DNA of 64,000 nucleotides from Mycteria americana. Its lineage: Eukaryota > Chordata > Aves > Ciconiiformes > Ciconiidae. The stretch spans positions 49,153,501-49,217,500 of the forward strand of contig NC_134370.1 in NCBI RefSeq assembly GCF_035582795.1, given 5' to 3'. Below are positions 1 through 64,000 of this stretch, in pieces. The notes under the pieces are model-generated. The model was not told the DNA's origin. It saw only the letters and a list, made by a program, of their open reading frames with translations, and did no database searches. Within the stretch, counting starts at the first letter, position 1; each line of letters opens with the position of its first letter. The translations under genes were made by a program, and so were the position numbers.

Positions 1-2817
1 TTTCTCCTCTATTGAAGAGGGAGAGGAAACTAAATGAGGCAATACAGAAACCATCTTCAGCCTTAACACAACACACACATCCATGTGTACGTATATAGAA
101 ATATATCCTATCCGTAAGCTAAGATGAGGAACTTCACTGGCCATACCCCACCTTTGCCAGAGAGTCCCCTGGGGCCTCCAGCTACCCAAACGCTAGGGCT
201 GGGCTGGAGATGCAAACCCAAAATAATGGCAGAACTGCTCTTTCCCCAGCACGTGCAGGATGGCACGGGGATGGGGATGGGGGCGAGTGCCAGGCACACA
301 TCCACCACCCTCGGATGGAGACCAGAGCTGACGCCGCGACTTGAGATGGGAAGGACACCCCGAGGTGATGGGAAGGACACCCTGAGGGGCATGGTGGCAG
401 TGGGGAGAGGATGCAACGTATGCTTCAGGTCTCCTCCCTCAACATCTAACCCATCACACTTCATGCAATCCCATTTCCAACACCCATCATGAGGGATGCT
501 GGGTTTTTTTGGAAGGGGGAAGACCCACGAGAACAAGCTCTGGCTTTACAGGGTGGCTCAGTCATGAATTCCAGCTTTCCCCTGCTTTCTTTGGGAGCAA
601 AACAAAATCCCAAACTTACCAGTGCCGACATTCAACAGCAGGCGAGCCAGGAGTTACTGAGCTGAGCATCAATACCAGCCATAGCTCTGCCCCCCCTTGC
701 ACGCTCCACCGGGTCTCATAATCATTTCTGGCCCTGGTCCTATATGGATTTACACAGGTGTCGAGCCAAGCGCAGCAGGGATCACTCCACATGCTGAAAA
801 CGAAGCCCGTGACCCAGAGCTGCAGCAAGAAGCCCCGTTTCTGCAAGCGACGGCAGCACTGTGAGCAAAATGGTCCATGGCCGGGCGTTTGGAACAATGC
901 TGGTCTTTGGAGCGCTGGCGTCATCGAAGTCCCCGCTTCGCTGCGCCAGGGCAGGGTGGTGACAAAGCCACCACTGCAGGAACACGGGGGCTCTTCAAGA
1001 CCTCCTCCCCCGGGCTGCGCAGGCAGCAAATCCACCCTCCTTCTTCAGCCCGGGGGGGGGGAGGGGGGGAAATAAGTCCTGTGAAAATTGCAGCTGGGCT
1101 GAAAACCCCCCAGGAAAATCAGTTTGGCTCCTCTGGTCCCTTTGGGATAGGCTGGGGAGGCAACTGCAGAGATCCTACGGAGCAGGAGACGCCCTAAGGC
1201 TGGCAGGGAGAGGAGAGGGGTGAATTCCCCCCCTGGTTTGCTGTCGGTAACGGGGGAGAGCGGAGCGCGCAGAGGAAATCCTGATGATCCCAAGGAGGAT
1301 GAAGGGGTGGCAGGAAGGGGATGTCCCAGCCCCAACCAGCACTTACTCATGAAAAGAGAGAAGCTTCCACTATTTTGGCTTCCAAGCCATCGAGGACAGC
1401 ACTGAGGGCAGCTGTTCCCCACCCCAGTCTGATGATCCAAACCTGGAGCCATTATTGCAAATATCCCTTCGTCTTCTCCATCCAGTATTCCCACACAAAC
1501 CAAACATCTTGGATCCCTCTCCCGGGACACCGGCTGGGGGAGCCCAGCCACAGCTCTCGCTGCAAACCAAGCCTCCCTGCCAGAGCAGGGTCTTCTAAAA
1601 CCCCGTTTGCTGGAAGCTTTGCCCCCTCCGTGACGTAGGGGAAACACATATCACAGGCATCTGCGGGGACACAGGGCACAAACACCCCCACTCCCTGAGA
1701 TTTTATGACCCTGGAGATAGCAGCACTGCTCCCAGGAGTGGCACTGATAAGAGGGAGGTGTGGTGGAGGAGAAAGCCTGGGAGCGCTGCATTTCCCGAGC
1801 ACAAGCGCGGGCTAAAGGACGGACTCTTCCAGCTCTGGGCGAGCACTCCTTGTGGGGCACGGGGGTTTTGGGAACCCGAGGTCTCCGTACCAACCCGCCT
1901 AAAACCCTCCTGTAGAAACGAAGGGCGTTTTGAAAAAGAAAACCCAACAACCAAACAGAAAACCGACCACCCGGTCCCTTTTGCCTTCGCACTGCAGCCC
2001 CCGAGGCCAGCAAGGTGGCGGACGCAACGCTGTGCCCTCGGCCAGCCCGGGCATCACCGCGGGGCAGAGGGGAGCCCGGCTTCGAGGCAGCCTCCGCCAG
2101 CGTGCCCGGCCCCGGCTCCCGGGCTCCGCTTCCCCACCCGGCGGGGAGCCCGGCGGGGAGCCCGGCGGCCACGGCTCGGGGTGCAGATGCAGCGCCGGGC
2201 GGGCACCCCCGGGGACGAGGAGGGCGGAGGGGAGAGCCAGAGGTTGCTCTCGCCACCCGACGCGCCCCGGCTGGGTTATCGGCCCCACTCCCCGAGCCGA
2301 GCAACATCCTCCCGCAGTGACGCAAGGCCGGCGGAGGAAGCCGGGACGTCACGGGAGGCCTGGGGCGTGGGAAGCGCGTGCACACGCATCCCCACGCCAG
2401 CCTGTCCACGGGGGGAGGCCTGCGAGGAGAGGCCGCCGGCGCTCGGGGGGACACGCCAGTTTGGGGGAGCACGACCCCAACCCCACGCTGCAGCACCCCC
2501 GCTTGCCCTGGCACCCACGGCGCAGGCCCTGCAAAGGCCTTTGGGGTGCGCGCTGTGCGGCCAGCTCTGTGGACGTGGGGGGCTTCGCAGATGGGGGGCT
2601 GCCCAGATTTGGGGGGGGGGGGAGGGGGCTATGCAGATGGGGCTTTCCTTAGGGAGAACCGCCCCGCTGGGAAAAAACATCGCTGCAACCGGGGGTAGCC
2701 AAAAAAAGGGGGGGTGGGGGGCACCGCACGGGGTCCTGCCCTGCCCTGCCCTGCCCAGCCCAGCCCGGGGAGCGGCGCAGCCCGGCCGCGGGGAAGGGGA
2801 GCCCGGCGGGGACCTAC
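1..2817 (-). other. PTPN9: PTPN9 intron 1 (5' part)
   Basis: This is the stretch transcribed after PTPN9 coding exon 1; the donor GTAGGT is at 2817-2812 on the minus strand. No second PTPN9 exon (start of the CRAL-TRIO domain) is recognisable, so the rest of the gene lies beyond base 1. The part above about 1990 belongs to the CpG island. Below that there is only low-complexity sequence: a short CA run near 70-80, G runs near 1050-1070 and a GATGGG-like run near 265-290. Long open frames at 1758-3047 and 1651-2514 are stop-poor GC-rich DNA, not genes. Confidence 0.75.
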
Positions 2818-2850
2818 CTGCTCCTCCTCGGCGCTCAGCTCCGCGGCCAT
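2818..2850 (-). CDS. PTPN9: PTPN9 (MEG2) coding exon 1
   Basis: The minus strand encodes MAAELSAEEEQ and then runs into the donor CAG|GTAGGT. This matches the human PTPN9 segment MAPELTPEEEQ just before its CRAL-TRIO domain, and here as in human the exon ends after the Gln codon in phase 0. PTPN9 is a cytoplasmic tyrosine phosphatase whose N-terminal Sec14/CRAL-TRIO domain binds phosphoinositides and targets it to secretory vesicles; those domains lie outside this window. The start has a strong Kozak context (A at -3, G at +4). No in-frame ATG lies upstream in the exon, so the ten extra N-terminal residues of the human form are probably absent. Identity rests on eleven residues, the splice site, the CpG island and synteny with SNUPN, SNX33 and CSPG4. 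Confidence 0.85.
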
Positions 2851-3110
2851 GCTGTCCCCGGCGGGCCGGGCCGGGCCGTGCCGTGCCGTGCCGAGGCGGG
2901 CTAGGCGGCGGGCGCCCCGCCGGAGCCCATCCCCGGGGACCGGCGGCGCTGCGGGCACCGGCCCCTCCCGGCCGCCGCAGGCTCGGCGATGGGCGGCTCC
3001 GCCCCGGGGTCCCCGCCGAAAGTGCCGAGAATTTTAAAATAAATTAGAATAATAATAGTAAAATCTCTCTCTCTCGCAGCCCCCCGGGAAGTTTCGCTCG
3101 CCCCGGGGAA

Positions 3111-3260
3111 GCGCCGCGCGGCTGGGCTGGGCTGGGCCGGGCCGGGCCGGGCCGGGCTGAGCTCCCCGCCCCGCTCCGCTCCGCTCTGCCCCGGCGGGGG
3201 CGGCGGCAGGAAGCGCCCGCAGCCCCCTCCCCTCGGCTCGGCTCGGCTCGGCCGGCCCCG
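3111..3260. repeat. GC-rich short tandem repeats in the PTPN9 promoter
   Basis: Consecutive pentamer runs are visible: GGGCT then GGGCC units (about 3120-3160), CCGCT units (about 3172-3187) and CTCGG units (about 3232-3252). Repeated G triplets make this a likely G-quadruplex former. It lies about 270-400 bp upstream of the PTPN9 start codon. Confidence 0.8.
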
Positions 3261-3480
3261 CCGGGCGGCGGGAGGGAGGCGGGCAGGCGGCCAGGGGAAG
3301 GCGGGGGACAGGAAGCCCTCCCCGGCGGGGGGCGGGGGGCGCCGCCGCCTCTCGGGCCGGCAGCAGCGAGGGCAGCGGCCCCGGCAGCTGCCGGGATGGA
3401 GACGGAGGCGCCGGCGGAGCCGTGCCTCTGCCCTCCCCGCCCCGGGCTGGCTCGGCTCTGCCGGGAGGGCGTCGCGTTCC

Positions 3481-5849
3481 CCGGCATACCCCCGCTTCGG
3501 TTACAGCCTCGGCAGGCGGTAGCACCGCTAAAATGGTGGCAGGCAGCCCTGCCTGACATCCACCGGCGCTGCCTGCAAAGGAGAGAAGGGCAAGCCAGGA
3601 GGCGAGGAAGGGGCAGCGCTGGAAAAGCGTGCCTGAAGACTCCCAGGGCGCTGCCCTCCAGCCTGGGATACCTTCCCACCCGGGCCTGCGACGGACCCTT
3701 GAGGAAACCCAAAGGCCGTGCGGTGTAGCTGTGCCAGCCCACCACCAAAGCAAGCTCCCCGGGCCCCAAAAATCAGTCTTGTTTTATTCTGGATGTGTGC
3801 TGTACCTCCAAACTGTGTGAGCAGCGACCCCAGGAGAGGAGCAATCAGCCTGCCCCGAGGATCGGCTCCCCGGAGCAGCCCCGCTGCCGCAGCACACAGC
3901 CTCGCCTCTCCCACCGGCCCTTCCCGGCAGCGGCATCCTCCCCTGCCGGTACTTCAGCCTCCGCCTCGCAGCCTTCCCCCGCGGGCAAGGTTTGCTGCGC
4001 AAAAGGCATCTGGGATTTCCAGCCGTTTCCTTGCTCTCCCTCCTCTGCAGTCCTTTCTCAGCATTCCCCGGCTGGGCACAGGTGTCACTGCCTGGAATGG
4101 AGAGCCCCGATGCTCCTCTGGAGGGGCTGCCGGGAAGGAACGGGGACCCCAGGGAGTAGAGTCCTGTGCCACAAAGCAGTGGCCCTGCCAAAAAGCCAGG
4201 CCCTGGTGCGGGGGGACATTTTGTTCAGCTGAGGAGGACCACGTTGGCAATGTGCCCGCGGCCAGAGCCTTTGCACCTAACTCAGAAAATGGAAGAAAGG
4301 GCAGAAGGAAGCAGCTGAGCCCTGAGCTGGATGCAGGCTCGAGGGCCGTCTGTCTGTCCATCCTCCAGAGCCCCAGGTCACATCTACAGGTTAAGCTGCC
4401 CACTCAGCTCCTCTGCCCCAGAGTAAAATTGAGCCCCTGCGGGGTGACCCCTCCTCAGTCACCACCAAAGCTGCTGCCTGCTCCAGTTGGGAGCAGGGCA
4501 GGGAACAGCTGGGAGCGGGATCGCACCCAGCAAATAAAAGTCACAGCAACAAACTGCGTTGGCCCCCGTGACTTCCGTTTAACACCCTCTCTCCAAACAC
4601 AGCCTTTCGTTTCCAACAGGAATTGTAACGCAAATATTTATTTCTCCATCCCAGCTCATGCTTTTAAAAGGGAAACTATGCGGCATCATCTGGAGCCGGC
4701 AGAAGCTACAGTTGCTTCCCTCTTGGTCTCCTCCATCGATCAGAGCAAGCAGCTGAAGGCAGCCCCTCTTCAGCTGTACTTTCTCTCCCTTCCCTTGGCT
4801 GGAGGACCTTGGAAGGTTGCTGTAGGGCAGCAGGGAGGTGGTAACCTGAGCTGCAGCTTTCTCTGCCCTGAGGGATGCACAAATCTTAGGTCCAGCTGCC
4901 CACCTCCGGGTTAAATTGCCTGACGGAAGGAAAACCATGCTGATAGGAGGCTGGATGTGGTCTCCCAGCCAGGGCTCTCCCTGTGGTCCTTTGCCAGCCG
5001 GTGAGGCCGAAGCACAGGGGGAACCCGCAGCTGGAGCAGCCCAGAGCCTTCAAGGGTCAGGGAGGACAAGGCAGTCCAGGTGTTTGTCCTCTTCCCCCGT
5101 GCCAGTTGCTTCACACACTAAAAAAAATTATAAATAATAAAAATAATAAAATAAGCAGCCATTTGCAAAAGTGTGCAGCATGCTCAGCCACATCAGAACA
5201 TTGCAGAGCCGGGGTGCCGTTTCCTCCCCTCCCAGGGACGGGGAGCTGAGGCCAGCCCCAGCCCCAGTTAGGATAGTTCTTGCTGCCCGCTGGTATAATC
5301 AATAGCGGCTGCACAGTCAGATGATCGCACGCAACCCACATGGTTGGCACAGAAACAAGTGTTTTTCTGGGAAAAACAGGGGGTGCAAGGGCAGGATACA
5401 AGTGTCCCCGCTATCTGTGGGCAGCCATCCCCGTTCTTGGTATCTCCTGCTGGATATGGGCCCTCCTCCAGGGGCATTTTCATAGACAGCTGGGAGGAGA
5501 CTCCCCAGGGCTGTGTTTAGCCTGGTATTTCATCTCCCCCCTCCATGGCAAGAGCGGTCCTGCTCTGCCCTTTTAATCTCCCTTTGGAAAACAACCTGGG
5601 GACAGTGAGTACAATCGTTTCATCCCTGCTAAAACCGGGGAAAGGCAGCAGCTGGCACGTGCAAAGTGGGCTTCGGCTGGGTAAGAGGGGCAGTGGCAGG
5701 GAGGGACTGAAGCACCTCGGTCTGCAGAGGAGAATCAAACCCCTACAAGCATTTCCTCCGCTCCAGTTAACGCTGTAACTGATTTTTCAATCCCTATTTG
5801 GGAGGCACAGCACGCATCCACCCTTAGGTAGCAGGAAGACGCTCAAGAA
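3481..5849. other. Intergenic, PTPN9 to SNUPN: no gene seen
   Basis: Between the PTPN9 CpG island and the 3' end of SNUPN I recognise no exon, RNA gene or mobile element. There is an AT-rich run of AAT/AAAT units near 5120-5155. Open frames here, for example 3718-4914 on plus, have no recognisable domains and look like chance. Confidence 0.6.
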
Positions 5850-6576
5850 TTTGTCTTTCCGAGAAACCTTTTATTTGGCACAATCAATGCTAGCGTTTTT
5901 CAGAGCGAAACCATTCCTTCCTCCCCCTACTGAGAAAAGCCTCGAGTACAGGCTTCTGCTGGGCTCGTGCCGCACAAAGCTGTGCTCAGAGGCAGGGTCT
6001 GCTGCGATGCAAGGAAATTTAGTTTTTCTCAGTAACATGTGGGTGTGGAAAGCCCACCCTTTGGATTTACAGCAGCCTGCTGCAAACTTTTTGTTACTAG
6101 AAGCGGACTGGCCACAAAACTGTCATTGAGAAGGCCTCGGTAAACAGCTGGATCAAAGGCTGAAATGCCCCGATTTCCAGGGCCGAGGCTGCTGTCAGGG
6201 CTGGGGTTACGAGCAGCAGCTGCACCTCAGAGGTCTGAGCACTGTTCCTATGCTGGAGCTTTGCCAGAGGCTTTAACAGAAGCAGGAGCTGAACCGGGAA
6301 CCCTGCAGTGTGGGGACAGATCATTTCATTTCCCAACACACGACTGCCTTAGCAAAGAACCAGACAATCCTGTTAAGGCCTCACAAGAGCCCTGGAGAAA
6401 AAAAAAAATTAAAAAAAAAAAATCCAGCAGCACTTGGAGCAAGATATTCCACTTTCATGCCCTTTAAACAAAACCATCCTATCACTACCTTTGCCCCCCT
6501 CTCAGGGAGCATGAGTGACAGTGAGAAACAGGGAACCTTTTGCTTTCTCCTTACCCAACCAGTCTGTCCCAGCAGC
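5850..6576 (-). other. SNUPN: SNUPN 3' untranslated region (predicted)
   Basis: This runs from the TAG at 6577-6579 to about 20 nt beyond the AATAAA. It contains an A-rich run on the plus strand (about 6397-6421), which is U-rich in the transcript. The end is inferred from the signal only. Confidence 0.6.
5870..5875 (-). terminator. SNUPN: SNUPN polyadenylation signal (AATAAA)
   Basis: Plus-strand TTTATT is AATAAA on the SNUPN strand. It is the first canonical hexamer after the stop codon, giving a 3' UTR of about 720 nt and a predicted cleavage point near 5850. Confidence 0.65.
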
Positions 6577-6906
6577 CTAATTCTCCATCTGGCTCACTGC
6601 TTCATCCTGACCCTCCAGAGAGTTTGTTGGCTGAGGGGTAGACAAGTGTTCCAGCTCATAATGTCCGTTCCTCGCAGCCGCCGCGCTGCTCGGGTGACCC
6701 TTTTCCGCTGCCAGCTTTTTACTCTTCTTGCTCTCAATGATCTGCTGGAGCTGACGCCCAGCATAGTCTGGTTTGGCAGTGAGCACAGTAGCAGGCATGG
6801 CGAGCCCGATGATTTCGGGTACCATGTAGGGCCGGAGCCAGCCCACCAGCGGGGTGCTGCCGGGGGTATAGTGGGTTTGCTTGTGATAGAAGAGAAGTCC
6901 ATCAAC
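6577..6906 (-). CDS. SNUPN: SNUPN coding exon 8 (last)
   Basis: It follows a TTTTTTTACAG acceptor and begins [17 protein letters not shown]. It encodes 109 residues and a TAG stop, and contains the second cap-stacking tryptophan in LVGWLRPYM and the [12 protein letters not shown] motif. Confidence 0.95.
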
Positions 6907-9900
6907 CTGTAAAAAAAGAGAGAGAGTGGATGAAAGGCCAGAGCTGGAGGCTTTTGCAGGTGGATGACAAAGCGCCAGACGACAGCACCGCTCTCCATTT
7001 ACAGGCCAAAACTACCAGCTGGATCATTTTTCCTCAAGCAGTGCAATAAATAGTGGAAGAGAAAGAAGAAACCTGCAGAGCTCCTGTCCTGAAAGATCAG
7101 CACAAGCCCAGGAACTGCCGGATGGCTTTAAATCGCCAAAGGCAAACAATTTCAACCTGATGTCAGCACAGACCAGCACTTTTCCTCTGGTTGCTATGAT
7201 CCATTCTGCAGAAAAGCCATCAGGTTTCTGAATAAGGCAGCACACAGAAAGGCCACTTTACTGGATTAAGGTTATTTTAAATAATACATTTGGAGAGTAA
7301 TTAGTCAGAGCGCACGACGCCAAGGAGCCCCAATTCGTAACGCTGCTACAGCTCTTTCAGCTGGCTTATGCAAAATAAATTCTTCATGTTTCCCAAGAGA
7401 GAACTTCTCCAGCAATCAATGACAGTTAAGGGCACTCAGGACTTTGAAGGTTTAAGCCCTAACTCTTGTGCTACTATTTCCACACTCTGCAATACTGCAG
7501 CTGGCTGACGTTTTCCCCGCTTCCCCGCCACGCTAAGGGATTTTCACCCCCCTCTTCCTGCGCTTCCCAGGGGTGTACTCTGCAAGGGTAGATCCTGCTG
7601 TCAGGCTGACTAACGCTGGAGGTGGTGCTCCTCTTAGCTCAGCCTTGCCAGCTCTTAAAAGGCCATTTGCCCACAAGTAAGAGTGGGCAGAAGAGATGAG
7701 AAAAAGAGCCCACCTCAGGCTGAATTGCTCCCAGGCCCCTCCCCGAGCTTCCAGCCCCCAGAATACATACGGCAGAATGGCACCTATATCTGCAGTGAGC
7801 TGAGGCATGGGTGAGCCAAGCAAATAGAGGTGATATCTGCTACCATGCTGGACTGCGAGCCAGGCTGAGCAAAGAGTAGCATACGTCCATCTCTGCTCCA
7901 CAGATGCTAACCTCCAGCAGAGAGGGTAGAGCTTCTTGCACTACTCTGTCCATAATTTTCAGTCACTGTTAAGATCTTGCAAAATAATCCCAGAAAAAGG
8001 GGGATTCCTGTGCTAGGAAAACGTAAAACCAGAACAGTAAACATCATGATGAGCTTGTGTAACCCTCTGGATATCTAAAGTGCAAAGATTCTCTCTCTGC
8101 CTGCCTCCCAGGAAGACTTGGGAAGAGCCACATTCTGTGGCACCACGCCTGCACATCCAGCCCATTCCTGTGGGTGCATAGCACTCGGTGAGCAATGGGG
8201 ATTCTCTGGCACCCATGGGAATGTTTTGGTAAAGATCAGAGCCTGGAAAGGCTTCTGCCTTCCAGACCGCTCCAAAGATCTTCCCCGAGCTGGAGAATTC
8301 AAAGGAGTTCAGCTTGGTGGAGAGTTAGGTCATGTTCTTCCTTCCCCCAATTTCTCTTAAGTTACTGCAATTCCCATATTCCTTCCAGTTTATTTAATTT
8401 GTTGGCCAGGTCCCTACCCTGAGTCACCGCACTGACACCAGCCACATCAGAATAAGGGCTGACACTGTCCCTAAACGACGGAACCTGATGAGAAACTGGC
8501 CTGGCAGGATTTCACATTTCACAGCCATGCTTTTTAGATTTTAGGTGCTTAACAGTACACCCATTCCTTCACAGCGGGATTTCTCAGAGACTTTGGCTCC
8601 CCCTGCCTTCGTGGAAACCTGAACATTGTTTTACTCAGATCTGCGAGCAGGACAATAGCTCTTCAGATCCACTCCAAAAACAACTTCAAATTCAGTGCCA
8701 GTCAACTGACCCAAAGTCCACCGAATTCAGTGGAAAAAAATTCTGCTGAATATAGCTGATCAGGTCCTAACTCTAAGGTTACAGATTAACTCTCTGAAGA
8801 CCCAGATCTGAAAGCACTGACCGCATCTGTGGCCACCACATGCATGAGATCCTTGTAAGGATCACAAGATGCTGGGCCCGGGCATAAGGAGACCTCTAAT
8901 ATACTGCACTATCTATACCAAGGCTGTATTTTGCCTTCTGCAAAGTTTCTTTCTTTACGTACTGTTGGTGGAAGCTATTTACAGGGATTTCTTGGGCTCC
9001 CTCTTGCGGCACATCACGAAGAGACCCACAGTTCTCTTCATTCCTGGAAGCAGCACTATGGTTTCTGTGGGGTTACTGGCTGCTTTGAGCCAAATGACAC
9101 CACATTTCACTTGTTGGGGTCACACCGCGATGTATTGACTAGAGAACCTGGGGGCAAATCGCAGCTGCATTACAAGGGAGAGTCTGATCAACTCCATCTC
9201 CCTCCCCTGGCATTTCACAACAGTCTCCTTTGCAGGCCGAAACGTTTCTGCTCTGACCGCAGTGGGGCAATACTCCTCAGCCTTTTCTCGTGGGAGCAGA
9301 TGCCTCAGGAAGGAATGAAGCTTTCTTCAGCAAATACAGGAATGACTGTTTCTACAGAGGCACTCAGAGCATTTGTAATTGAGCAAGTCAGCTTTAGGAA
9401 ACCTGGGATGCCCTCTCAACACTCCCCGATCAGTGTTCGGAGTGGGGTCTGGCATTGACCAGCAAGGGGCTGGGACTTTCCCACTCTCTCTAATGATTGT
9501 CCTGGCTTTGACAAGCAGAAGGCAAAGTCAGCCCTCACAGCCAAATTAGCATCCCTTAAATTTAAACCTGCACTTAATGTTAATCGCTAACTTGGGCCAA
9601 GAGAGCACAAGAGGCACAGTCAAATCAACGTGGCTTTTGGCTTAGCGGGACAAGCAACCTCTGTAGAGGCTGTTCCTGACCTAGGGCTGAGACTGGGCAC
9701 TCCGTAGGAACTGCTGCAGCCACTGGAGGAGCTTCTGGCTCCCAGATGCTTGTCACTGATGCTGCGCTGGAATGCCACCACCTCCTCCATCCTCTTGCAC
9801 TTCAGTGCCAAGTCAGCCAGGATAGCCACCGAAAGCAGCCTGAGCTGTTTTGACGAGGGCCTGACTCGCTGCTCACAACCACAGACAGCTGAACTGGGTG

Positions 9901-12900
9901 GCAGGTCGAGTTGCCTGTCCTGCCCTTCTCCCACAGGTCAGAGAGGCCTGAACAGCACCTAATTCTAAATCTGCTGAAGCAAATGCAGGTGTCCTGTTCA
10001 GCCACTCTTGCTGGGAGAACAGCCACCTCAGAGAGCCAAGAGCAGCAGGAGCCAAAGGCAGGAAGCTGCCCGGTTCTCCACCAAAGCAAAAAGCAGAGCC
10101 CGCACTATTCCCTCCACAAGATGCAGTGGCAGCAGGAGGACAGGCTCATCTGAACCCCTCCCAGCCATTTCTGCTACAGCCATCTGCCCCCAGTGCCAGT
10201 ACGTCTCAGGCGCCCATCACTAACACCCGAACCCCTCGGAAACCATCAGGAGCTTACCACCACCCTTTTCTTTCCTCCCCACCAGACACAGCGTAGCTGG
10301 GTGCCTTGCACATAGACAGATGGAAGTAGCTAGACCAAGGAAACACAAAGCCTGTGACAGAGGTCAGAGAAAGACACCACTCTGCCCACCTCGCAGACCT
10401 CTGGAGAAACACCACCGCATAAGGGAGCACACTGCAGAGATCCTCATGCCTGCACCCATGCAAGCCCACCCACCACAGAAGGCAGTACCAGCTTCGGCCC
10501 TAAAATGGCCAGCTGTCCCTCACACTGCCACGTGAATGCGAGCTATGCTGCTTCCGGAGGCAGTGTGGGTGTCTGCATCAACCTTCTCTTCCCCAAGAGC
10601 TCTTTCAGACAACAGTCAACAGCAGTAAAGGCATCCCAAACACAGGGAATGCTACGGTTTAACTCTTGCTAATTAGTTTGGTTGGATGCAGCCTGTACCT
10701 GGTGGCAGGGTAACAGATCAGCCACGTGCATAAAAGGCATCCATCCCCCATACACAGAAAGAACAGCGCAGCTCAGCAAGCTTCCTGCAGGCCTCAGGAG
10801 AGCACAGTTCCTGAGCGAAGGGGATGCACCTCTCTCCAAGCACTGGCAGATGCGCAGCAGGGCTGTCTCTAAGGCTGAGGTCCAGGCCCCCGCCTGCATG
10901 TTCTCACCTCGAAGGGGAAGTCCATAGCCAGCACCTTACACAGGCTGTCCGAGGAGCAGGGGAAGTTCTGCAGGCCCACAAATTTGAACTGAAAGAGTAA
11001 GAGAGGGTTAGAAGAGACAACTGCATGGCCTAAAGCAGAACGAGTCAACGAATCGAGCGCTGGTGCGGAGGTAGCTAAGAAGGAAGGATTTCCCCCAGTG
11101 CAAGATCCAGCATGAGAGAGACAGGGTGAGGGACAGGCATCAGACAAAGTAACCAGAAAGATCTCCAGCAGGGACCACATCACTAAACTGCTGGCCTTCC
11201 AGCCACAGGGTATCGGGCACCCAAAAGCAGAAATAGGCTCAAAAGAGGATTAGACCAGCTCCTGAAAGGCAGGTCCCCTGGTGGCCATTAACGCCATGGT
11301 CTAGGTACAACCACTGGCTGATGAAGTCAGAGGGAACATAACAGGTATCCCCAATTCCTTACTTTTTCTATAGCGACTGGTCTCTGTGATTACTACCGTT
11401 TATTGGGACAGACAGACCTCTGATGTGATTCAGAACAGCAATTCGTAAGCAAACCCCAGATCTAGGGGCAAAAAGACAGGACCAAGCTGTCCGTCGGTGC
11501 CGATCATATCTCCCTAAAGTAACTGGAAGTGCCTGCATGAAAACCTACAAAAATCACCCTACCCACCAGAGAGGATGGGGTGGGAAAAGTCTTTGGAGAT
11601 AATCCTCGCCATCTCTCCAGCAATGCTGGATAAAGCACGTACATTGCTGCAACTTTACAAATCTCACTGCAATAAGAGAAGATGACCGAGGGATTGCCAC
11701 CACAATGTCCAGACAGCATGAAATCTAGAGCGCCCAGAAAGATCTATTTCAGGTATTTTATCATCCCAGTTCCAAATGCTCCCCGCTCTGGCATTTAATG
11801 AGAGATGCAGATGGCGGAGACTCAGCACACAGCTCCCACATGCTCCTGATACCTTTTTCCCAAGCATCTAAGGCTGCAGGAAGGACTTTTCAGGAGAGCT
11901 GACCCTTAGATGCTCTTTTAACCAAAACAGAAAATGATGACCTCTGGGCAGGATGCAAAGCAGACAGACGTCTGCTCCAGGCTGCTGGCTCAGCCAAGCA
12001 AATCTTTCCACCCAGGAAATGAAAGCTGAAATGACCCCCCCTTCGTTAGGTAGCTGTCTTCTGGATATTCCCGTTGAAGTCAGAACAGGACATTCTTCAA
12101 ATACAGATACCTTTGCTGCTGGCAGAGGAGCGGTCATCCCCGTTTATGACCGATCTGCTCAACCCACAGGAGCTGCTCTGCTTAGCTCTGTCTGAGCACA
12201 CACAGGGGCCACACAGCAATCAGGTCCTGCTTTGCAAACTGTGCTTCATAAGCCAGGCTGACAAATCTCTTATGTTTGTCCCCAGAAATCACTTTCCAAG
12301 CTGCTGTGGGTTCTAGGTCTGACCTCCATGTCTAAGTCTTCAAAGGAAGACTTTTTATCCTTGCTCAGCAGGGACTCCGGGTGGCAATCTGGCATCTATC
12401 CCAACAACTTCAACGATTACTTTAAGCAGGACGGAAGGCTAAAGCTTTACGAGCCTTTCCCCTTGCCTTGGGAGCCCACAAGATTATGCAAGAATAAATC
12501 CCATTGTAGTCAGGCTGTCGACCAATGCTGCCCCTGTAGAAACCACACTGGTTTTCCATTCCATTTCAAGGGAAAGCTAAAAACAGCATGGAAGTTAGCT
12601 GATATCCTGCAGTGTGATCTCCCTCAGCACTTTGGCTGGGGGGGGGGAGAAAAAAACCAACCACACTCATGTACAATACTCAGTGGTTCTATTTACATCC
12701 TGAACATGGCATCCCATTTCGTCAGAAGTACATTTTGAAGCCTGATCTGTGAGGAGGAAAAAAAAAAAAAAAAAAAAAAAAAGAAAAAAGCTTCCGCTTG
12801 TGAAAGAAAGTGCTGAAGCCTGCTGAAAAGGAGAGCTTACCCCCCATCCTCCTTCTCCTCCCAGTACAAAAGAACTTACTGGATTAATCCTGCTTTTCTC

Positions 12901-15657
12901 TCCCAGCCCTTCCTCCTCTTGGATCTTTGAGAAAAGCCAGAAGAATCTGAAGTCGGTCTGTGAAAGGAGGCAGAGACTTAATGACTATCCACCGCACATC
13001 ACTGATCGGCACCTGCCGAGCATCGCCATTCCTCTGCACTTGCCTGGGAGATTTACAAACTCAGCTTCACCTGCAGAACCAGCCAGCACCCCGAACTCTG
13101 CTATTTCCTGATATCCCCAAAAGATGTACCCAATTATTCCAGTAGCCATCAGCCCACAAGCTGTAAAGATGCTGGTGCTTAGATGAAATACCCACCTATG
13201 TCCAGCGCTGGCTGCAAAGCAGCTCACAGAACAAGGAACAAAAGGGAGGGCAGGGCAGAGGGGGAAGATTCAGTACCTGGCAGTCATAAACAGGGTGTCC
13301 TCTCCAGCACATCACGTCGAGGATATAGTACGTCTGCTTTGCCTCATTGTAGATGCAGTCCAAGATGCAGTACACTGCGCACACACACACAGGGAGGTCC
13401 AGCCATGCTCCAGAGACCGCCCAACCCAACAGGCAAATGCCAGATCAAATCTCTCCTGCATTAAGCCTGCCCTGATGCAAGGCTGAGAAGTGCAGAGGGA
13501 TCCCCCTCTGCTAACAGAAGCCGCAACCACAGAAAGCGTTTAGCTTGGAGTCCAACAAGGCTACAAAGGTACCAGCCAGAGGCACAGCAAGCAAAGGCAT
13601 GTTTCAGAAAAAGGCATTTATACTCAACAGTAACCTCTCCTCAGGACAAGCAAAGCAACTGCAAGAGGTATAAAGAAAGATGGCATTGTATGCAGCTCTC
13701 TGTCGGAAGACAGAGAAGATGTTGAGGTTTAAGAGCATCAGTTAACCAGGCAGCTAATTAAAATACGTTCTTATCTAGCATAAAAGTATCTGAGATTGTC
13801 CACGCCTAGTTATCCCCAGAGATACATGAACAGGCCTGAAGCTAACTTCCCCTGGCACCAGAAAAGGGCAGAGCGCTTCAGGACCCAGGAAGCTGGAGGA
13901 GCAGCACCGAGCCTGCCAGGGCACACACTCACAGGGAGCAGCAGGTGGTTCCCCTCTCTCTACCCCAAAAGCCTCCTCACACCGTTACCTTTCTCACTCG
14001 TTGAATTGTGCCGGTTCCCCCCTGGCAGCAGGGATGGGAACCTGTTGACGCAGAAGCCGCTCTTGGTGTAAGCTGCTGTTGTGCCCTGTGAGGAAATGGG
14101 AGAGAAAAAACAAAGTCAAGCCAGACACACGGGCCAGTCTTATGTTGGTCGGGAAACAGGTACAGGTCCTTTACCAAATGGTGAGACATCACCATTGCTG
14201 CTGCTTACCCTGGATGCCACGACTAGTGCCCTTTTCCCGACGGGACACACCACTACAACCCACTCCTGCTCCAGATCCGAGGGGACATCAACCAGCCATT
14301 CAGACAGCATCAGCTACAGAGAAATCCAGAAAAAAAAAAAAAAAGCAGTTAGCAACAACTCTCCTGAAGTTATGGAGAACTCACAGCAAGATTTCAACTT
14401 GGCTCCTACAGCTACACTGGGTGCTTCAGAGGCAATTTGCATTGCTCGTCACCCTGCACTACAGCACCAACGGGGCTCCCTCCCTCTCTCTAACCAACTT
14501 CCATAACAGACTCTCCCCCAAGTCTTTCGCTTGCTTCCCAGCTGCTGACTAAGCTTCAGACTACAGCACGGGGCTCACAGTCCTCGGGTTGGGCACCTCT
14601 GTACCTTGGTCCCCACTCCATCACTTTAACTAAATTATTTATAAATACATGGTAGAGCTTAGCAGTTCCTAATACTAGGAGTAAAGAGCCCAGACAAGGT
14701 GACCTCTTCAGAGACTGTCTGGCTGTGATCACCTGAAAGGCTGTATGTCTTTTAGGACCAATATGGCAGCCAAGGCTTATAAAACCCAGTGCCCTAGACA
14801 CAGACAGAGATGGAGTCTTTAACCGACTGCTGTGCAATGGGATACAAATACGGCTAGCTGAGCTGAAATCTCCCAAAGCACACAGGCAACCCATCTCCGC
14901 CTGTCCTCCATTGAACGCAGCATGTCTCAGGGGCAGAACTGAGGCATGGTTCCTCACTGAGCACCAAGCCAGGCAGGATATGTTATTCCCAGCCCCGACA
15001 CAGCCATCACCATGGCTGCTCATCATGCCCAGCCCAGCTTCAACGACCCCACATCCCTCACCCCGCCCAGGCCTGCATTCACACCCACACCCTGTTGTGG
15101 GGAGGCAGGCAGATGCAGGCCGCTCCTCACCTGATTGGCATAGCGCTTGGGCAGCTTCTTGCCAGTATCCACGTCCATCTCCTCTTCCTCCGCATCTTCC
15201 CCCTCCTTCTCCTCGCCCTCGCTCTCCACCCCTGCCCAGTCGTCCTCTGCCAGCCTCCTGGCATGGTTCACGTAGTCCAGCCGCCTCCTGGGGGGGAGGA
15301 AACAGCCCAGCTTGCCCTCTGCGGCAGGCAGGCCACCACCCCCCCGCTCCCCCCACCCAAGGCCCTGGGCCGCGTCTCCACAGCCCAGGCCGCCCGGCGG
15401 GCCCAGCACGGGCCTGCCCGCGCCCAGCGGCGCCCCCGGCCGGGCCGGGCCGGGCCGGGCCTCCCCTTCGCGGGGCCCCAGTCCCAGCGGAGCTGGCTCG
15501 CTCACTCTCTCTGGAGGCGGAGGAGGCGCTGGCGGCGCTCGGCCTGCCCCGGGCCGCCGCGGGCCTTGTACGCGGCCAGGCGGGGGTGCGGGGCCGCCGG
15601 GCTGTTGGGCGCTGCCAGGGCCACGCCGGCCGCCAGCGCCGCGCTCAGCTCCTCCAT
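6577..15657 (-). CDS. SNUPN: Snurportin-1, whole gene (8 coding exons)
   Basis: Coding parts on minus: 15657-15506, 15287-15131, 14313-14209, 14085-13989, 13374-13277, 12957-12880, 10988-10908 and 6906-6577. They total 1098 nt, or 365 aa (human 360), and every junction keeps frame. Snurportin-1 binds the trimethylguanosine cap of spliceosomal snRNPs and links them to importin-beta for nuclear import. The N-terminal importin-beta-binding region (about 1-65) keeps the basic [10 protein letters not shown] and [11 protein letters not shown] motifs. An acidic stretch (about 72-90) follows, then the cap-binding domain. The two tryptophans that sandwich the cap in human (107 and 276) correspond to Trp109 in LSEW and Trp279 in LVGWLRPYM. 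The C-terminus keeps [12 protein letters not shown] and ends in MEN. The promoter region is shared with divergent SNX33. Confidence 0.96.
6907..10907 (-). other. SNUPN: SNUPN intron 7 (4.0 kb): nothing recognised
   Basis: The longest SNUPN intron, with donor GTGAGA at 10907 and acceptor ACAG at 6907. I see no exon, RNA gene or clear transposon in it. Open frames of 60-175 codons have no recognisable features. Confidence 0.7.
10908..10988 (-). CDS. SNUPN: SNUPN coding exon 7
   Basis: 27 codons beginning [13 protein letters not shown] and ending AMDFPFE, phase 0 at both ends, flanked by CTTTCAG and GTGAGA. It matches human snurportin FKFVGLKNFPC. Confidence 0.95.
11225..11350 (+). mobile_element. 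Possible CR1/L3-like LINE 3'-end relic
   Basis: The stretch contains AAAAGAGGATTAGACCAGCT followed by a CTGGTGGCCATTAA motif and CCATGGTCTAGG. This resembles, from memory, the 3' tail shared by many amniote CR1/L3-type LINEs (aaagaggattagacaa... tggccattaa...). It is short and diverged, with no target-site duplication seen, so the call is weak. Confidence 0.35.
12758..12789 (+). repeat. A-rich tract (25 A, G, 6 A)
   Basis: A homopolymer run read directly from sequence, in SNUPN intron 6. On the transcript strand it is a U tract about 120 nt after exon 6 begins its downstream intron side is excluded: it lies between exon 6 and the upstream GT-rich flank. No SINE or processed-gene body is visible beside it. 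Confidence 0.85.
12880..12957 (-). CDS. SNUPN: SNUPN coding exon 6
   Basis: 26 codons, [20 protein letters not shown] followed by KSRINP, phase 0 at both ends, with acceptor TTTCACAG and donor GTAAGT. It corresponds to human [20 protein letters not shown]. Confidence 0.95.
12958..13276 (-). other. SNUPN: SNUPN intron 5 (319 bp)
   Basis: Donor GTACTG at 13276, acceptor TTTCACAG at 12958. Nothing recognised inside. Confidence 0.8.
13277..13374 (-). CDS. SNUPN: SNUPN coding exon 5
   Basis: It completes a split codon and then encodes 32 residues, [20 protein letters not shown] then [12 protein letters not shown], closely matching human ILDCIYNE...[13 protein letters not shown] in the cap-binding domain. 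Confidence 0.95.
13375..13988 (-). other. SNUPN: SNUPN intron 4 (614 bp)
   Basis: It has a GT-rich acceptor region (GTGTGTGTGCGCAG) from the CA repeat at about 13381-13391. Nothing else is recognised inside. Confidence 0.8.
13989..14085 (-). CDS. SNUPN: SNUPN coding exon 4, with tandem donors
   Basis: It encodes [20 protein letters not shown] then [12 protein letters not shown] plus one base, matching human [26 protein letters not shown]. Two possible donors lie 9 nt apart: GTAACG (exon end 13989) and GTGAGA (exon end 13998). Both keep the frame. I chose the outer donor because its product is closer to the human length. Confidence 0.9.
14209..14313 (-). CDS. SNUPN: SNUPN coding exon 3
   Basis: 35 codons, [20 protein letters not shown] then [15 protein letters not shown], phase 0 at both ends. 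Trp109 corresponds to human Trp107, one of the two cap-stacking residues. Confidence 0.95.
14314..15130 (-). other. SNUPN: SNUPN intron 2 (817 bp)
   Basis: Donor GTGAGG at 15130, acceptor TCTGTAG at 14314. It holds a 14-A run near 14331-14344; no gene recognised. Confidence 0.8.
15131..15287 (-). CDS. SNUPN: SNUPN coding exon 2
   Basis: It completes the split Glu codon and encodes [17 protein letters not shown]..., the acidic run and [10 protein letters not shown]. This is the end of the importin-beta-binding region and the linker to the cap-binding domain. Confidence 0.95.
15506..15657 (-). CDS. SNUPN: SNUPN coding exon 1
   Basis: It begins [11 protein letters not shown], as human snurportin begins MEELSQALASS, and includes [12 protein letters not shown] and [10 protein letters not shown]. 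The donor is GTGAGC at 15505-15500. The ATG at 15657-15655 has G at -3 and G at +4. An in-frame ATG ten codons upstream (15687) also has a good context, but the extension has no counterpart in the human protein I remember. Confidence 0.93.
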
Positions 15658-15839
15658 GGCAACCCCCGCCCGACGGCCGCGCGCCATGACGCACTTCCGC
15701 CCGACGGGGAGGGGTGGTGCCGCAGACGCCCCGCAGCGCCCCCTGGCGGCGCGGAGGCTCCGTGCCCGCCCGGCCAGCGGCAGCCCCCTCCCCCCCCCCG
15801 TGACTCAGTTTCCCCTCCCGCCGGGAGGGGGGCGGGGAC

Positions 15840-16105
15840 CGGGAAGCGGGAGGGGACACTCGGGGCACGGTCGTGGGGGACCACCGCGGGCCGGGATGGA
15901 GGGGACATTCGGGGCGGGGATGGAGGGGACACCCCGGGCAGGGATGGAGGGGACGTACAGAGCAGGGGTGGGGGGGGCAACGGCGGGCAGGGACGTAGGG
16001 GACCATCCCGAGCAGGCATGGAGGGGACATCCAAGGCAGGGATGGAGGGGACACGGTGGGCAGGGAGGGCTGTAGGGGGACACCCCGTGCAGGGAGGGAC
16101 ACCCG
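15840..16105 (+). repeat. G-rich minisatellite, unit about 24-25 bp
   Basis: About eight diverged copies of a unit of the form GGGATGGAGGGGACA-n-GGCA can be read from about 15893 to 16105, with weaker copies before that. It sits between SNUPN and SNX33. Unit lengths vary (about 22-29 bp), and the last copies are longer. Confidence 0.85.
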
Positions 16106-16149
16106 GGACGACTCCCGGTCAGGGTCGCGGGAGCAGCCGGTGCCAGGAG

Positions 16150-16529
16150 CCGTGACCCGCGGGCCGTGCCGTGGCCGTGGCCGTGGCCGTGGGCGGGATC
16201 CGTGCCCCCCGGGCCGGCTGCCTGCAGAGGGCAGCCTGCGACCTGCCGCGCCGCTCCCCGCGGCTCCCCAGCTGCGAACCGGGGAGCTCGGCGCTGCCGT
16301 GCGTCACGGGAGGCTGGCGGCCAGCCCCGCCACCGGCACCGCCACCGCCACCGGCACCGGGCAGCAGCACCGGTACCGGCACCGGCACCGGGCAGCAGCA
16401 CCGACATCGCGCAGCGGCAGCGGGCGCCGACACCGGAACCGGACGGCGGTACCGAGAGCGGCCCCGGGGCCCCGAGCTCGGGCGGCGGCAGCGAGCGGCG
16501 GCCCCCGCGGCCCCCTGCCCGGCCATGCG
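16150..16529 (+). other. SNX33: Candidate SNX33 non-coding first exon
   Basis: A good donor GCG|GTGAGG follows 16529 inside the CpG island, and a good acceptor lies at 17298 just before the coding exon. This suggests a leader exon ending at 16529. Its start is not determinable here; 16150 is only an outer guess. An ATG at 16525-16527 lies two bases before the donor. Confidence 0.4.
16315..16400 (+). repeat. CACCGG-type hexamer repeat
   Basis: Runs of CACCGG/CACCGC hexamers are interrupted by two copies of GGGCAGCAGCACCG. They lie in the probable 5' UTR or promoter of SNX33. Confidence 0.8.
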
Positions 16530-17298
16530 GTGAGGGCGGCCCGCCGGGTCCGCGGAGGGACGGGAGGCTCCGTCCCGGCCGGGCCGCGGCTGCGCTCGGT
16601 TCCCCGGCCACGGTAGCGGCGGCGCGGCGGGCCGGGCTCCCTCCTCCCTCCGCCGCCCGCACCGGCACCGGCAGCCGCCGGCCCCGCGTTGAGGCGGGGG
16701 CTGCCCCGGTGCTGGCCCCGGTGCTGCCCTGCTTGCGGGACCCTTCCCCTCTGTCCTCCGTGAGATTTGCGGATTTCAGGGGGGAAAAAAACCCGAAACA
16801 ACAACAAAACCGCCCACCAAATCCCGGGAAAGTCGGCCCGGAAAGGAATTGCAAAATCCCCAGGCCGGGATCACCGGGAGGTTGGGCTGGGTTTGGGGTC
16901 GGTTCCCGGCGCTTTCCCGGCACCCACCGACTGGCAGCCGCTGGCGGGAGGAAACTGGGGTGTTTTATCCACAGGAGCCCCGAGAAAAGTCGTTTTGGAT
17001 TTATTCCCTCGCTGGCAGCTGGATTTTTTCCTCCCGGAAAGTGAAACCGCGGGATCAGCGTCCCAGCGAGATAAAACCTGCGTGGACATGGCAGAGCCCG
17101 GCTCTTGGTCCAGCCGGGGTTTATATCCCGTAGGAGCGAGGGAAATGCCGCTCGCTTGACCAGGGAATGTTGTTTTTAACCAGGGCTCTGGGATCGGGGG
17201 GGTTACTTGGACATACGGACCTCGGCGTCACCTCGTAGGGGGTTTCTTCTCCACCTTTTTTTATTTCCCTGAGAAACCAGCCAAGCCTTTTCCCACAG

Positions 17299-17402
17299 CG
17301 TGGGGTGGCCCTGGTGCCGAGCGAGCTTGCAGTATCGCTGGGGCTTTTGTTTTTGGCTGTGGGGATTGCGTTACGCCGTGTGTCCCCCTCCCGGGACCGG
17401 CC
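17299..17402 (+). other. SNX33: SNX33 5' UTR part of the main exon
   Basis: The acceptor CCTTTTCCCACAG ends at 17298, giving 104 nt of 5' UTR before the ATG at 17403. No nearer acceptor is seen. Confidence 0.6.
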
Positions 17403-18843
17403 ATGGCGTTGAAAGCCAGAGCACTTTACAACTTCCAGAGCGAAAACAAAGAGGAGATCAGCATCCAGGAGAACGAGGAGCTCGTCATCTTCAGTGAGAA
17501 CTCCCTGGACGGGTGGTTACAGGGCCAAAACAGCCGCGGGGAGACCGGCCTCTTCCCTGCCTCCTACGTCGAAATCCTCCGCTCCAGGTCAGGCTCCAAC
17601 TACACGGACTACTCCAGCAGCCCGGCCGGCTCCCCTGGGCATGACTCCTCCTTCTACACAGCCCCCCCCAACCCCGGCATCTCCTACCAGGGCAGTTTTG
17701 AGGACGACGATGATGATGACTGGGATGACTGGGACGATGCTTGCACGGTGGTGGAGGAGCCCCGGAGCGCGCCGGGCACCAACGGGCACCCTTCGCCCAG
17801 CCTGCAGTACCCGGCGGCGTACAGCCACCACCAGCATGCCGGTTACCATCCCAAGCCGGCACTGGAGAGGCAGGACAGCATGAGCTCCTCCAAGAGGGGC
17901 AGTGTGGTGGGGAGGAACCTCAACCGCTTCTCCTGCTTCGTCCGCTCGGGGGTGGAAGCCTTCATCCTGGGCGACGTGCCCCTGATGTCCAAGATTGCCG
18001 AGGTGTACTGCATAGAGATGGGCTCCAAAGGTCCCCAGTGGAGGGCGAACCCCCACCCCTTCATCTGCTCGGTGGAGGACCCGACCAAGCAAACCAAGTT
18101 CAAGGGTATCAAGAGCTACATCTCCTACAAGCTTACCCCCAGCAACATCAACTCGCCTGTCTACCGGCGGTACAAGCACTTTGACTGGCTCTACAACCGC
18201 CTCCTGCACAAGTTCACGGTCATCTCGGTGCCCCATCTGCCTGAGAAGCAGGCCACCGGGCGCTTCGAGGAGGACTTCATCGAGAAGCGCAAGCGGCGGC
18301 TCATCCTCTGGATGGACCATATGACCAGCCACCCCGTCCTCTCCCAGTACGAGGGCTTCCAGCACTTCCTCTGCTGCCGCGACGAGAAGCAGTGGAAGCT
18401 GGGCAAACGCCGGGCGGAGAAGGATGAGATGGTGGGTGCCAGCTTCCTTCTCACCATCCAGATCCCCACAGAGCACCAGGACCTGCAGGATGTGGAGGAC
18501 CGCGTTGATGCCTTCAAGGCCTTCAGCAAGAAGATGGATGACAGCGTCCTGCAGCTGACCAACGTGGCCTCGGAGCTGGTGCGCAAGCACGTGGGGGGCT
18601 TCCGGAAGGAGTTCCAGAAGCTGGGCAATGCTTTCCAAGCCATCAGCCACTCCTTCCACATGGACCCCCCCTACAGCTCGGACGCCCTCAACAACGCCAT
18701 CTCCCACACGGGCAAGACATACGAGACCGTGGGGGAGATGTTCGCCGAGCAGCCCAAGAACGACCTGTTCCTCATGCTGGACACTCTCTCTTTGTACCAA
18801 GGGCTCCTCTCTAACTTCCCAGACATCATCCACCTCCAGAAAG
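17403..18843 (+). CDS. SNX33: SNX33 coding exon 1
   Basis: 480 codons plus one base, ending ...IIHLQK and the first base of Gly before the donor GTAAGG. It holds the SH3 and PX domains and half of the BAR domain. If the intron were retained, the frame would run to a stop at 19124 and cut the BAR domain. Confidence 0.96.
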
Positions 18844-21175
18844 GTAAGGGTGGCTTCTTCTCCCCTGGTGATGACCTCTCCTGCATGATAGCCCCGCATG
18901 GGTGGGAGCAGCACAGGCAGCGGGATGGGGATGCAATGAGGAAATCCTGCGCTCTGATGGGGATGGGGATGAGGATGGGGACTCCTGTGGACTCCTGGGG
19001 AGCCTGTGGCTCCCAGGGAGGCAGCATGTTCCCTGCTGGCACGGCTCCCCGGTCACCCCAGCCCGGGAGAGGCTGCTGGGGCTGTTGGGTCCAGGATCAG
19101 GCTTTGCCTCAAGTGATGCCATAGACTCTGTAACTGCTGCCCAAAGCGCAGGCATCGTGAGCAGGAGCCGGCACCATTGCTGTTGGCTCCAGGATGGCCT
19201 GCCCAGCACCCTGTGAGTGAGGGGCTGCATCGCATCTCCACCCACCACCGCTTGTCCCTCCTCATCCTCCCTCCTTGGCCGAGGCAGCGGTTGGGTGGCC
19301 AGCGGGGATGCTCCAGCTTGCTCCCCCGGGGCTGGGACATGGCTGGGACATGGCCTTGGGTTGGATGGAGGGACCGGGGTGGGGTGCGCAGGGCAGGTGG
19401 GATATGGCTGGGTCTCTTCTTCCCACCAGTCTCACTGCATTCCGCTGGCCAGGGGGGGCACGGTGGACCTTCTGGGGACAACCAGGGTCAAACTCTTCAA
19501 GAGTACATCCCTGCCCCTCTGATCCCTGGACGGGTGCGTTTAGCACCCCAGGGCGTCGGGGCTCCCGGCATCCCCTTATCCCCTTGTGCTTGCAGGTCCC
19601 CTGGGTATTTGGGGGGGTCAGGAAGGAGGAGAGGCAGTGAGAGGTGTCTGCTCTGCCCTTTCTGGGCAGGGCTCGGTGTCCCTTTGCACCCAGGCAGTGG
19701 GGTGTGACGCAGACAAGCCGGGTGTGGAAGTGGGGCCGAAGTCCACACGCTCGTCCCGGCCCGGCTGCCCGCCGCGGGAGGGGACACCCCTGCCGGCATC
19801 CCCAGATTTTGGGTGGCAGGGAGTTTTCCCCAGGGTGAAGCCAGGGCTGTCCGTGTCCGAGCATCCGGGGGTGTCCGTGCATCGCTCCGCATCCCTGGGG
19901 GAGGCTGGGAAGGCGAAGGGGGAAGGGGAGGATGCGATCCAGCCCTGGCCACTTCCTCGCCTTTCCCTCCCCGCGTTGTTTACCGCGGCGGGTGAAGAGG
20001 GGCTGGATCCCATCCGGAAGCGAGGCCGCGTGGGCAGAGCGGAAGGCAGGCTTTGGCCTCCAACCTTTGCTTCTTCCTTCTCCTCCTCCTCCTCTCCACC
20101 GGGAGCAGGGCTGGCGCAGCGGGAGCACCATAACCCCAGGTCCAGCGCTCCCGGCAAGGGGCAGGGAGAAGGGAAAAAAGCCCAGCGAGCTGTGGGCCAG
20201 ATCCTGTTTTCAGGCAAACAGCCTCTGTGCTAATGAGGGGGGAGGAATGCAGGGCTGGAGCCAGGCAGGATTCTTTCGAAACCGAGCTGTAAAAATAAAT
20301 GGAAGGAGGGGGAAAAACTAGTGTCAGAGCATCAGCCGCCTCTGGGAGAGGGAGATGCTTTCCCAGCTGAGCTCCAGCCAGCACTGCATGCCCTTCCTGC
20401 ACCCCGATTCACCGCCTCCCGGGCTGGGGTCTCCCAGGGCTGCTCCTGACCCCCATCCACAGGGTGACATCGAACATTTGCAGGGCAGGCTCGGCCGGGG
20501 TGCTTGGCTATGACGGCACACGCTGCCCCACATTAGCTTTGCACCCCGAGCCTTGAGTCGCACCCCTCCAGCAGCCCAGACCCACAAACCTCCCTCTAAA
20601 TATCAGGCTGACTGCCCAGGGATGGGGCGGAAAAGGAGCTGGCGAGGTCAGAGTCCACAGGGAAGAGGCCCTGGTCTTTCCCTGCCTGGAAGAGAGGGAT
20701 GGGGATTGATGGGCATGGGGAGATGACAGCCCGGGAGCGCGCAGATCCCTCCCTTATTGATGTGGGGCAGCTTTGCACCTCTGACTGTGGGGCAGGCTGG
20801 TGCCCCGGCACAGAGGGCAGTGGGACCCGCCGGTGCTGCCCGGGGATGCCTGTGCCAGGGGAAGGGGGACGGAGGGACGCACAGATCCATCAGCCTCTCA
20901 GCCTTCCCCCTGCCTCCCCAGGCGCCTTCGCGAAGGTGAAGGAGAGCCAGCGGATGAGCGACGAGGGCCGGATGGACCAGGAGGAGGCGGATGGGATCCG
21001 CAAGCGCTGCCGCGTCGTGGGCTTCGCCCTGCAAGCCGAGATGAACCACTTCCATGAGCGGCGCGTGGCCGACTTCAAGAGGATGATGCAGTCCTACTTA
21101 AAGCAGCAGATCGTTTTCTACCAGCGCGTCAGCCAGCAGCTGGAGAAGACGTTACGCATGTATGACAACCTCTAA
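17403..21175 (+). CDS. SNX33: Sorting nexin-33 (SH3-PX-BAR), whole gene
   Basis: Coding parts are 17403-18843 and 20922-21175: 1695 nt, 564 aa (human 574). SNX33 belongs to the SNX9 family, which bends membranes during endocytosis and binds dynamin and WASp. Seen in order: an N-terminal SH3 domain (about 2-60, with ALYNF, DGWLQGQN and GLFPASYVEI); an acidic linker with WDDWDD (107-112); the RGSVVGRNLNRFSCFVRSGV motif (165-184); a PX domain (about 220-325) with the phosphoinositide-binding RRYKHFDWL; and a BAR domain from about 350 to the end, finishing LEKTLRMYDNL. The ATG has G at -3 and +4. Head to head with SNUPN and tail to tail with CSPG4. Confidence 0.97.
18844..20921 (+). other. SNX33: SNX33 intron (2.08 kb)
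   Basis: It runs from donor GTAAGG to acceptor TGCCTCCCCAG. It contains a GATGGG-type run near 18955-18985. No gene is recognised inside. Confidence 0.85.
20922..21175 (+). CDS. SNX33: SNX33 coding exon 2 (last)
   Basis: It completes the Gly codon and continues AFAKVKESQRMSDEGRMDQE to ...QLEKTLRMYDNL and TAA, matching the C-terminal BAR helix of human SNX33 nearly throughout. Confidence 0.97.
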
Positions 21176-21850
21176 CGCCTCCGCTTGCTGCCCCGCCGAA
21201 ATCACGCACTTCTCTATCCGCAGCCTTGCAGACCTCCTCTGTTTGTGACGGGCTGAGAATGAACGGGAACTCATGACGCTAGTGACCAAATACCTTTGGG
21301 CTTTCTTCCCCCTTCCCGGGCGGGCAGTCTGCAGTCCTGCGGGGAAGGGCTTGCCCGCAGGCTGGCTGTGCCACCTCTTTCCCTGGGGACCTCCCGCCCT
21401 GCCGCGGGTCTGGCGGGGATGCGGGGGGTCACAAGAGAGACGGACATGGAGGGAACGGTGCCGGTATCTCTGCCCAGTGATTTTTAGCTTTCTGAAAACC
21501 CATCCTCCTGGAGCAGAGAGGTGGGTGCATCCCAGCCCGCTGGGAGAAGAAATCAAAGCGGTCAACATTTTGCACACTAAAAGCTTTTCTGATGGAAAAA
21601 AGAGAAGAGAAAGATCTTTATTTGGAAGAGAATGATTTTTTTTTTTTGGTCACAAAATATTTTCAATATTTTCCATTTTTCGCAAATGTTTCTGCAGCAT
21701 TTTTACCAATCAGTTTTTAAATAGACGCACATAGGCGAAAGGAAATCTCTTTCTCAAGCATGGCTGTTGACTGGGAAAAGGGAGAAAAAAAAGGCAAAAA
21801 ATAAAGCGCCCCACAGCGTTTTCAATAAAAATGTCAGTAGAAAAAACCAC
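21176..21850 (+). other. SNX33: SNX33 3' untranslated region (predicted)
   Basis: Two AATAAA hexamers 24 nt apart close this 3' UTR of about 650-675 nt. It has a run of 12 T near 21636-21647. Confidence 0.65.
21800..21829 (+). terminator. SNX33: SNX33 polyadenylation signals (two AATAAA)
   Basis: AATAAA is at 21800-21805 and again at 21824-21829, and a TGTCTG element follows about 50 nt later. Confidence 0.7.
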
Positions 21851-22427
21851 CCACCCTCTTCCCAGAGATGTCTGCGGAAAACGGAGCTGCTCCAGGATCC
21901 TGGGGAAGGCTCTGCATCCGAGCATCCCCCGGCTTCCAGCCAGCTGCCGAAAATCCCCATGCCGTGGGCAGCGGAGGGCTGAGTGCCGGCGGGGGGCCCG
22001 CACCGGCCGCCCTCCCACTCTCCAAACAACCTGCCGAGGGGCAAATCCTGCCCCGCTTTGCCCTGCCCAGTGGGGCAGAACCCACGGCAGCGTGCCGCTG
22101 CCTGGGGAGACAGCGGGACTGGCACGGGGGCCTTGTTTTCGAAGGGAAATGCCTGGGATAAATCACAGCGAGGAAAGTTAGGGCCGGCTTGGCATGGCTC
22201 CAGGGTTAAAATTAGACCCGGCATGCAGGCCAGCGGGGTATTGTTAAAATAACAGCGGTGCTGGGAATGTGGCGGGCTGCGCTCCGTCCTCCCAGAGCCC
22301 TCCCTGGCCCTAGCCCGCGGGGACAAGCACGCCAAAATACACCCAGAGGCGTTGCGCAGCCTCCGTCCAGGGAGGACGCATTTCCTCCTGCGTCCCACAG
22401 CCGGGGTGGTCCCCTTCACCATGGCTC

Positions 22428-22806
22428 CATCCCATCCCGACCCCATCCCAACCCCATCCCACCCCGGCCCCATCCTATCTTAGCCCCATCTTACCCCAGC
22501 CCCATCCTCCCCTGGCCGCATCCTACCTTGCACAATCCCAACACCATTCCCATCCTGTCCCAGCCCCATCCCACCCTGGCTCCATCCCACTCCAGCCCCA
22601 TCCTGCCCTGGCTGCATCCTACCTTGCACAATCCCAACACCATTCCCATCCTGTCCCAGCCCCATCCCACCTGGCTCCATCCCACTCCAGCCCCATCCTG
22701 CCCTGGCTGCATCCTACCTTGGCCTCATCCCACCCCAGCCCCATCCCAGCCCCATCCCACGCTGGCCGCATCCTACCTTGGCTCCATCCCGCCCCAGCCC
22801 CTCCAG
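22428..22806 (+). repeat. C-rich minisatellite with a 93-bp tandem duplication
   Basis: The tract is built of short units like CCCATCC and CCAGCCCCATCC-TGGCTGCATCC. Within it a unit of about 93 bp, recognisable by CCTTGCACAATCCCAACACC, occurs twice (about 22520-22612 and 22612-22704) with almost no differences. This implies a recent duplication. Confidence 0.85.
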
Positions 22807-25280
22807 CAGCCGCAGCCCTGGGAATAGGGTGGCTGACCCCCGTGCTAACCCCGCAGGGGTTAACGCCTCGTCCAGGCCCCGCTGGCCGGGCACTGGATGA
22901 CCTCGGTTGCCTTGGCCCCATGTTGAGGCCAGATGCTGCACAGGACGGCACGTCCCTTCCTCCTGCCAGCCCCACTGCTGCCTGCTCTCCCCCGGGAGCA
23001 CAATGGGCACTGGATTTGAGCCTGCCACCGCCGTCCCCGGGCGGGCAGCCAGCCTCCGGCAATGCAAGCAGCCTCCGGAGCCGTGCTGGCACCCGGCTGC
23101 GGCATCCCGGCTGCTGCGGACCCGGCTTGGCAAGGGGATGCCCTGCCTGGGATCCCCCATCGCAGCACGGTCCCCGGGATGTCCTGGAGACAGATTTTGG
23201 AGGGTCTGGATGTGGAGTGGGGGACAAAGACCTGGGAGGGTGGGAGAGGTGGTAGCGGTGTCAGGAGGGTGCATGCAGCCCCAGCGAAGGAGTTAATCCT
23301 CCTCGGAGCTATCCTGATAAACACTTGCAGATTTGGGCCCCAAAGCCAGGCTGGTCACACCCTCGGCAAAGGCTGAACACTGCAAAGAGCTGCCTCTGCT
23401 CACAGGGTGTGCAGCCGGAGCAGGGAGATGTCCCAGCACCCTGGGAGCTCACCCTCCGCTCCGGTGTCCTGGCATGGGGATGGGGACAGGACAGGGTCCT
23501 TGCAGGCTGCATGCACCCCCTCTGAAGGCTGCGCCTCAGTTTCCCCAAATGTGGACCTGTGCTCTCTGCGGTCCTTTGGCACCCACAGAGGTCTCCGTGC
23601 CCCACCAGCCACCCCGCTGCGTACCCCCATGTCTAGACCACACTCCCAGGGCTGGCTCGACACGGCAATCCGTCAGCTGGGAAAAGCTGCTTCCCATTAA
23701 CATTCCTGCTTTTTCCCTCCGCTGCCTGGCAGTGGGTGGCTGGGGCCCTCCCTGCCCACGAGCGGGCATTTCGGGGTCTGCCTTGGCCAGGCGGGGGCTC
23801 GAGCATCCTCCTGCTGCCCCCCACGTCTCCAATGGCGTCCCGCGAAAGTGCCGGGGTTTGGATGATGGAACCAGCTCTGGGCATCCCAGCGGCTGCCCCA
23901 GTGCTCCTGCCGCTGTGTGGGCACCTCTGGGGTGCAGGGTGGTGGTGAGGAGAGGGGCTGGGGATGCAGGCAGTGCTCCCCGTGCCCCGGTGGTTTCGGT
24001 TGCTGCCCTTATCCTGGACACAGGCTGTTCCCTGCTCCTGCTCAGGGTCACGGCACGAAAAAAACCCTCGGGTGCACGGGGCCGAGAGGAAACGCCGGGA
24101 ACACGGGGCAGGTCCGCTTCCTCCTCCCGCTTCCCAAGGCTGCTCTCGCATGGGAAAGCCAGGGCCAAGGCACCGCCGCAAGCCCTGCCGGCACGACGGC
24201 TGGGTGGGGAGGTGGCAGCGGTGGCCGGTGCATCCTCCCTGGGGAGCACCGCGGCCGGCACGGGAGGGCCCGTTGCTGCCTCCACTCTGGCGGGAGGCTT
24301 CCAGGCAATTTTGTCTTGCTTTCTCCCTTCGGGCTTCTCCTCTCCGTGGAAACAAAATCCGGCGTCCTTGGTTTGACCTCTGGGAGACTGGGATTTATAT
24401 GTGGGCTGGGCCAGCAGACAGAAGGGACAACCCAGATCCAACCCATCCCTAGGTATCCACCAGACCAGCAAGGCTCAGCTCAGTGGAATGAGCCACCTCC
24501 ACAGCCAAACCAATCCTCCGCTGCCCCACGACAGCGTCCCTCCCTCAGCGTGCCCCTCAAGCCCAGCCTAGGCGGGAGGACCCCTTCCTGGGTGCAGAAG
24601 CAGCTGGGGTCCCACGGGGACCAGCCGAGTGGCTGGAGGCTGGAGGCTGGGGATGTGCTGGGTGCCTCCAGCAGCTGGGACAAGCAGAGCTGCCGATCAG
24701 AGGCTCATCAGCCACACGGATACACCCCCAGCCCCAAGTGCTCCGTAACTCAGGATCAGACGCCAAAGCAGCCCAGTGGCCTGACCCGGCTCCTCCCCAT
24801 GGCGAAGGGGAGCGTGGGGTGCAGCTCCTGGCAGCGCGGCCGGGCAGGATCAGGCCTGCCGGGCACGCTACGCTGCCGGCGTGCTTAGCAAGCGTGTTGG
24901 AGAGGCACGGCTGCCAGCGGGGAGCGGGGAGCAGAGTCACGCCTGCTCGTCAGGGCTGGCAGCAGCTCTGGGGCTGCGCGCGCAGGGGATGGAGCCGAGT
25001 GGGATTTTGCTGCCCGAAACGGCTGTGAGGTCCTATCCAGACCCAGCCCTGCTGCTGGAAGGTAGATGAGCGTGTGCCTGCGTGGAGGCAGCAAGACCAG
25101 GCAGATGCACGTGGCAGGGCACCGGCGCGGGGCAGCGATGAACCGGGGGCAGAGGGAGACAGCTCAGCTGCCAGGTCAAATCTTTTAATCACTGCACTTC
25201 TCAAATATTTCCGAAGCGTGACCCTGACTCGGCTCCTCTAGGCAAGGCAACGAGCACCAGCTGGTTCCCCTGGCTGCGGC

Positions 25281-25287
25281 TATAAAT
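25281..25287 (+). promoter_or_regulatory. TATA-like element TATAAAT before a small ORF
   Basis: TATAAAT lies 31-37 nt upstream of the ATG at 25318, which would leave a leader of only a few bases. The sequence just before the ATG (CCCTCCTGCTCCTAGCCCAG) also looks like a splice acceptor, so the two readings compete. Confidence 0.25.
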
Positions 25288-25317
25288 GCTCCCTCCTGCT
25301 CCTAGCCCAGGGCAATT

Positions 25318-25521
25318 ATGGGGGCTCAGCAGTGCTTGTACAGGGAGAAAGACCTGGGGACCACCTTTAATTGCAGCTGGGGTTTGCCAGCCCTCCTCAT
25401 TCTCCTGCTGCTGAACGCTGCAGCCCTGGTGCTCTGCAAAGGGCTGGTCGTCCCCCCCAGCCGGAGGTGGGGTGATGCTCAGGGCAGACCCTGTCCCAGC
25501 TTTCCATGCCAGGATGTATAA
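25318..25521 (+). CDS. Candidate small membrane protein, 67 aa (unproven)
   Basis: I do not recognise this protein. It starts MGAQQCLYREKDLG with a strong Kozak context (A at -3, G at +4). It has a sequon NCS at 18-20, then a hydrophobic run LPALLILLLLNAAALVL (about 23-39), as in a signal anchor, and ends PSFPCQDV with TAA. An AATAAA occurs about 1.15 kb further on (26667-26672). It may instead be an exon of an unknown gene, given the acceptor-like sequence ending at 25310, or chance. Only conservation or RNA data can decide. Confidence 0.2.
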   Translation: MGAQQCLYREKDLGTTFNCSWGLPALLILLLLNAAALVLCKGLVVPPSRRWGDAQGRPCPSFPCQDV

Positions 25522-26666
25522 TCTCTCCAGTCCCCGGGAAGGTGCTGAGCCTGGGGAGGTAGGTCCTGTGCTGCCAGGGAGCTGCGTCTCTGGGCGTGTT
25601 GTTTTTGCAGGAGGGGTGGAGAGCTCAGGCTCTGGGATGTGGTTGTCCCTCCGTCATTTTCTGTCTGCCTTGGAGTTGCTGGGTGTGGAAATGGAGGTTA
25701 GGCTCAATCTGGCTTGAATTTAAATCATCAGCCAGGCTGGAGAGCCACGGCAGGCGGCAGCTGCCTGGGGGATGCTTTCTGGTGTCCAGGTCCTCATCTC
25801 TCCATCCTTTCCTCTGCTTGCCAGGGCCTGGGAAGCTTTATCTCAGGTGGCCAAGGTGGTGGGGGATGCCAGACTTCTGGGGACAGCCCTGTCCCGGCAT
25901 GGGCTGGCTGTCCCCACCTCCTGTGAGGTGCTCCCGGGTGACGTGCCTGCAGCCTGCTCTTCCTTCCCCCCAGGCTCTGTCCTGTCCTGCTGGGCTTGCT
26001 GCCAGCTGAGCCTGTTCTGCAGGCTGTAGGCATGGCCTGCTGAAATCAGGCAGGCATGTAGCAGGGAGGAGGGCTCCCAGCATCCCAGCGTGCTGGGCTT
26101 GGCTCGGAGCTGAGCGGAGATCCTGAGCCTCGTCACACTACGCAGCAGCCAGCCTGAGTTCTGACTCCGAGTTTCTTACGTGGGGCAGCTCTTAGGAGCA
26201 CCTGGCCACCCCTCCTCAGGTCCTTCACCTCCCTTGGGAGGAATAGGTGTCCTCTTGACCTCCTAGGCAGGGTCTCCTGAGGATGCCTCCTCATTGCCTG
26301 CCATCAGGGAGTGTGACCTGTGCCCCCTGAGGGGACCCCAGCATGCTCCTCCTGGCTCCCAGTGAAATCCAGGGCATCTCCTGGGGCTGGTGAGAGCTGC
26401 CAGGGAGGTTTTGGGATGGGGACAGGGAGGCAGGAGCCCTGGGACCATGCTTTGCCTCCCCAAAACAGAGGGGGGCTGCCTGCATGAGCTCAGGGGATTA
26501 ATGCGCTTGCTGTACCTCTGTCCCCAGGAGCAATGTGGACAATGTTGTTACAAGGTCCTGCAGTGGTCCACAGCAGCGGAGGAGTTTAGAGGCTGGGGAC
26601 ATGATGCTTACATGGGTTCCGTCCCACGTGCAGAGCTTGGATGTGCTGGCCTGAAGCCTGGCTGGG

Positions 26667-26672
26667 AATAAA
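26667..26672 (+). terminator. Possible polyadenylation signal of the candidate unit
   Basis: GGGAATAAAGTC is followed by a GT-rich stretch (CTGATTTGTGG), the form of a functional signal. It matters only if the unit starting near 25311 is real. Confidence 0.25.
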
Positions 26673-29600
26673 GTCTCTGATTTGTGGAACCCCTGCATTT
26701 GCATGGCTAAAGCTTGCAGAGGGTTTCAAAGCCAAATGATCCCATCTGCCCTGGGCGGATGCTGAAAGAAACCTGTTTGGCCTATTACTTGTTTGCATTT
26801 GAATAGGTGCCTGGAAACTGGTTCACGTCACTGGGACGGACTCCCCTCCTGCTCCCTGTCCATCCCCACCTGTGAGCCCTGGTGCCTCTGGCTCCTGCAG
26901 AGTGCTGGCCAGATTCTGGTACCACGATTCTGGTATCGTTACTAACCCAGGAGAGGTATCAGATCCAACCTGCTGCAGATGCGATGCCTGGGAGATGGCC
27001 GTGGGGTTATGGTCCCCTTCTCTCTTCCCGAGGCAGTTATGTGTGGCCTGGGGAAGCTTTGCCTTGTGGCAGCGCTTGGACCTATGGCCAGGACAGGGCC
27101 AGGCTGCCGGCGTGCGTTGGGTAACTCAAGAGGAGGTTTCCTGGCTGCTTTAAAGGCACTGTGGGTCTGCTGAGGAAATGGCAGGGGAAAATCGCTCTTA
27201 CTCCCTTCTCCTTGCTGCGTCCAGGCTGGACTCTGCACAGGGCATCACTTAAACGTGCCCCTTCCCTGCAGCCGGGGACAGCCTGGCCCTGCCATCCCTG
27301 CCTGGGGACCAGCGGGGCTGCCTTCTCCCTGAGCCGTGCGGCAGTGCTGCTTCTCCTGCCTCGGCTGATCTGAGCTCAGATCAGGACGTTAACCCCAGCT
27401 CTGGGCTGAAATCCCCGCAGGGACTTCCCGACTGATCCAGCCCAGGCTGCATCCTGTCTGGGATCCAGCTGCGGGGGCTTCCCAGCGGAGGAGGAGAAAT
27501 TCCCTGCTTCTGGGGCTTATGGACAGCAAGGGTGACATCTTAATTAAGAACTCTTTGGCATTTTTGCTACTTGTGAGCCCCTGTGTGACTGCCTGGGTAG
27601 TCTGGTGGTCAGGCACTGAGATGCTTTTACCCAGGTGGTCACCTTGGGGTGTCTGGAGGTGGCACAGAGGACAAGGGACACCAGCTATCGAGTTCTGCTT
27701 GTACCTCCTGGGTGGCTCTACTTGGTGATGTCCTTGCTTTTGACATACCTCTTCCTACCATTTAGGAGGTGGTAGCAGGTATGGTCTGTCATCTCCATCC
27801 TGTCACACCTCTGTGAGTCACTGCAACTTGCTCACTGTCCTTTGTCCTTTGTATCTGGGTGTCTTCTGGCTCCTGCTCTGCTTTCTGCCACCCCATGTTT
27901 TCCCTTAGTGATGTGAGGCTTTGCTTTAGCCTGGCTGTGGGCTGGCTCTCCTCTTGGCCTGTCTTTTATTCCCTGATCTGGGTGTCTTCAGAAGCTGCAT
28001 GTAGATGTATGGGGGTCTTGATGACCTCTTGATCCAGGTGTCCTCAGCACCTTCTTACAGCCCCTCTTCTGCCCTTCCTGGTGGTGCTGCAGAAGGAATG
28101 GCTCTGGCCACGTCCTGCGGCAGGGGCTCCCTGGGGACAGCAGTCTTGCTCTGGGTGGCTCTTCTTGCTTTAAAACCGTGGGTAGAAGGCAGAGGAGGGA
28201 TGCAGGTGTGAGATGCCTGGGGAAACACCAGTGGCTGTAGGTGCAGGAGGAGGTGGGGAGGTGCTGGGGGGAGACCTGGCATCCCTAGGATGGGGATCCC
28301 CAGGGCTCCCTAGGAATAAGGCATGTGAATTCAGGGGCACGGCTGGCTCTTGTCAGCCAGCTGTGCACATCTGGCCTGCCTTGGGGGAGAACGGCACATC
28401 TGGCAGAGCAGCTGTAAGCATCTTCCCTAAACCTCTGCAAGCTTTATAACCAGCTCGGCAGGGAAGGGTGCAGCCCAGCTCCTGTTGCCCCCAAAGCCTC
28501 CCAGATCAGAGTGGTTCTGGCCCAAACTGGGGTGAGGAGGGGGGACTGCATCTCTGCATGAGCAGGTGCAGCGAAGGCAGAGATGCTGCGCTGGCTCCCA
28601 GTGCAGGGAAGCCAAAGGGCCTGGCTAGGAAACTTTAGAGCTTGTTTAGGCTGTGGTTTGTCTGCTCTGTGGCTGGGCAGCAGCCCCCCCGGACCCTCAG
28701 CCCTTCCCCAGGTGGGTGGCTGGCAGTGGGCAGCACCGAGGCTAGGCCTGATCCTGCCCCGCCATCCTGCCGCAAACCCCAAATAACCCAAGCGGAGCCA
28801 GCAGCTTTGTTCAGGATTTAAGCCTTGCCAGCAGAGCTTGGCCCCAGAGAACTGCAATCTCTGCTGGCGTTTTCCAGGTTACAGGCTGTCTTCCCCTGAC
28901 CCCGGGAAGTGGATGTTTCCCAGCAGCAGGAATACAACCGCAAGCCTTAAAAATAACCTGCTTTGTTTTCAATGCTCCTTACAAAATAGGCCACGTTCCT
29001 TCCATTTAATCCCTGGGCACGAGGCAAAAATCATTCGAAAGGAAAACACGGCGGATGCTTCCAAGGGGGCCCTCAGGGATGCCACTGGCTTCCCTGCAAA
29101 CCTCTATCCCTTGCTGGGGGGTACGTACTTAGCAAAGATGATAATAAATGTGCTTGCTTGAATGTGACGGGGAAGGCACAGAGCTGGAGTTAAGCTGGAA
29201 GAGGGAGGGAGGCGATGGCTCTCCCTCCGCTCTGCGGGGAGAGGTTGTCCCAACCTTTTGGGAGCAGCACTGCCCCAGCAAGATCCTCCACGGCAAGCTC
29301 TGAGCTGTGGTGTGGGCAGCTCAGTCGCACTGTCCCCATTTTACAGAGGGGAGAGGATGTCATTTGCCCCTGAGCAGAAAGGAACATCATTTTTTCCCCC
29401 CTCGGATGGAGTTTTGGAGGCGGGGAGGCTGCGGCAGGGAAGGAGGCAGCAGTGTGCCAGCTTGGCACCCACTGGCACTGGCTGCCTTGGGCCAAGAGGG
29501 CTCAGAGGTGCCGGGGCTGCCTCCACTGTGCCCCGTCTCGCCCGTGCCGTGGGGCAGGTCGCGGCTGGAGCACACGCGGGGCGGACGAGGCTGCCTGCCT

Positions 29601-30179
29601 GCACCCCGATGGCTGTGGGTCCCTGGTGGGATGTGCCAACACCTGCCAGCTGGAGCAGGGCAGGTGTGATTTACCGCTCAGCAAACATTTGGCACCATAA
29701 ATGCAGCCAGGAAAACTGCTGGCGTGGTCCAAGCAAACATCCCGGCTCTGCTGGAGCCTTGGAGCGGGACTGCCCTGGGGTGCTGGTCTGGGGAGGGATC
29801 TTGCATTGACACCGGGGATGGATTTTACCCTGGGTGAGAGAGCTGCAAGTGTGACGCATCCCCTGTGGTCCCTGGGGGCTCAGTTCAGCTTCCCATCGGT
29901 GTTGTGAGAGTGGGATGTGCCCTGTGATGAGCTTCCCAGCTGTAGCAATGCAGAGTATTATTGTTGGGTCCCATCCTGAGCTCAGCGCTCAGTTTTTCCT
30001 CTGCTCTTCCTCAGATAATTTCTATTTAAGTTTTTAGGACTCCGGCCTGGGGAAAATTTGAGCAAGAGCCCAGAATTTGGTCCATTACCTCCAAATGTCG
30101 CTCAGCAGCTCACTGGGCTTAAAACAGGCCTGGCAAGGAGTGGCGACATGAGGGAGATGGCTTACGAAAACCATGATGC

Positions 30180-30963
30180 GCCTCGGAAAAGGCGCTTTAT
30201 TCTGTTTACTTCTGTACTGGAGTATACAGTGGAAAACGGCACTGGCTCCGGTTCTCCGCTCTCAGCTCCGGTTTCACGCTGCCCAGGTGAGCGCCTGCTG
30301 TCCCTCCCCGCCGAGGGCATCCTACCTGCTGTGCAACCCCCCGGGGCTCGGTGCAGTCTGCTTTATGAAACACACGGCAAGCACGCAGAGAAAGAGCGAG
30401 GCGGGTTTTTTTCCAAGTGGGTGGGGACTCATTAAATTCCCCTGGCATTGGCCACAGTTTTTTCCGAGCCTCTGCTCCAGTGTCTCAGCCCGCCTAGCCC
30501 TGGGGGGGTTTGGGCAGCTTCATCCTCAGCCTGACTCAGCCCAAGCCGCTCCTCATCCTCCCTCGTGTGCTGAGAGCTATGGCAAACACCCCCGTGGCTG
30601 TCGGTCCTGCCTATGGAGGAGCCACCGGTGGCTCAGTGGGGACTGGTGCCATCGGGTCCCCTCCAGCACTGTGGCCACCGTTGGGTGGCCCAAATGAGCA
30701 CCCGAAGTCAGTGTTCCCTAGGGATGCTCAGGCATTTTGCCTGCCCCCGCTTGCCTATGCAGTGCCCCCCTCCCCTGCCCAAAGCCACCTGGAGATTTGG
30801 GGCTCCCAGGTGGGCCCCTGCAGCCGCCATATCCCCAGGCTCCTCCTGCATCCATGGGATGCCAGGTCCCAGGGAGGAGGAGGAGAGCTGGGAGGAGGTA
30901 GCTGGCGGTGCTCGGGGAGGGTCTGGACCCCCAGGTGGTCTTGTGCCCCCGTGCCTGAGCCCT
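30180..30963 (-). other. CSPG4: CSPG4 3' untranslated region (predicted)
   Basis: From the TGA at 30966-30964 to about 20 nt past the AATAAA. No other canonical hexamer is seen between. Confidence 0.6.
30196..30201 (-). terminator. CSPG4: CSPG4 polyadenylation signal (AATAAA)
   Basis: Plus-strand TTTATT gives AATAAA on the CSPG4 strand, about 770 nt past the stop codon. A U-rich stretch follows on the same strand. Confidence 0.6.
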
Positions 30964-32876
30964 TCACACCCAGTACTGGTTGTTTTTCAAGGGGGGATTG
31001 GAAGTCCGGCAGTACTGGAGCAGCTCTGGGTCCGGCGGTGCACCGGGACCTGTGCCCTGGGGCGGGGGACCCGTGCCCTTGCTCTCCAGGGCATTGACAG
31101 TCGTTAGGGGGATGCCTTGGTTGGGGTCCATCCTCCGGAAGGTCTCCTGGTCCGGCACGGCCCCATTCTTGGCTTTGGAGGAGGGGGTGCCCTGGACGTG
31201 GTGCTTTCCCGTCTTGTTGCGCTTGTGCAGGTAGAAGAGCAGGGGCAGGATGAGGGCCAGCAGGAGGAAGATGAGGCAGATGGGGATGATGATGCTGAAC
31301 ATGTTGGCCTCGATGAAGCTGAGGAAGGTGCCCCCCTCCACAGGGCTGGGGCTGGTGGTAGCACCGGGGCCCAGCCACGTGGTGGGGGGCATGCCCAGCT
31401 CACTGGCGTTGGGGCTGGTCCGTGCTGTGCCCTGGGGCTGGGGCACCAGGGGCGAGGGTGCCAGGGGGGCCATGACCAGGGTGATGCCGTAGGCTTTCGA
31501 GGCGTTGTAGGGCTCAATGCTGTACCCCAGGGATGCCAGCGCTGGTGGCACGCCAGCAGCCACCAGCTCAAAGACAAAGCTGTCACTCTGCAGGGGCTGA
31601 TCAGTCTCCTCAGCATCCAGCACCTCCAGCCCGACCAGCCCTTGCTCCAGCTCGCTCTGGCTGAAGGTCTCAGTTGGGGTGGTGGGTTGTCCTGGATCCC
31701 TGGAGACCCTCACAAGACGGCTGCCACGGGGCGCCCTGCGGATCTTGAAGACTGGGATGCTCTTGGTGCGGTTGGCCAGCTCACTGGCGTCGAGGACGCT
31801 GGTGTCCAGGAGGGCTGTGGTGCCCCTGGGCCACACGCTGCCCGGCCGAGCCTTCACCAAGGCGCGGACGGTCACGTTCACCACCCCAGTCCTGTTGGCT
31901 GCCCATGATGTGGCAAGGAACTGGAAGTTGTCCTCAGGAGAGGTGAGGTCAGTGAAGGTGAACATCACCTCCCCGCGGTCCAGCTGCTTCTGCGAGAAGC
32001 CCCGCACCGGCTTTTGGTTGACCTGCACTTGGCCAAACCTTGGGTCCCTGGTGATCCTGTACAGGGCATTGCCTGCCCTCAGCTGTGTGGCTCCCAGGAG
32101 GTGATGGTGGGACACCAAAGCCCTGTTCAGGTCTTGGGGCACCTCCAGTGGCACCGGGCTGGCAGCGGTGCTCACTGCAGGCAGCACCTCTATCTCCAGC
32201 GAGGTCAAGGTGGGTGGGTGGTGGCCATCGGAGAGGCTCAGGGCTAAGGACTCTGGGGCATGGGTCCCAGTGGCAACAAATACCACGTGGCCTGCGTTGA
32301 CATCTGCTTGGGTGAAGCGGTTGATGGGTTCCCGTGGGTTGCGTGCATTGGCCAGGTGGCCAGCAAGAGGTCTCTGGAGGACACTGTACACCACCTCCTC
32401 TGGGGACCCCAATGGGTCTGCCACGTCCAGGTACTCCTGGGACACGGTCACCACAGAGCCTGGTGGGACCCGCAGCACTTCTTGCCGCTTCACCACCTGT
32501 GGTGGCTTGCTGCTGCTGCTGGTCACCGTTATATTGAAAGCTTCGGAGATGACCACACCTTCCTGTGGAGGACGGATGGACTGCTGCACCCGGGGCCGGA
32601 GCCAAGCCTTAAATCTGAAACTGTCATCAGAGATGCTGTCTCCACCATGGGTATATGCCAGGCGTCCCGTGGCCAGGTCTGACTGCAGGAAAAACGTCTG
32701 TGACCGCTCTAGGGACACACCAGCCACCAAGAGCTGCCCATGAGCTGGCAGCCCTGTCACCAGGAAGACAACATCATGTGCAGCCCTCTCGGGGACTGGG
32801 ATTTGGCTTAGGAGGTTGGAAGCATCCAGCACTGAGGTGTCAATCTCAGCCCGTTGGGCCCTTGCGAGCTGGAGAC
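30964..32876 (-). CDS. CSPG4: CSPG4 coding exon 10 (last)
   Basis: Acceptor TTTTCCCCCAG. It completes Gly1721 and encodes the last CSPG repeats, the membrane segment FSIIIPICLIFLLLALILPL, the basic stop-transfer HKRNKTGKHH and the C-terminus LKNNQYWV with TGA. Confidence 0.97.
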
Positions 32877-35800
32877 CTGGGGGAAAAGGGAAAACGCAAA
32901 GGTCTGTCATCCCCAGGAAGAGCCAGGATCTACTGGAAAGGAGAGTGAGATATAGCAGAAAAAGGATTGCAAAGAAATGGAGAGGGATGAGAAGGCAACT
33001 GGGACTTATTAGTTTGGTAAAATGATGGAGGAAGGAATTGCACAGAGATCCACCAAAAGGATGGATGCAATTTTAGATGTTGCTTGACATAATATCAAAG
33101 CTTGTGCTCAGGTGGCCATGGGAAATTGCTCAGTGGTGTCTTCTTCAGACAAACAAGCCCTCCTCAAGTCTGCACAATCCCCTCAAACGGGGGGATTGTG
33201 CAAACTTCAGGAGGGCTTGTTTGTCCCTTGCTTGTCCTTTCCTTCTTTACCTGCATTTCTCCATAGCTGAGTTGAGCGCTGGGGACACCTGGCCTCGAAG
33301 GAGATCAGCACGAGGAGGATGAAGGAATCTGAGATGGTCATGGGAGCAACCACACGGAAGCGGATAGCATCTTGGGCAAGCCAGAAGGGCTTCTCTGGCA
33401 TCTCATGCTGGTAGAAAATCAATCCACTGTCCACCTAAAATTAAAAAAAACCCACAATGAGCTCTGCTAAACGGCAAAATAAATACCCAGAATGGGTGAT
33501 ACCATGTAGGAGATGGGTGCATCTGTCTTATCTCTGGTGTGATGGCCACTGTAGCACCAGGGGGGACCTTGGTGACACTGTGTTAGAGCCAATGTGTGCA
33601 CCCTGAGCTCTTGTCTTGGCTGTAGGAAGGAGCAGCCAAGCCCTAATTAGGTAAGAAATGGGGATTATCACCAGCATGGTAGCCACCACTGAGAGCTCAT
33701 GGTGCCTCTCTGCCAGGATGTTTCTGTCCAGCAATTGGGGAAACTGTGGCTCAGAGGAAGGGCTGAGCTTGCTCAGCATCCTCCAAGAGTCAGACCAGGC
33801 TGCCTCCGAGGGTGAGCACAGCACAGGGGAGCTGGCAGCGTGGGCAAACCTGCGTGCTTCTGCGGGAGTGTTAAAAATAAGCCCTTCACCATGCTCTGTA
33901 AAAGCCTGGCTGTATAGGAGAAGCGTGGTAGCAAGGATCTGCTTGGAGCTGAAGCGAAAGCATCGCGCTTGGCTCTTGCCTCAGGCAGCAGCCAGGGTGG
34001 CTGGGTCTGCAGCAGGCAGGTAGCCTAAGGAAAGGGGATTATAACTCCCTGAGCCTCCCGCAGCACTAAATCCAAGGCTGGTGGCCGTGGTAAAGCCAGC
34101 ACTGGGGCGGCAGCTCTTAATCCCTCTTAGCAGCTGTTGGCAGAGCTGGGAAAGTCATGGTGTGGCTGCAGCCTTGCTCTGCCTCCTGCCAGGGAGCAGG
34201 TGCCTCTGCCCACGGTGGCAGCGGGGTCGGGCTGGGACCCCTGGGCTGCAGTGGGGGGTGATGGAGGGCTGTGCCTTGGGATCCTGGGGGGCTGGGGGAG
34301 GTGAAAACTCACCTGGGCTTGGGTGAAGTTCCTGATTTCCTCCCCCTGGGAGGTGCTCAGCCTGCCCAGGCGCGGGGCTTGCTCGATGCTGTAGTACAGA
34401 GCAGTGGAGCCGGTGGGGCTGTTGCTCACTGCCTGCAGGTTCTGGCTGGTGATGGGCTGCCGGGCACCTGGAAAACACATCCAGTACGGACTTCAACCCA
34501 TCACCTCGCCACCCACCTGCAGCTTCTGCCACGGGCATCGCTTGGCAGTGTTTGGGCAGGGGGTGGTGGAAGGGTCCAAGGGCCCTCTTTGCCATAAAGA
34601 CTGGGAGGATGGGGAATGTGACCGTACCCACCTGGGCAGACGGTGAGGCTCTGCTTCTTAGCCAGGCTGATGAGGGGCTCTCTCTGGGCCCTGACGAGGA
34701 AGAAGTGCCCAGGAGACAGGTTCTCGCCGTCCCACAGGTCGAAGGCGAAGCCCCCATCCAGGGGCCCTGCAGAAAGCACAGAGCTGGGCATTTATGGGGG
34801 GCAGCGGGGCTGCAGCCCCCCATTAACCTGGCACAGTTTGGACCAGGGTGCTGTGCGATGGGGTTAGCATTTGCCTTGGTGGCACAGTGCTCCCCTCCGG
34901 TGGTGTTCCCTCCCTCGGGCCGGGGGTGATGCCGGGGGGGTCAGGGCACCTCAGCCCTGCCCTACCTTGGTGCATGAAGAGGATGAGGCCGTTGTTTATC
35001 TGGGCCTGGGTGAACCGCCGGACCTCAGCGCCGGGTGCCGACCTCAGCACAACCTTCCCATTGGCCGGGGGCTGGATGGAGTAGGTCACCTCCTCTGCCG
35101 GGGAGTCCTCGTCCTCGGCGCTCAGGACGTGGGGGCTGATGGCAGCCGTGGTGCCTTCCCGCAGCTGGGAGATGGGGAGAGGCTGTAATGCCCCTGGGAT
35201 GCCCCCAGCACCTCTGTCCCCTTCCCTAGCCCGCTCCAGACCCTGTCCCAGCTCAGACTGCTTCACTGGGTGCCTGAGCACATCCCAGCCCAACAAGGGC
35301 CCTTTGTCCGTGTGCTGGGTGACGTCCTATTGTCTGGCTTCTTCCCAGCCCTGCATCAACCTGCACCATTGCCGTGTTTGCCAGCACGTGCCGAGCCACT
35401 GCGTCCATGCATCTGCATGGTGTGTGCAGGACAGAGGTGAGGGCTCGCCCCTCCGTGCCTCAGTTTCCCCAAGCGCTGAAAATGGAAGAAGGCACGGTGC
35501 TGGTGTGGCTTGCAGGGCTGGGGCAGAGGCTGTGCCTTTGATGTGTCTCTCCCCATTGCTCTGCAGAGAAGGGCTTTTTGTGGGGTCCCCGAGCCCTGAA
35601 CTCGCTCCCTGAGCTGCTGCTGTGTATGTGATGACCACAGCCCCGTCTCCCCCCAGCTGGGTGTTTCTCCTAGCTCGTGCTCCCGGCCAAGGCTGCAGCA
35701 AGGCCACGAGCCGACCCAGCAAACCCTCCAGGAATGACAAGTATGCAGTCGAGCTCAGGGCCACCCCGCAGCTTCCCAGGGCCACTTCCCCCAGCCAGCA

Positions 35801-38800
35801 ATGCCCACCTGCCCCCCGGGGACACTGCCACCCCAAAGCCCTGGCATCTCCCCTCTCCAGCTGGAGGCAACAATTTCTCCTGCTCCTAATGCTGTGCCGT
35901 ATCTTGGTCTTGGCAGACCACGGGGATGAATCCTGCACTGCCAGACAGGTTCGGCCCATGCTCCCCAGAGCTGTCTTTCGCTCTCAGGATGCCCCAAAAT
36001 CATGGGGTGCATGGACTGAGCCTTCCTGAAGCTCACGCAGGGTGGAGGGGCAGGGTGCTCTGCATCCCGTGGCATTGCAAGCCTGGCCCGCATCCTGCAA
36101 ACCCACAAGACAACACCCGGGTGCTGGAGGAGCTGCTCAGCTGGCCGTGCTGGGTTAGATGAGCTCTTTTCTGCTGTTTTCAGCTGGCCTAACCCAAAAC
36201 ATTTCTTGAGTGGGTGTGGGTGCCGACAGTGAAATTAAATCCCTCGGCAGTCCCTGTGGGATGGCCGGAGGCAGGCTCGAAAACACAGCTTTGGAGAGAC
36301 AGGATGGGGGAAGCACTGCTGGACACACGGCCGGTGTGGGAGCTGAAGCCCTCGCAGCAGGAACTGCTGCTCCACCACATACATGCACCGAGGTTTTTGG
36401 GCTGCTCCCCCTCCCCAGCACCCACAGTCAGGTCACTTCAGCGCCCGGTGAAATTGCAGTCACACCCGGAGCTTGGTGCCAAGGAAAACTCCCCGTGGTC
36501 AAAGCCCGCAGAGGCATTTGCAGGCGGGGGGACCGGCAGGCCCGGGGCATCGCTGCCCGCTGGGGACGGGCACATGCGGTGGCTGGAGAGGCTTTGCTCG
36601 CTGCCAAGAGCCCGTGCCACTGGAGCTGACCTGCTTCACCATGCTCCCCGTCCTCTCTGAATTATTAAAGCCTCCCGCCTGGTTCCTGCTCTCGCTTACT
36701 CGGGTTATGTTTGTTCAGCCTCCCGTGTTGCCTGTGCTCTCTGGGAGAGCGCACGGGGAGGCAGCGAAATAGTGCCGGGAGCGCGTCTGTGTTTTGGTGC
36801 AGCAGCGGAAGCCTTTCTCTTGGTGGCATCCGGCCATCCTTTCTCCCGATGCAACCCAAAAAGCTGCTTGGGGCAAATGTGCCTGGTCCCTTCCAGGGGG
36901 CTCTGCTTCAGGGTCTGAACCCTGCCCGTTGTCTCCCCAGCCCCGCGTGGACTCTGCACCCCCGGCGCTGGCAGGCACAGGCAGCAGGGGAAGGCTTTGT
37001 GCAATCTCTCTCCTGGACCCGGCCTGACCTTTAAACGCTGAAGTCATCTCTCGCCAGAGCACAAACACTGCAGGGCCGGGCCCCTCCTGAGTCCTGGGTT
37101 GCCTCAGCATTGCTCCTCCTCGGAGCAGGGAGCCTTTCCCAGCTCCGGAGCCCCTCCTGCGGGCAGCCGGGTGGCTGTGATCACCCCTCCCAGGGCCGGG
37201 GGGATCCTAAGGGAAAGGCGGATGGACCGCTGCCTCGGAGTTTATTTTGGGAGCCTTTTCTTTCTTTTCACCCTTTTTTTAGCGTGGTGGCTGGGAGGGA
37301 AGGACATGCTTTCCTAAGTGCCTTGCAATCACTGGGTTAATGGGCTGGCTAAAAATAATGCAGGGAGGGAGTCTCCTCCCCTTGCACAGGGCCAGCTCTG
37401 TGCATCTGCCCGCGCCCTGGGCAGGATGCATGGCACTGGGGACAGAGCTGCCTGCCCTGCCTGCTTCCCCTGCCTCGGGCCCACCCTGCCAGAGCCAGCC
37501 CGGAGCAGCCCTTTTGGGATGCGCTGGTCCTTAGCAAGCAGAGAGGAGCTTTTGTGCCTCTGGAGTGGAGATGAGGGGCTGCCATGGGCCCAGCAGCCGA
37601 GGGGTTAACACATCTCTGTCGGAAGTGTGGGGATTTCAGCACAGCTGGGGCAGATCTTGGAGGCACCACTTAATGCACTTTACAGTGGGATTTGTTGGGA
37701 GTGGGCTGAGGGGTGTAACTGAGGGCAGCATGGGCAGGCACAGAGTTAGGGCTGGCTGTGCATGGGGGTCAACCCCCCAAACTTTGCTGGCAGCCCTAGC
37801 CCCTCTCCCTGATTCTGGGTGGTGCCTGGCCCTGGGCAGGGCAGCCTGTACCCTTCCCTTTGGGCATCTCTTCCAGAGCCCAGGCTCCCAGACACCTTCC
37901 CAAAGCCACTGCGATGATCCTGATGGAAGCAGCTGCTTTCCCTGCTGCCAGCCTGGGAAATCCTGGGATGGGTGAGGATAGCCTGGGGGCTTGAGGGGAA
38001 TGACCCTGCTAGGCTGGCACTCCTGCATGTCTTCTAATAATTTCTCTGCTGCAGTTTTGCACTAGTGATCCTGAACAGGGCAGGGAGGTTTCTGAAACAG
38101 AAGGTGGGACTTCCAGCAGCAGGTGAGACCTATCTGCTTCTGGCTTGCCTGATGTGAGCATTAGTTATCTCATGCAATGCATGCTGCTGCAGAGGGGATA
38201 AGAAACCTGGGTACAAGGAGAGGTCTGAAGGCTGCCTAAATAATTAAGTATTTCCAGTCTGTGCTGATGACGCTTGGGCAAGCTGCTCTTCGTGCTCCCA
38301 GGAGTTATTCCGGGACCTGGGGAAGGGCGAGCAGGGTGCCTGTCCTCAGAAGGGGGAGGCGAGGAGCCGCTGCCTGCCGCCGTGGCAGCCCGGCTCCGCC
38401 GAGCCCGCCGTGCGAGAGGGAGGGCGGGAGGGGAGCGCTGCTGCGGGGCGATGCTCCCATCTTGCGGACGGTTTCAGCATCGGCGGCGGGGAGGGACGGG
38501 GGGGGGGGACAGCCCGGTCTCCGCCTCCTGCAAAGCCTCGCCCCGCCGGGAACCCGCCCCCCCTTCCCCGGAGCCCATCGCCGGCCTCTGATCTGCACCC
38601 TGGCTCTGCTGTGCCCAAATTCCCGGGGGTGCGTGACCAGGCTCAGAGCGGGTCCCGTGGGGTCCCCACGCTGGGCTGGCCAGCCCTGGGGTGTCCTAAC
38701 GCTGAGCACCCGGGGCCCGCTGGGGTGGCTGCCCATCCCCGTGGCATCCCACTCTTACCTGCAGCCCGGCGTTGACCCTCAGCCGGGGCCCCTTGGAGCT

Positions 38801-41800
38801 GCGGGGCAGGATGGTGATGAAGAGGGTCCTGGGCTGGCTCTGCCGGTCCATCTCGGAGGCGTTGGCCAGGAGGGTGAAGCTGTCGGCCTGGGCCCGGGGG
38901 CCGTCCTGCCTGTACTGGATCTGCTGGTTCTCCACCTGAAGGGCAGGGGACGGGTGACCCTCCCGGGAGGACACGGGCCACCAGCCCCGCTGGGGAGGGG
39001 ACCTGTGCACCAGCCTGGGAGGAGGGAGGGAGCCAGGCACCTACCACTTGCTCTAGGGCATCCCTGCGGGATGGATCCAGCACAAAGACAGGGAGCGGGA
39101 TCCCCATGGGAAGCAGACCTGGAGCCCAGCGTGGGTGCTCTGCCTGCATTCCCACCCTGTATCCCCAGGTGTATTTAAACACACCTCGGGGGTTGATGTG
39201 TTCCCTGTCTGCAGGGCAAACCCGCCACCCCAAACCCCTCCATCCCAAGGGCAAATATCTTTGATGGGGAGAGGAGCCCCGCAGCCCTCCCCAGCCTCCC
39301 AGTGCCGCTGGGGGCTGGAACCCACCCCCGGCCTCTTCCCAAACCCCCTGGGAAAGCAGTGTGGTGGGCAAGCGGGCACTCTTGGCTGCTCTACCTCGCT
39401 CCAGGTGAAGCTCTGCAGCCCGCCGTCCTCAGGCCGTTCGCTGTTCAGGAGGGTGCCAAAGCGGGGGGGCTCGAGCACTTTGAACTCCACGCCGAGAGCC
39501 GTGAAGTAGGCGTTGGGGATGTTGAGGATGCCCGTGGAGAGGGTGATGGAGCCACCTCCCGGCACCGTGATGTTGCGGACGTCCAGGGGGACAGCGATCG
39601 GGAGCACAGCCAGACTCACCACCACCCCCTCCAGCGGGTCTGCACCGCTGGCCGTGATGTCCACGACAAACTGGTCACGCTCCTCCTCCGGCTTGGAGTG
39701 GAGGTAGAGGACTCTGCCGTTGTTGATGTCCTCCTGGGTGAAGGACTGGATGGGGTCCAGGCTGGGCTGCTCATTCGAGTCTCTGCCGTGCTGAAGCATT
39801 GCCAGGAAGCCAGAGGCTGGGAGGCTGCTCACCAGGTAGACTATGTCTTGGGGAGGGATCTCTTCGTGGGTCACCTGGGAGTGTGGGGGAGACAAGGCAT
39901 GAGTGGGGGGCTGGTGCCTGCAAGGCTGGGCTGCCCCACAGCCCACTGCTGTGCAATCCCCCAAGGCTTTGCTGTGGGATGAGCTACAAGAGTCACTTTC
40001 TTGCTGAGGCCATGCCTGAACGCCCCCTCTGCCCCTGGGCAAAGCCTGACATGGGCACGAGTCCTTTGCTCTGGGGCATGGGCAGGTGGGAGCAAAATGG
40101 AGTCCCACTGGTGGCTGTCCTGGTTTAGTGGCCAGCAAAGTGATGCAGGCTTGGGGAATGACTAGGGAAGGGGATACTCACCAGTAAGTACTCCTCCTTG
40201 ATCCCAGCCGCTTCCCCCTGGAAGACGTGGATCTCCTTGTGGTTGACTATGCGCAGGGGGCTGGGATGGGTGTCCAAGAACACGCTGATGGCCAGCGTGT
40301 CCTCCACCACCACCTCATTCGCTTCTACAGTGAACTGGAGCTCATCCCGGGTGTTCCTGCTCCCGTTGTGGCGGTAGGAGATCTCTCCAGCTAGCAAGTC
40401 CCTCTGGGAGAAGGCCATGACCGGCTGCTCTCCTCTCAGCACAGTCCCCCACCTCGGGGGGGTTGTTATCAGGAACCGTATCTCTTCATCTGACCTGATG
40501 TCCATGTTGGTCTCCAGGCTGAGGACAGAGGAATCAATGCTCCCTTGGCTGCCTTGGTGGATGACTAGACCGGTGTTGTTGACTATTTTGATGTAGGGGT
40601 CTGATGCCTGTACTTCCAGGAGGGCTGTGGTTTGGTGGAGGCCATCTGAGACCTGTAGCTGGATCCAGCCCCGGTCAGCCCCTGAATGGACAAAGAGGAT
40701 CTTCTTCTTCCTCAAGTCATCCTGTGTGAACCGATAGACCTGGTGGTTTCTGTCATCAACAGACACGATGCTGCCAAACAAAATGTCCTTCCTTGCCAGC
40801 ACCAGCTGCGTGTCAGAGAAGCCAGAGTCCTTGTCGGTGAAGGCGATGTCATCTGTTGTCAGCAGGTGCTGCCCATTGCGCACCACATTGAAGACCTTGT
40901 TCACCACCTGGACTGGGGTGTGGTCATTGATGGGTTGGATGGAGACCCTGAAAACACCTCTCACCTCCTCCTCATCGGGCTCAGCGCTGCCCTCGCCCTG
41001 CCTGATCGCTACGAAGGGGATGTCATCCTCCAGTGTCTCGGAGTCATCATGCTGGTACAGCAGCCGGCGGTGGAGGATGTCATCGTTGGTGAACTCTGTG
41101 ATCTCCTCTCTGGAGGCCCAGCCGTGGGATGCAGCCCAGGCCAGCCTCCCGTGTGCTGGCCCCTCAATCACTTCATAGAGGTAGTCCATGCTGTTCATGC
41201 TCTGTACAAACAAGTGGTCCTTGGAGATGACGGCTTGCCCCCCTTCCGGCACAGTCAGGAGGACGTTGGTCAGGGCTGGTGCATCAGGGTCCCCACCAAT
41301 GCTGATTGTGTAGGTATAGACAGGAGAGTGCTGCTCACCAGTGCGGACGCGAAACTGGAAGGTGTCCTCAGCTTGCTGAGAGTTCCTGATGGTCACGCTG
41401 TAGCTCAGGTGGTTTCTTTGCAGGTCATCTTGGGTAAATCCAAAGCCTTCGGTCAGCCTGTTGCCAAGCAGCTCCAGGTTTCCCTTTTTGGGAGCCTGGA
41501 TTATCACGTAGTGGAAGGGGACTGGGGCAGAGTTCGGATCTTCCAACATTGCCTCCAGCTCCTTACTGGTGATATTTCTGTGCCGCTTGTTCTTCATCTG
41601 GAGGGGGACCATGGTCCTCATCTTAATGGTGGCTCTTTTAATCCTTATGAGAAAGGTGTTGTTTTGCAAGACCTTCTGCCCCACCTGGACTTTGAATCTC
41701 AGCTTCTCCACAACATCTTCCAGCCGGTGCTCTGGGTCTGTGCTAAAATACTGGATGCGCCCTTGCTCCAGGTCTTGCTGGTGGAAGGACTCAACTTTTT

Positions 41801-44800
41801 TCCATTCCCCTCCCATGCTCCCTTGCTTCTGGACCTCACCATACCTTAGGGGCTCTGTGAGGACATATAAGATGGTGACCTGTTGTTTCACGGCGTTTGT
41901 CTCCACTGACAGGTTGGCTGTGGTAATGCGTGCAGCCCCTCCTTGGGAGATGGAGAGGCCGGTGTTGTTGTGCAGGCGGATGTCAGGGTCAATGGCAAGG
42001 ATCCTCAGGGTGGCAATGGGGCTTGGGACTGTGCCATCCCTCACCTGCAAGGTGAGCTGTAAGTTTGTCCCACTCTGGTGCACATAGACTATGTTGCCTG
42101 CTTCCAGGTCCCTGCAGGAGAACTCTTCGATGGGCACTCCAGGGTGAAAATCATACTCTACATAACCCTCCTCCATCTGCTGGCCACCATGCAGCTGGAA
42201 TTCGAGGTCATCACAGGATGTGTCATCATCTAGGACCTGCAGGATGTCTGTGGTCAGGTGTTTCCGTGTGTGCTTCAGGATTGTCATGTGGTTCCCATGG
42301 GGAAAGATCACCTGTGGGGCATCATTGATGGGGTTGATCATGATGGGCAGCAGGTACATCTGGCCCTGCCGCAAGCACTCTGGGACCCCTTGCTGGGCAG
42401 TCACTGTCACCTCCAGCATCAGCTGGTCCATGGGCCCCTCGGAGCCATCGTGGACGTATCTGACTTTCCGATTCACAATGTCCAACAAGGTGAATTTCCT
42501 TCTGCTCCTGGACCCAGGAATGTCCAGCTCCAGCTGGCCATGCCTAGGGTCGTTGGTGATGCTAAAGAGGATTTGGGACTGCCGGATGTTTGCAAGGCTC
42601 AAGTCTACTGTTGGCTGGGCGTGTTTCCACTCCAGATAGGCCGTGCCCCCTTCAGAGACAATGAGGGGGCTGACATGCAGCAGCCTGCTGATGTTGGTGA
42701 AGGCAGGTGGGAAGCTGTTGTCTGGCTGGCATGGCTCCACCACCAGGCCTGGTGCTCCTGACCAGACATCTGGAGGTGCGGAGGTGGGTGCCTCATCCTG
42801 CTCGTACACCTCGTCATAGTCCCAGTAGTGCTCCTGCTTTCCACAGCCTGATGTGATGTCCTTCGTGATCACGGCATCTTGCAGACTCCTCCTCTGCAGG
42901 TTTATCCGCAGGTCCTCCAAGCAGCCAACAAATGAGTTGTTGGTCATGGTCCACACCGAGATGAAAGCAAGATGGTGTTCCCTCAGCCTTTGCAAAGCTT
43001 TTTCATTCATACCTCCAATGAAGAGGTTTCCCTGAAGGTCCAAGTAGTTGTTGATGCCCCGGTTGGATGTGGATGAGGCATAGTAATCAATCAGGATCTC
43101 AAACTTGTGGATGTCCGTGTAGACTTTGACATAGTGCTGCTGCTCATCGCTGATGAAGACGTTGTTGTGCAGGACGATGATGCCGTTCCCCTTCTCAACA
43201 AACCCTCTCAGGCGCCCGTTGGAGATCTCCAGGTAGAAGAAGTCATTCTCCAGCCCTGCGTGGTATATGAGGGGTGCCTGGGTGATGCTTGTCGTTATCA
43301 CAAATTCGATGGTTGCTTCCTCCCTTGCATCCCATGTGGGAAATGCAATGTAGGAGTGTGGCCCCAGAAACCCGAAAGGGTCCTCGGGCTCCGCAGAGAA
43401 CTGTGTGCTGCACCCTTCCTGGACCCGGTGGAAGATCTTGGAGCTGCCGTCAGAGGACAGTGGGGAGAGGACATCCAGGCCGTTGAATGTCACTAAGTGG
43501 AGGCAACCTCTGAAGGGCGAGCTGGCCTCAGTGAGGTATGGCAGGTCAAGGCTGCCTGTCCCACCGGCATAGAGGCCATACTGGATGTCCAACTCCCGTA
43601 CGGGTCCTGTGATGTCCACGGAGCTGTTAAAGAGGCTGTCGATGGTCAGCGTCATCCTGCCATCTTCCACCAGCAGCTCCACATCATGCACCGCCAGGTT
43701 ATTGAGCTGCAGCTCTGCTGGGGACTGCAGCGTCACCTCCTCTGAGCCCAGCTGCAGCCTGGCCTGCAGGGAAGGACATGGAAAGTGCTCAGCTCAAGCA
43801 AGGTGTTATCTGCAGCACAGGAGACATCTCTCCACCTACCAGAAACAGCTGCTGAAGCATGGACTGTTCCTGGGGGCTCACAAGTGTTTTGGTCCCTCTG
43901 TTCACTACTGTTCATCCTGCCCTCTTCCTCCTCTGTGCATGTTCCTCCCTCCCCAGCTAGATGCCCCTGTGGGCATGCCTCCTCTGTCCTGCTCTCTGAA
44001 TTTCTCTCCTTTTTCACTCTTTCTCAGCAAACCCCAGTCTCAGGGCTATTTTCCCGGGGTCCTCCATCTCCCAGTCCTGCTGCCCCACTGCCGGGCTTTC
44101 CTTCTCCCCCCATGGAGGAGCCCTATCAGATGCTGGCTTCTCTTTCCCTGCTCCATCCTGCCCGCTGCCCTCCATCCCTGCAGCCTGGGCTGCTTCCAGC
44201 CCTTGCCCTGGGAACTGGCAGGGGAAATAGCAGGCTTTGCTCCCCACAAGCAGCAGCCTGGAGCCTGCCTAAGTAGAGGGTTAGCTGATGGACCCTGAGA
44301 CACACGGTCTGCATTAGGGAGACCTCCGGCCAGCTGCTTGCTTGCTCTCCTGTTTTGGTTTAGATGTGGTTGGTGGCCCAGCCCAGGCTGTAGGGGAGGC
44401 AGGATGTGTGCCTCGGTTGCTCCCTGCTCTTTTCCTCCATGGTGGATGCCAACACCACAACCACAAGAGGGAATTTTATTCTTCTGTCCCTTCCCATGCC
44501 CCAGTTGGGCTTGGCCCATGGTGGGATGGGGAAGTCTGCTGATGGAGACCTCTCCTTTCTCTGAATCATCTCTGCTCACCCTTTCTCTTCACTAACCCCT
44601 TGCACCCTGAGGGTGCTGGGCACAATGTCTGGCCATGCAATGTGCATGGGGTGCCAGTGTCTGGGTGTCTCCCTGATGCTCCCCGGCCTCACCCTAGGTA
44701 GTGGGTGAGGAGCTTCCCAGCTGGAGCCTATTTCTCTGTATTCAGCTGATTCTCCCAAGATTGTGTCCGCTCTCCTCTTAAACTTTTAACATCCCCTGGC

Positions 44801-47800
44801 AGGGGTCTTGATGGCTCAGTTGTCCATGCTTGTGTCTGGCCCTGTGGGCTGCTGCTTTCAGGTGCTGCCCCTTCATCCTTGCACTGGATGAAGCCCTGAC
44901 CCGTAGACCCCCGCCTGCGTGGGGGTGCCAGGGTGCTGACCTGCAGGGTGCCGGCTCGCAGCTGGAGCAGGAGGTGGTCAGGCTGGCCGGCGGCCAGGAA
45001 GAGCAGCCCACTCCCCTGGCTGGTGTACAGCTGCAGGCGGAGCCGCACCGTGCGCGAGGCATCTGCCAGCGGCATCTCCACGAAGCCGTCCCCGAAGAAA
45101 GAGGCTGGGGAGAAAAGGGAGAGGGTCACAGAGGGAAGGGCACCCTCCACAAGCCCTGTCTGCGCGGGTGCTGTGAACCTGGAGCCCCCCGAGCCCGCCC
45201 ATCAGTCCTTCCCCTCCTGGGTTCCCTGTTTGCCCTGTGACAGGGTGCCGGAGCCCGGCAGCCTGGAAAGACCCTCAGGGGAGTCTGTTTTCTGATTTTC
45301 CTAGGGGAAGGTGTTTCTAGGGGCTGGGTATGTGGATGCAGAGGCTGTATTTCTCCTTGCCTATACAGCATTTAGAGGAACCTTCCTCCTTGTTACGTGG
45401 CTAGGGCAGATGCAGTAGCACCTATCATCGGGCCAAGTTCCTGAGTGTTAGGAGGCAAGCCTTTACCCTAATGAGTCTTCCCCACTTCTGCCACAGCTGC
45501 CTCCCTTTGGAGCAATATGAACCCCTCCAGTGGTGGCTGCGCTGTGCCTTGGCCGGATGCCCCGGCTGGTGCCAATTGCTGCTGAACAGAGAGATGCTGC
45601 ACGAGAGCCCTGGGGGTGCCACTGGGTCAGCCAACACCATGCTCTGCTCCTCTCCCTATTTTATGCCACTTCTGAACAGCTCTCCATATCATCCAAACGT
45701 TGCTGACGTTCACCCTGAAGGTGGCTGCTCTGTCAGTGCTGGAGGAATAAATGCATGTGCCTGTGATCCATATGTGGATGTGAGACCGCATGGAAACTTC
45801 AGCTCAAACAGGGCGCCTGAAACTGCAGCTGGAACGTGTTTGATGCCCAGTATACATCAGCCTTACAGGAACTCAGCACAATGGTATGCGGTCATGAAAT
45901 GAAAGACTGTGTCACAGGGCATACGTGGGAGAGGGCAGAATTAAAAGCACAGGGAGCGGCAAGGCTTAATTTCACAGTGCTTATACTTTTTTGCTGGCTC
46001 AGTGCACGTGTACGCATTTGCATGCATGTTAAATGCGTGTGTCTGCAATGCGCTGCCACCCATCCCAGTTAGCTCCAGAGCAACCCATGGCAAAGTTAAC
46101 TCTGTGCTTGCAGGATGAGGCATAAACACTCAGAAGACCCAAAGTCTTAAATATTTGGGGAGGATATGTCGGGGGGGGGAGGGGGGTGAACATGCACATT
46201 TTCAGTCCATATGTAGTCACAGTCCATAAAGCCTGCTGTACTTGAGTTTATATGTGCAGAGCTTGCCTGCTATACTTCACTATTGTACTTTTTGTCATCA
46301 GACTCATGCTTGTGTTTGGGCTCCCACATGCAGTTTGCTGAGGTGCCATGGGGCGATGAGGATGAGGCTTTGGCTTCTCCCAGGGTCCCAGCCCAGACCC
46401 TGCTCTCTTTTGGAGGAGGCAGGGATGGAGGTTGGGTGCTGGGATGAAACCAGCTTCCTGTGTGGTAAGGTCTGGGTGTAAACACCCATGTGTGCTCTTA
46501 CAGCTGCTTTTTTCCTATTGCCCAAATTTCTGTGGGGCTGACCAGGGTGGGAACGGGCAGGAATTGGGCAGGCTCCCCCTGCTCCAGCAGGCAGGCTTTG
46601 CTCATGGGGTGGTGCAGCAAGTGAAAACCCAGCAACATTCAGCCACAGTTGCGGAGGGCTTGAAACGAGCCCATCGTTAGAGATGACAGTGAGGGTTTGC
46701 CTGGCACGGGCAGAGTTGGAGCACTCTGCTTTGGCTTTTTGTGTTTTCTTCCGAGTGAGCTCTGCAGTGTCCTGCATAGGGGATGCTCTTCTGAGCCCTT
46801 CAGGAACGGAGAGGCTTCCTTGCCCACACTCCACGAAAAATAATTTCCTGCTGCTGGCAGCAGAGAAAGTGCCTTGGCTTTCTCCTGGGGTCTGGGAGAA
46901 TAACATGGGTGTTGCAAGGACCATCACCCCACCCGCTCCAGGCAGAGAAGAAATGGCAGCATGGAAATATCTAGCGCTTGCTTTAATACCAAGCCCTTTG
47001 CTCAGCTCAGGGCAGGGCTGCCAGTGCGCCTTACTCAAGCCTGCTCATTTCCTGGCTCTCGTGCCTGCTGTTGGCATGGGGCACTTTGGCTTCCTCGTCC
47101 TCTTTGGCCTAGCCAGTGACTCAGAGGAGCTTTGCTACTCTTCGCAGGGCCATGAAGGGCTCTGTCCTCTCCTGACCTGCTCCCTCCTTCCAGTGGTCCT
47201 TGCAAAACCAGCCAGCCCTGGTGTGCCTTGCTCGGTGGCCAGTGCTGGTGGGAGCCCTGCCGGGCACTGCCTGGGGCTCTCGGCACCGCCTTGTCCCGGC
47301 ATTTGGTGAGCAGGAACGACACAGCACGTTGCAAAAGGGAGTTTTCCTCTCCCTCCTTGCACAGACATAGGCGACCGTGCTTGGGCCCCAGCAAGGTGTG
47401 CACACATGCATGCAATATATTGTGGTCCCTGGAGACATTGCATGCGCGTTATGTGCTGGCTCCCATTGAACTCCCCCCGCGTGCGCACGCTCTGTGCTCT
47501 AGCTCCCACCAGGATTTTGCTATGTTTCGGTTTTGTGGCTTCCCCTAATCCCAAAAATGTGTTCTTCAGATGGGCACCGAGAGGCTGGTCTCACAGGGAG
47601 GGAAAGCTTTGCTGGGGCCAGACCCACCAGCAGCTCCGTTGCCAGCCCAGGGGCCAGGCAGCGTCTCCCATGGGTGCTGGGGATCACGTTTTGGGGCTGG
47701 AGGAGCCGGTCTGGTGCCGCCAGCCTATTTTCCAGTGTGACAAGGGGCAGCAGCTCCTCCAGCCAGCACATTTTGTCCTGCCTCTGTTCTCCCGAAGCTG

Positions 47801-50800
47801 CCAGAGATGCTTTTCTTCTCTTTCTCTCATAAAATACTACTAATAAAAAGTTACCAAAAGCGCAGACACCCAGGGGAGCCGTGCTGTTTGCTGGGGGAGG
47901 GAGGAGGGACGCCGGCTCTAGGAGGTGCTGGGATTTTTCTCCGGCAGCAGAGCAGTGTGAATTACTGCTGTTTGTCTTCCCAAATTCCTGCTTTATTTCA
48001 GGGCCGCTCTCCTCCTCTGCTCTGCAGCCCGGCCAGGATGCGAACGCTGCTCGACCTGTGGCATTTCTCTTTCACAAGGGACTCGCAGCTTTTCACCTTC
48101 TCTCCTCTTCCTCGCCCTCCACATTGCAAAAGACGCAGAAAATATGGCTTGCTGGATTTTGGTTTTTTTTTTCAAATGCATTTTGCCCTGGTGGAGCCTT
48201 CGTGGCACAGGGTGCACCACCCCGACTGATCACAGCGGCTCCAATTTGGCCATGCACAGAGAGGGCAGGGATGCCCCTGGGTACCCAGCCACATCCGTGG
48301 GCTGGCTGTGGCTGAGCATCCCGGCATCACCCCATTCGGATGCACTCCTGTGACCCAAAAGCACCTTTTCCCAGGTGATCTAAGGGTGCCACGATCACGC
48401 CATGTGTATGCTGTGACCCGAGCTGAGCCTCATCCCTGGATGGGGATGCCCGAGCTGGCCCTCCCTCCCCCGTCATGGGGAGCCCTGGGTCTCCATGTCC
48501 TGGCCGCAGGTCGGGGTGGCCACTCCGTCTGTCCTGCTCGCCCTGGCTAAAAATAATTGATGTTCCTAGCTTGCCATGTCCCGCAGGAAATCACTGCCCC
48601 TGCCTTGCCAGGCCGATGGAAAGGCGTTGCCGAGGCGAGAGGGGCCTCCGTCACAGTTTCCGAGCAGCCAGCCAGCAGCCGGCAGATTATAGGCTGCAGT
48701 GTCATTTGCACTGAAAAAAACGGAGACGAGCCAAAACCTCTCAGCAAGGGGCTGGGAGTGAGGCCCCAGGCATGCTCGGCTCCTCCTGGGGCCGGCAAAC
48801 AAGCGAGGGCTCTGTGCGAGCCGACGCTGCCCCGGCACCCGTCCCGGCACCCGTCCCAGCCGCCGGCCACGTGCTGGGTCCGGGATGCCTTGGCCCTCTC
48901 CCCCTGCTCCTCCAGTTGAAAACACGGCGGGTTTGGCCTCTCCAACTGCTGTTTTTTGGTGTTCGGGGAGTATTTTGGCACCCCAGCCCCTGAGCAAGCT
49001 GGCTCTGGCAGCCTGGGGAGCAGAGCCCAGTGCTGGGCAGCACCGCGGAGGGGAAGGGATCCCCGTCCACCCGGGGGGCTCCGGGCTGGGGGCTCCCGGA
49101 GTGCTCTGGGGCCCAGTGGGGCCGGTTTGGGCTCTCCTCCATGTGAGGAGACATCTCGGCACACAAACTTCTCCCACCTCCTCCCCGGCACGTAGGAGGA
49201 CGGAGGAGCCAACTCCCGGCCCAGGCAAGGGAAAGCGCTCGCAAAGCTCAGCGCGAGGCTTTGCGGAGCAAACCGGTGCTGGACGTGAGGGTTTTTCGGA
49301 GTGGGGAGACGTCTCCCGGGTGTGCAGGGGGAAATGTGAGCTGGCGGATGGATGCCTTCCCTGCCCGCAGGCTCCTACCCCAGCTTGGGGCATCCCCAGC
49401 CCTGCCCGTGGGACAGCTGGATGCGTTTTGGGGTGTGCATGAGGAGGTACATTGGTGCGTGGAGGATACAAACGAGTCCCCGAGGGGCTGCAGGGCCTCC
49501 TGTCACTCTGCCCAGAGGAGGATGCTGCGGCCGAGGAGGAAGGAGCGGAGCAAACCCTGCCTGGGGAGAGGGAGCACGGCGCCGGGGAGGGACTGGCCGC
49601 TCAACAAGGCTTCATTCAGGCTGCGGTGGGGGGCAGGTGGGGTCCAGGGCTGGTGGCCCGTGTGTGTTTGCAGGGAGGGGACTGGAATGCATTAAAGCAG
49701 CTCTTTAATTACCGGAGCGGGTGCCAGGAGAGCCCGGTGCAGACACACGCGCCCCCCTGAAAGGCTCTCTGTGTTTGCAGCCGCTTCCCGCCCCAGCCAC
49801 ACCGGTTTTCTGACGGTGGAAAAACAGCCGGGGAGTGAAGGCTCCTTGTTGCCCGAACAGCCCCGGGCTTGTGTGGCCACTGCTGCAGCCCAGCCCGCCG
49901 GCTGCCCTCCTTCCCGCCTGCTGGCCGATGCCAACAAGTGGCCCCTGTGTTGGCGGCATGCCCGGTGCTGCTGAGCCCCCATCGCTGGCATGGGGTGCTG
50001 CCGGGGTGTCCCATGGCCAGCCCGGTGCATTCCTCCTCCACAGCGTCAGGAGCTTGTTTCGAGGCCCTCCCAGTTGTTTATGGTTGTTTTTTTTATTTTA
50101 ATGACTTTATAAGGTAGCGAGCTCGCCGTTGCCAGCCATGCTGCGCTGCACCCGCAGGCTGTGCAAACACCGGAGGGGCTTGGGGGCAGCCGCCCAGCCC
50201 TGGGGATGCTGCCTGGCAGCTTGAACCCCTCTTGCCCCCCCCAGCGTGTCCATGAGCTCCCGTCCCTGCTCCCAGCGCAGGCAGGGTGGGCAGGACCAGC
50301 CCTCCTGCCTCTGCCGTGGGTGGCCCTGGGCTTCAGCCTCCCTAATCCTGAGCCTGGCTCTGCGATGCCCGACAGGACCCGCAGCCCCCCGTGCCCCAGC
50401 TGCATCCTGGGCGGTGGCAGGGCTGGGCTGTGCCCCCATCCCTGCGCAGGGCGGAGGGGCTGGGGGAGGAAGGGATCCGATGGACTTTCTGAGAAAGGCT
50501 TCATTATGTTACACATTCCCTTCGTTTTACGGCGTGGTTTTATTTATGGCCGGGGAAGGAAATGAGCAGCTTGCGAGGCAGGCTAAGGCAAACACAGCCG
50601 CTGCAGAGCGGCCCTCGGGTTTGGCTGGGGCTTTGCTGGGAGGAGGAGGTGCAGGGGGGACTGGGGGCTGCTGCCTTCAGGCATGCTCAGGGTCCTGAGC
50701 GGGTGGCTGGGTGCAGCAGGAGGGCTGAGCACCCGACCAGCTCTCCGCAGCGAGGAAATCCCAGTGCAATGGAGACGGATCACACGTGAGCCAGTCTTGG

Positions 50801-53800
50801 GCTGCAGCGATGGCACCCAAGCCTGGTGGGGACCTCGGGACGTCCCACGGTCCCCCTCGTGCTGGCAGGACCCTCCTCCGCAGGCAGCGCGGGGCTGCCT
50901 CCAGGATAGGCTCAGGCACTTGGGACGGGGCTGAGCCAGCCCAGCAAACAGCCCCTGCCCTGGGAAAAGCCTCTCCCCGCTCTCCTGCTCCTGGGGTTCA
51001 GCCTCAAGATTTACGGGGTGGAGTGGCATCGGCACGGATCCATCCCTATTGCCATAGTTCCCGCCGCGGAGGAGGGCTTTTTCTCTTTATCCCCACTTCC
51101 AGGTTTTATCCTCCGCGACTCCAGCTGGCGATTGCAGCTCCCACACCCCGAGCCAGGGCTGTGCGTGCTTTTCAAACCCCGGCAATGGGAATGAGAGCTC
51201 CAGTTCTCGCCTCCCACCCTCCACCTGGCCCTCCCTCGCAGTGGGGCTCCCCGGGGCCGGCGCTTTCCAGGAGTGCCGGCCAGCGGAGATTGCTGGAAAG
51301 CAGCACCCGGGAAACCGCTAGCAAAGCCGTGGCTGATCACTCTCCTCAGGGCTGCTGACAGCCAAGCGCTTGCCATAAGTGGTCATCACCCTTGTTTCGG
51401 GTGCGGAAAGAGAGCCCCTGGGCTGGGGTGCTCTGCTTTGCCCCCATTCCGTCCCACTGGCCCCTGCCTCCCAAAGCAGATCATCCACCCCTACCTCTGG
51501 CTGCACTGCACTGCTTTGAAAACCTCCGCCTGTGTTTATTAATTCAGTTCCTCTCCCCGTTCACCTGCCAGCTGCTCTCCCGCTCGCTTTCCCCTGGCTG
51601 CTGCCTGACAGCTTTGGGGAAAAAAATGCCTTTTTGCAGCCCACGGACTCTGGGGTCAGTGGAAAACATGCCCCCTGCTAATTCTGCGCTGCCTGGGAGG
51701 GGGGCTTGCCGTGTCGTCCCATGTCCTGCCAGCCCTCGACCCCCTGCCCGACGTGTGTTCCTGCTCCTGGCTGCCTCCCCCATCCCTACGAAGCAGCATG
51801 AAGGAGCTGGAGGCCATAAAGCAGGGTCCAGGAGGCTTGGCTGGAGTTCTGGAGCTTCAGCCCTCGCTTATCCAGCGTGATTTTACGATGATTCAAGCAG
51901 CCCTAAAGCTGATGGTATTTCCTGCGCTCTCCTGCTCGGCCAGATGCAGAGCCACGGAGGGGAGGGCAAGGAGCTGATAGCTGGCACTGCCGCAGCCCCA
52001 GCCGCACGTTGGCTGCGTCCCCCTTACAAAGGTCACGGTGCTCTTAGGAAGAGCTGGGGGGATGCATCCCCAGGGCGAGCACCCCCGAAGCCTGACGCGA
52101 GTGGGAGCAGGGATGGAGAGCTTTTAATGACATGTGGCTAAACGACTCCGGAGGGACTTAAGGAATAAGCCTGAGCTGGAAGCGGTGGTTGGAGTTTTTG
52201 CCCTGGGAAGCGAAGTGGGGGGAGAAAGTGGGAGGATTTGGGGAAGCGAGAGGCTCAATGGGGCTTTTGTGCCGTCCCCTGCAGCATGACTCAGGCTCAC
52301 TCAGTCTCCTACTGCCAGGAGAAGTTGGCCTGGAAATATTGTATCAGCCCCAGAGGACGTGGTTTCCAAACCATCCCAAGTCGGGTTTTGTTCTATTTTT
52401 TGACCCTTCTCTTTCTTTTTCTTTCTCCCAAGCCGTCTCCCCCTCTCGCTGGCTGGCAGGCTTTCCAGCTCCACCCTGCACATCCTGGCCCCCGCTCCCA
52501 CAGCTTTCCCTACCCCAGCTCCGTGCCGGCCGCTTCCCACCCAGCGAGGGAAGGACTTGCAGAGCTGCTGGGGTGCATGCGGCGGCATACGAGGGGACAA
52601 TCCCAGCGGGAGCAGGGGGACCCGGGGGGAACTCTGGGCTGGAGGCTGGTTTATGGGGGAGCGGGGCACCCAGGGCGCACATCCCACCTGCACATCCCCA
52701 AATCCCATCCCTGCCTACCCGACAGAGCCGATGCCCCGTCCCGAGCCGGTCCCTAGCCCTGGCAGAGGGAAGGAGCCTTCCTAGGAGCTGGCGGGAGGAG
52801 CAGCACAGCCCGGCCAGGGGATGCTCACAGGCATCCCTGGAACGGCTGGACGTTACCGGAGAGATCCTCGCCTGCTGTCAACAAACAGCGCAGCCGCCGC
52901 TGGAGAGGGGCCCGTCTCCAGCCGCCCGGGCTCAGATGTTTCCCAGCCTTGCTTGTGTGCGTCTGCTCTTGAAGTGCCAAGATGGGGGGGTTATCGGCCA
53001 AAGTCGGGGGGGGGGGGGGAAGGACGGGCACGAGAGGAGCGCACAGCCTGGCACATGGTGGGAGATGCTGAAGCTCTGTCAGGAGCTACCTGCCGACTTT
53101 AATTTCAGCATCCAGGGGCAGGGAAGGAGCTTTTAAAATACACAGCTCAGGGTGATCTGGCCAGAGCCGTGCTGGCAGGGCAGCACCCGCAGCACCCGCA
53201 GCACCCTGTGCCCTGTGGGGCTACAGGACCACAGCCGGGATGGGCTTTCAGTGATGCCGGGTGCTGCGAGGGGCAGAGAAAAGTGTCTCCATGGACAGGG
53301 AAGGGTGTTTGCAGCGTGGAAGGGGAAAGAGAGGATATTTTTTGCTCATCTGGGGTTGACATGCTAAATTGTCTGCCTTGCAGTTCTAACTGCAAAGAAA
53401 ATGAGTATTATTTTCTTTTTTTCCCCCTTTCTAGAGCTGAAATCTCTTTTCTTCTCTTCTCTTCTCTTCTCTTCTCTTCTCTTCTCTTCTCTTCTCTTCT
53501 CTTCTCTTCTCTTCTCTTCTCTTCTCTTCTCTTCTCTTCTCTTCTCTTCTCTCTTCTCTTCTCTTCTCTTCTCTTCTCTTCTCTTCTCTTCTCTTCTCTT
53601 CTCTTCTCTTCTCCCTTCTCTTCTCTTCTCTTCTCCCTTCTCTCCTCTCCTCTCCTCTCCTCCTCTCCTCTCCTCTCCTCTCCTCTCCTCTCCTCTCCTC
53701 TCCTCTCCTCTCCTCTCCTCTCCTCTCCTCTCCTCTCCTCTCCTCTCCTCTCCTCTCCTCTCCTCTTCCCTTCTCTTCCCTCCTCTTCCCTCCTCTTCCC

Positions 53801-56800
53801 TCCTCTTCTCTTCTCTTCTCTTCTCTTCTCTTCTCTTCTCTTCTCTTCTCTTCTCTTCTCTTCTCTTCTCTTCTCTTCTCTTCTCTTCTCTTCTCTTCTC
53901 TTCTCTTCTCTTTTCTCTTCTCTTCTCTTCTCTTCTCTTCTCTTCTCTTCTCTTCTCTTCTCTTCTCTTCTCTTCTCTTCTCTTCTCTTCTCTTCTCTTC
54001 CCATGCTTTCGGAGGTCCCCCTCCCCACCCTGCCTCCTCCTCCTCACCCCTGTTATCCCCCTGGCTTTTCCATCTATGAGAAACAAGCGGCAGGGTGATG
54101 TTTATAGAGAAAATAAATGCCTGCTCTATTTCTAGTGCAGGGGGGGACATATAGCTGGCTGCGTGGGGCTGTGGGGGTGTGGAAGCGGGCACGCACATCC
54201 CCTCCCAGGGCTGCAGGGCAGGACAGGAGGCTTTTCTCAGACACATCTACCTCGGGCCAAAACTTCCCTCTCTTCTCCCCAGCTCCCAGAGGAAATGACC
54301 CTGATGGGCCCAGAAATTTCTGTGGGATGGGACACACGAAAACCTTGAAGCTCAGCTGAAGCCCATCCGGAGGCTGGGAAAGGGAACGGGAAATTCCTCC
54401 TGACCCCCCCTCGCTTTCTCCCTGTGCACTGGGGAGCGCCAGGGGTGTTTATGGCTTGATAACAGATGGGGGACATCCATTAACACACCTGGGGATGGCA
54501 CCGCAAGCATCCAGGGGCTCTGACCCCAAACCTCCTCTCCCTCGCCCGCCTTCCCCCTGCCCGCTCGCAGCAGGGAGGAAAAACAACTACCAGAAAGCCA
54601 AGATTTGGGCAAAAGAAGCAGCAGGGATTCACGGGGGCCATCCCAAGCTGACTCACAGCCCATGAAGGCTCCTTGAACAGCCAGTGAGTCATGGTGATGG
54701 ATGAATGTTACTTTTCTCTCTCCTTGGCTTGGAGGCACATGATGGGACCTGCCACCTTCAAACCATGCTGTTTGCCCCATGACTTTCTCAATTTTTGGCA
54801 GTACCCTCCCTTCCCCGGATGCTTTCTGTCTGCTACTGTCTGTCTGTCCGGCTGTCAGGCAGCCAAGAGCAGCCGTTGGGCGCAGGGCAGCTCCCAGAGG
54901 TATTGCATGGAGCACTGCACAACTGGCGTAGGCGACACACCCGGGGTGGAAAGATGGAAAATGGGAATTTATCACCCTCTTGGATCCAGGGCATGGGGCA
55001 TAAACATCTTTCACCCCACCTCGCTGCCGGTTGGCAGGAGGATGCTCGGAGGCCCTATTTGGTCTGTCCTGAGGATAAGCGACAGCTAACGAGCGACAAA
55101 CCAGGCAGCAAACCTGCATCGTCCCTATCCCGGGATTGGGAAGAGCTGCAGCAGTCCCACTCCTCTGGTTTTAAGCCCAGCTTTGCAGAATCCAGGGCTG
55201 CCCTGACTCTGGGCTCTGCTTTGCAAAGCAGCCCTCGGCTTTGCAACAGGGCACAGTGGGTTCTCTGGTTGTGGCACATTAACAAAAAGCCTCAGGTCCG
55301 TTTGCAAACTTCACAAGTAAAATGAACATGATGCAGACGCGTCCACACTTACTGCAGCAGCTCAGGGAGAAAGATCATAACACTTTTTCTTGACCTCAGT
55401 TTTTCTGTTACATTTACCCTAGAAAAACTCTCCAGGGCATCCCATCCATGTGCAGCATGGCAATGTGCAACCAAGCACTGCGCACGATGGAGATGGCTTG
55501 GGGAAGGGCTGGTTTGGGAATGAGGGGTCTCCCTTGGGCAGCCTCCTCGCTCCGTGTCTCCAAGAGGTCTGGAGATATGGGGTGGTGAAGGGGCTGGTTG
55601 CAAACCGGGCTGCGCTGCGTGCAGACCTGCCTTGTACCTGCTGGGGTGACTTGGGCATGTGGACATGGCCTGGGATGCCCAGGCAAGACCCGGGAAGTGT
55701 ACAAATTTGAGCTGGGGAGTTTCTAGGACTTTCCCGGCTGAAGGCTGGGGGTGATGCTAACGCTCAGGGAGGCTGGATTGCCAAAAAGGAGACAAGCTGG
55801 AGCCCAGCTCCTCCAGGGACCTGGAAAGGGCTGAGGGAGCAGCCCCTGGGAGCTGAGGCTGGGCTGAGCCAACGCCTGTTGCGAACAGTCTGTGCTTTGA
55901 GCTTTATTTAGGCACACAGACAGCATTAGCCTACTGCCTCTGAAGTCCTGTTACTGTCCAGCCTTCAACCTGACGTTAGTTCCTGCGGGTGAGCTTAACC
56001 CTGTCCTGCGATCTTGGAGGAATGCACTTATTAAGTATTTGCCCACAGCCTTCTGTTGCTAAATATACGAGTGAGATGAGAATATTCCTCCCTGATTCCC
56101 ACGATACCAGTTTGCATTCTCCCCCCTTTTCAGCCTTTTTCCTGTTCTTTCCCATCAGCTGGAAACTTTTCCAGCTGCTTGGAGCTATGACCTCAAAACA
56201 TGTGGCGCATTCACAAAAAAGAAAGTTTGAATAAATCGGTCGGATTTCCAAAAGTGGAGGAGAGGAATAGCCAAGGTGGCTCCCTAGAGTCGATAACCCC
56301 GGATAAGGCAGGAGGGGTCCTGGCCGGGTACCCCGGGGCAGACACCGTTCCCTGCCCAGGAGCAGGTACTCTGCATGGGGCAGCCACGGACAAGCCGGGG
56401 TCACTCTGGCCTACCCGGGACCCCCATCACCACTGCTGGGGGTCCACCCAAGACTTGGAGGGGTCGCATTTTTGGCACCCCCTTGCTGGAGGCTCGGAGT
56501 GAACGCTGCTTACAGGGATCCTACGCATCCAGTTCCTTCTTTCCCGCGCATCCCTCCTCATTACAAAGCCCGAGTGAGAAGGTTTTTGGGGAAGGGGGAG
56601 CTCAGCCTGCGGGTGACCTCACTGGGAACCGGAGGAGAGCCAGGCTGTCTAAAAACAGTTTACTAAAGCGTCACACTCAGATGTCAAGGGGACAAGTTTT
56701 ATGAGTGTTTTTTCTTTTTGATATAATCTTGTATTTGTTGATGTGCACGGTGACCCTTTCCATTTCAGGCTGGGCAGAATGCCTGGGCCCCTGAACCTGG

Positions 56801-59167
56801 GCTTGGAGGCAATGCAAAACACGGGCTTCGCCCCTAAAAACGAGCCTGCCCCAGCCCCGTGCCCAGCACGCTGCTGATGGCTGGTGTGGCTCTCCCTGAT
56901 GGGGATGGAGGGATGTCCCAGGGCACGCAGCCCGTGGGAATGCCTGGCACCGGCACTGGTGGTCTCAGCAGGGATGCTCCTGAGGGGATGGGGCTCGTGG
57001 GAGGCCCGTGCCCAGATCTGGGGTCACAGCTGGCAGGTCTGCTTCAGCCGGGCACAGAAATAGTTCCCAGCATCAGAAAATGGGTGTAAAACCCCCTTCC
57101 TTTCCCAGCCCCGAGGGTCCGTGCCAGGCGGGTGCCCATTGATCCCTGGAGCTGTGGTGGTGTTACCTGGGGGGGAATCTGTGGGGGTTGGCGGGTGCCA
57201 GTGAAAGCCACGTGCTGTTTTTTGGGGTTTCTCCAGCCCATTCACCACGAAAGAGCTCGGGAGTGCCAGGGCAGCCCCGGGAGCCATTGTGGACACCCGA
57301 GCAGGCAACGGCTCCGCGTGGTGAAATCCCTGCCTGGGATGGAAAGGTCAGGGCTGGAAGGAAGAAGACCACTTTGTTCATTAACAAAGGAGGAAAAAAA
57401 AAATCCACTCAGCTTGCCAGGCATCATCATATTTTGGTGCATGGAAAAAAAAGAAGGAACAAGGCGGGAGGGAAGGAGAGGAGCGTGTCCCTGCAGGCCA
57501 CCCGCTCGCTGGGGACGGAATGGGGACAAGAGGGGACCTTCAGGGATCTTGCAGGTGCCGAGGGCTGGGCCCTGGGATCATCCTCCTCCTTCTCACACCA
57601 ACATGGGCTCAGATGCAGAAGATGGTTGGGTAGCAAAAGACCAGAGGTGGTCAGTAATTCTTTTGCAAGCTGCTTGGACGAAGCAAGATCCTGCCCCACC
57701 ACTGGTCGGAGCCCTGGCACCCAGGGGGAGGGTTGGGAAGAGAAACTGCTTGGTGAGATGTTATATTATTTTGGGGGTGAGTTAGGAAATAAAATTGCTT
57801 TTTAAATGCCCTGCATTTCTGAAGCTGTGCCACTGACCCAGTGCAAATGGTCGGTTAGACCCTGAGCACAGCTCGGAGGGTCAGGCTAAGGCGCAGACCT
57901 GTCCTGAGCAGGATGAGACCTATGTCCAGACCCCGCAGAGCCTGCCGAGGCTCGGACCATCACAGGTACGTGCGTCCCAGAGAAGAGGAGGGAGCAGGAG
58001 GCAGAAGGCACGGGGAGGAGGTGCAGGGTGGGAGCAGGGCTGCAGGATGGCGGTTGGGATGCTGAGGCAGGGGACACTGCCATGCCAAGAACCGTGTGGT
58101 CAAACCTGGCCACTTCTTGGGGAAAACTGGATGTAAGTCACCCGCTCTGCTTCCTGCCCAGCCCAGCCTGTGCCCTGCAATAACCCCTCTGCCTGACTCC
58201 GTCCCTGTGCAGCAGCCAGCATGCCCTGCCCTCCCCGCTGCCTGGGGCCACCGTTGTCCTGCGACACCGTTGCTCCTTCTCCTGGGGAAACCCTCAGCCC
58301 GGACAGACCCTGGTGCCCCATCACCCGAGGGGTGATCCTGGACCCCTCTGGGGCTGTGCTGGCAGGAGAGGCAAGCCCCTCGCCCCATGCACCCAGCCAC
58401 CCTGGGCGCACAGGACAGACGGACGGAGCGGGGCCGGGAGGCGACACACACCCTGGCAAACGCTGCCCAGCTCCGTCCTTCCCACCGGCACTGTCCAAGC
58501 CCGCGCTCCTCTCATGAGAGGGGCTGCTCTCACAGGCAGCTACTGTGGCAAGGCCAAACATGGGCAAGGAGGGCTTCCCCACCAAGGCTGCGGGAGGTGC
58601 CCGTGCTCCGTCCCCATGGCGCAGGGCTTTGGCAGAGCGGGAAGGTGCCTTTCTCCCGCGGGCTGCCAACGGCGCAGACCAAAGCCCTGCAGCTCCTGCA
58701 TGCACGCAGGGAGCGAGCCCCATCCCACCCAGCACCATGTTTGCGTGTGCCTCTGGGGAAAGCATCAGACACAGCCGGGGTGTACAGCACCCTGAGAGCC
58801 ACAGTGGGCGAGCAGCCCCACTCCCTCCCTTGGCTTTCCCCGCAGGGCGACCTGGCCCAAACACCCTGCCTGAGAACAGGCAGCTGCCTCTCCTTGCTCC
58901 TGAGGGCTGGGCAACAGGCCTCCCGCGCTTTGGGGAGGGACAGCCTGCACCCGTGGGTGCCTGCGCCGCTCCCCGCTGGGTCCCCATCCCTCCCAGCCCA
59001 CCCCGTGCACCCAAAGCCGAGCCTTATCCCCCCGGGTTTCTACTGCTCCATCCCTCGGGTGGGCTGGCAGGACGGGGCTTACCTCCGGCTGGGGGTCCCG
59101 TGCAGAGAGGCAGCGGCTGGCAGGCCAGCAGCAGCAGCAGCATGGCAATGCCACCTCGGGCACCCAT
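30964..59167 (-). CDS. CSPG4: Chondroitin sulfate proteoglycan 4 (NG2), whole gene (10 coding exons)
   Basis: Coding parts on minus: 59167-59083, 45104-44941, 43763-40182, 39874-39395, 38935-38759, 35164-34966, 34766-34632, 34467-34313, 33434-33251 and 32876-30964. They total 7074 nt, or 2357 aa (human 2322), with all phases matching. CSPG4 is a single-pass surface proteoglycan of pericytes and glial progenitors that binds collagens, growth factors and integrins. Order: signal peptide (1-24), two laminin-G domains (about 30-190 and 200-380), CSPG repeats (about 430-2200) with recurring FTQ-DL-G-YxHDGSE blocks, transmembrane helix (about 2246-2270), and an 87-residue tail ending QYWV, the PDZ ligand. 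Oddities: the Ser-Gly of the mapped glycosaminoglycan site reads Ser-Ala at 1009, and the tail Thr-Pro ERK site reads Thr-Ser. Confidence 0.97.
32877..33250 (-). other. CSPG4: CSPG4 intron 9 (374 bp) with hairpin
   Basis: Donor GTAAAG at 33250-33245, acceptor CCCCCAG at 32877. It carries the inverted repeat described separately. Confidence 0.9.
33148..33225 (-). repeat. 35-bp near-perfect inverted repeat (hairpin) in CSPG4 intron 9
   Basis: Arm 33148-33182 and arm 33191-33225 are reverse complements at 33 of 35 positions, around an 8-nt loop (33183-33190). One mismatch would be a G-U pair in the CSPG4-sense RNA. That RNA would fold into a stem close in size to a microRNA precursor, starting about 25 nt after the splice donor. 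It could be a microRNA, a splicing structure, a cruciform or a decayed foldback element; no target-site duplication is obvious. Confidence 0.85.
33251..33434 (-). CDS. CSPG4: CSPG4 coding exon 9
   Basis: 61 codons plus one base, VDSGLIFYQHEMPEKPFW... to SFEARCPQRSTQLWRNA, matching human ILYEHEMPPEPFW...SFEAACPQRPSHLWKN. Confidence 0.95.
33435..34312 (-). other. CSPG4: CSPG4 intron 8 (878 bp)
   Basis: Donor GTGAGT, acceptor AATTTTAG. Nothing else recognised. Confidence 0.85.
34313..34467 (-). CDS. CSPG4: CSPG4 coding exon 8
   Basis: It completes Gly1608 and encodes ARQPITSQNLQAVSNS... to EEIRNFTQAQ, matching human VQPLSSQTLRA...LVNFTQAEV. Confidence 0.94.
34632..34766 (-). CDS. CSPG4: CSPG4 coding exon 7
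   Basis: It encodes PLDGGFAFDLWDGENLSPGH... to SLTVCPG, matching human TLDGGFRFRLSDGEHTSPGHFF...TLTVCPG. Acceptor TTTCTGCAG, donor GTGGGT. Confidence 0.95.
34966..35164 (-). CDS. CSPG4: CSPG4 coding exon 6
   Basis: 66 codons plus one base, LREGTTAAISPHVLSAEDED... to FTQAQINNGLILFMHQ, matching human WEGATAPIPAEALRSTDGDSGSEDL...FTQAQLDGGLVLFSH. Confidence 0.95.
35165..38758 (-). other. CSPG4: CSPG4 intron 5 (3.6 kb)
   Basis: Donor GTAAGA at 38758, acceptor ATCTCCCAG at 35165. No exon was recognised; the notable content is a CpG-rich block at about 38285-38600. Confidence 0.8.
38285..38600. promoter_or_regulatory. Intragenic CpG-rich block
   Basis: A stretch of about 300 bp is dense in CpG and in G and C runs, unlike the surrounding intron, and resembles a small CpG island. 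It lies about 160 bp downstream of exon 5 on the CSPG4 strand. It might be an internal promoter or enhancer. No TATA box or recognisable exon goes with it. Confidence 0.4.
38759..38935 (-). CDS. CSPG4: CSPG4 coding exon 5
   Basis: 59 codons, VENQQIQYRQDGPRAQADSF... through ANASEMDRQSQPR to VNAGLQ, phase 0 at both ends. The core DSF-LANASEMDRQS is conserved with human; the linker after it (ILPRSSKGPRLR) is not. Confidence 0.93.
38936..39394 (-). other. CSPG4: CSPG4 intron 4 (459 bp)
   Basis: Donor GTAGAG, acceptor CTGCCCTTCAG. Nothing recognised inside. Confidence 0.85.
39395..39874 (-). CDS. CSPG4: CSPG4 coding exon 4
   Basis: 160 codons, VTHEEIPPQDIVYLVSSLPA... to QSFTWSE, phase 0 at both ends, with LDPIQSFTQEDINNGRVLYL as in human LDPVQSFSQEAVDTGRVLYL. 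Confidence 0.95.
39875..40181 (-). other. CSPG4: CSPG4 intron 3 (307 bp)
   Basis: Donor GTGAGT, acceptor CACTCCCAG. Nothing recognised inside. Confidence 0.85.
40182..43763 (-). CDS. CSPG4: CSPG4 coding exon 3 (large exon)
   Basis: 1194 codons (residues 84-1277), phase 0 at both ends, starting ARLQLGSEEVTLQSPAE and ending HVFQGEAAGIKEEYLL. It holds most of the two laminin-G domains and the first CSPG repeats in a single exon, as in mammals. Blocks such as RYVHDGSEG, YQHDDSETLEDDIPFVA and FVHSGADRGWIQLQVSDG are nearly identical to human. Confidence 0.97.
43764..44940 (-). other. CSPG4: CSPG4 intron 2 (1.18 kb)
   Basis: Donor GTCAGC, acceptor TTCCCTGCAG. Nothing recognised inside. Confidence 0.85.
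44941..45104 (-). CDS. CSPG4: CSPG4 coding exon 2
   Basis: It completes Ala29 and encodes SFFGDGFVEMPLADASRTVR... to PDHLLLQLRAGTLQ. This is the start of the first laminin-G domain, matching human SFFGENHLEVPVA...PADHLLLQLYSGRLQ. Confidence 0.95.
45105..59082 (-). other. CSPG4: CSPG4 intron 1 (14.0 kb)
   Basis: Donor GTAAGC at 59082, acceptor TTCTCCCCAG at 45105. No nested gene was recognised. It holds a pyrimidine tract of about 560 bp (53443-54002), G runs near 46172-46188 and 53009-53020, an octamer ATTTGCAT near 46016, and several AP-1-type TGA[C/G]TCA sites (about 47117, 52285, 54649 and 54684). Confidence 0.8.
53443..54002 (+). repeat. Homopyrimidine pentamer microsatellite, about 560 bp
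   Basis: The plus strand has only C and T for about 560 bp. It is arranged as (TTCTC)n to about 53640, (TCTCC)n about 53641-53765, a short mixed part, then (TTCTC)n again to 54000, with single slips near 53551 and 53911. The long open frames in all phases here are products of the repeat. Confidence 0.97.
59083..59167 (-). CDS. CSPG4: CSPG4 coding exon 1 (signal peptide)
   Basis: It encodes MGARGGIAMLLLLLACQPLP then LCTGPPAG plus the first base of Ala29. The donor GTAAGC matches the phase of exon 2 exactly (G + CC = Ala before SFFG). The start has A at -3 and G at +4. A hydrophobic leucine run and a likely cleavage region near CTG fit a secreted N-terminus. Human exon 1 likewise ends just before SFFG. 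Confidence 0.88.
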
Positions 59168-59259
59168 GGTGTCCCCCGGGGCTGGAGCAGCGGCTCGGGC
59201 TCCGGGCACAGCACAGCCTCCGCCAGTGCCTGCTTGCAGGCAAGGGCTGCTGCTACTAC

Positions 59260-59270
59260 TATATTTAATA
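59260..59270 (-). promoter_or_regulatory. CSPG4: TATA-like element of CSPG4
   Basis: On the CSPG4 strand the sequence TATTAAATATA lies about 95-105 nt above the ATG. It would place transcription start near 59235 and give a 5' UTR of about 65-70 nt. The position is plausible and the match to the consensus moderate. Confidence 0.4.
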
Positions 59271-59289
59271 AAGCGGAGCGAGGGAGGGA

Positions 59290-62200
59290 CCCGTAACTTC
59301 TCCCGCCTGTCAGAAAGGAGGAATTCGCTCAGATTACAAAGTCAATTTTCTCTCTTAAAGGGCTAGAGGCCCCCGCCCGCCCGCCGCCCACCCGCTGCTC
59401 AAGGCGCCCTTGTTCCCGCCAGGGCGAGGCGAGGGAGGAGCGGCCGCCGCCGCCGAGGGGGGAAGGAGCCTGATGTGGGGTGCGATGGGTGGCTCTGGAG
59501 ACACCGCCTGCTCCGGGCCAAGTGGGGCATCCATGGTTCTCCCCGGCACCGGGCATTTTTGGGGGAGCAAAACCAGCTCCTGGTGTCCTTGCAGACCCAG
59601 ATGAGTGGCTCAGTCCCAAAGCCATGTTACCCATCCCCAGCTGTATCCCCCAGTGAGCTGGCCTGCCTGCCACAGTGCCGCCTTCCCCGCCGCTTGCCGA
59701 AGCAGCTATCCAAAGCTCGCACCTTTCTCAGCGGGCCTAAAGGCAATCGGGGTGATCCTCAGCCCTCGGGGTCCATAATGGTCCAACTGTGCTTGCGTGG
59801 GAAATAGCTTTCCAGCTTCTCCCCCCGGTGCAAGGCTGATGCCACATGCGTTAAGGACAAGGTCACAACCTTCGGAGACGCAGCATCCCACCCAGCCTGG
59901 GTCCCCACTCCTTGCCCCGCAGAGCCCTGGCAGGTTTTGGGACTCTCCTTGCGCACAGCATAGCTCATCTCCCATCTCTCCATCCCCCTCCAAACCTGCT
60001 CCCAGCCTCCTGCTTGGATCCTGGGCAGCACACCCCTCCTTCCTCTTGCATGTCTATATTTCAGGTCCTTTTTCCCCTGTGCCGTGTTTCACTGATGGAT
60101 TACATGCGGCTTGTTTCCTGCTGGTTTATTTCTAACCTCTTTAGGGCCCTTGGTGTGACTTTGCTGTCTTTGGCAGCGTTTGCAACACCTTCCAGCTTAC
60201 AGTCATCTGCAAACATAATTAATTTGTTGTTTACTCTTGCTTTCAGATCATTAATAAAGACATTAAATAAACCTGGGATGTGCCGTTTTCTCAGTAACTT
60301 TTTATGAGTAATTGTCAGGGGCTTGGTAAGTTCATTAGCTAATTCTATTTAGTCTGGGGTTACATATTATCCAGACTTGCTGATTTGTACAGATTCAATT
60401 TTGCCAAGTGTTCCCTTTCCTGCTCTTTATCTCAAGGTCTACTGAGGACCCCTGCATTGCTTTGCTTTCTGTCTGTCCTCAGCGGTCCCCCCCTCCTTGC
60501 CTTGTTAAGGGCTGATTGAGGGATAGAGGCGTGCAGGGCTTGGCCGTTCGGGTGGATGTTTGATCTCGACTGTCTCCATCATTAGTCATGGGTAACAGGC
60601 AGGCTGAACACGTCCGCTCCTCTCCTGCTCACAGCACAGGAGGTCCCACTCCCCTCTCTGGAAGGATGCACCAGGACCACCTCCAACGCACCAGGACCAC
60701 CTCCAACCCACCAGCAAGCATCCCTGGGTTTGCTCCTGGGTCCCCATCCCCAGGCTTTCTTTGCTCCCTGCAGCACCAGGGACAAGCCACCATTTGCCAG
60801 GGGAACATCGGCTTCGGGCAAGGGCAGCAAGTACGGCTTGAGCAAGGAGAAGATGGCTCCAAGCACTCTGAGCATCCTCCACCTCAGGGATGCTCGCTGG
60901 CCCACTCCTGCCTCTGCAGGTGGGGTCTTCCCTGCTCCAGCAGCAGGACGCCCGCCTACGGCAGCAGGGATTGCTACTTGCTGGCTGCGCTGGCTTCAGT
61001 GTCACCCGGCACTGAATGGGAGGAGGCTGGTGAGAAAATATCAGAGACAAACCTGGCCCCAGCGAGGACAGAGTAAAACCTTCCCTGCTTTTTTTTATTT
61101 TTTTCCCCTCCAATAAGGAAATCTCAACCCCTGGTTGAAACCTCATGTGTTATCCAGAGAACTGTCCCCACCAAGTCCCCGTGGCAGCCCAGGGCAGCCC
61201 GCTCCCGCTGCAGGCTGCTTCGGCCGCCCCCCTCGCCGGAGCCCCCGAGCACAGCCCCATGCCGTGCATCTGGCCAGCACATTTGCTATCCCTCAGCCAG
61301 GCCCTGGCGGCAGCCGGGGATTTGTTTTTCCCTTTCCGAGCCAACATCTGGCCGAGCGGCAGAGGGGCAGAGCCGGCGTGGAGCAGTGCCTTCGCTTTCC
61401 GGGCACTCAGGCAGGGCTGACAGCCTGGCTCTGCACCGAAACCTGCTCCAGCGCCGGTGCTGCTGGGTTGGGACCCACATGATTCCCCCCCAAAGGCAGC
61501 TCCAGCTGGGGCTTGCCCACTGCTGGCACAGGGAGCCGATGCCTGGGTGCCCCCACCTCCATTTGCAGGCAGCAGGGAGCTGCCCTCGTCCTTTGGTGAG
61601 TGCCCACCGTGGGGAAACCCGGCTGCTGGGGCAGGCAGGGGGCTGTGGGCTCGGGGAGCCTGCCGGGGGGGTGCTTTGAGGAGGGCTGGGGGAAAAATAA
61701 GAAAAGTTAAATTCTTTCCTTCCCCTGCAGCCCGGTGGGCTGGTGTTTGAGGCGGCCACAGTCTCCATCCCTCTGGGCGCAGGGCTGCTTCCCCGCTCCC
61801 CCAGCACTGAGGTGCTGGCCGGCCCACCGGCCTCTGGATGCATTTATTTATCCAAGCCCAGCTTTTATTTAGGATGTGTTTCTAGGATAGCCGGTGTAGC
61901 GGGAGGTGTGGAGGGCTGCCGGGCACCTCTGGGACACCCCATCTCTTGTGGGAGCCCCACTTCATCCACTGTATCCGAGCCCAGCGTGGGCTGGCCAAGC
62001 CGGGAGCCGTTTCAAGCGATTGAGAGCAGCGGAATGCTGGCCTTCACCTGCAGGGAAGGGACACCCCATGCACCCTTTAATAAGCAGAGCTCAGCTTCTG
62101 TCCTTGGTTTTTCCCCCCCGACGCAAGGTCCCACACCCTGGCTGGGCTTCGCACCAGCCCCGGGCTCCCACCCTGCCACCCACGAGGGTGGAGGGAGTCG

Positions 62201-64000
62201 GCCATCCACGGAGCAAGGATGGGGGTTCCTGATGGCGGTGAGGGGCTGCAGCTGGGGAAGTGAGTCCATCTGAGGGAGGAGAGCAGCAAGCGTGCTTGGA
62301 GCGCACCGTGAGCGTCTGGAAGGAATATCCCATCCGGTGCTGGCAGAAGGGAGCACATTCACAAATGCTGCTGGGATTTAGCTTCTCAGCATCTGTCTTC
62401 CCAAGTGCTGGAGGGATTTTAATAGGAAACAAAGCAAAGCCTTTGGACCCAACCTGGCCAAAGCAGTGCCCTGGCTGGAGGTGCTGGGTGGATCTGGCCT
62501 GGGATGGTGGGTCCCCAGCCTTGGCCACGTGCCCATTCCTCCAGGAGTGGGACATCAGCTGGGTGCTGTTTCAGCCAGGCTGGAGCCTCTCCTGCCTCGA
62601 CACGTACGTGCTGTGCAGGCAGCAGTCACCTCGGGGAGGTTTTCTCTCTAATTGCTCAGAGACAAAGCAATGTGAACCTTCTGACTGTTGTTCAAAACAG
62701 CTGGATAGATGTGCAATAACTCTGTGGTTGGGCTCACCTAGGGGAGCAGAGAAGGATGTCACTGGGTTTGTTCGGTACGTCCGGCATGCCCTGTCTCAGG
62801 GTGAGGGAATGAGCTCGAGGATGCTGCAGGGAGCTGAGGATGCTGTGGGGAGTTGGGGCTGCTGCCCACTGCATTAGGCAGGAGAAGCACAGCCCTGTGT
62901 CCTCCCAAGCCTTTCTCTTGTCTCTTTGCAACCACCAACAAAACAGTCTTTGTCTGGCAGAGACTTGTGATGCTGTTAATTTAAGGAGACAAACAGCTCT
63001 TCACAGAGTTTTGGGGCCCTGCGTGCTAATTGCCCTGACAAGCCCCATCTGGGCTCTCACCCACACCCTCCACCTCCCCCCACCGGGCTGCATTTAAGCT
63101 AAGGTGCCTTCAGCCCTTGCTCCCCTTCACTGGGGATGTGCTGTGGCACTGGGCTGATGCTGGCCACTGTTGCTGGCCCTGCTTCCCTCTCTCAGGCAGT
63201 GTCAGATGGGCCCCTGCCTGCTGCCCTTTGTCCTGCCTGCCCTGGCAGAGCAGCTGGCCCCTGGGCAGTGGGGCTGCAACCCAGCTGCCTGCATTGCCCA
63301 GCACGGGAGCTCTGCTCTTCTGCAGTGACTCGCCCTCTGAGGACCGGAACGGGGATCAGGATGTGTCTGCAGCATGGTGAGCAAACATCTCCTCTCTGTT
63401 GACTTGGTGCTACTTTGGGGTGTTCCCACCTGGGCATATCACATGCAGCCTCTGCATGGGAATGGGTTTTTAAGTCCCAAAAAAGCAACCTGCTGGGGTG
63501 ACCCTGGGCAGTGCTGGGGGGCTGCCTCTGTGCTGGGGTCTTGCAGCCACACTGGACGATGGGCTAATCCCTGGGGGCCAGACCCACAGCTCTCCTGCTG
63601 CTTTCCCCAGGCCTTATGCAAGGGGCTTGGTGTGAGATAGGCTTTATTTGTGCCCCCCCTCCCCGGGGAGTTCAGGGCCCTGTGACTGTACTTCCTGGTG
63701 ACTAATGCCCTTTGCTCTTCCTTGAGCACTAACACATCACCCCCCAGCATCAGTTTAAAACAGGAAATCAATAAAGCCCATTTATTTTTAGCCTGGATTT
63801 AGGGTGTTTTGGAAGAACAACTGAGCTGTGATTTGGAGCCAGCAGGCTCACTGGCTTCTCCAGGGCTTGTCAGATAGAGGAAGTGGCTTTTAACACTAGA
63901 TAAATATTGACCGATGTATTTCCAAGGAGCAAGTTCCGTGCTGCGTGAGCAGGGAACCCTCTGTGGGCGTGGGGAGGGTTGGAGCTTCCAGGGGAGCGGT
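59290..64000. other. Region upstream of CSPG4: no gene recognised
   Basis: Apart from the LINE fragment near 60110-60290 and a 20-bp tandem duplication at 60671-60710, nothing is recognised. In human, ODF3L1 and UBE2Q2 lie on this side of CSPG4; no exon of either was identified here. An AT-rich patch near 63760-63920 contains AATAAA and a forkhead-like TAAATATTGAC. Confidence 0.55.
60110..60300 (-). mobile_element. LINE reverse-transcriptase fragment, CR1-like
   Basis: Translating the minus strand gives GLFNVFINDL and then MFADDCKLEGVANAAKD. This is the conserved LINE reverse-transcriptase block ...LFNIFINDL...KFADDTKL...V, including the catalytic FADD motif (60213-60202). The frame stays open for over 50 codons, but the element is truncated on both sides. 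The spacing and the FINDL/FADD pair fit the CR1 clade; the family is an inference. Confidence 0.75.

Follow-up and report, generated by a model that had tools for sequence, protein, structure and literature searches.

Replication template switching is a published route to the birth of microRNA hairpins (Monttinen and Loytynoja, 2022, PMC8794818), and the microRNA examples of this origin in the relevant part of that paper are mammalian. Regarding the processing of such hairpins, passages in two reports place the optimum of the stem for the Microprocessor at approximately 35 ± 1 bp (PMC10954719, PMC7174388), and the optimal terminal loop is given in one of these as longer than 10 nt (PMC10954719). 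According to sections of the same literature, mismatches or wobbles in a mid-stem zone of 23-26 nt help processing, mismatches in the seed inhibit it, and a CNNC motif beyond the 16-18 zone can shift the cut (PMC7174388); one sequence motif can suffice (PMC10954719).

In the present study, we analyzed a hairpin in an intron of the bird CSPG4 gene, located in a 64-kb stretch of genomic DNA (referred to as the window), which a first-pass annotation had called pre-miRNA-like. This description is appropriate for the shape of the element, with its stem of approximately 35 bp, very low folding energy, sense orientation, and intronic location, but as a microRNA it is no more than a candidate. We regard the hairpin as genuine and as an inverted duplication beyond chance, of a known and ordinary kind, for which no second copy was found and which probably has no selected role.

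Results

The host gene was assigned to CSPG4 because its large exon matched the CSPG4 entry 7ml7 of the PDB and because Laminin_G and Cadherin_3 domains were found. The match (E 5.6e-219) and both Pfam domains were located in an open frame at 40128-43793 on the minus strand, the ends of which are those of the frame and not of the exon. Cadherin_3 was present in both of the CSPG4 stretches tested against Pfam. The hairpin resides in a phase 1 GT-AG intron of 374 nt (32877-33250, minus strand), which was delimited by the splice consensus. The upstream exon (33251-33434, minus strand) was recognized from its sequence and open frame, with ends inferred from the splice consensus; its donor reads CAG/GTAAAG, and the intron terminates in CCCCCAG. 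The intron is the one that precedes the exon whose open frame reaches a stop at 30966; the coding part of this downstream exon up to the stop codon (30967-32876, minus strand; tested as 30967-32874) is an open frame with three stretches of Cadherin_3. The stem begins after 25 nt of the intron, at intron nt 26, and the hairpin ends 271 nt ahead of the acceptor, in agreement with the earlier placement approximately 25 nt past the donor of a 374-bp CSPG4 intron.

In the CSPG4-sense RNA, which is read from the minus strand, arm pairing defines a 5' arm (33191-33225), a loop of 8 nt (33183-33190), and a 3' arm (33148-33182). The two 35-nt arms are complementary at 33 of the 35 positions (94%), and our recomputation returned the same coordinates, match count, and loop as the first-pass annotation. 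It had also claimed that one of the two differences becomes a G-U pair in the sense RNA and leaves a single true mismatch, and this was borne out: with stem positions numbered from the base, the 3' arm carries its G-G mismatch at 18 and its U-G wobble at 23, and the 35 positions comprise 33 Watson-Crick pairs, one G-U pair, and one mismatch. RNAfold added one further G-U pair at the base of the stem, extending it to 36 bp, and a weak C-G pair within the loop.

The folding of 33130-33245 (116 nt, minus strand), which had been suggested with the original description, revealed a very stable structure of -68.7 kcal/mol against a shuffle mean of -30.9 kcal/mol (sd 3.9, z -9.69), and none of the 200 shuffles matched this energy. 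The 78-nt hairpin alone was predicted by RNAfold at -65.3 kcal/mol on the minus strand and -62.8 kcal/mol on the plus strand, and its MFEI was 1.59. The basal flanks were mostly unpaired in the 116-nt RNAfold prediction; in the intron+60 fold, pairing was predicted for the 6 nt closest to the stem on its 5' side and for most of the closest 20 nt on its 3' side.

Chance fails to account for the hairpin because of the z-score of its fold (-9.7) and because only approximately 1e-6 stems of this type are expected per genome. In a simple analytic model with a match probability of 0.26 and loops of 3-60, the expectation for a 35-bp stem with at most two mismatches was 6e-11 per window and 1.3e-6 per genome. 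A census for arms of at least 20 nt with at most 12% mismatches and loops of 3-60 covered 264 kb, comprising the 64-kb window and twenty pieces of 10 kb sampled from this genome, one of which contains 275 N, and its one match was the CSPG4 hairpin itself. No hairpin of this class occurred in the 200 kb of the sampled genome, but this sample is small and still permits up to approximately 20,000 genome-wide (95% bound, calculated by hand), such that it does not establish rarity in this genome. A looser score cut returned three weaker stems in the sampled pieces, the longest arms being 27 nt. As a separate observation, a 76-nt inverted repeat with 27-nt arms and a 22-nt loop was present in the sampled background (4651-4726 of L010); a putative likeness of the loop to the tRNA-Lys primer-binding site of retroviruses suggests that the repeat may belong to an endogenous retroviral fragment.

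The 1.35-Gb assembly was searched with the 116-nt hairpin region, a 34-nt arm pattern (at most three mismatches), the loop core (at most three mismatches), and the whole 374-nt intron. The sole match in each case was the locus itself, with the qualification that these searches skip very common words and score the best candidates only, such that a family of very high abundance could have escaped them. The search with both arms proposed in the first-pass annotation accordingly revealed no copies beyond the CSPG4 locus. Regarding a target-site duplication, no identical 3-9-mers directly adjoin the unshifted stem ends.

Short pieces of the arms gave few matches elsewhere, which we read as chance. 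With 22-nt pieces and at most two mismatches, the 5' arm had two off-locus matches (none for the backward-read control) and the 3' arm had one (one for the control); the expectation under equal base frequencies is 0.33 per 22-mer, and the 5' arm is slightly above it. The best off-locus match of the 5' arm, at L007, is identical at 25 of 27 nt and then ends abruptly. Although its E value was 2.1e-6 in approximately 6 kb, the value scaled by hand to the whole genome is approximately 0.5, and, thus, we treated the match as chance and rejected this locus as an origin or target. L006, which shares exact pieces of 13-14 nt only, was rejected in the same capacity.

No family of Rfam 15 reached its gathering score anywhere in the 64-kb window. 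The best sub-threshold match at the hairpin was mir-5350 (39.2 bits against a gathering score of 90, E 1.9e-6), and the sub-threshold matches were spread over both strands and over miRNA families of several different names, which we take to reflect the shape of the hairpin. Literature text searches found neither six strings derived from the arms nor CSPG4 as a host gene of an intronic miRNA, and a query combining CSPG4, chicken, miRNA, intron, and hairpin returned nothing related, as judged by title. The main text of a zebra finch microRNA paper (PMC3585881) does not mention CSPG4. The Rfam result and the search with the arm strings agree with the first-pass annotation, which did not recognize the hairpin as a known microRNA. 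The last CSPG4 exon had no relative in the scanned genome-contig and viral-contig collections, among which there was no second bird, and the exact 29-nt arm pattern had no match in the viral contigs.

Other repeated sequences were noted during the analysis. In the window, a pentanucleotide repeat of the TCTCT type (approximately 110 copies, 92% matches) occupies positions 53443-54000, and positions 22448-22801 hold a nested minisatellite with periods of 96, 48, 32, and 16 nt, the 96-nt unit of which (92% matches, 2.7 copies) suggests a recent expansion of a higher-order unit. Of 391 candidates for feather keratin (PF02422), 150 gave scored matches, most of which lie in arrays, and the family was not found in any of the 14 control genomes; this points to a bird as the source of the DNA. 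These arrays are long and regular, with many copies of equal score spaced at approximately 5.6 kb on contig C248, 5.5 kb in a part of contig C25, and 4.3 kb on contig C2.

Discussion

We think that template switching is the likeliest origin of the CSPG4 hairpin, a mechanism that was absent from the alternatives listed in the first-pass annotation, and we assign a probability of roughly two in three to a local inverted duplication that arose by replication template switching and has since been drifting neutrally without a selected role. This reading is supported by the pairing of the arms beyond chance together with the lack of a second copy, of a target-site duplication, and of comparable stems in the 200 kb sampled; the finding of the hairpin, arms, loop core, and intron at one locus fits a local, one-off event and not a dispersed element. 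In such an event, a nascent strand at the replication fork may have folded back or jumped to the opposite template, copied approximately 35 nt, and returned. A 35-nt stretch of the intron would in this way have gained a single reverse-complement copy immediately next to it, leaving two arms around the 8-nt spacer, which would then have diverged by two substitutions. Repair-coupled fold-back synthesis or another type of inverted duplication would leave the same footprint. A mark of the native arm was sought as a direct repeat in the 5' flank, and the result was not significant, with 1678 of 2000 shuffles doing as well.

The intron is presumably transcribed with CSPG4, and each pre-mRNA would thus hold a near-perfect RNA hairpin of 35 bp. 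This hairpin probably leaves in the intron lariat and serves no selected role; occasional contact with ADAR or Drosha/Dicer is possible, and it might feed Drosha/Dicer weakly. The avian substitution rate is approximately 2e-9 per site per year. Under this rate, and provided that neutral drift set out from identical arms, the two differences among 35 positions correspond to approximately 15 My with a Poisson interval of 2-52 My, or to 1-69 My over rates of 1.5-3e-9 per site per year. On these assumptions, the hairpin may have an age of very roughly 2-50 million years.

We grant a minority share of the probability to a young hairpin that yields a microRNA or siRNA. A functional gene of this type, in which Drosha would cut approximately 13 nt above the base, Dicer would trim the loop, and one arm would be loaded into Argonaute to repress targets, is in our opinion unlikely, and we are slightly more doubtful of the particular version in which one template switch yielded a new lineage-restricted microRNA or hairpin-siRNA gene that matched the Microprocessor ruler in length at birth and is already processed. 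Our criteria for a microRNA gene treat the loop of more than 10 nt as an optimum and the motifs as aids, neither of which is required. The stem of 35 bp, or 36 with the basal G-U pair, lies at the Microprocessor optimum, which could hint at selection; the MFEI, the sense orientation within a host intron, the sub-threshold similarity to miRNA families (E as low as that of mir-5350), and the wobble at position 23, inside the helpful mid-stem zone, point in the same direction. However, the loop of 8 nt is below the optimum, and, with the cut placed after stem nt 13, none of four sequence motifs is in register. The basal UG position holds GG for this cut, and UG is also missing for cuts after nt 11, 12, and 14; apical UGU/GUG is absent from the loop; the lower stem is fully paired and offers no mismatch for mGHG, as read from the pairing and not by a script; and CNNC starts 19, 20, 21, and 22 nt downstream of the 3p cut for 5p cuts after nt 11, 12, 13, and 14, respectively. 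The first of these registers counts to some extent in favor of processing, with CNNC one base outside the 16-18 zone. In the 5p product, the G-G mismatch would sit at nt 5; the intron+60 fold, unlike the 116-nt fold, predicts pairing for the 6 nt beneath the stem on its 5' side; and an Rfam match at the gathering score is lacking. The likeness to a Microprocessor substrate thus appears to be mixed, with a fitting stem length, a short loop, and no motif in register.

A conserved avian RNA of greater age, either a microRNA or a structural RNA, the arms of which are kept paired by selection, would be consistent with differences at only 2 of 35 positions, but is very improbable considering that no Rfam family reached its gathering score and that the weaker matches scatter over names and strands as would be expected of a clean hairpin. 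The wobble is not a sign of selection because every transition within a stem produces a G-U pair on one strand or the other. It is just as hard to credit the splicing-control structure proposed in the first-pass annotation, which could act on CSPG4, for example, by looping out 78 nt just past the donor. The stem starts 26 nt into a short intron, where a structure of this stability could form during transcription; however, the hairpin covers neither splice site, and the predicted pairing of the donor region was approximately the same when the hairpin was deleted in silico, which leaves this proposal without positive support. The foldback transposon relic proposed in the first-pass annotation, here taken together with a MITE relic, receives the lowest probability of all. 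Its inverted-repeat architecture is as expected for such an element, but a foldback transposon is unlikely because the four genome searches, in which very common words are skipped, returned only the CSPG4 locus and no target-site duplication adjoins the stem ends.

If the hairpin generated by the presumed template switch is processed, it would represent a datable microRNA precursor that a single mutational step created in a bird. If it is unprocessed, it offers a natural control in which a near-perfect 35-bp intronic hairpin in an expressed gene is tolerated by Drosha, Dicer, and splicing.

Among known systems, canonical intronic pri-miRNAs, the substrates of Drosha/DGCR8, share with the CSPG4 hairpin a stem of approximately 35 bp, a terminal loop, and sense orientation in a host intron, whereas the CSPG4 hairpin is near-perfectly paired and has a loop of only 8 nt and no motif in the canonical register. 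Tailed mirtrons similarly place a hairpin near one splice site of a short intron; however, the ends of the CSPG4 hairpin are not splice sites, and it is not a mirtron because of the 25 nt and 271 nt that separate it from the donor and acceptor, respectively. Hairpins derived from foldback elements or MITEs have inverted repeats in common with the present case, but for the latter neither a second copy nor a target-site duplication was found. With hairpins born by template switching, such as human MIR633 (PMC8794818), the CSPG4 case shares arms of tens of bases that are nearly perfect reverse complements, a short loop, and few mismatches.
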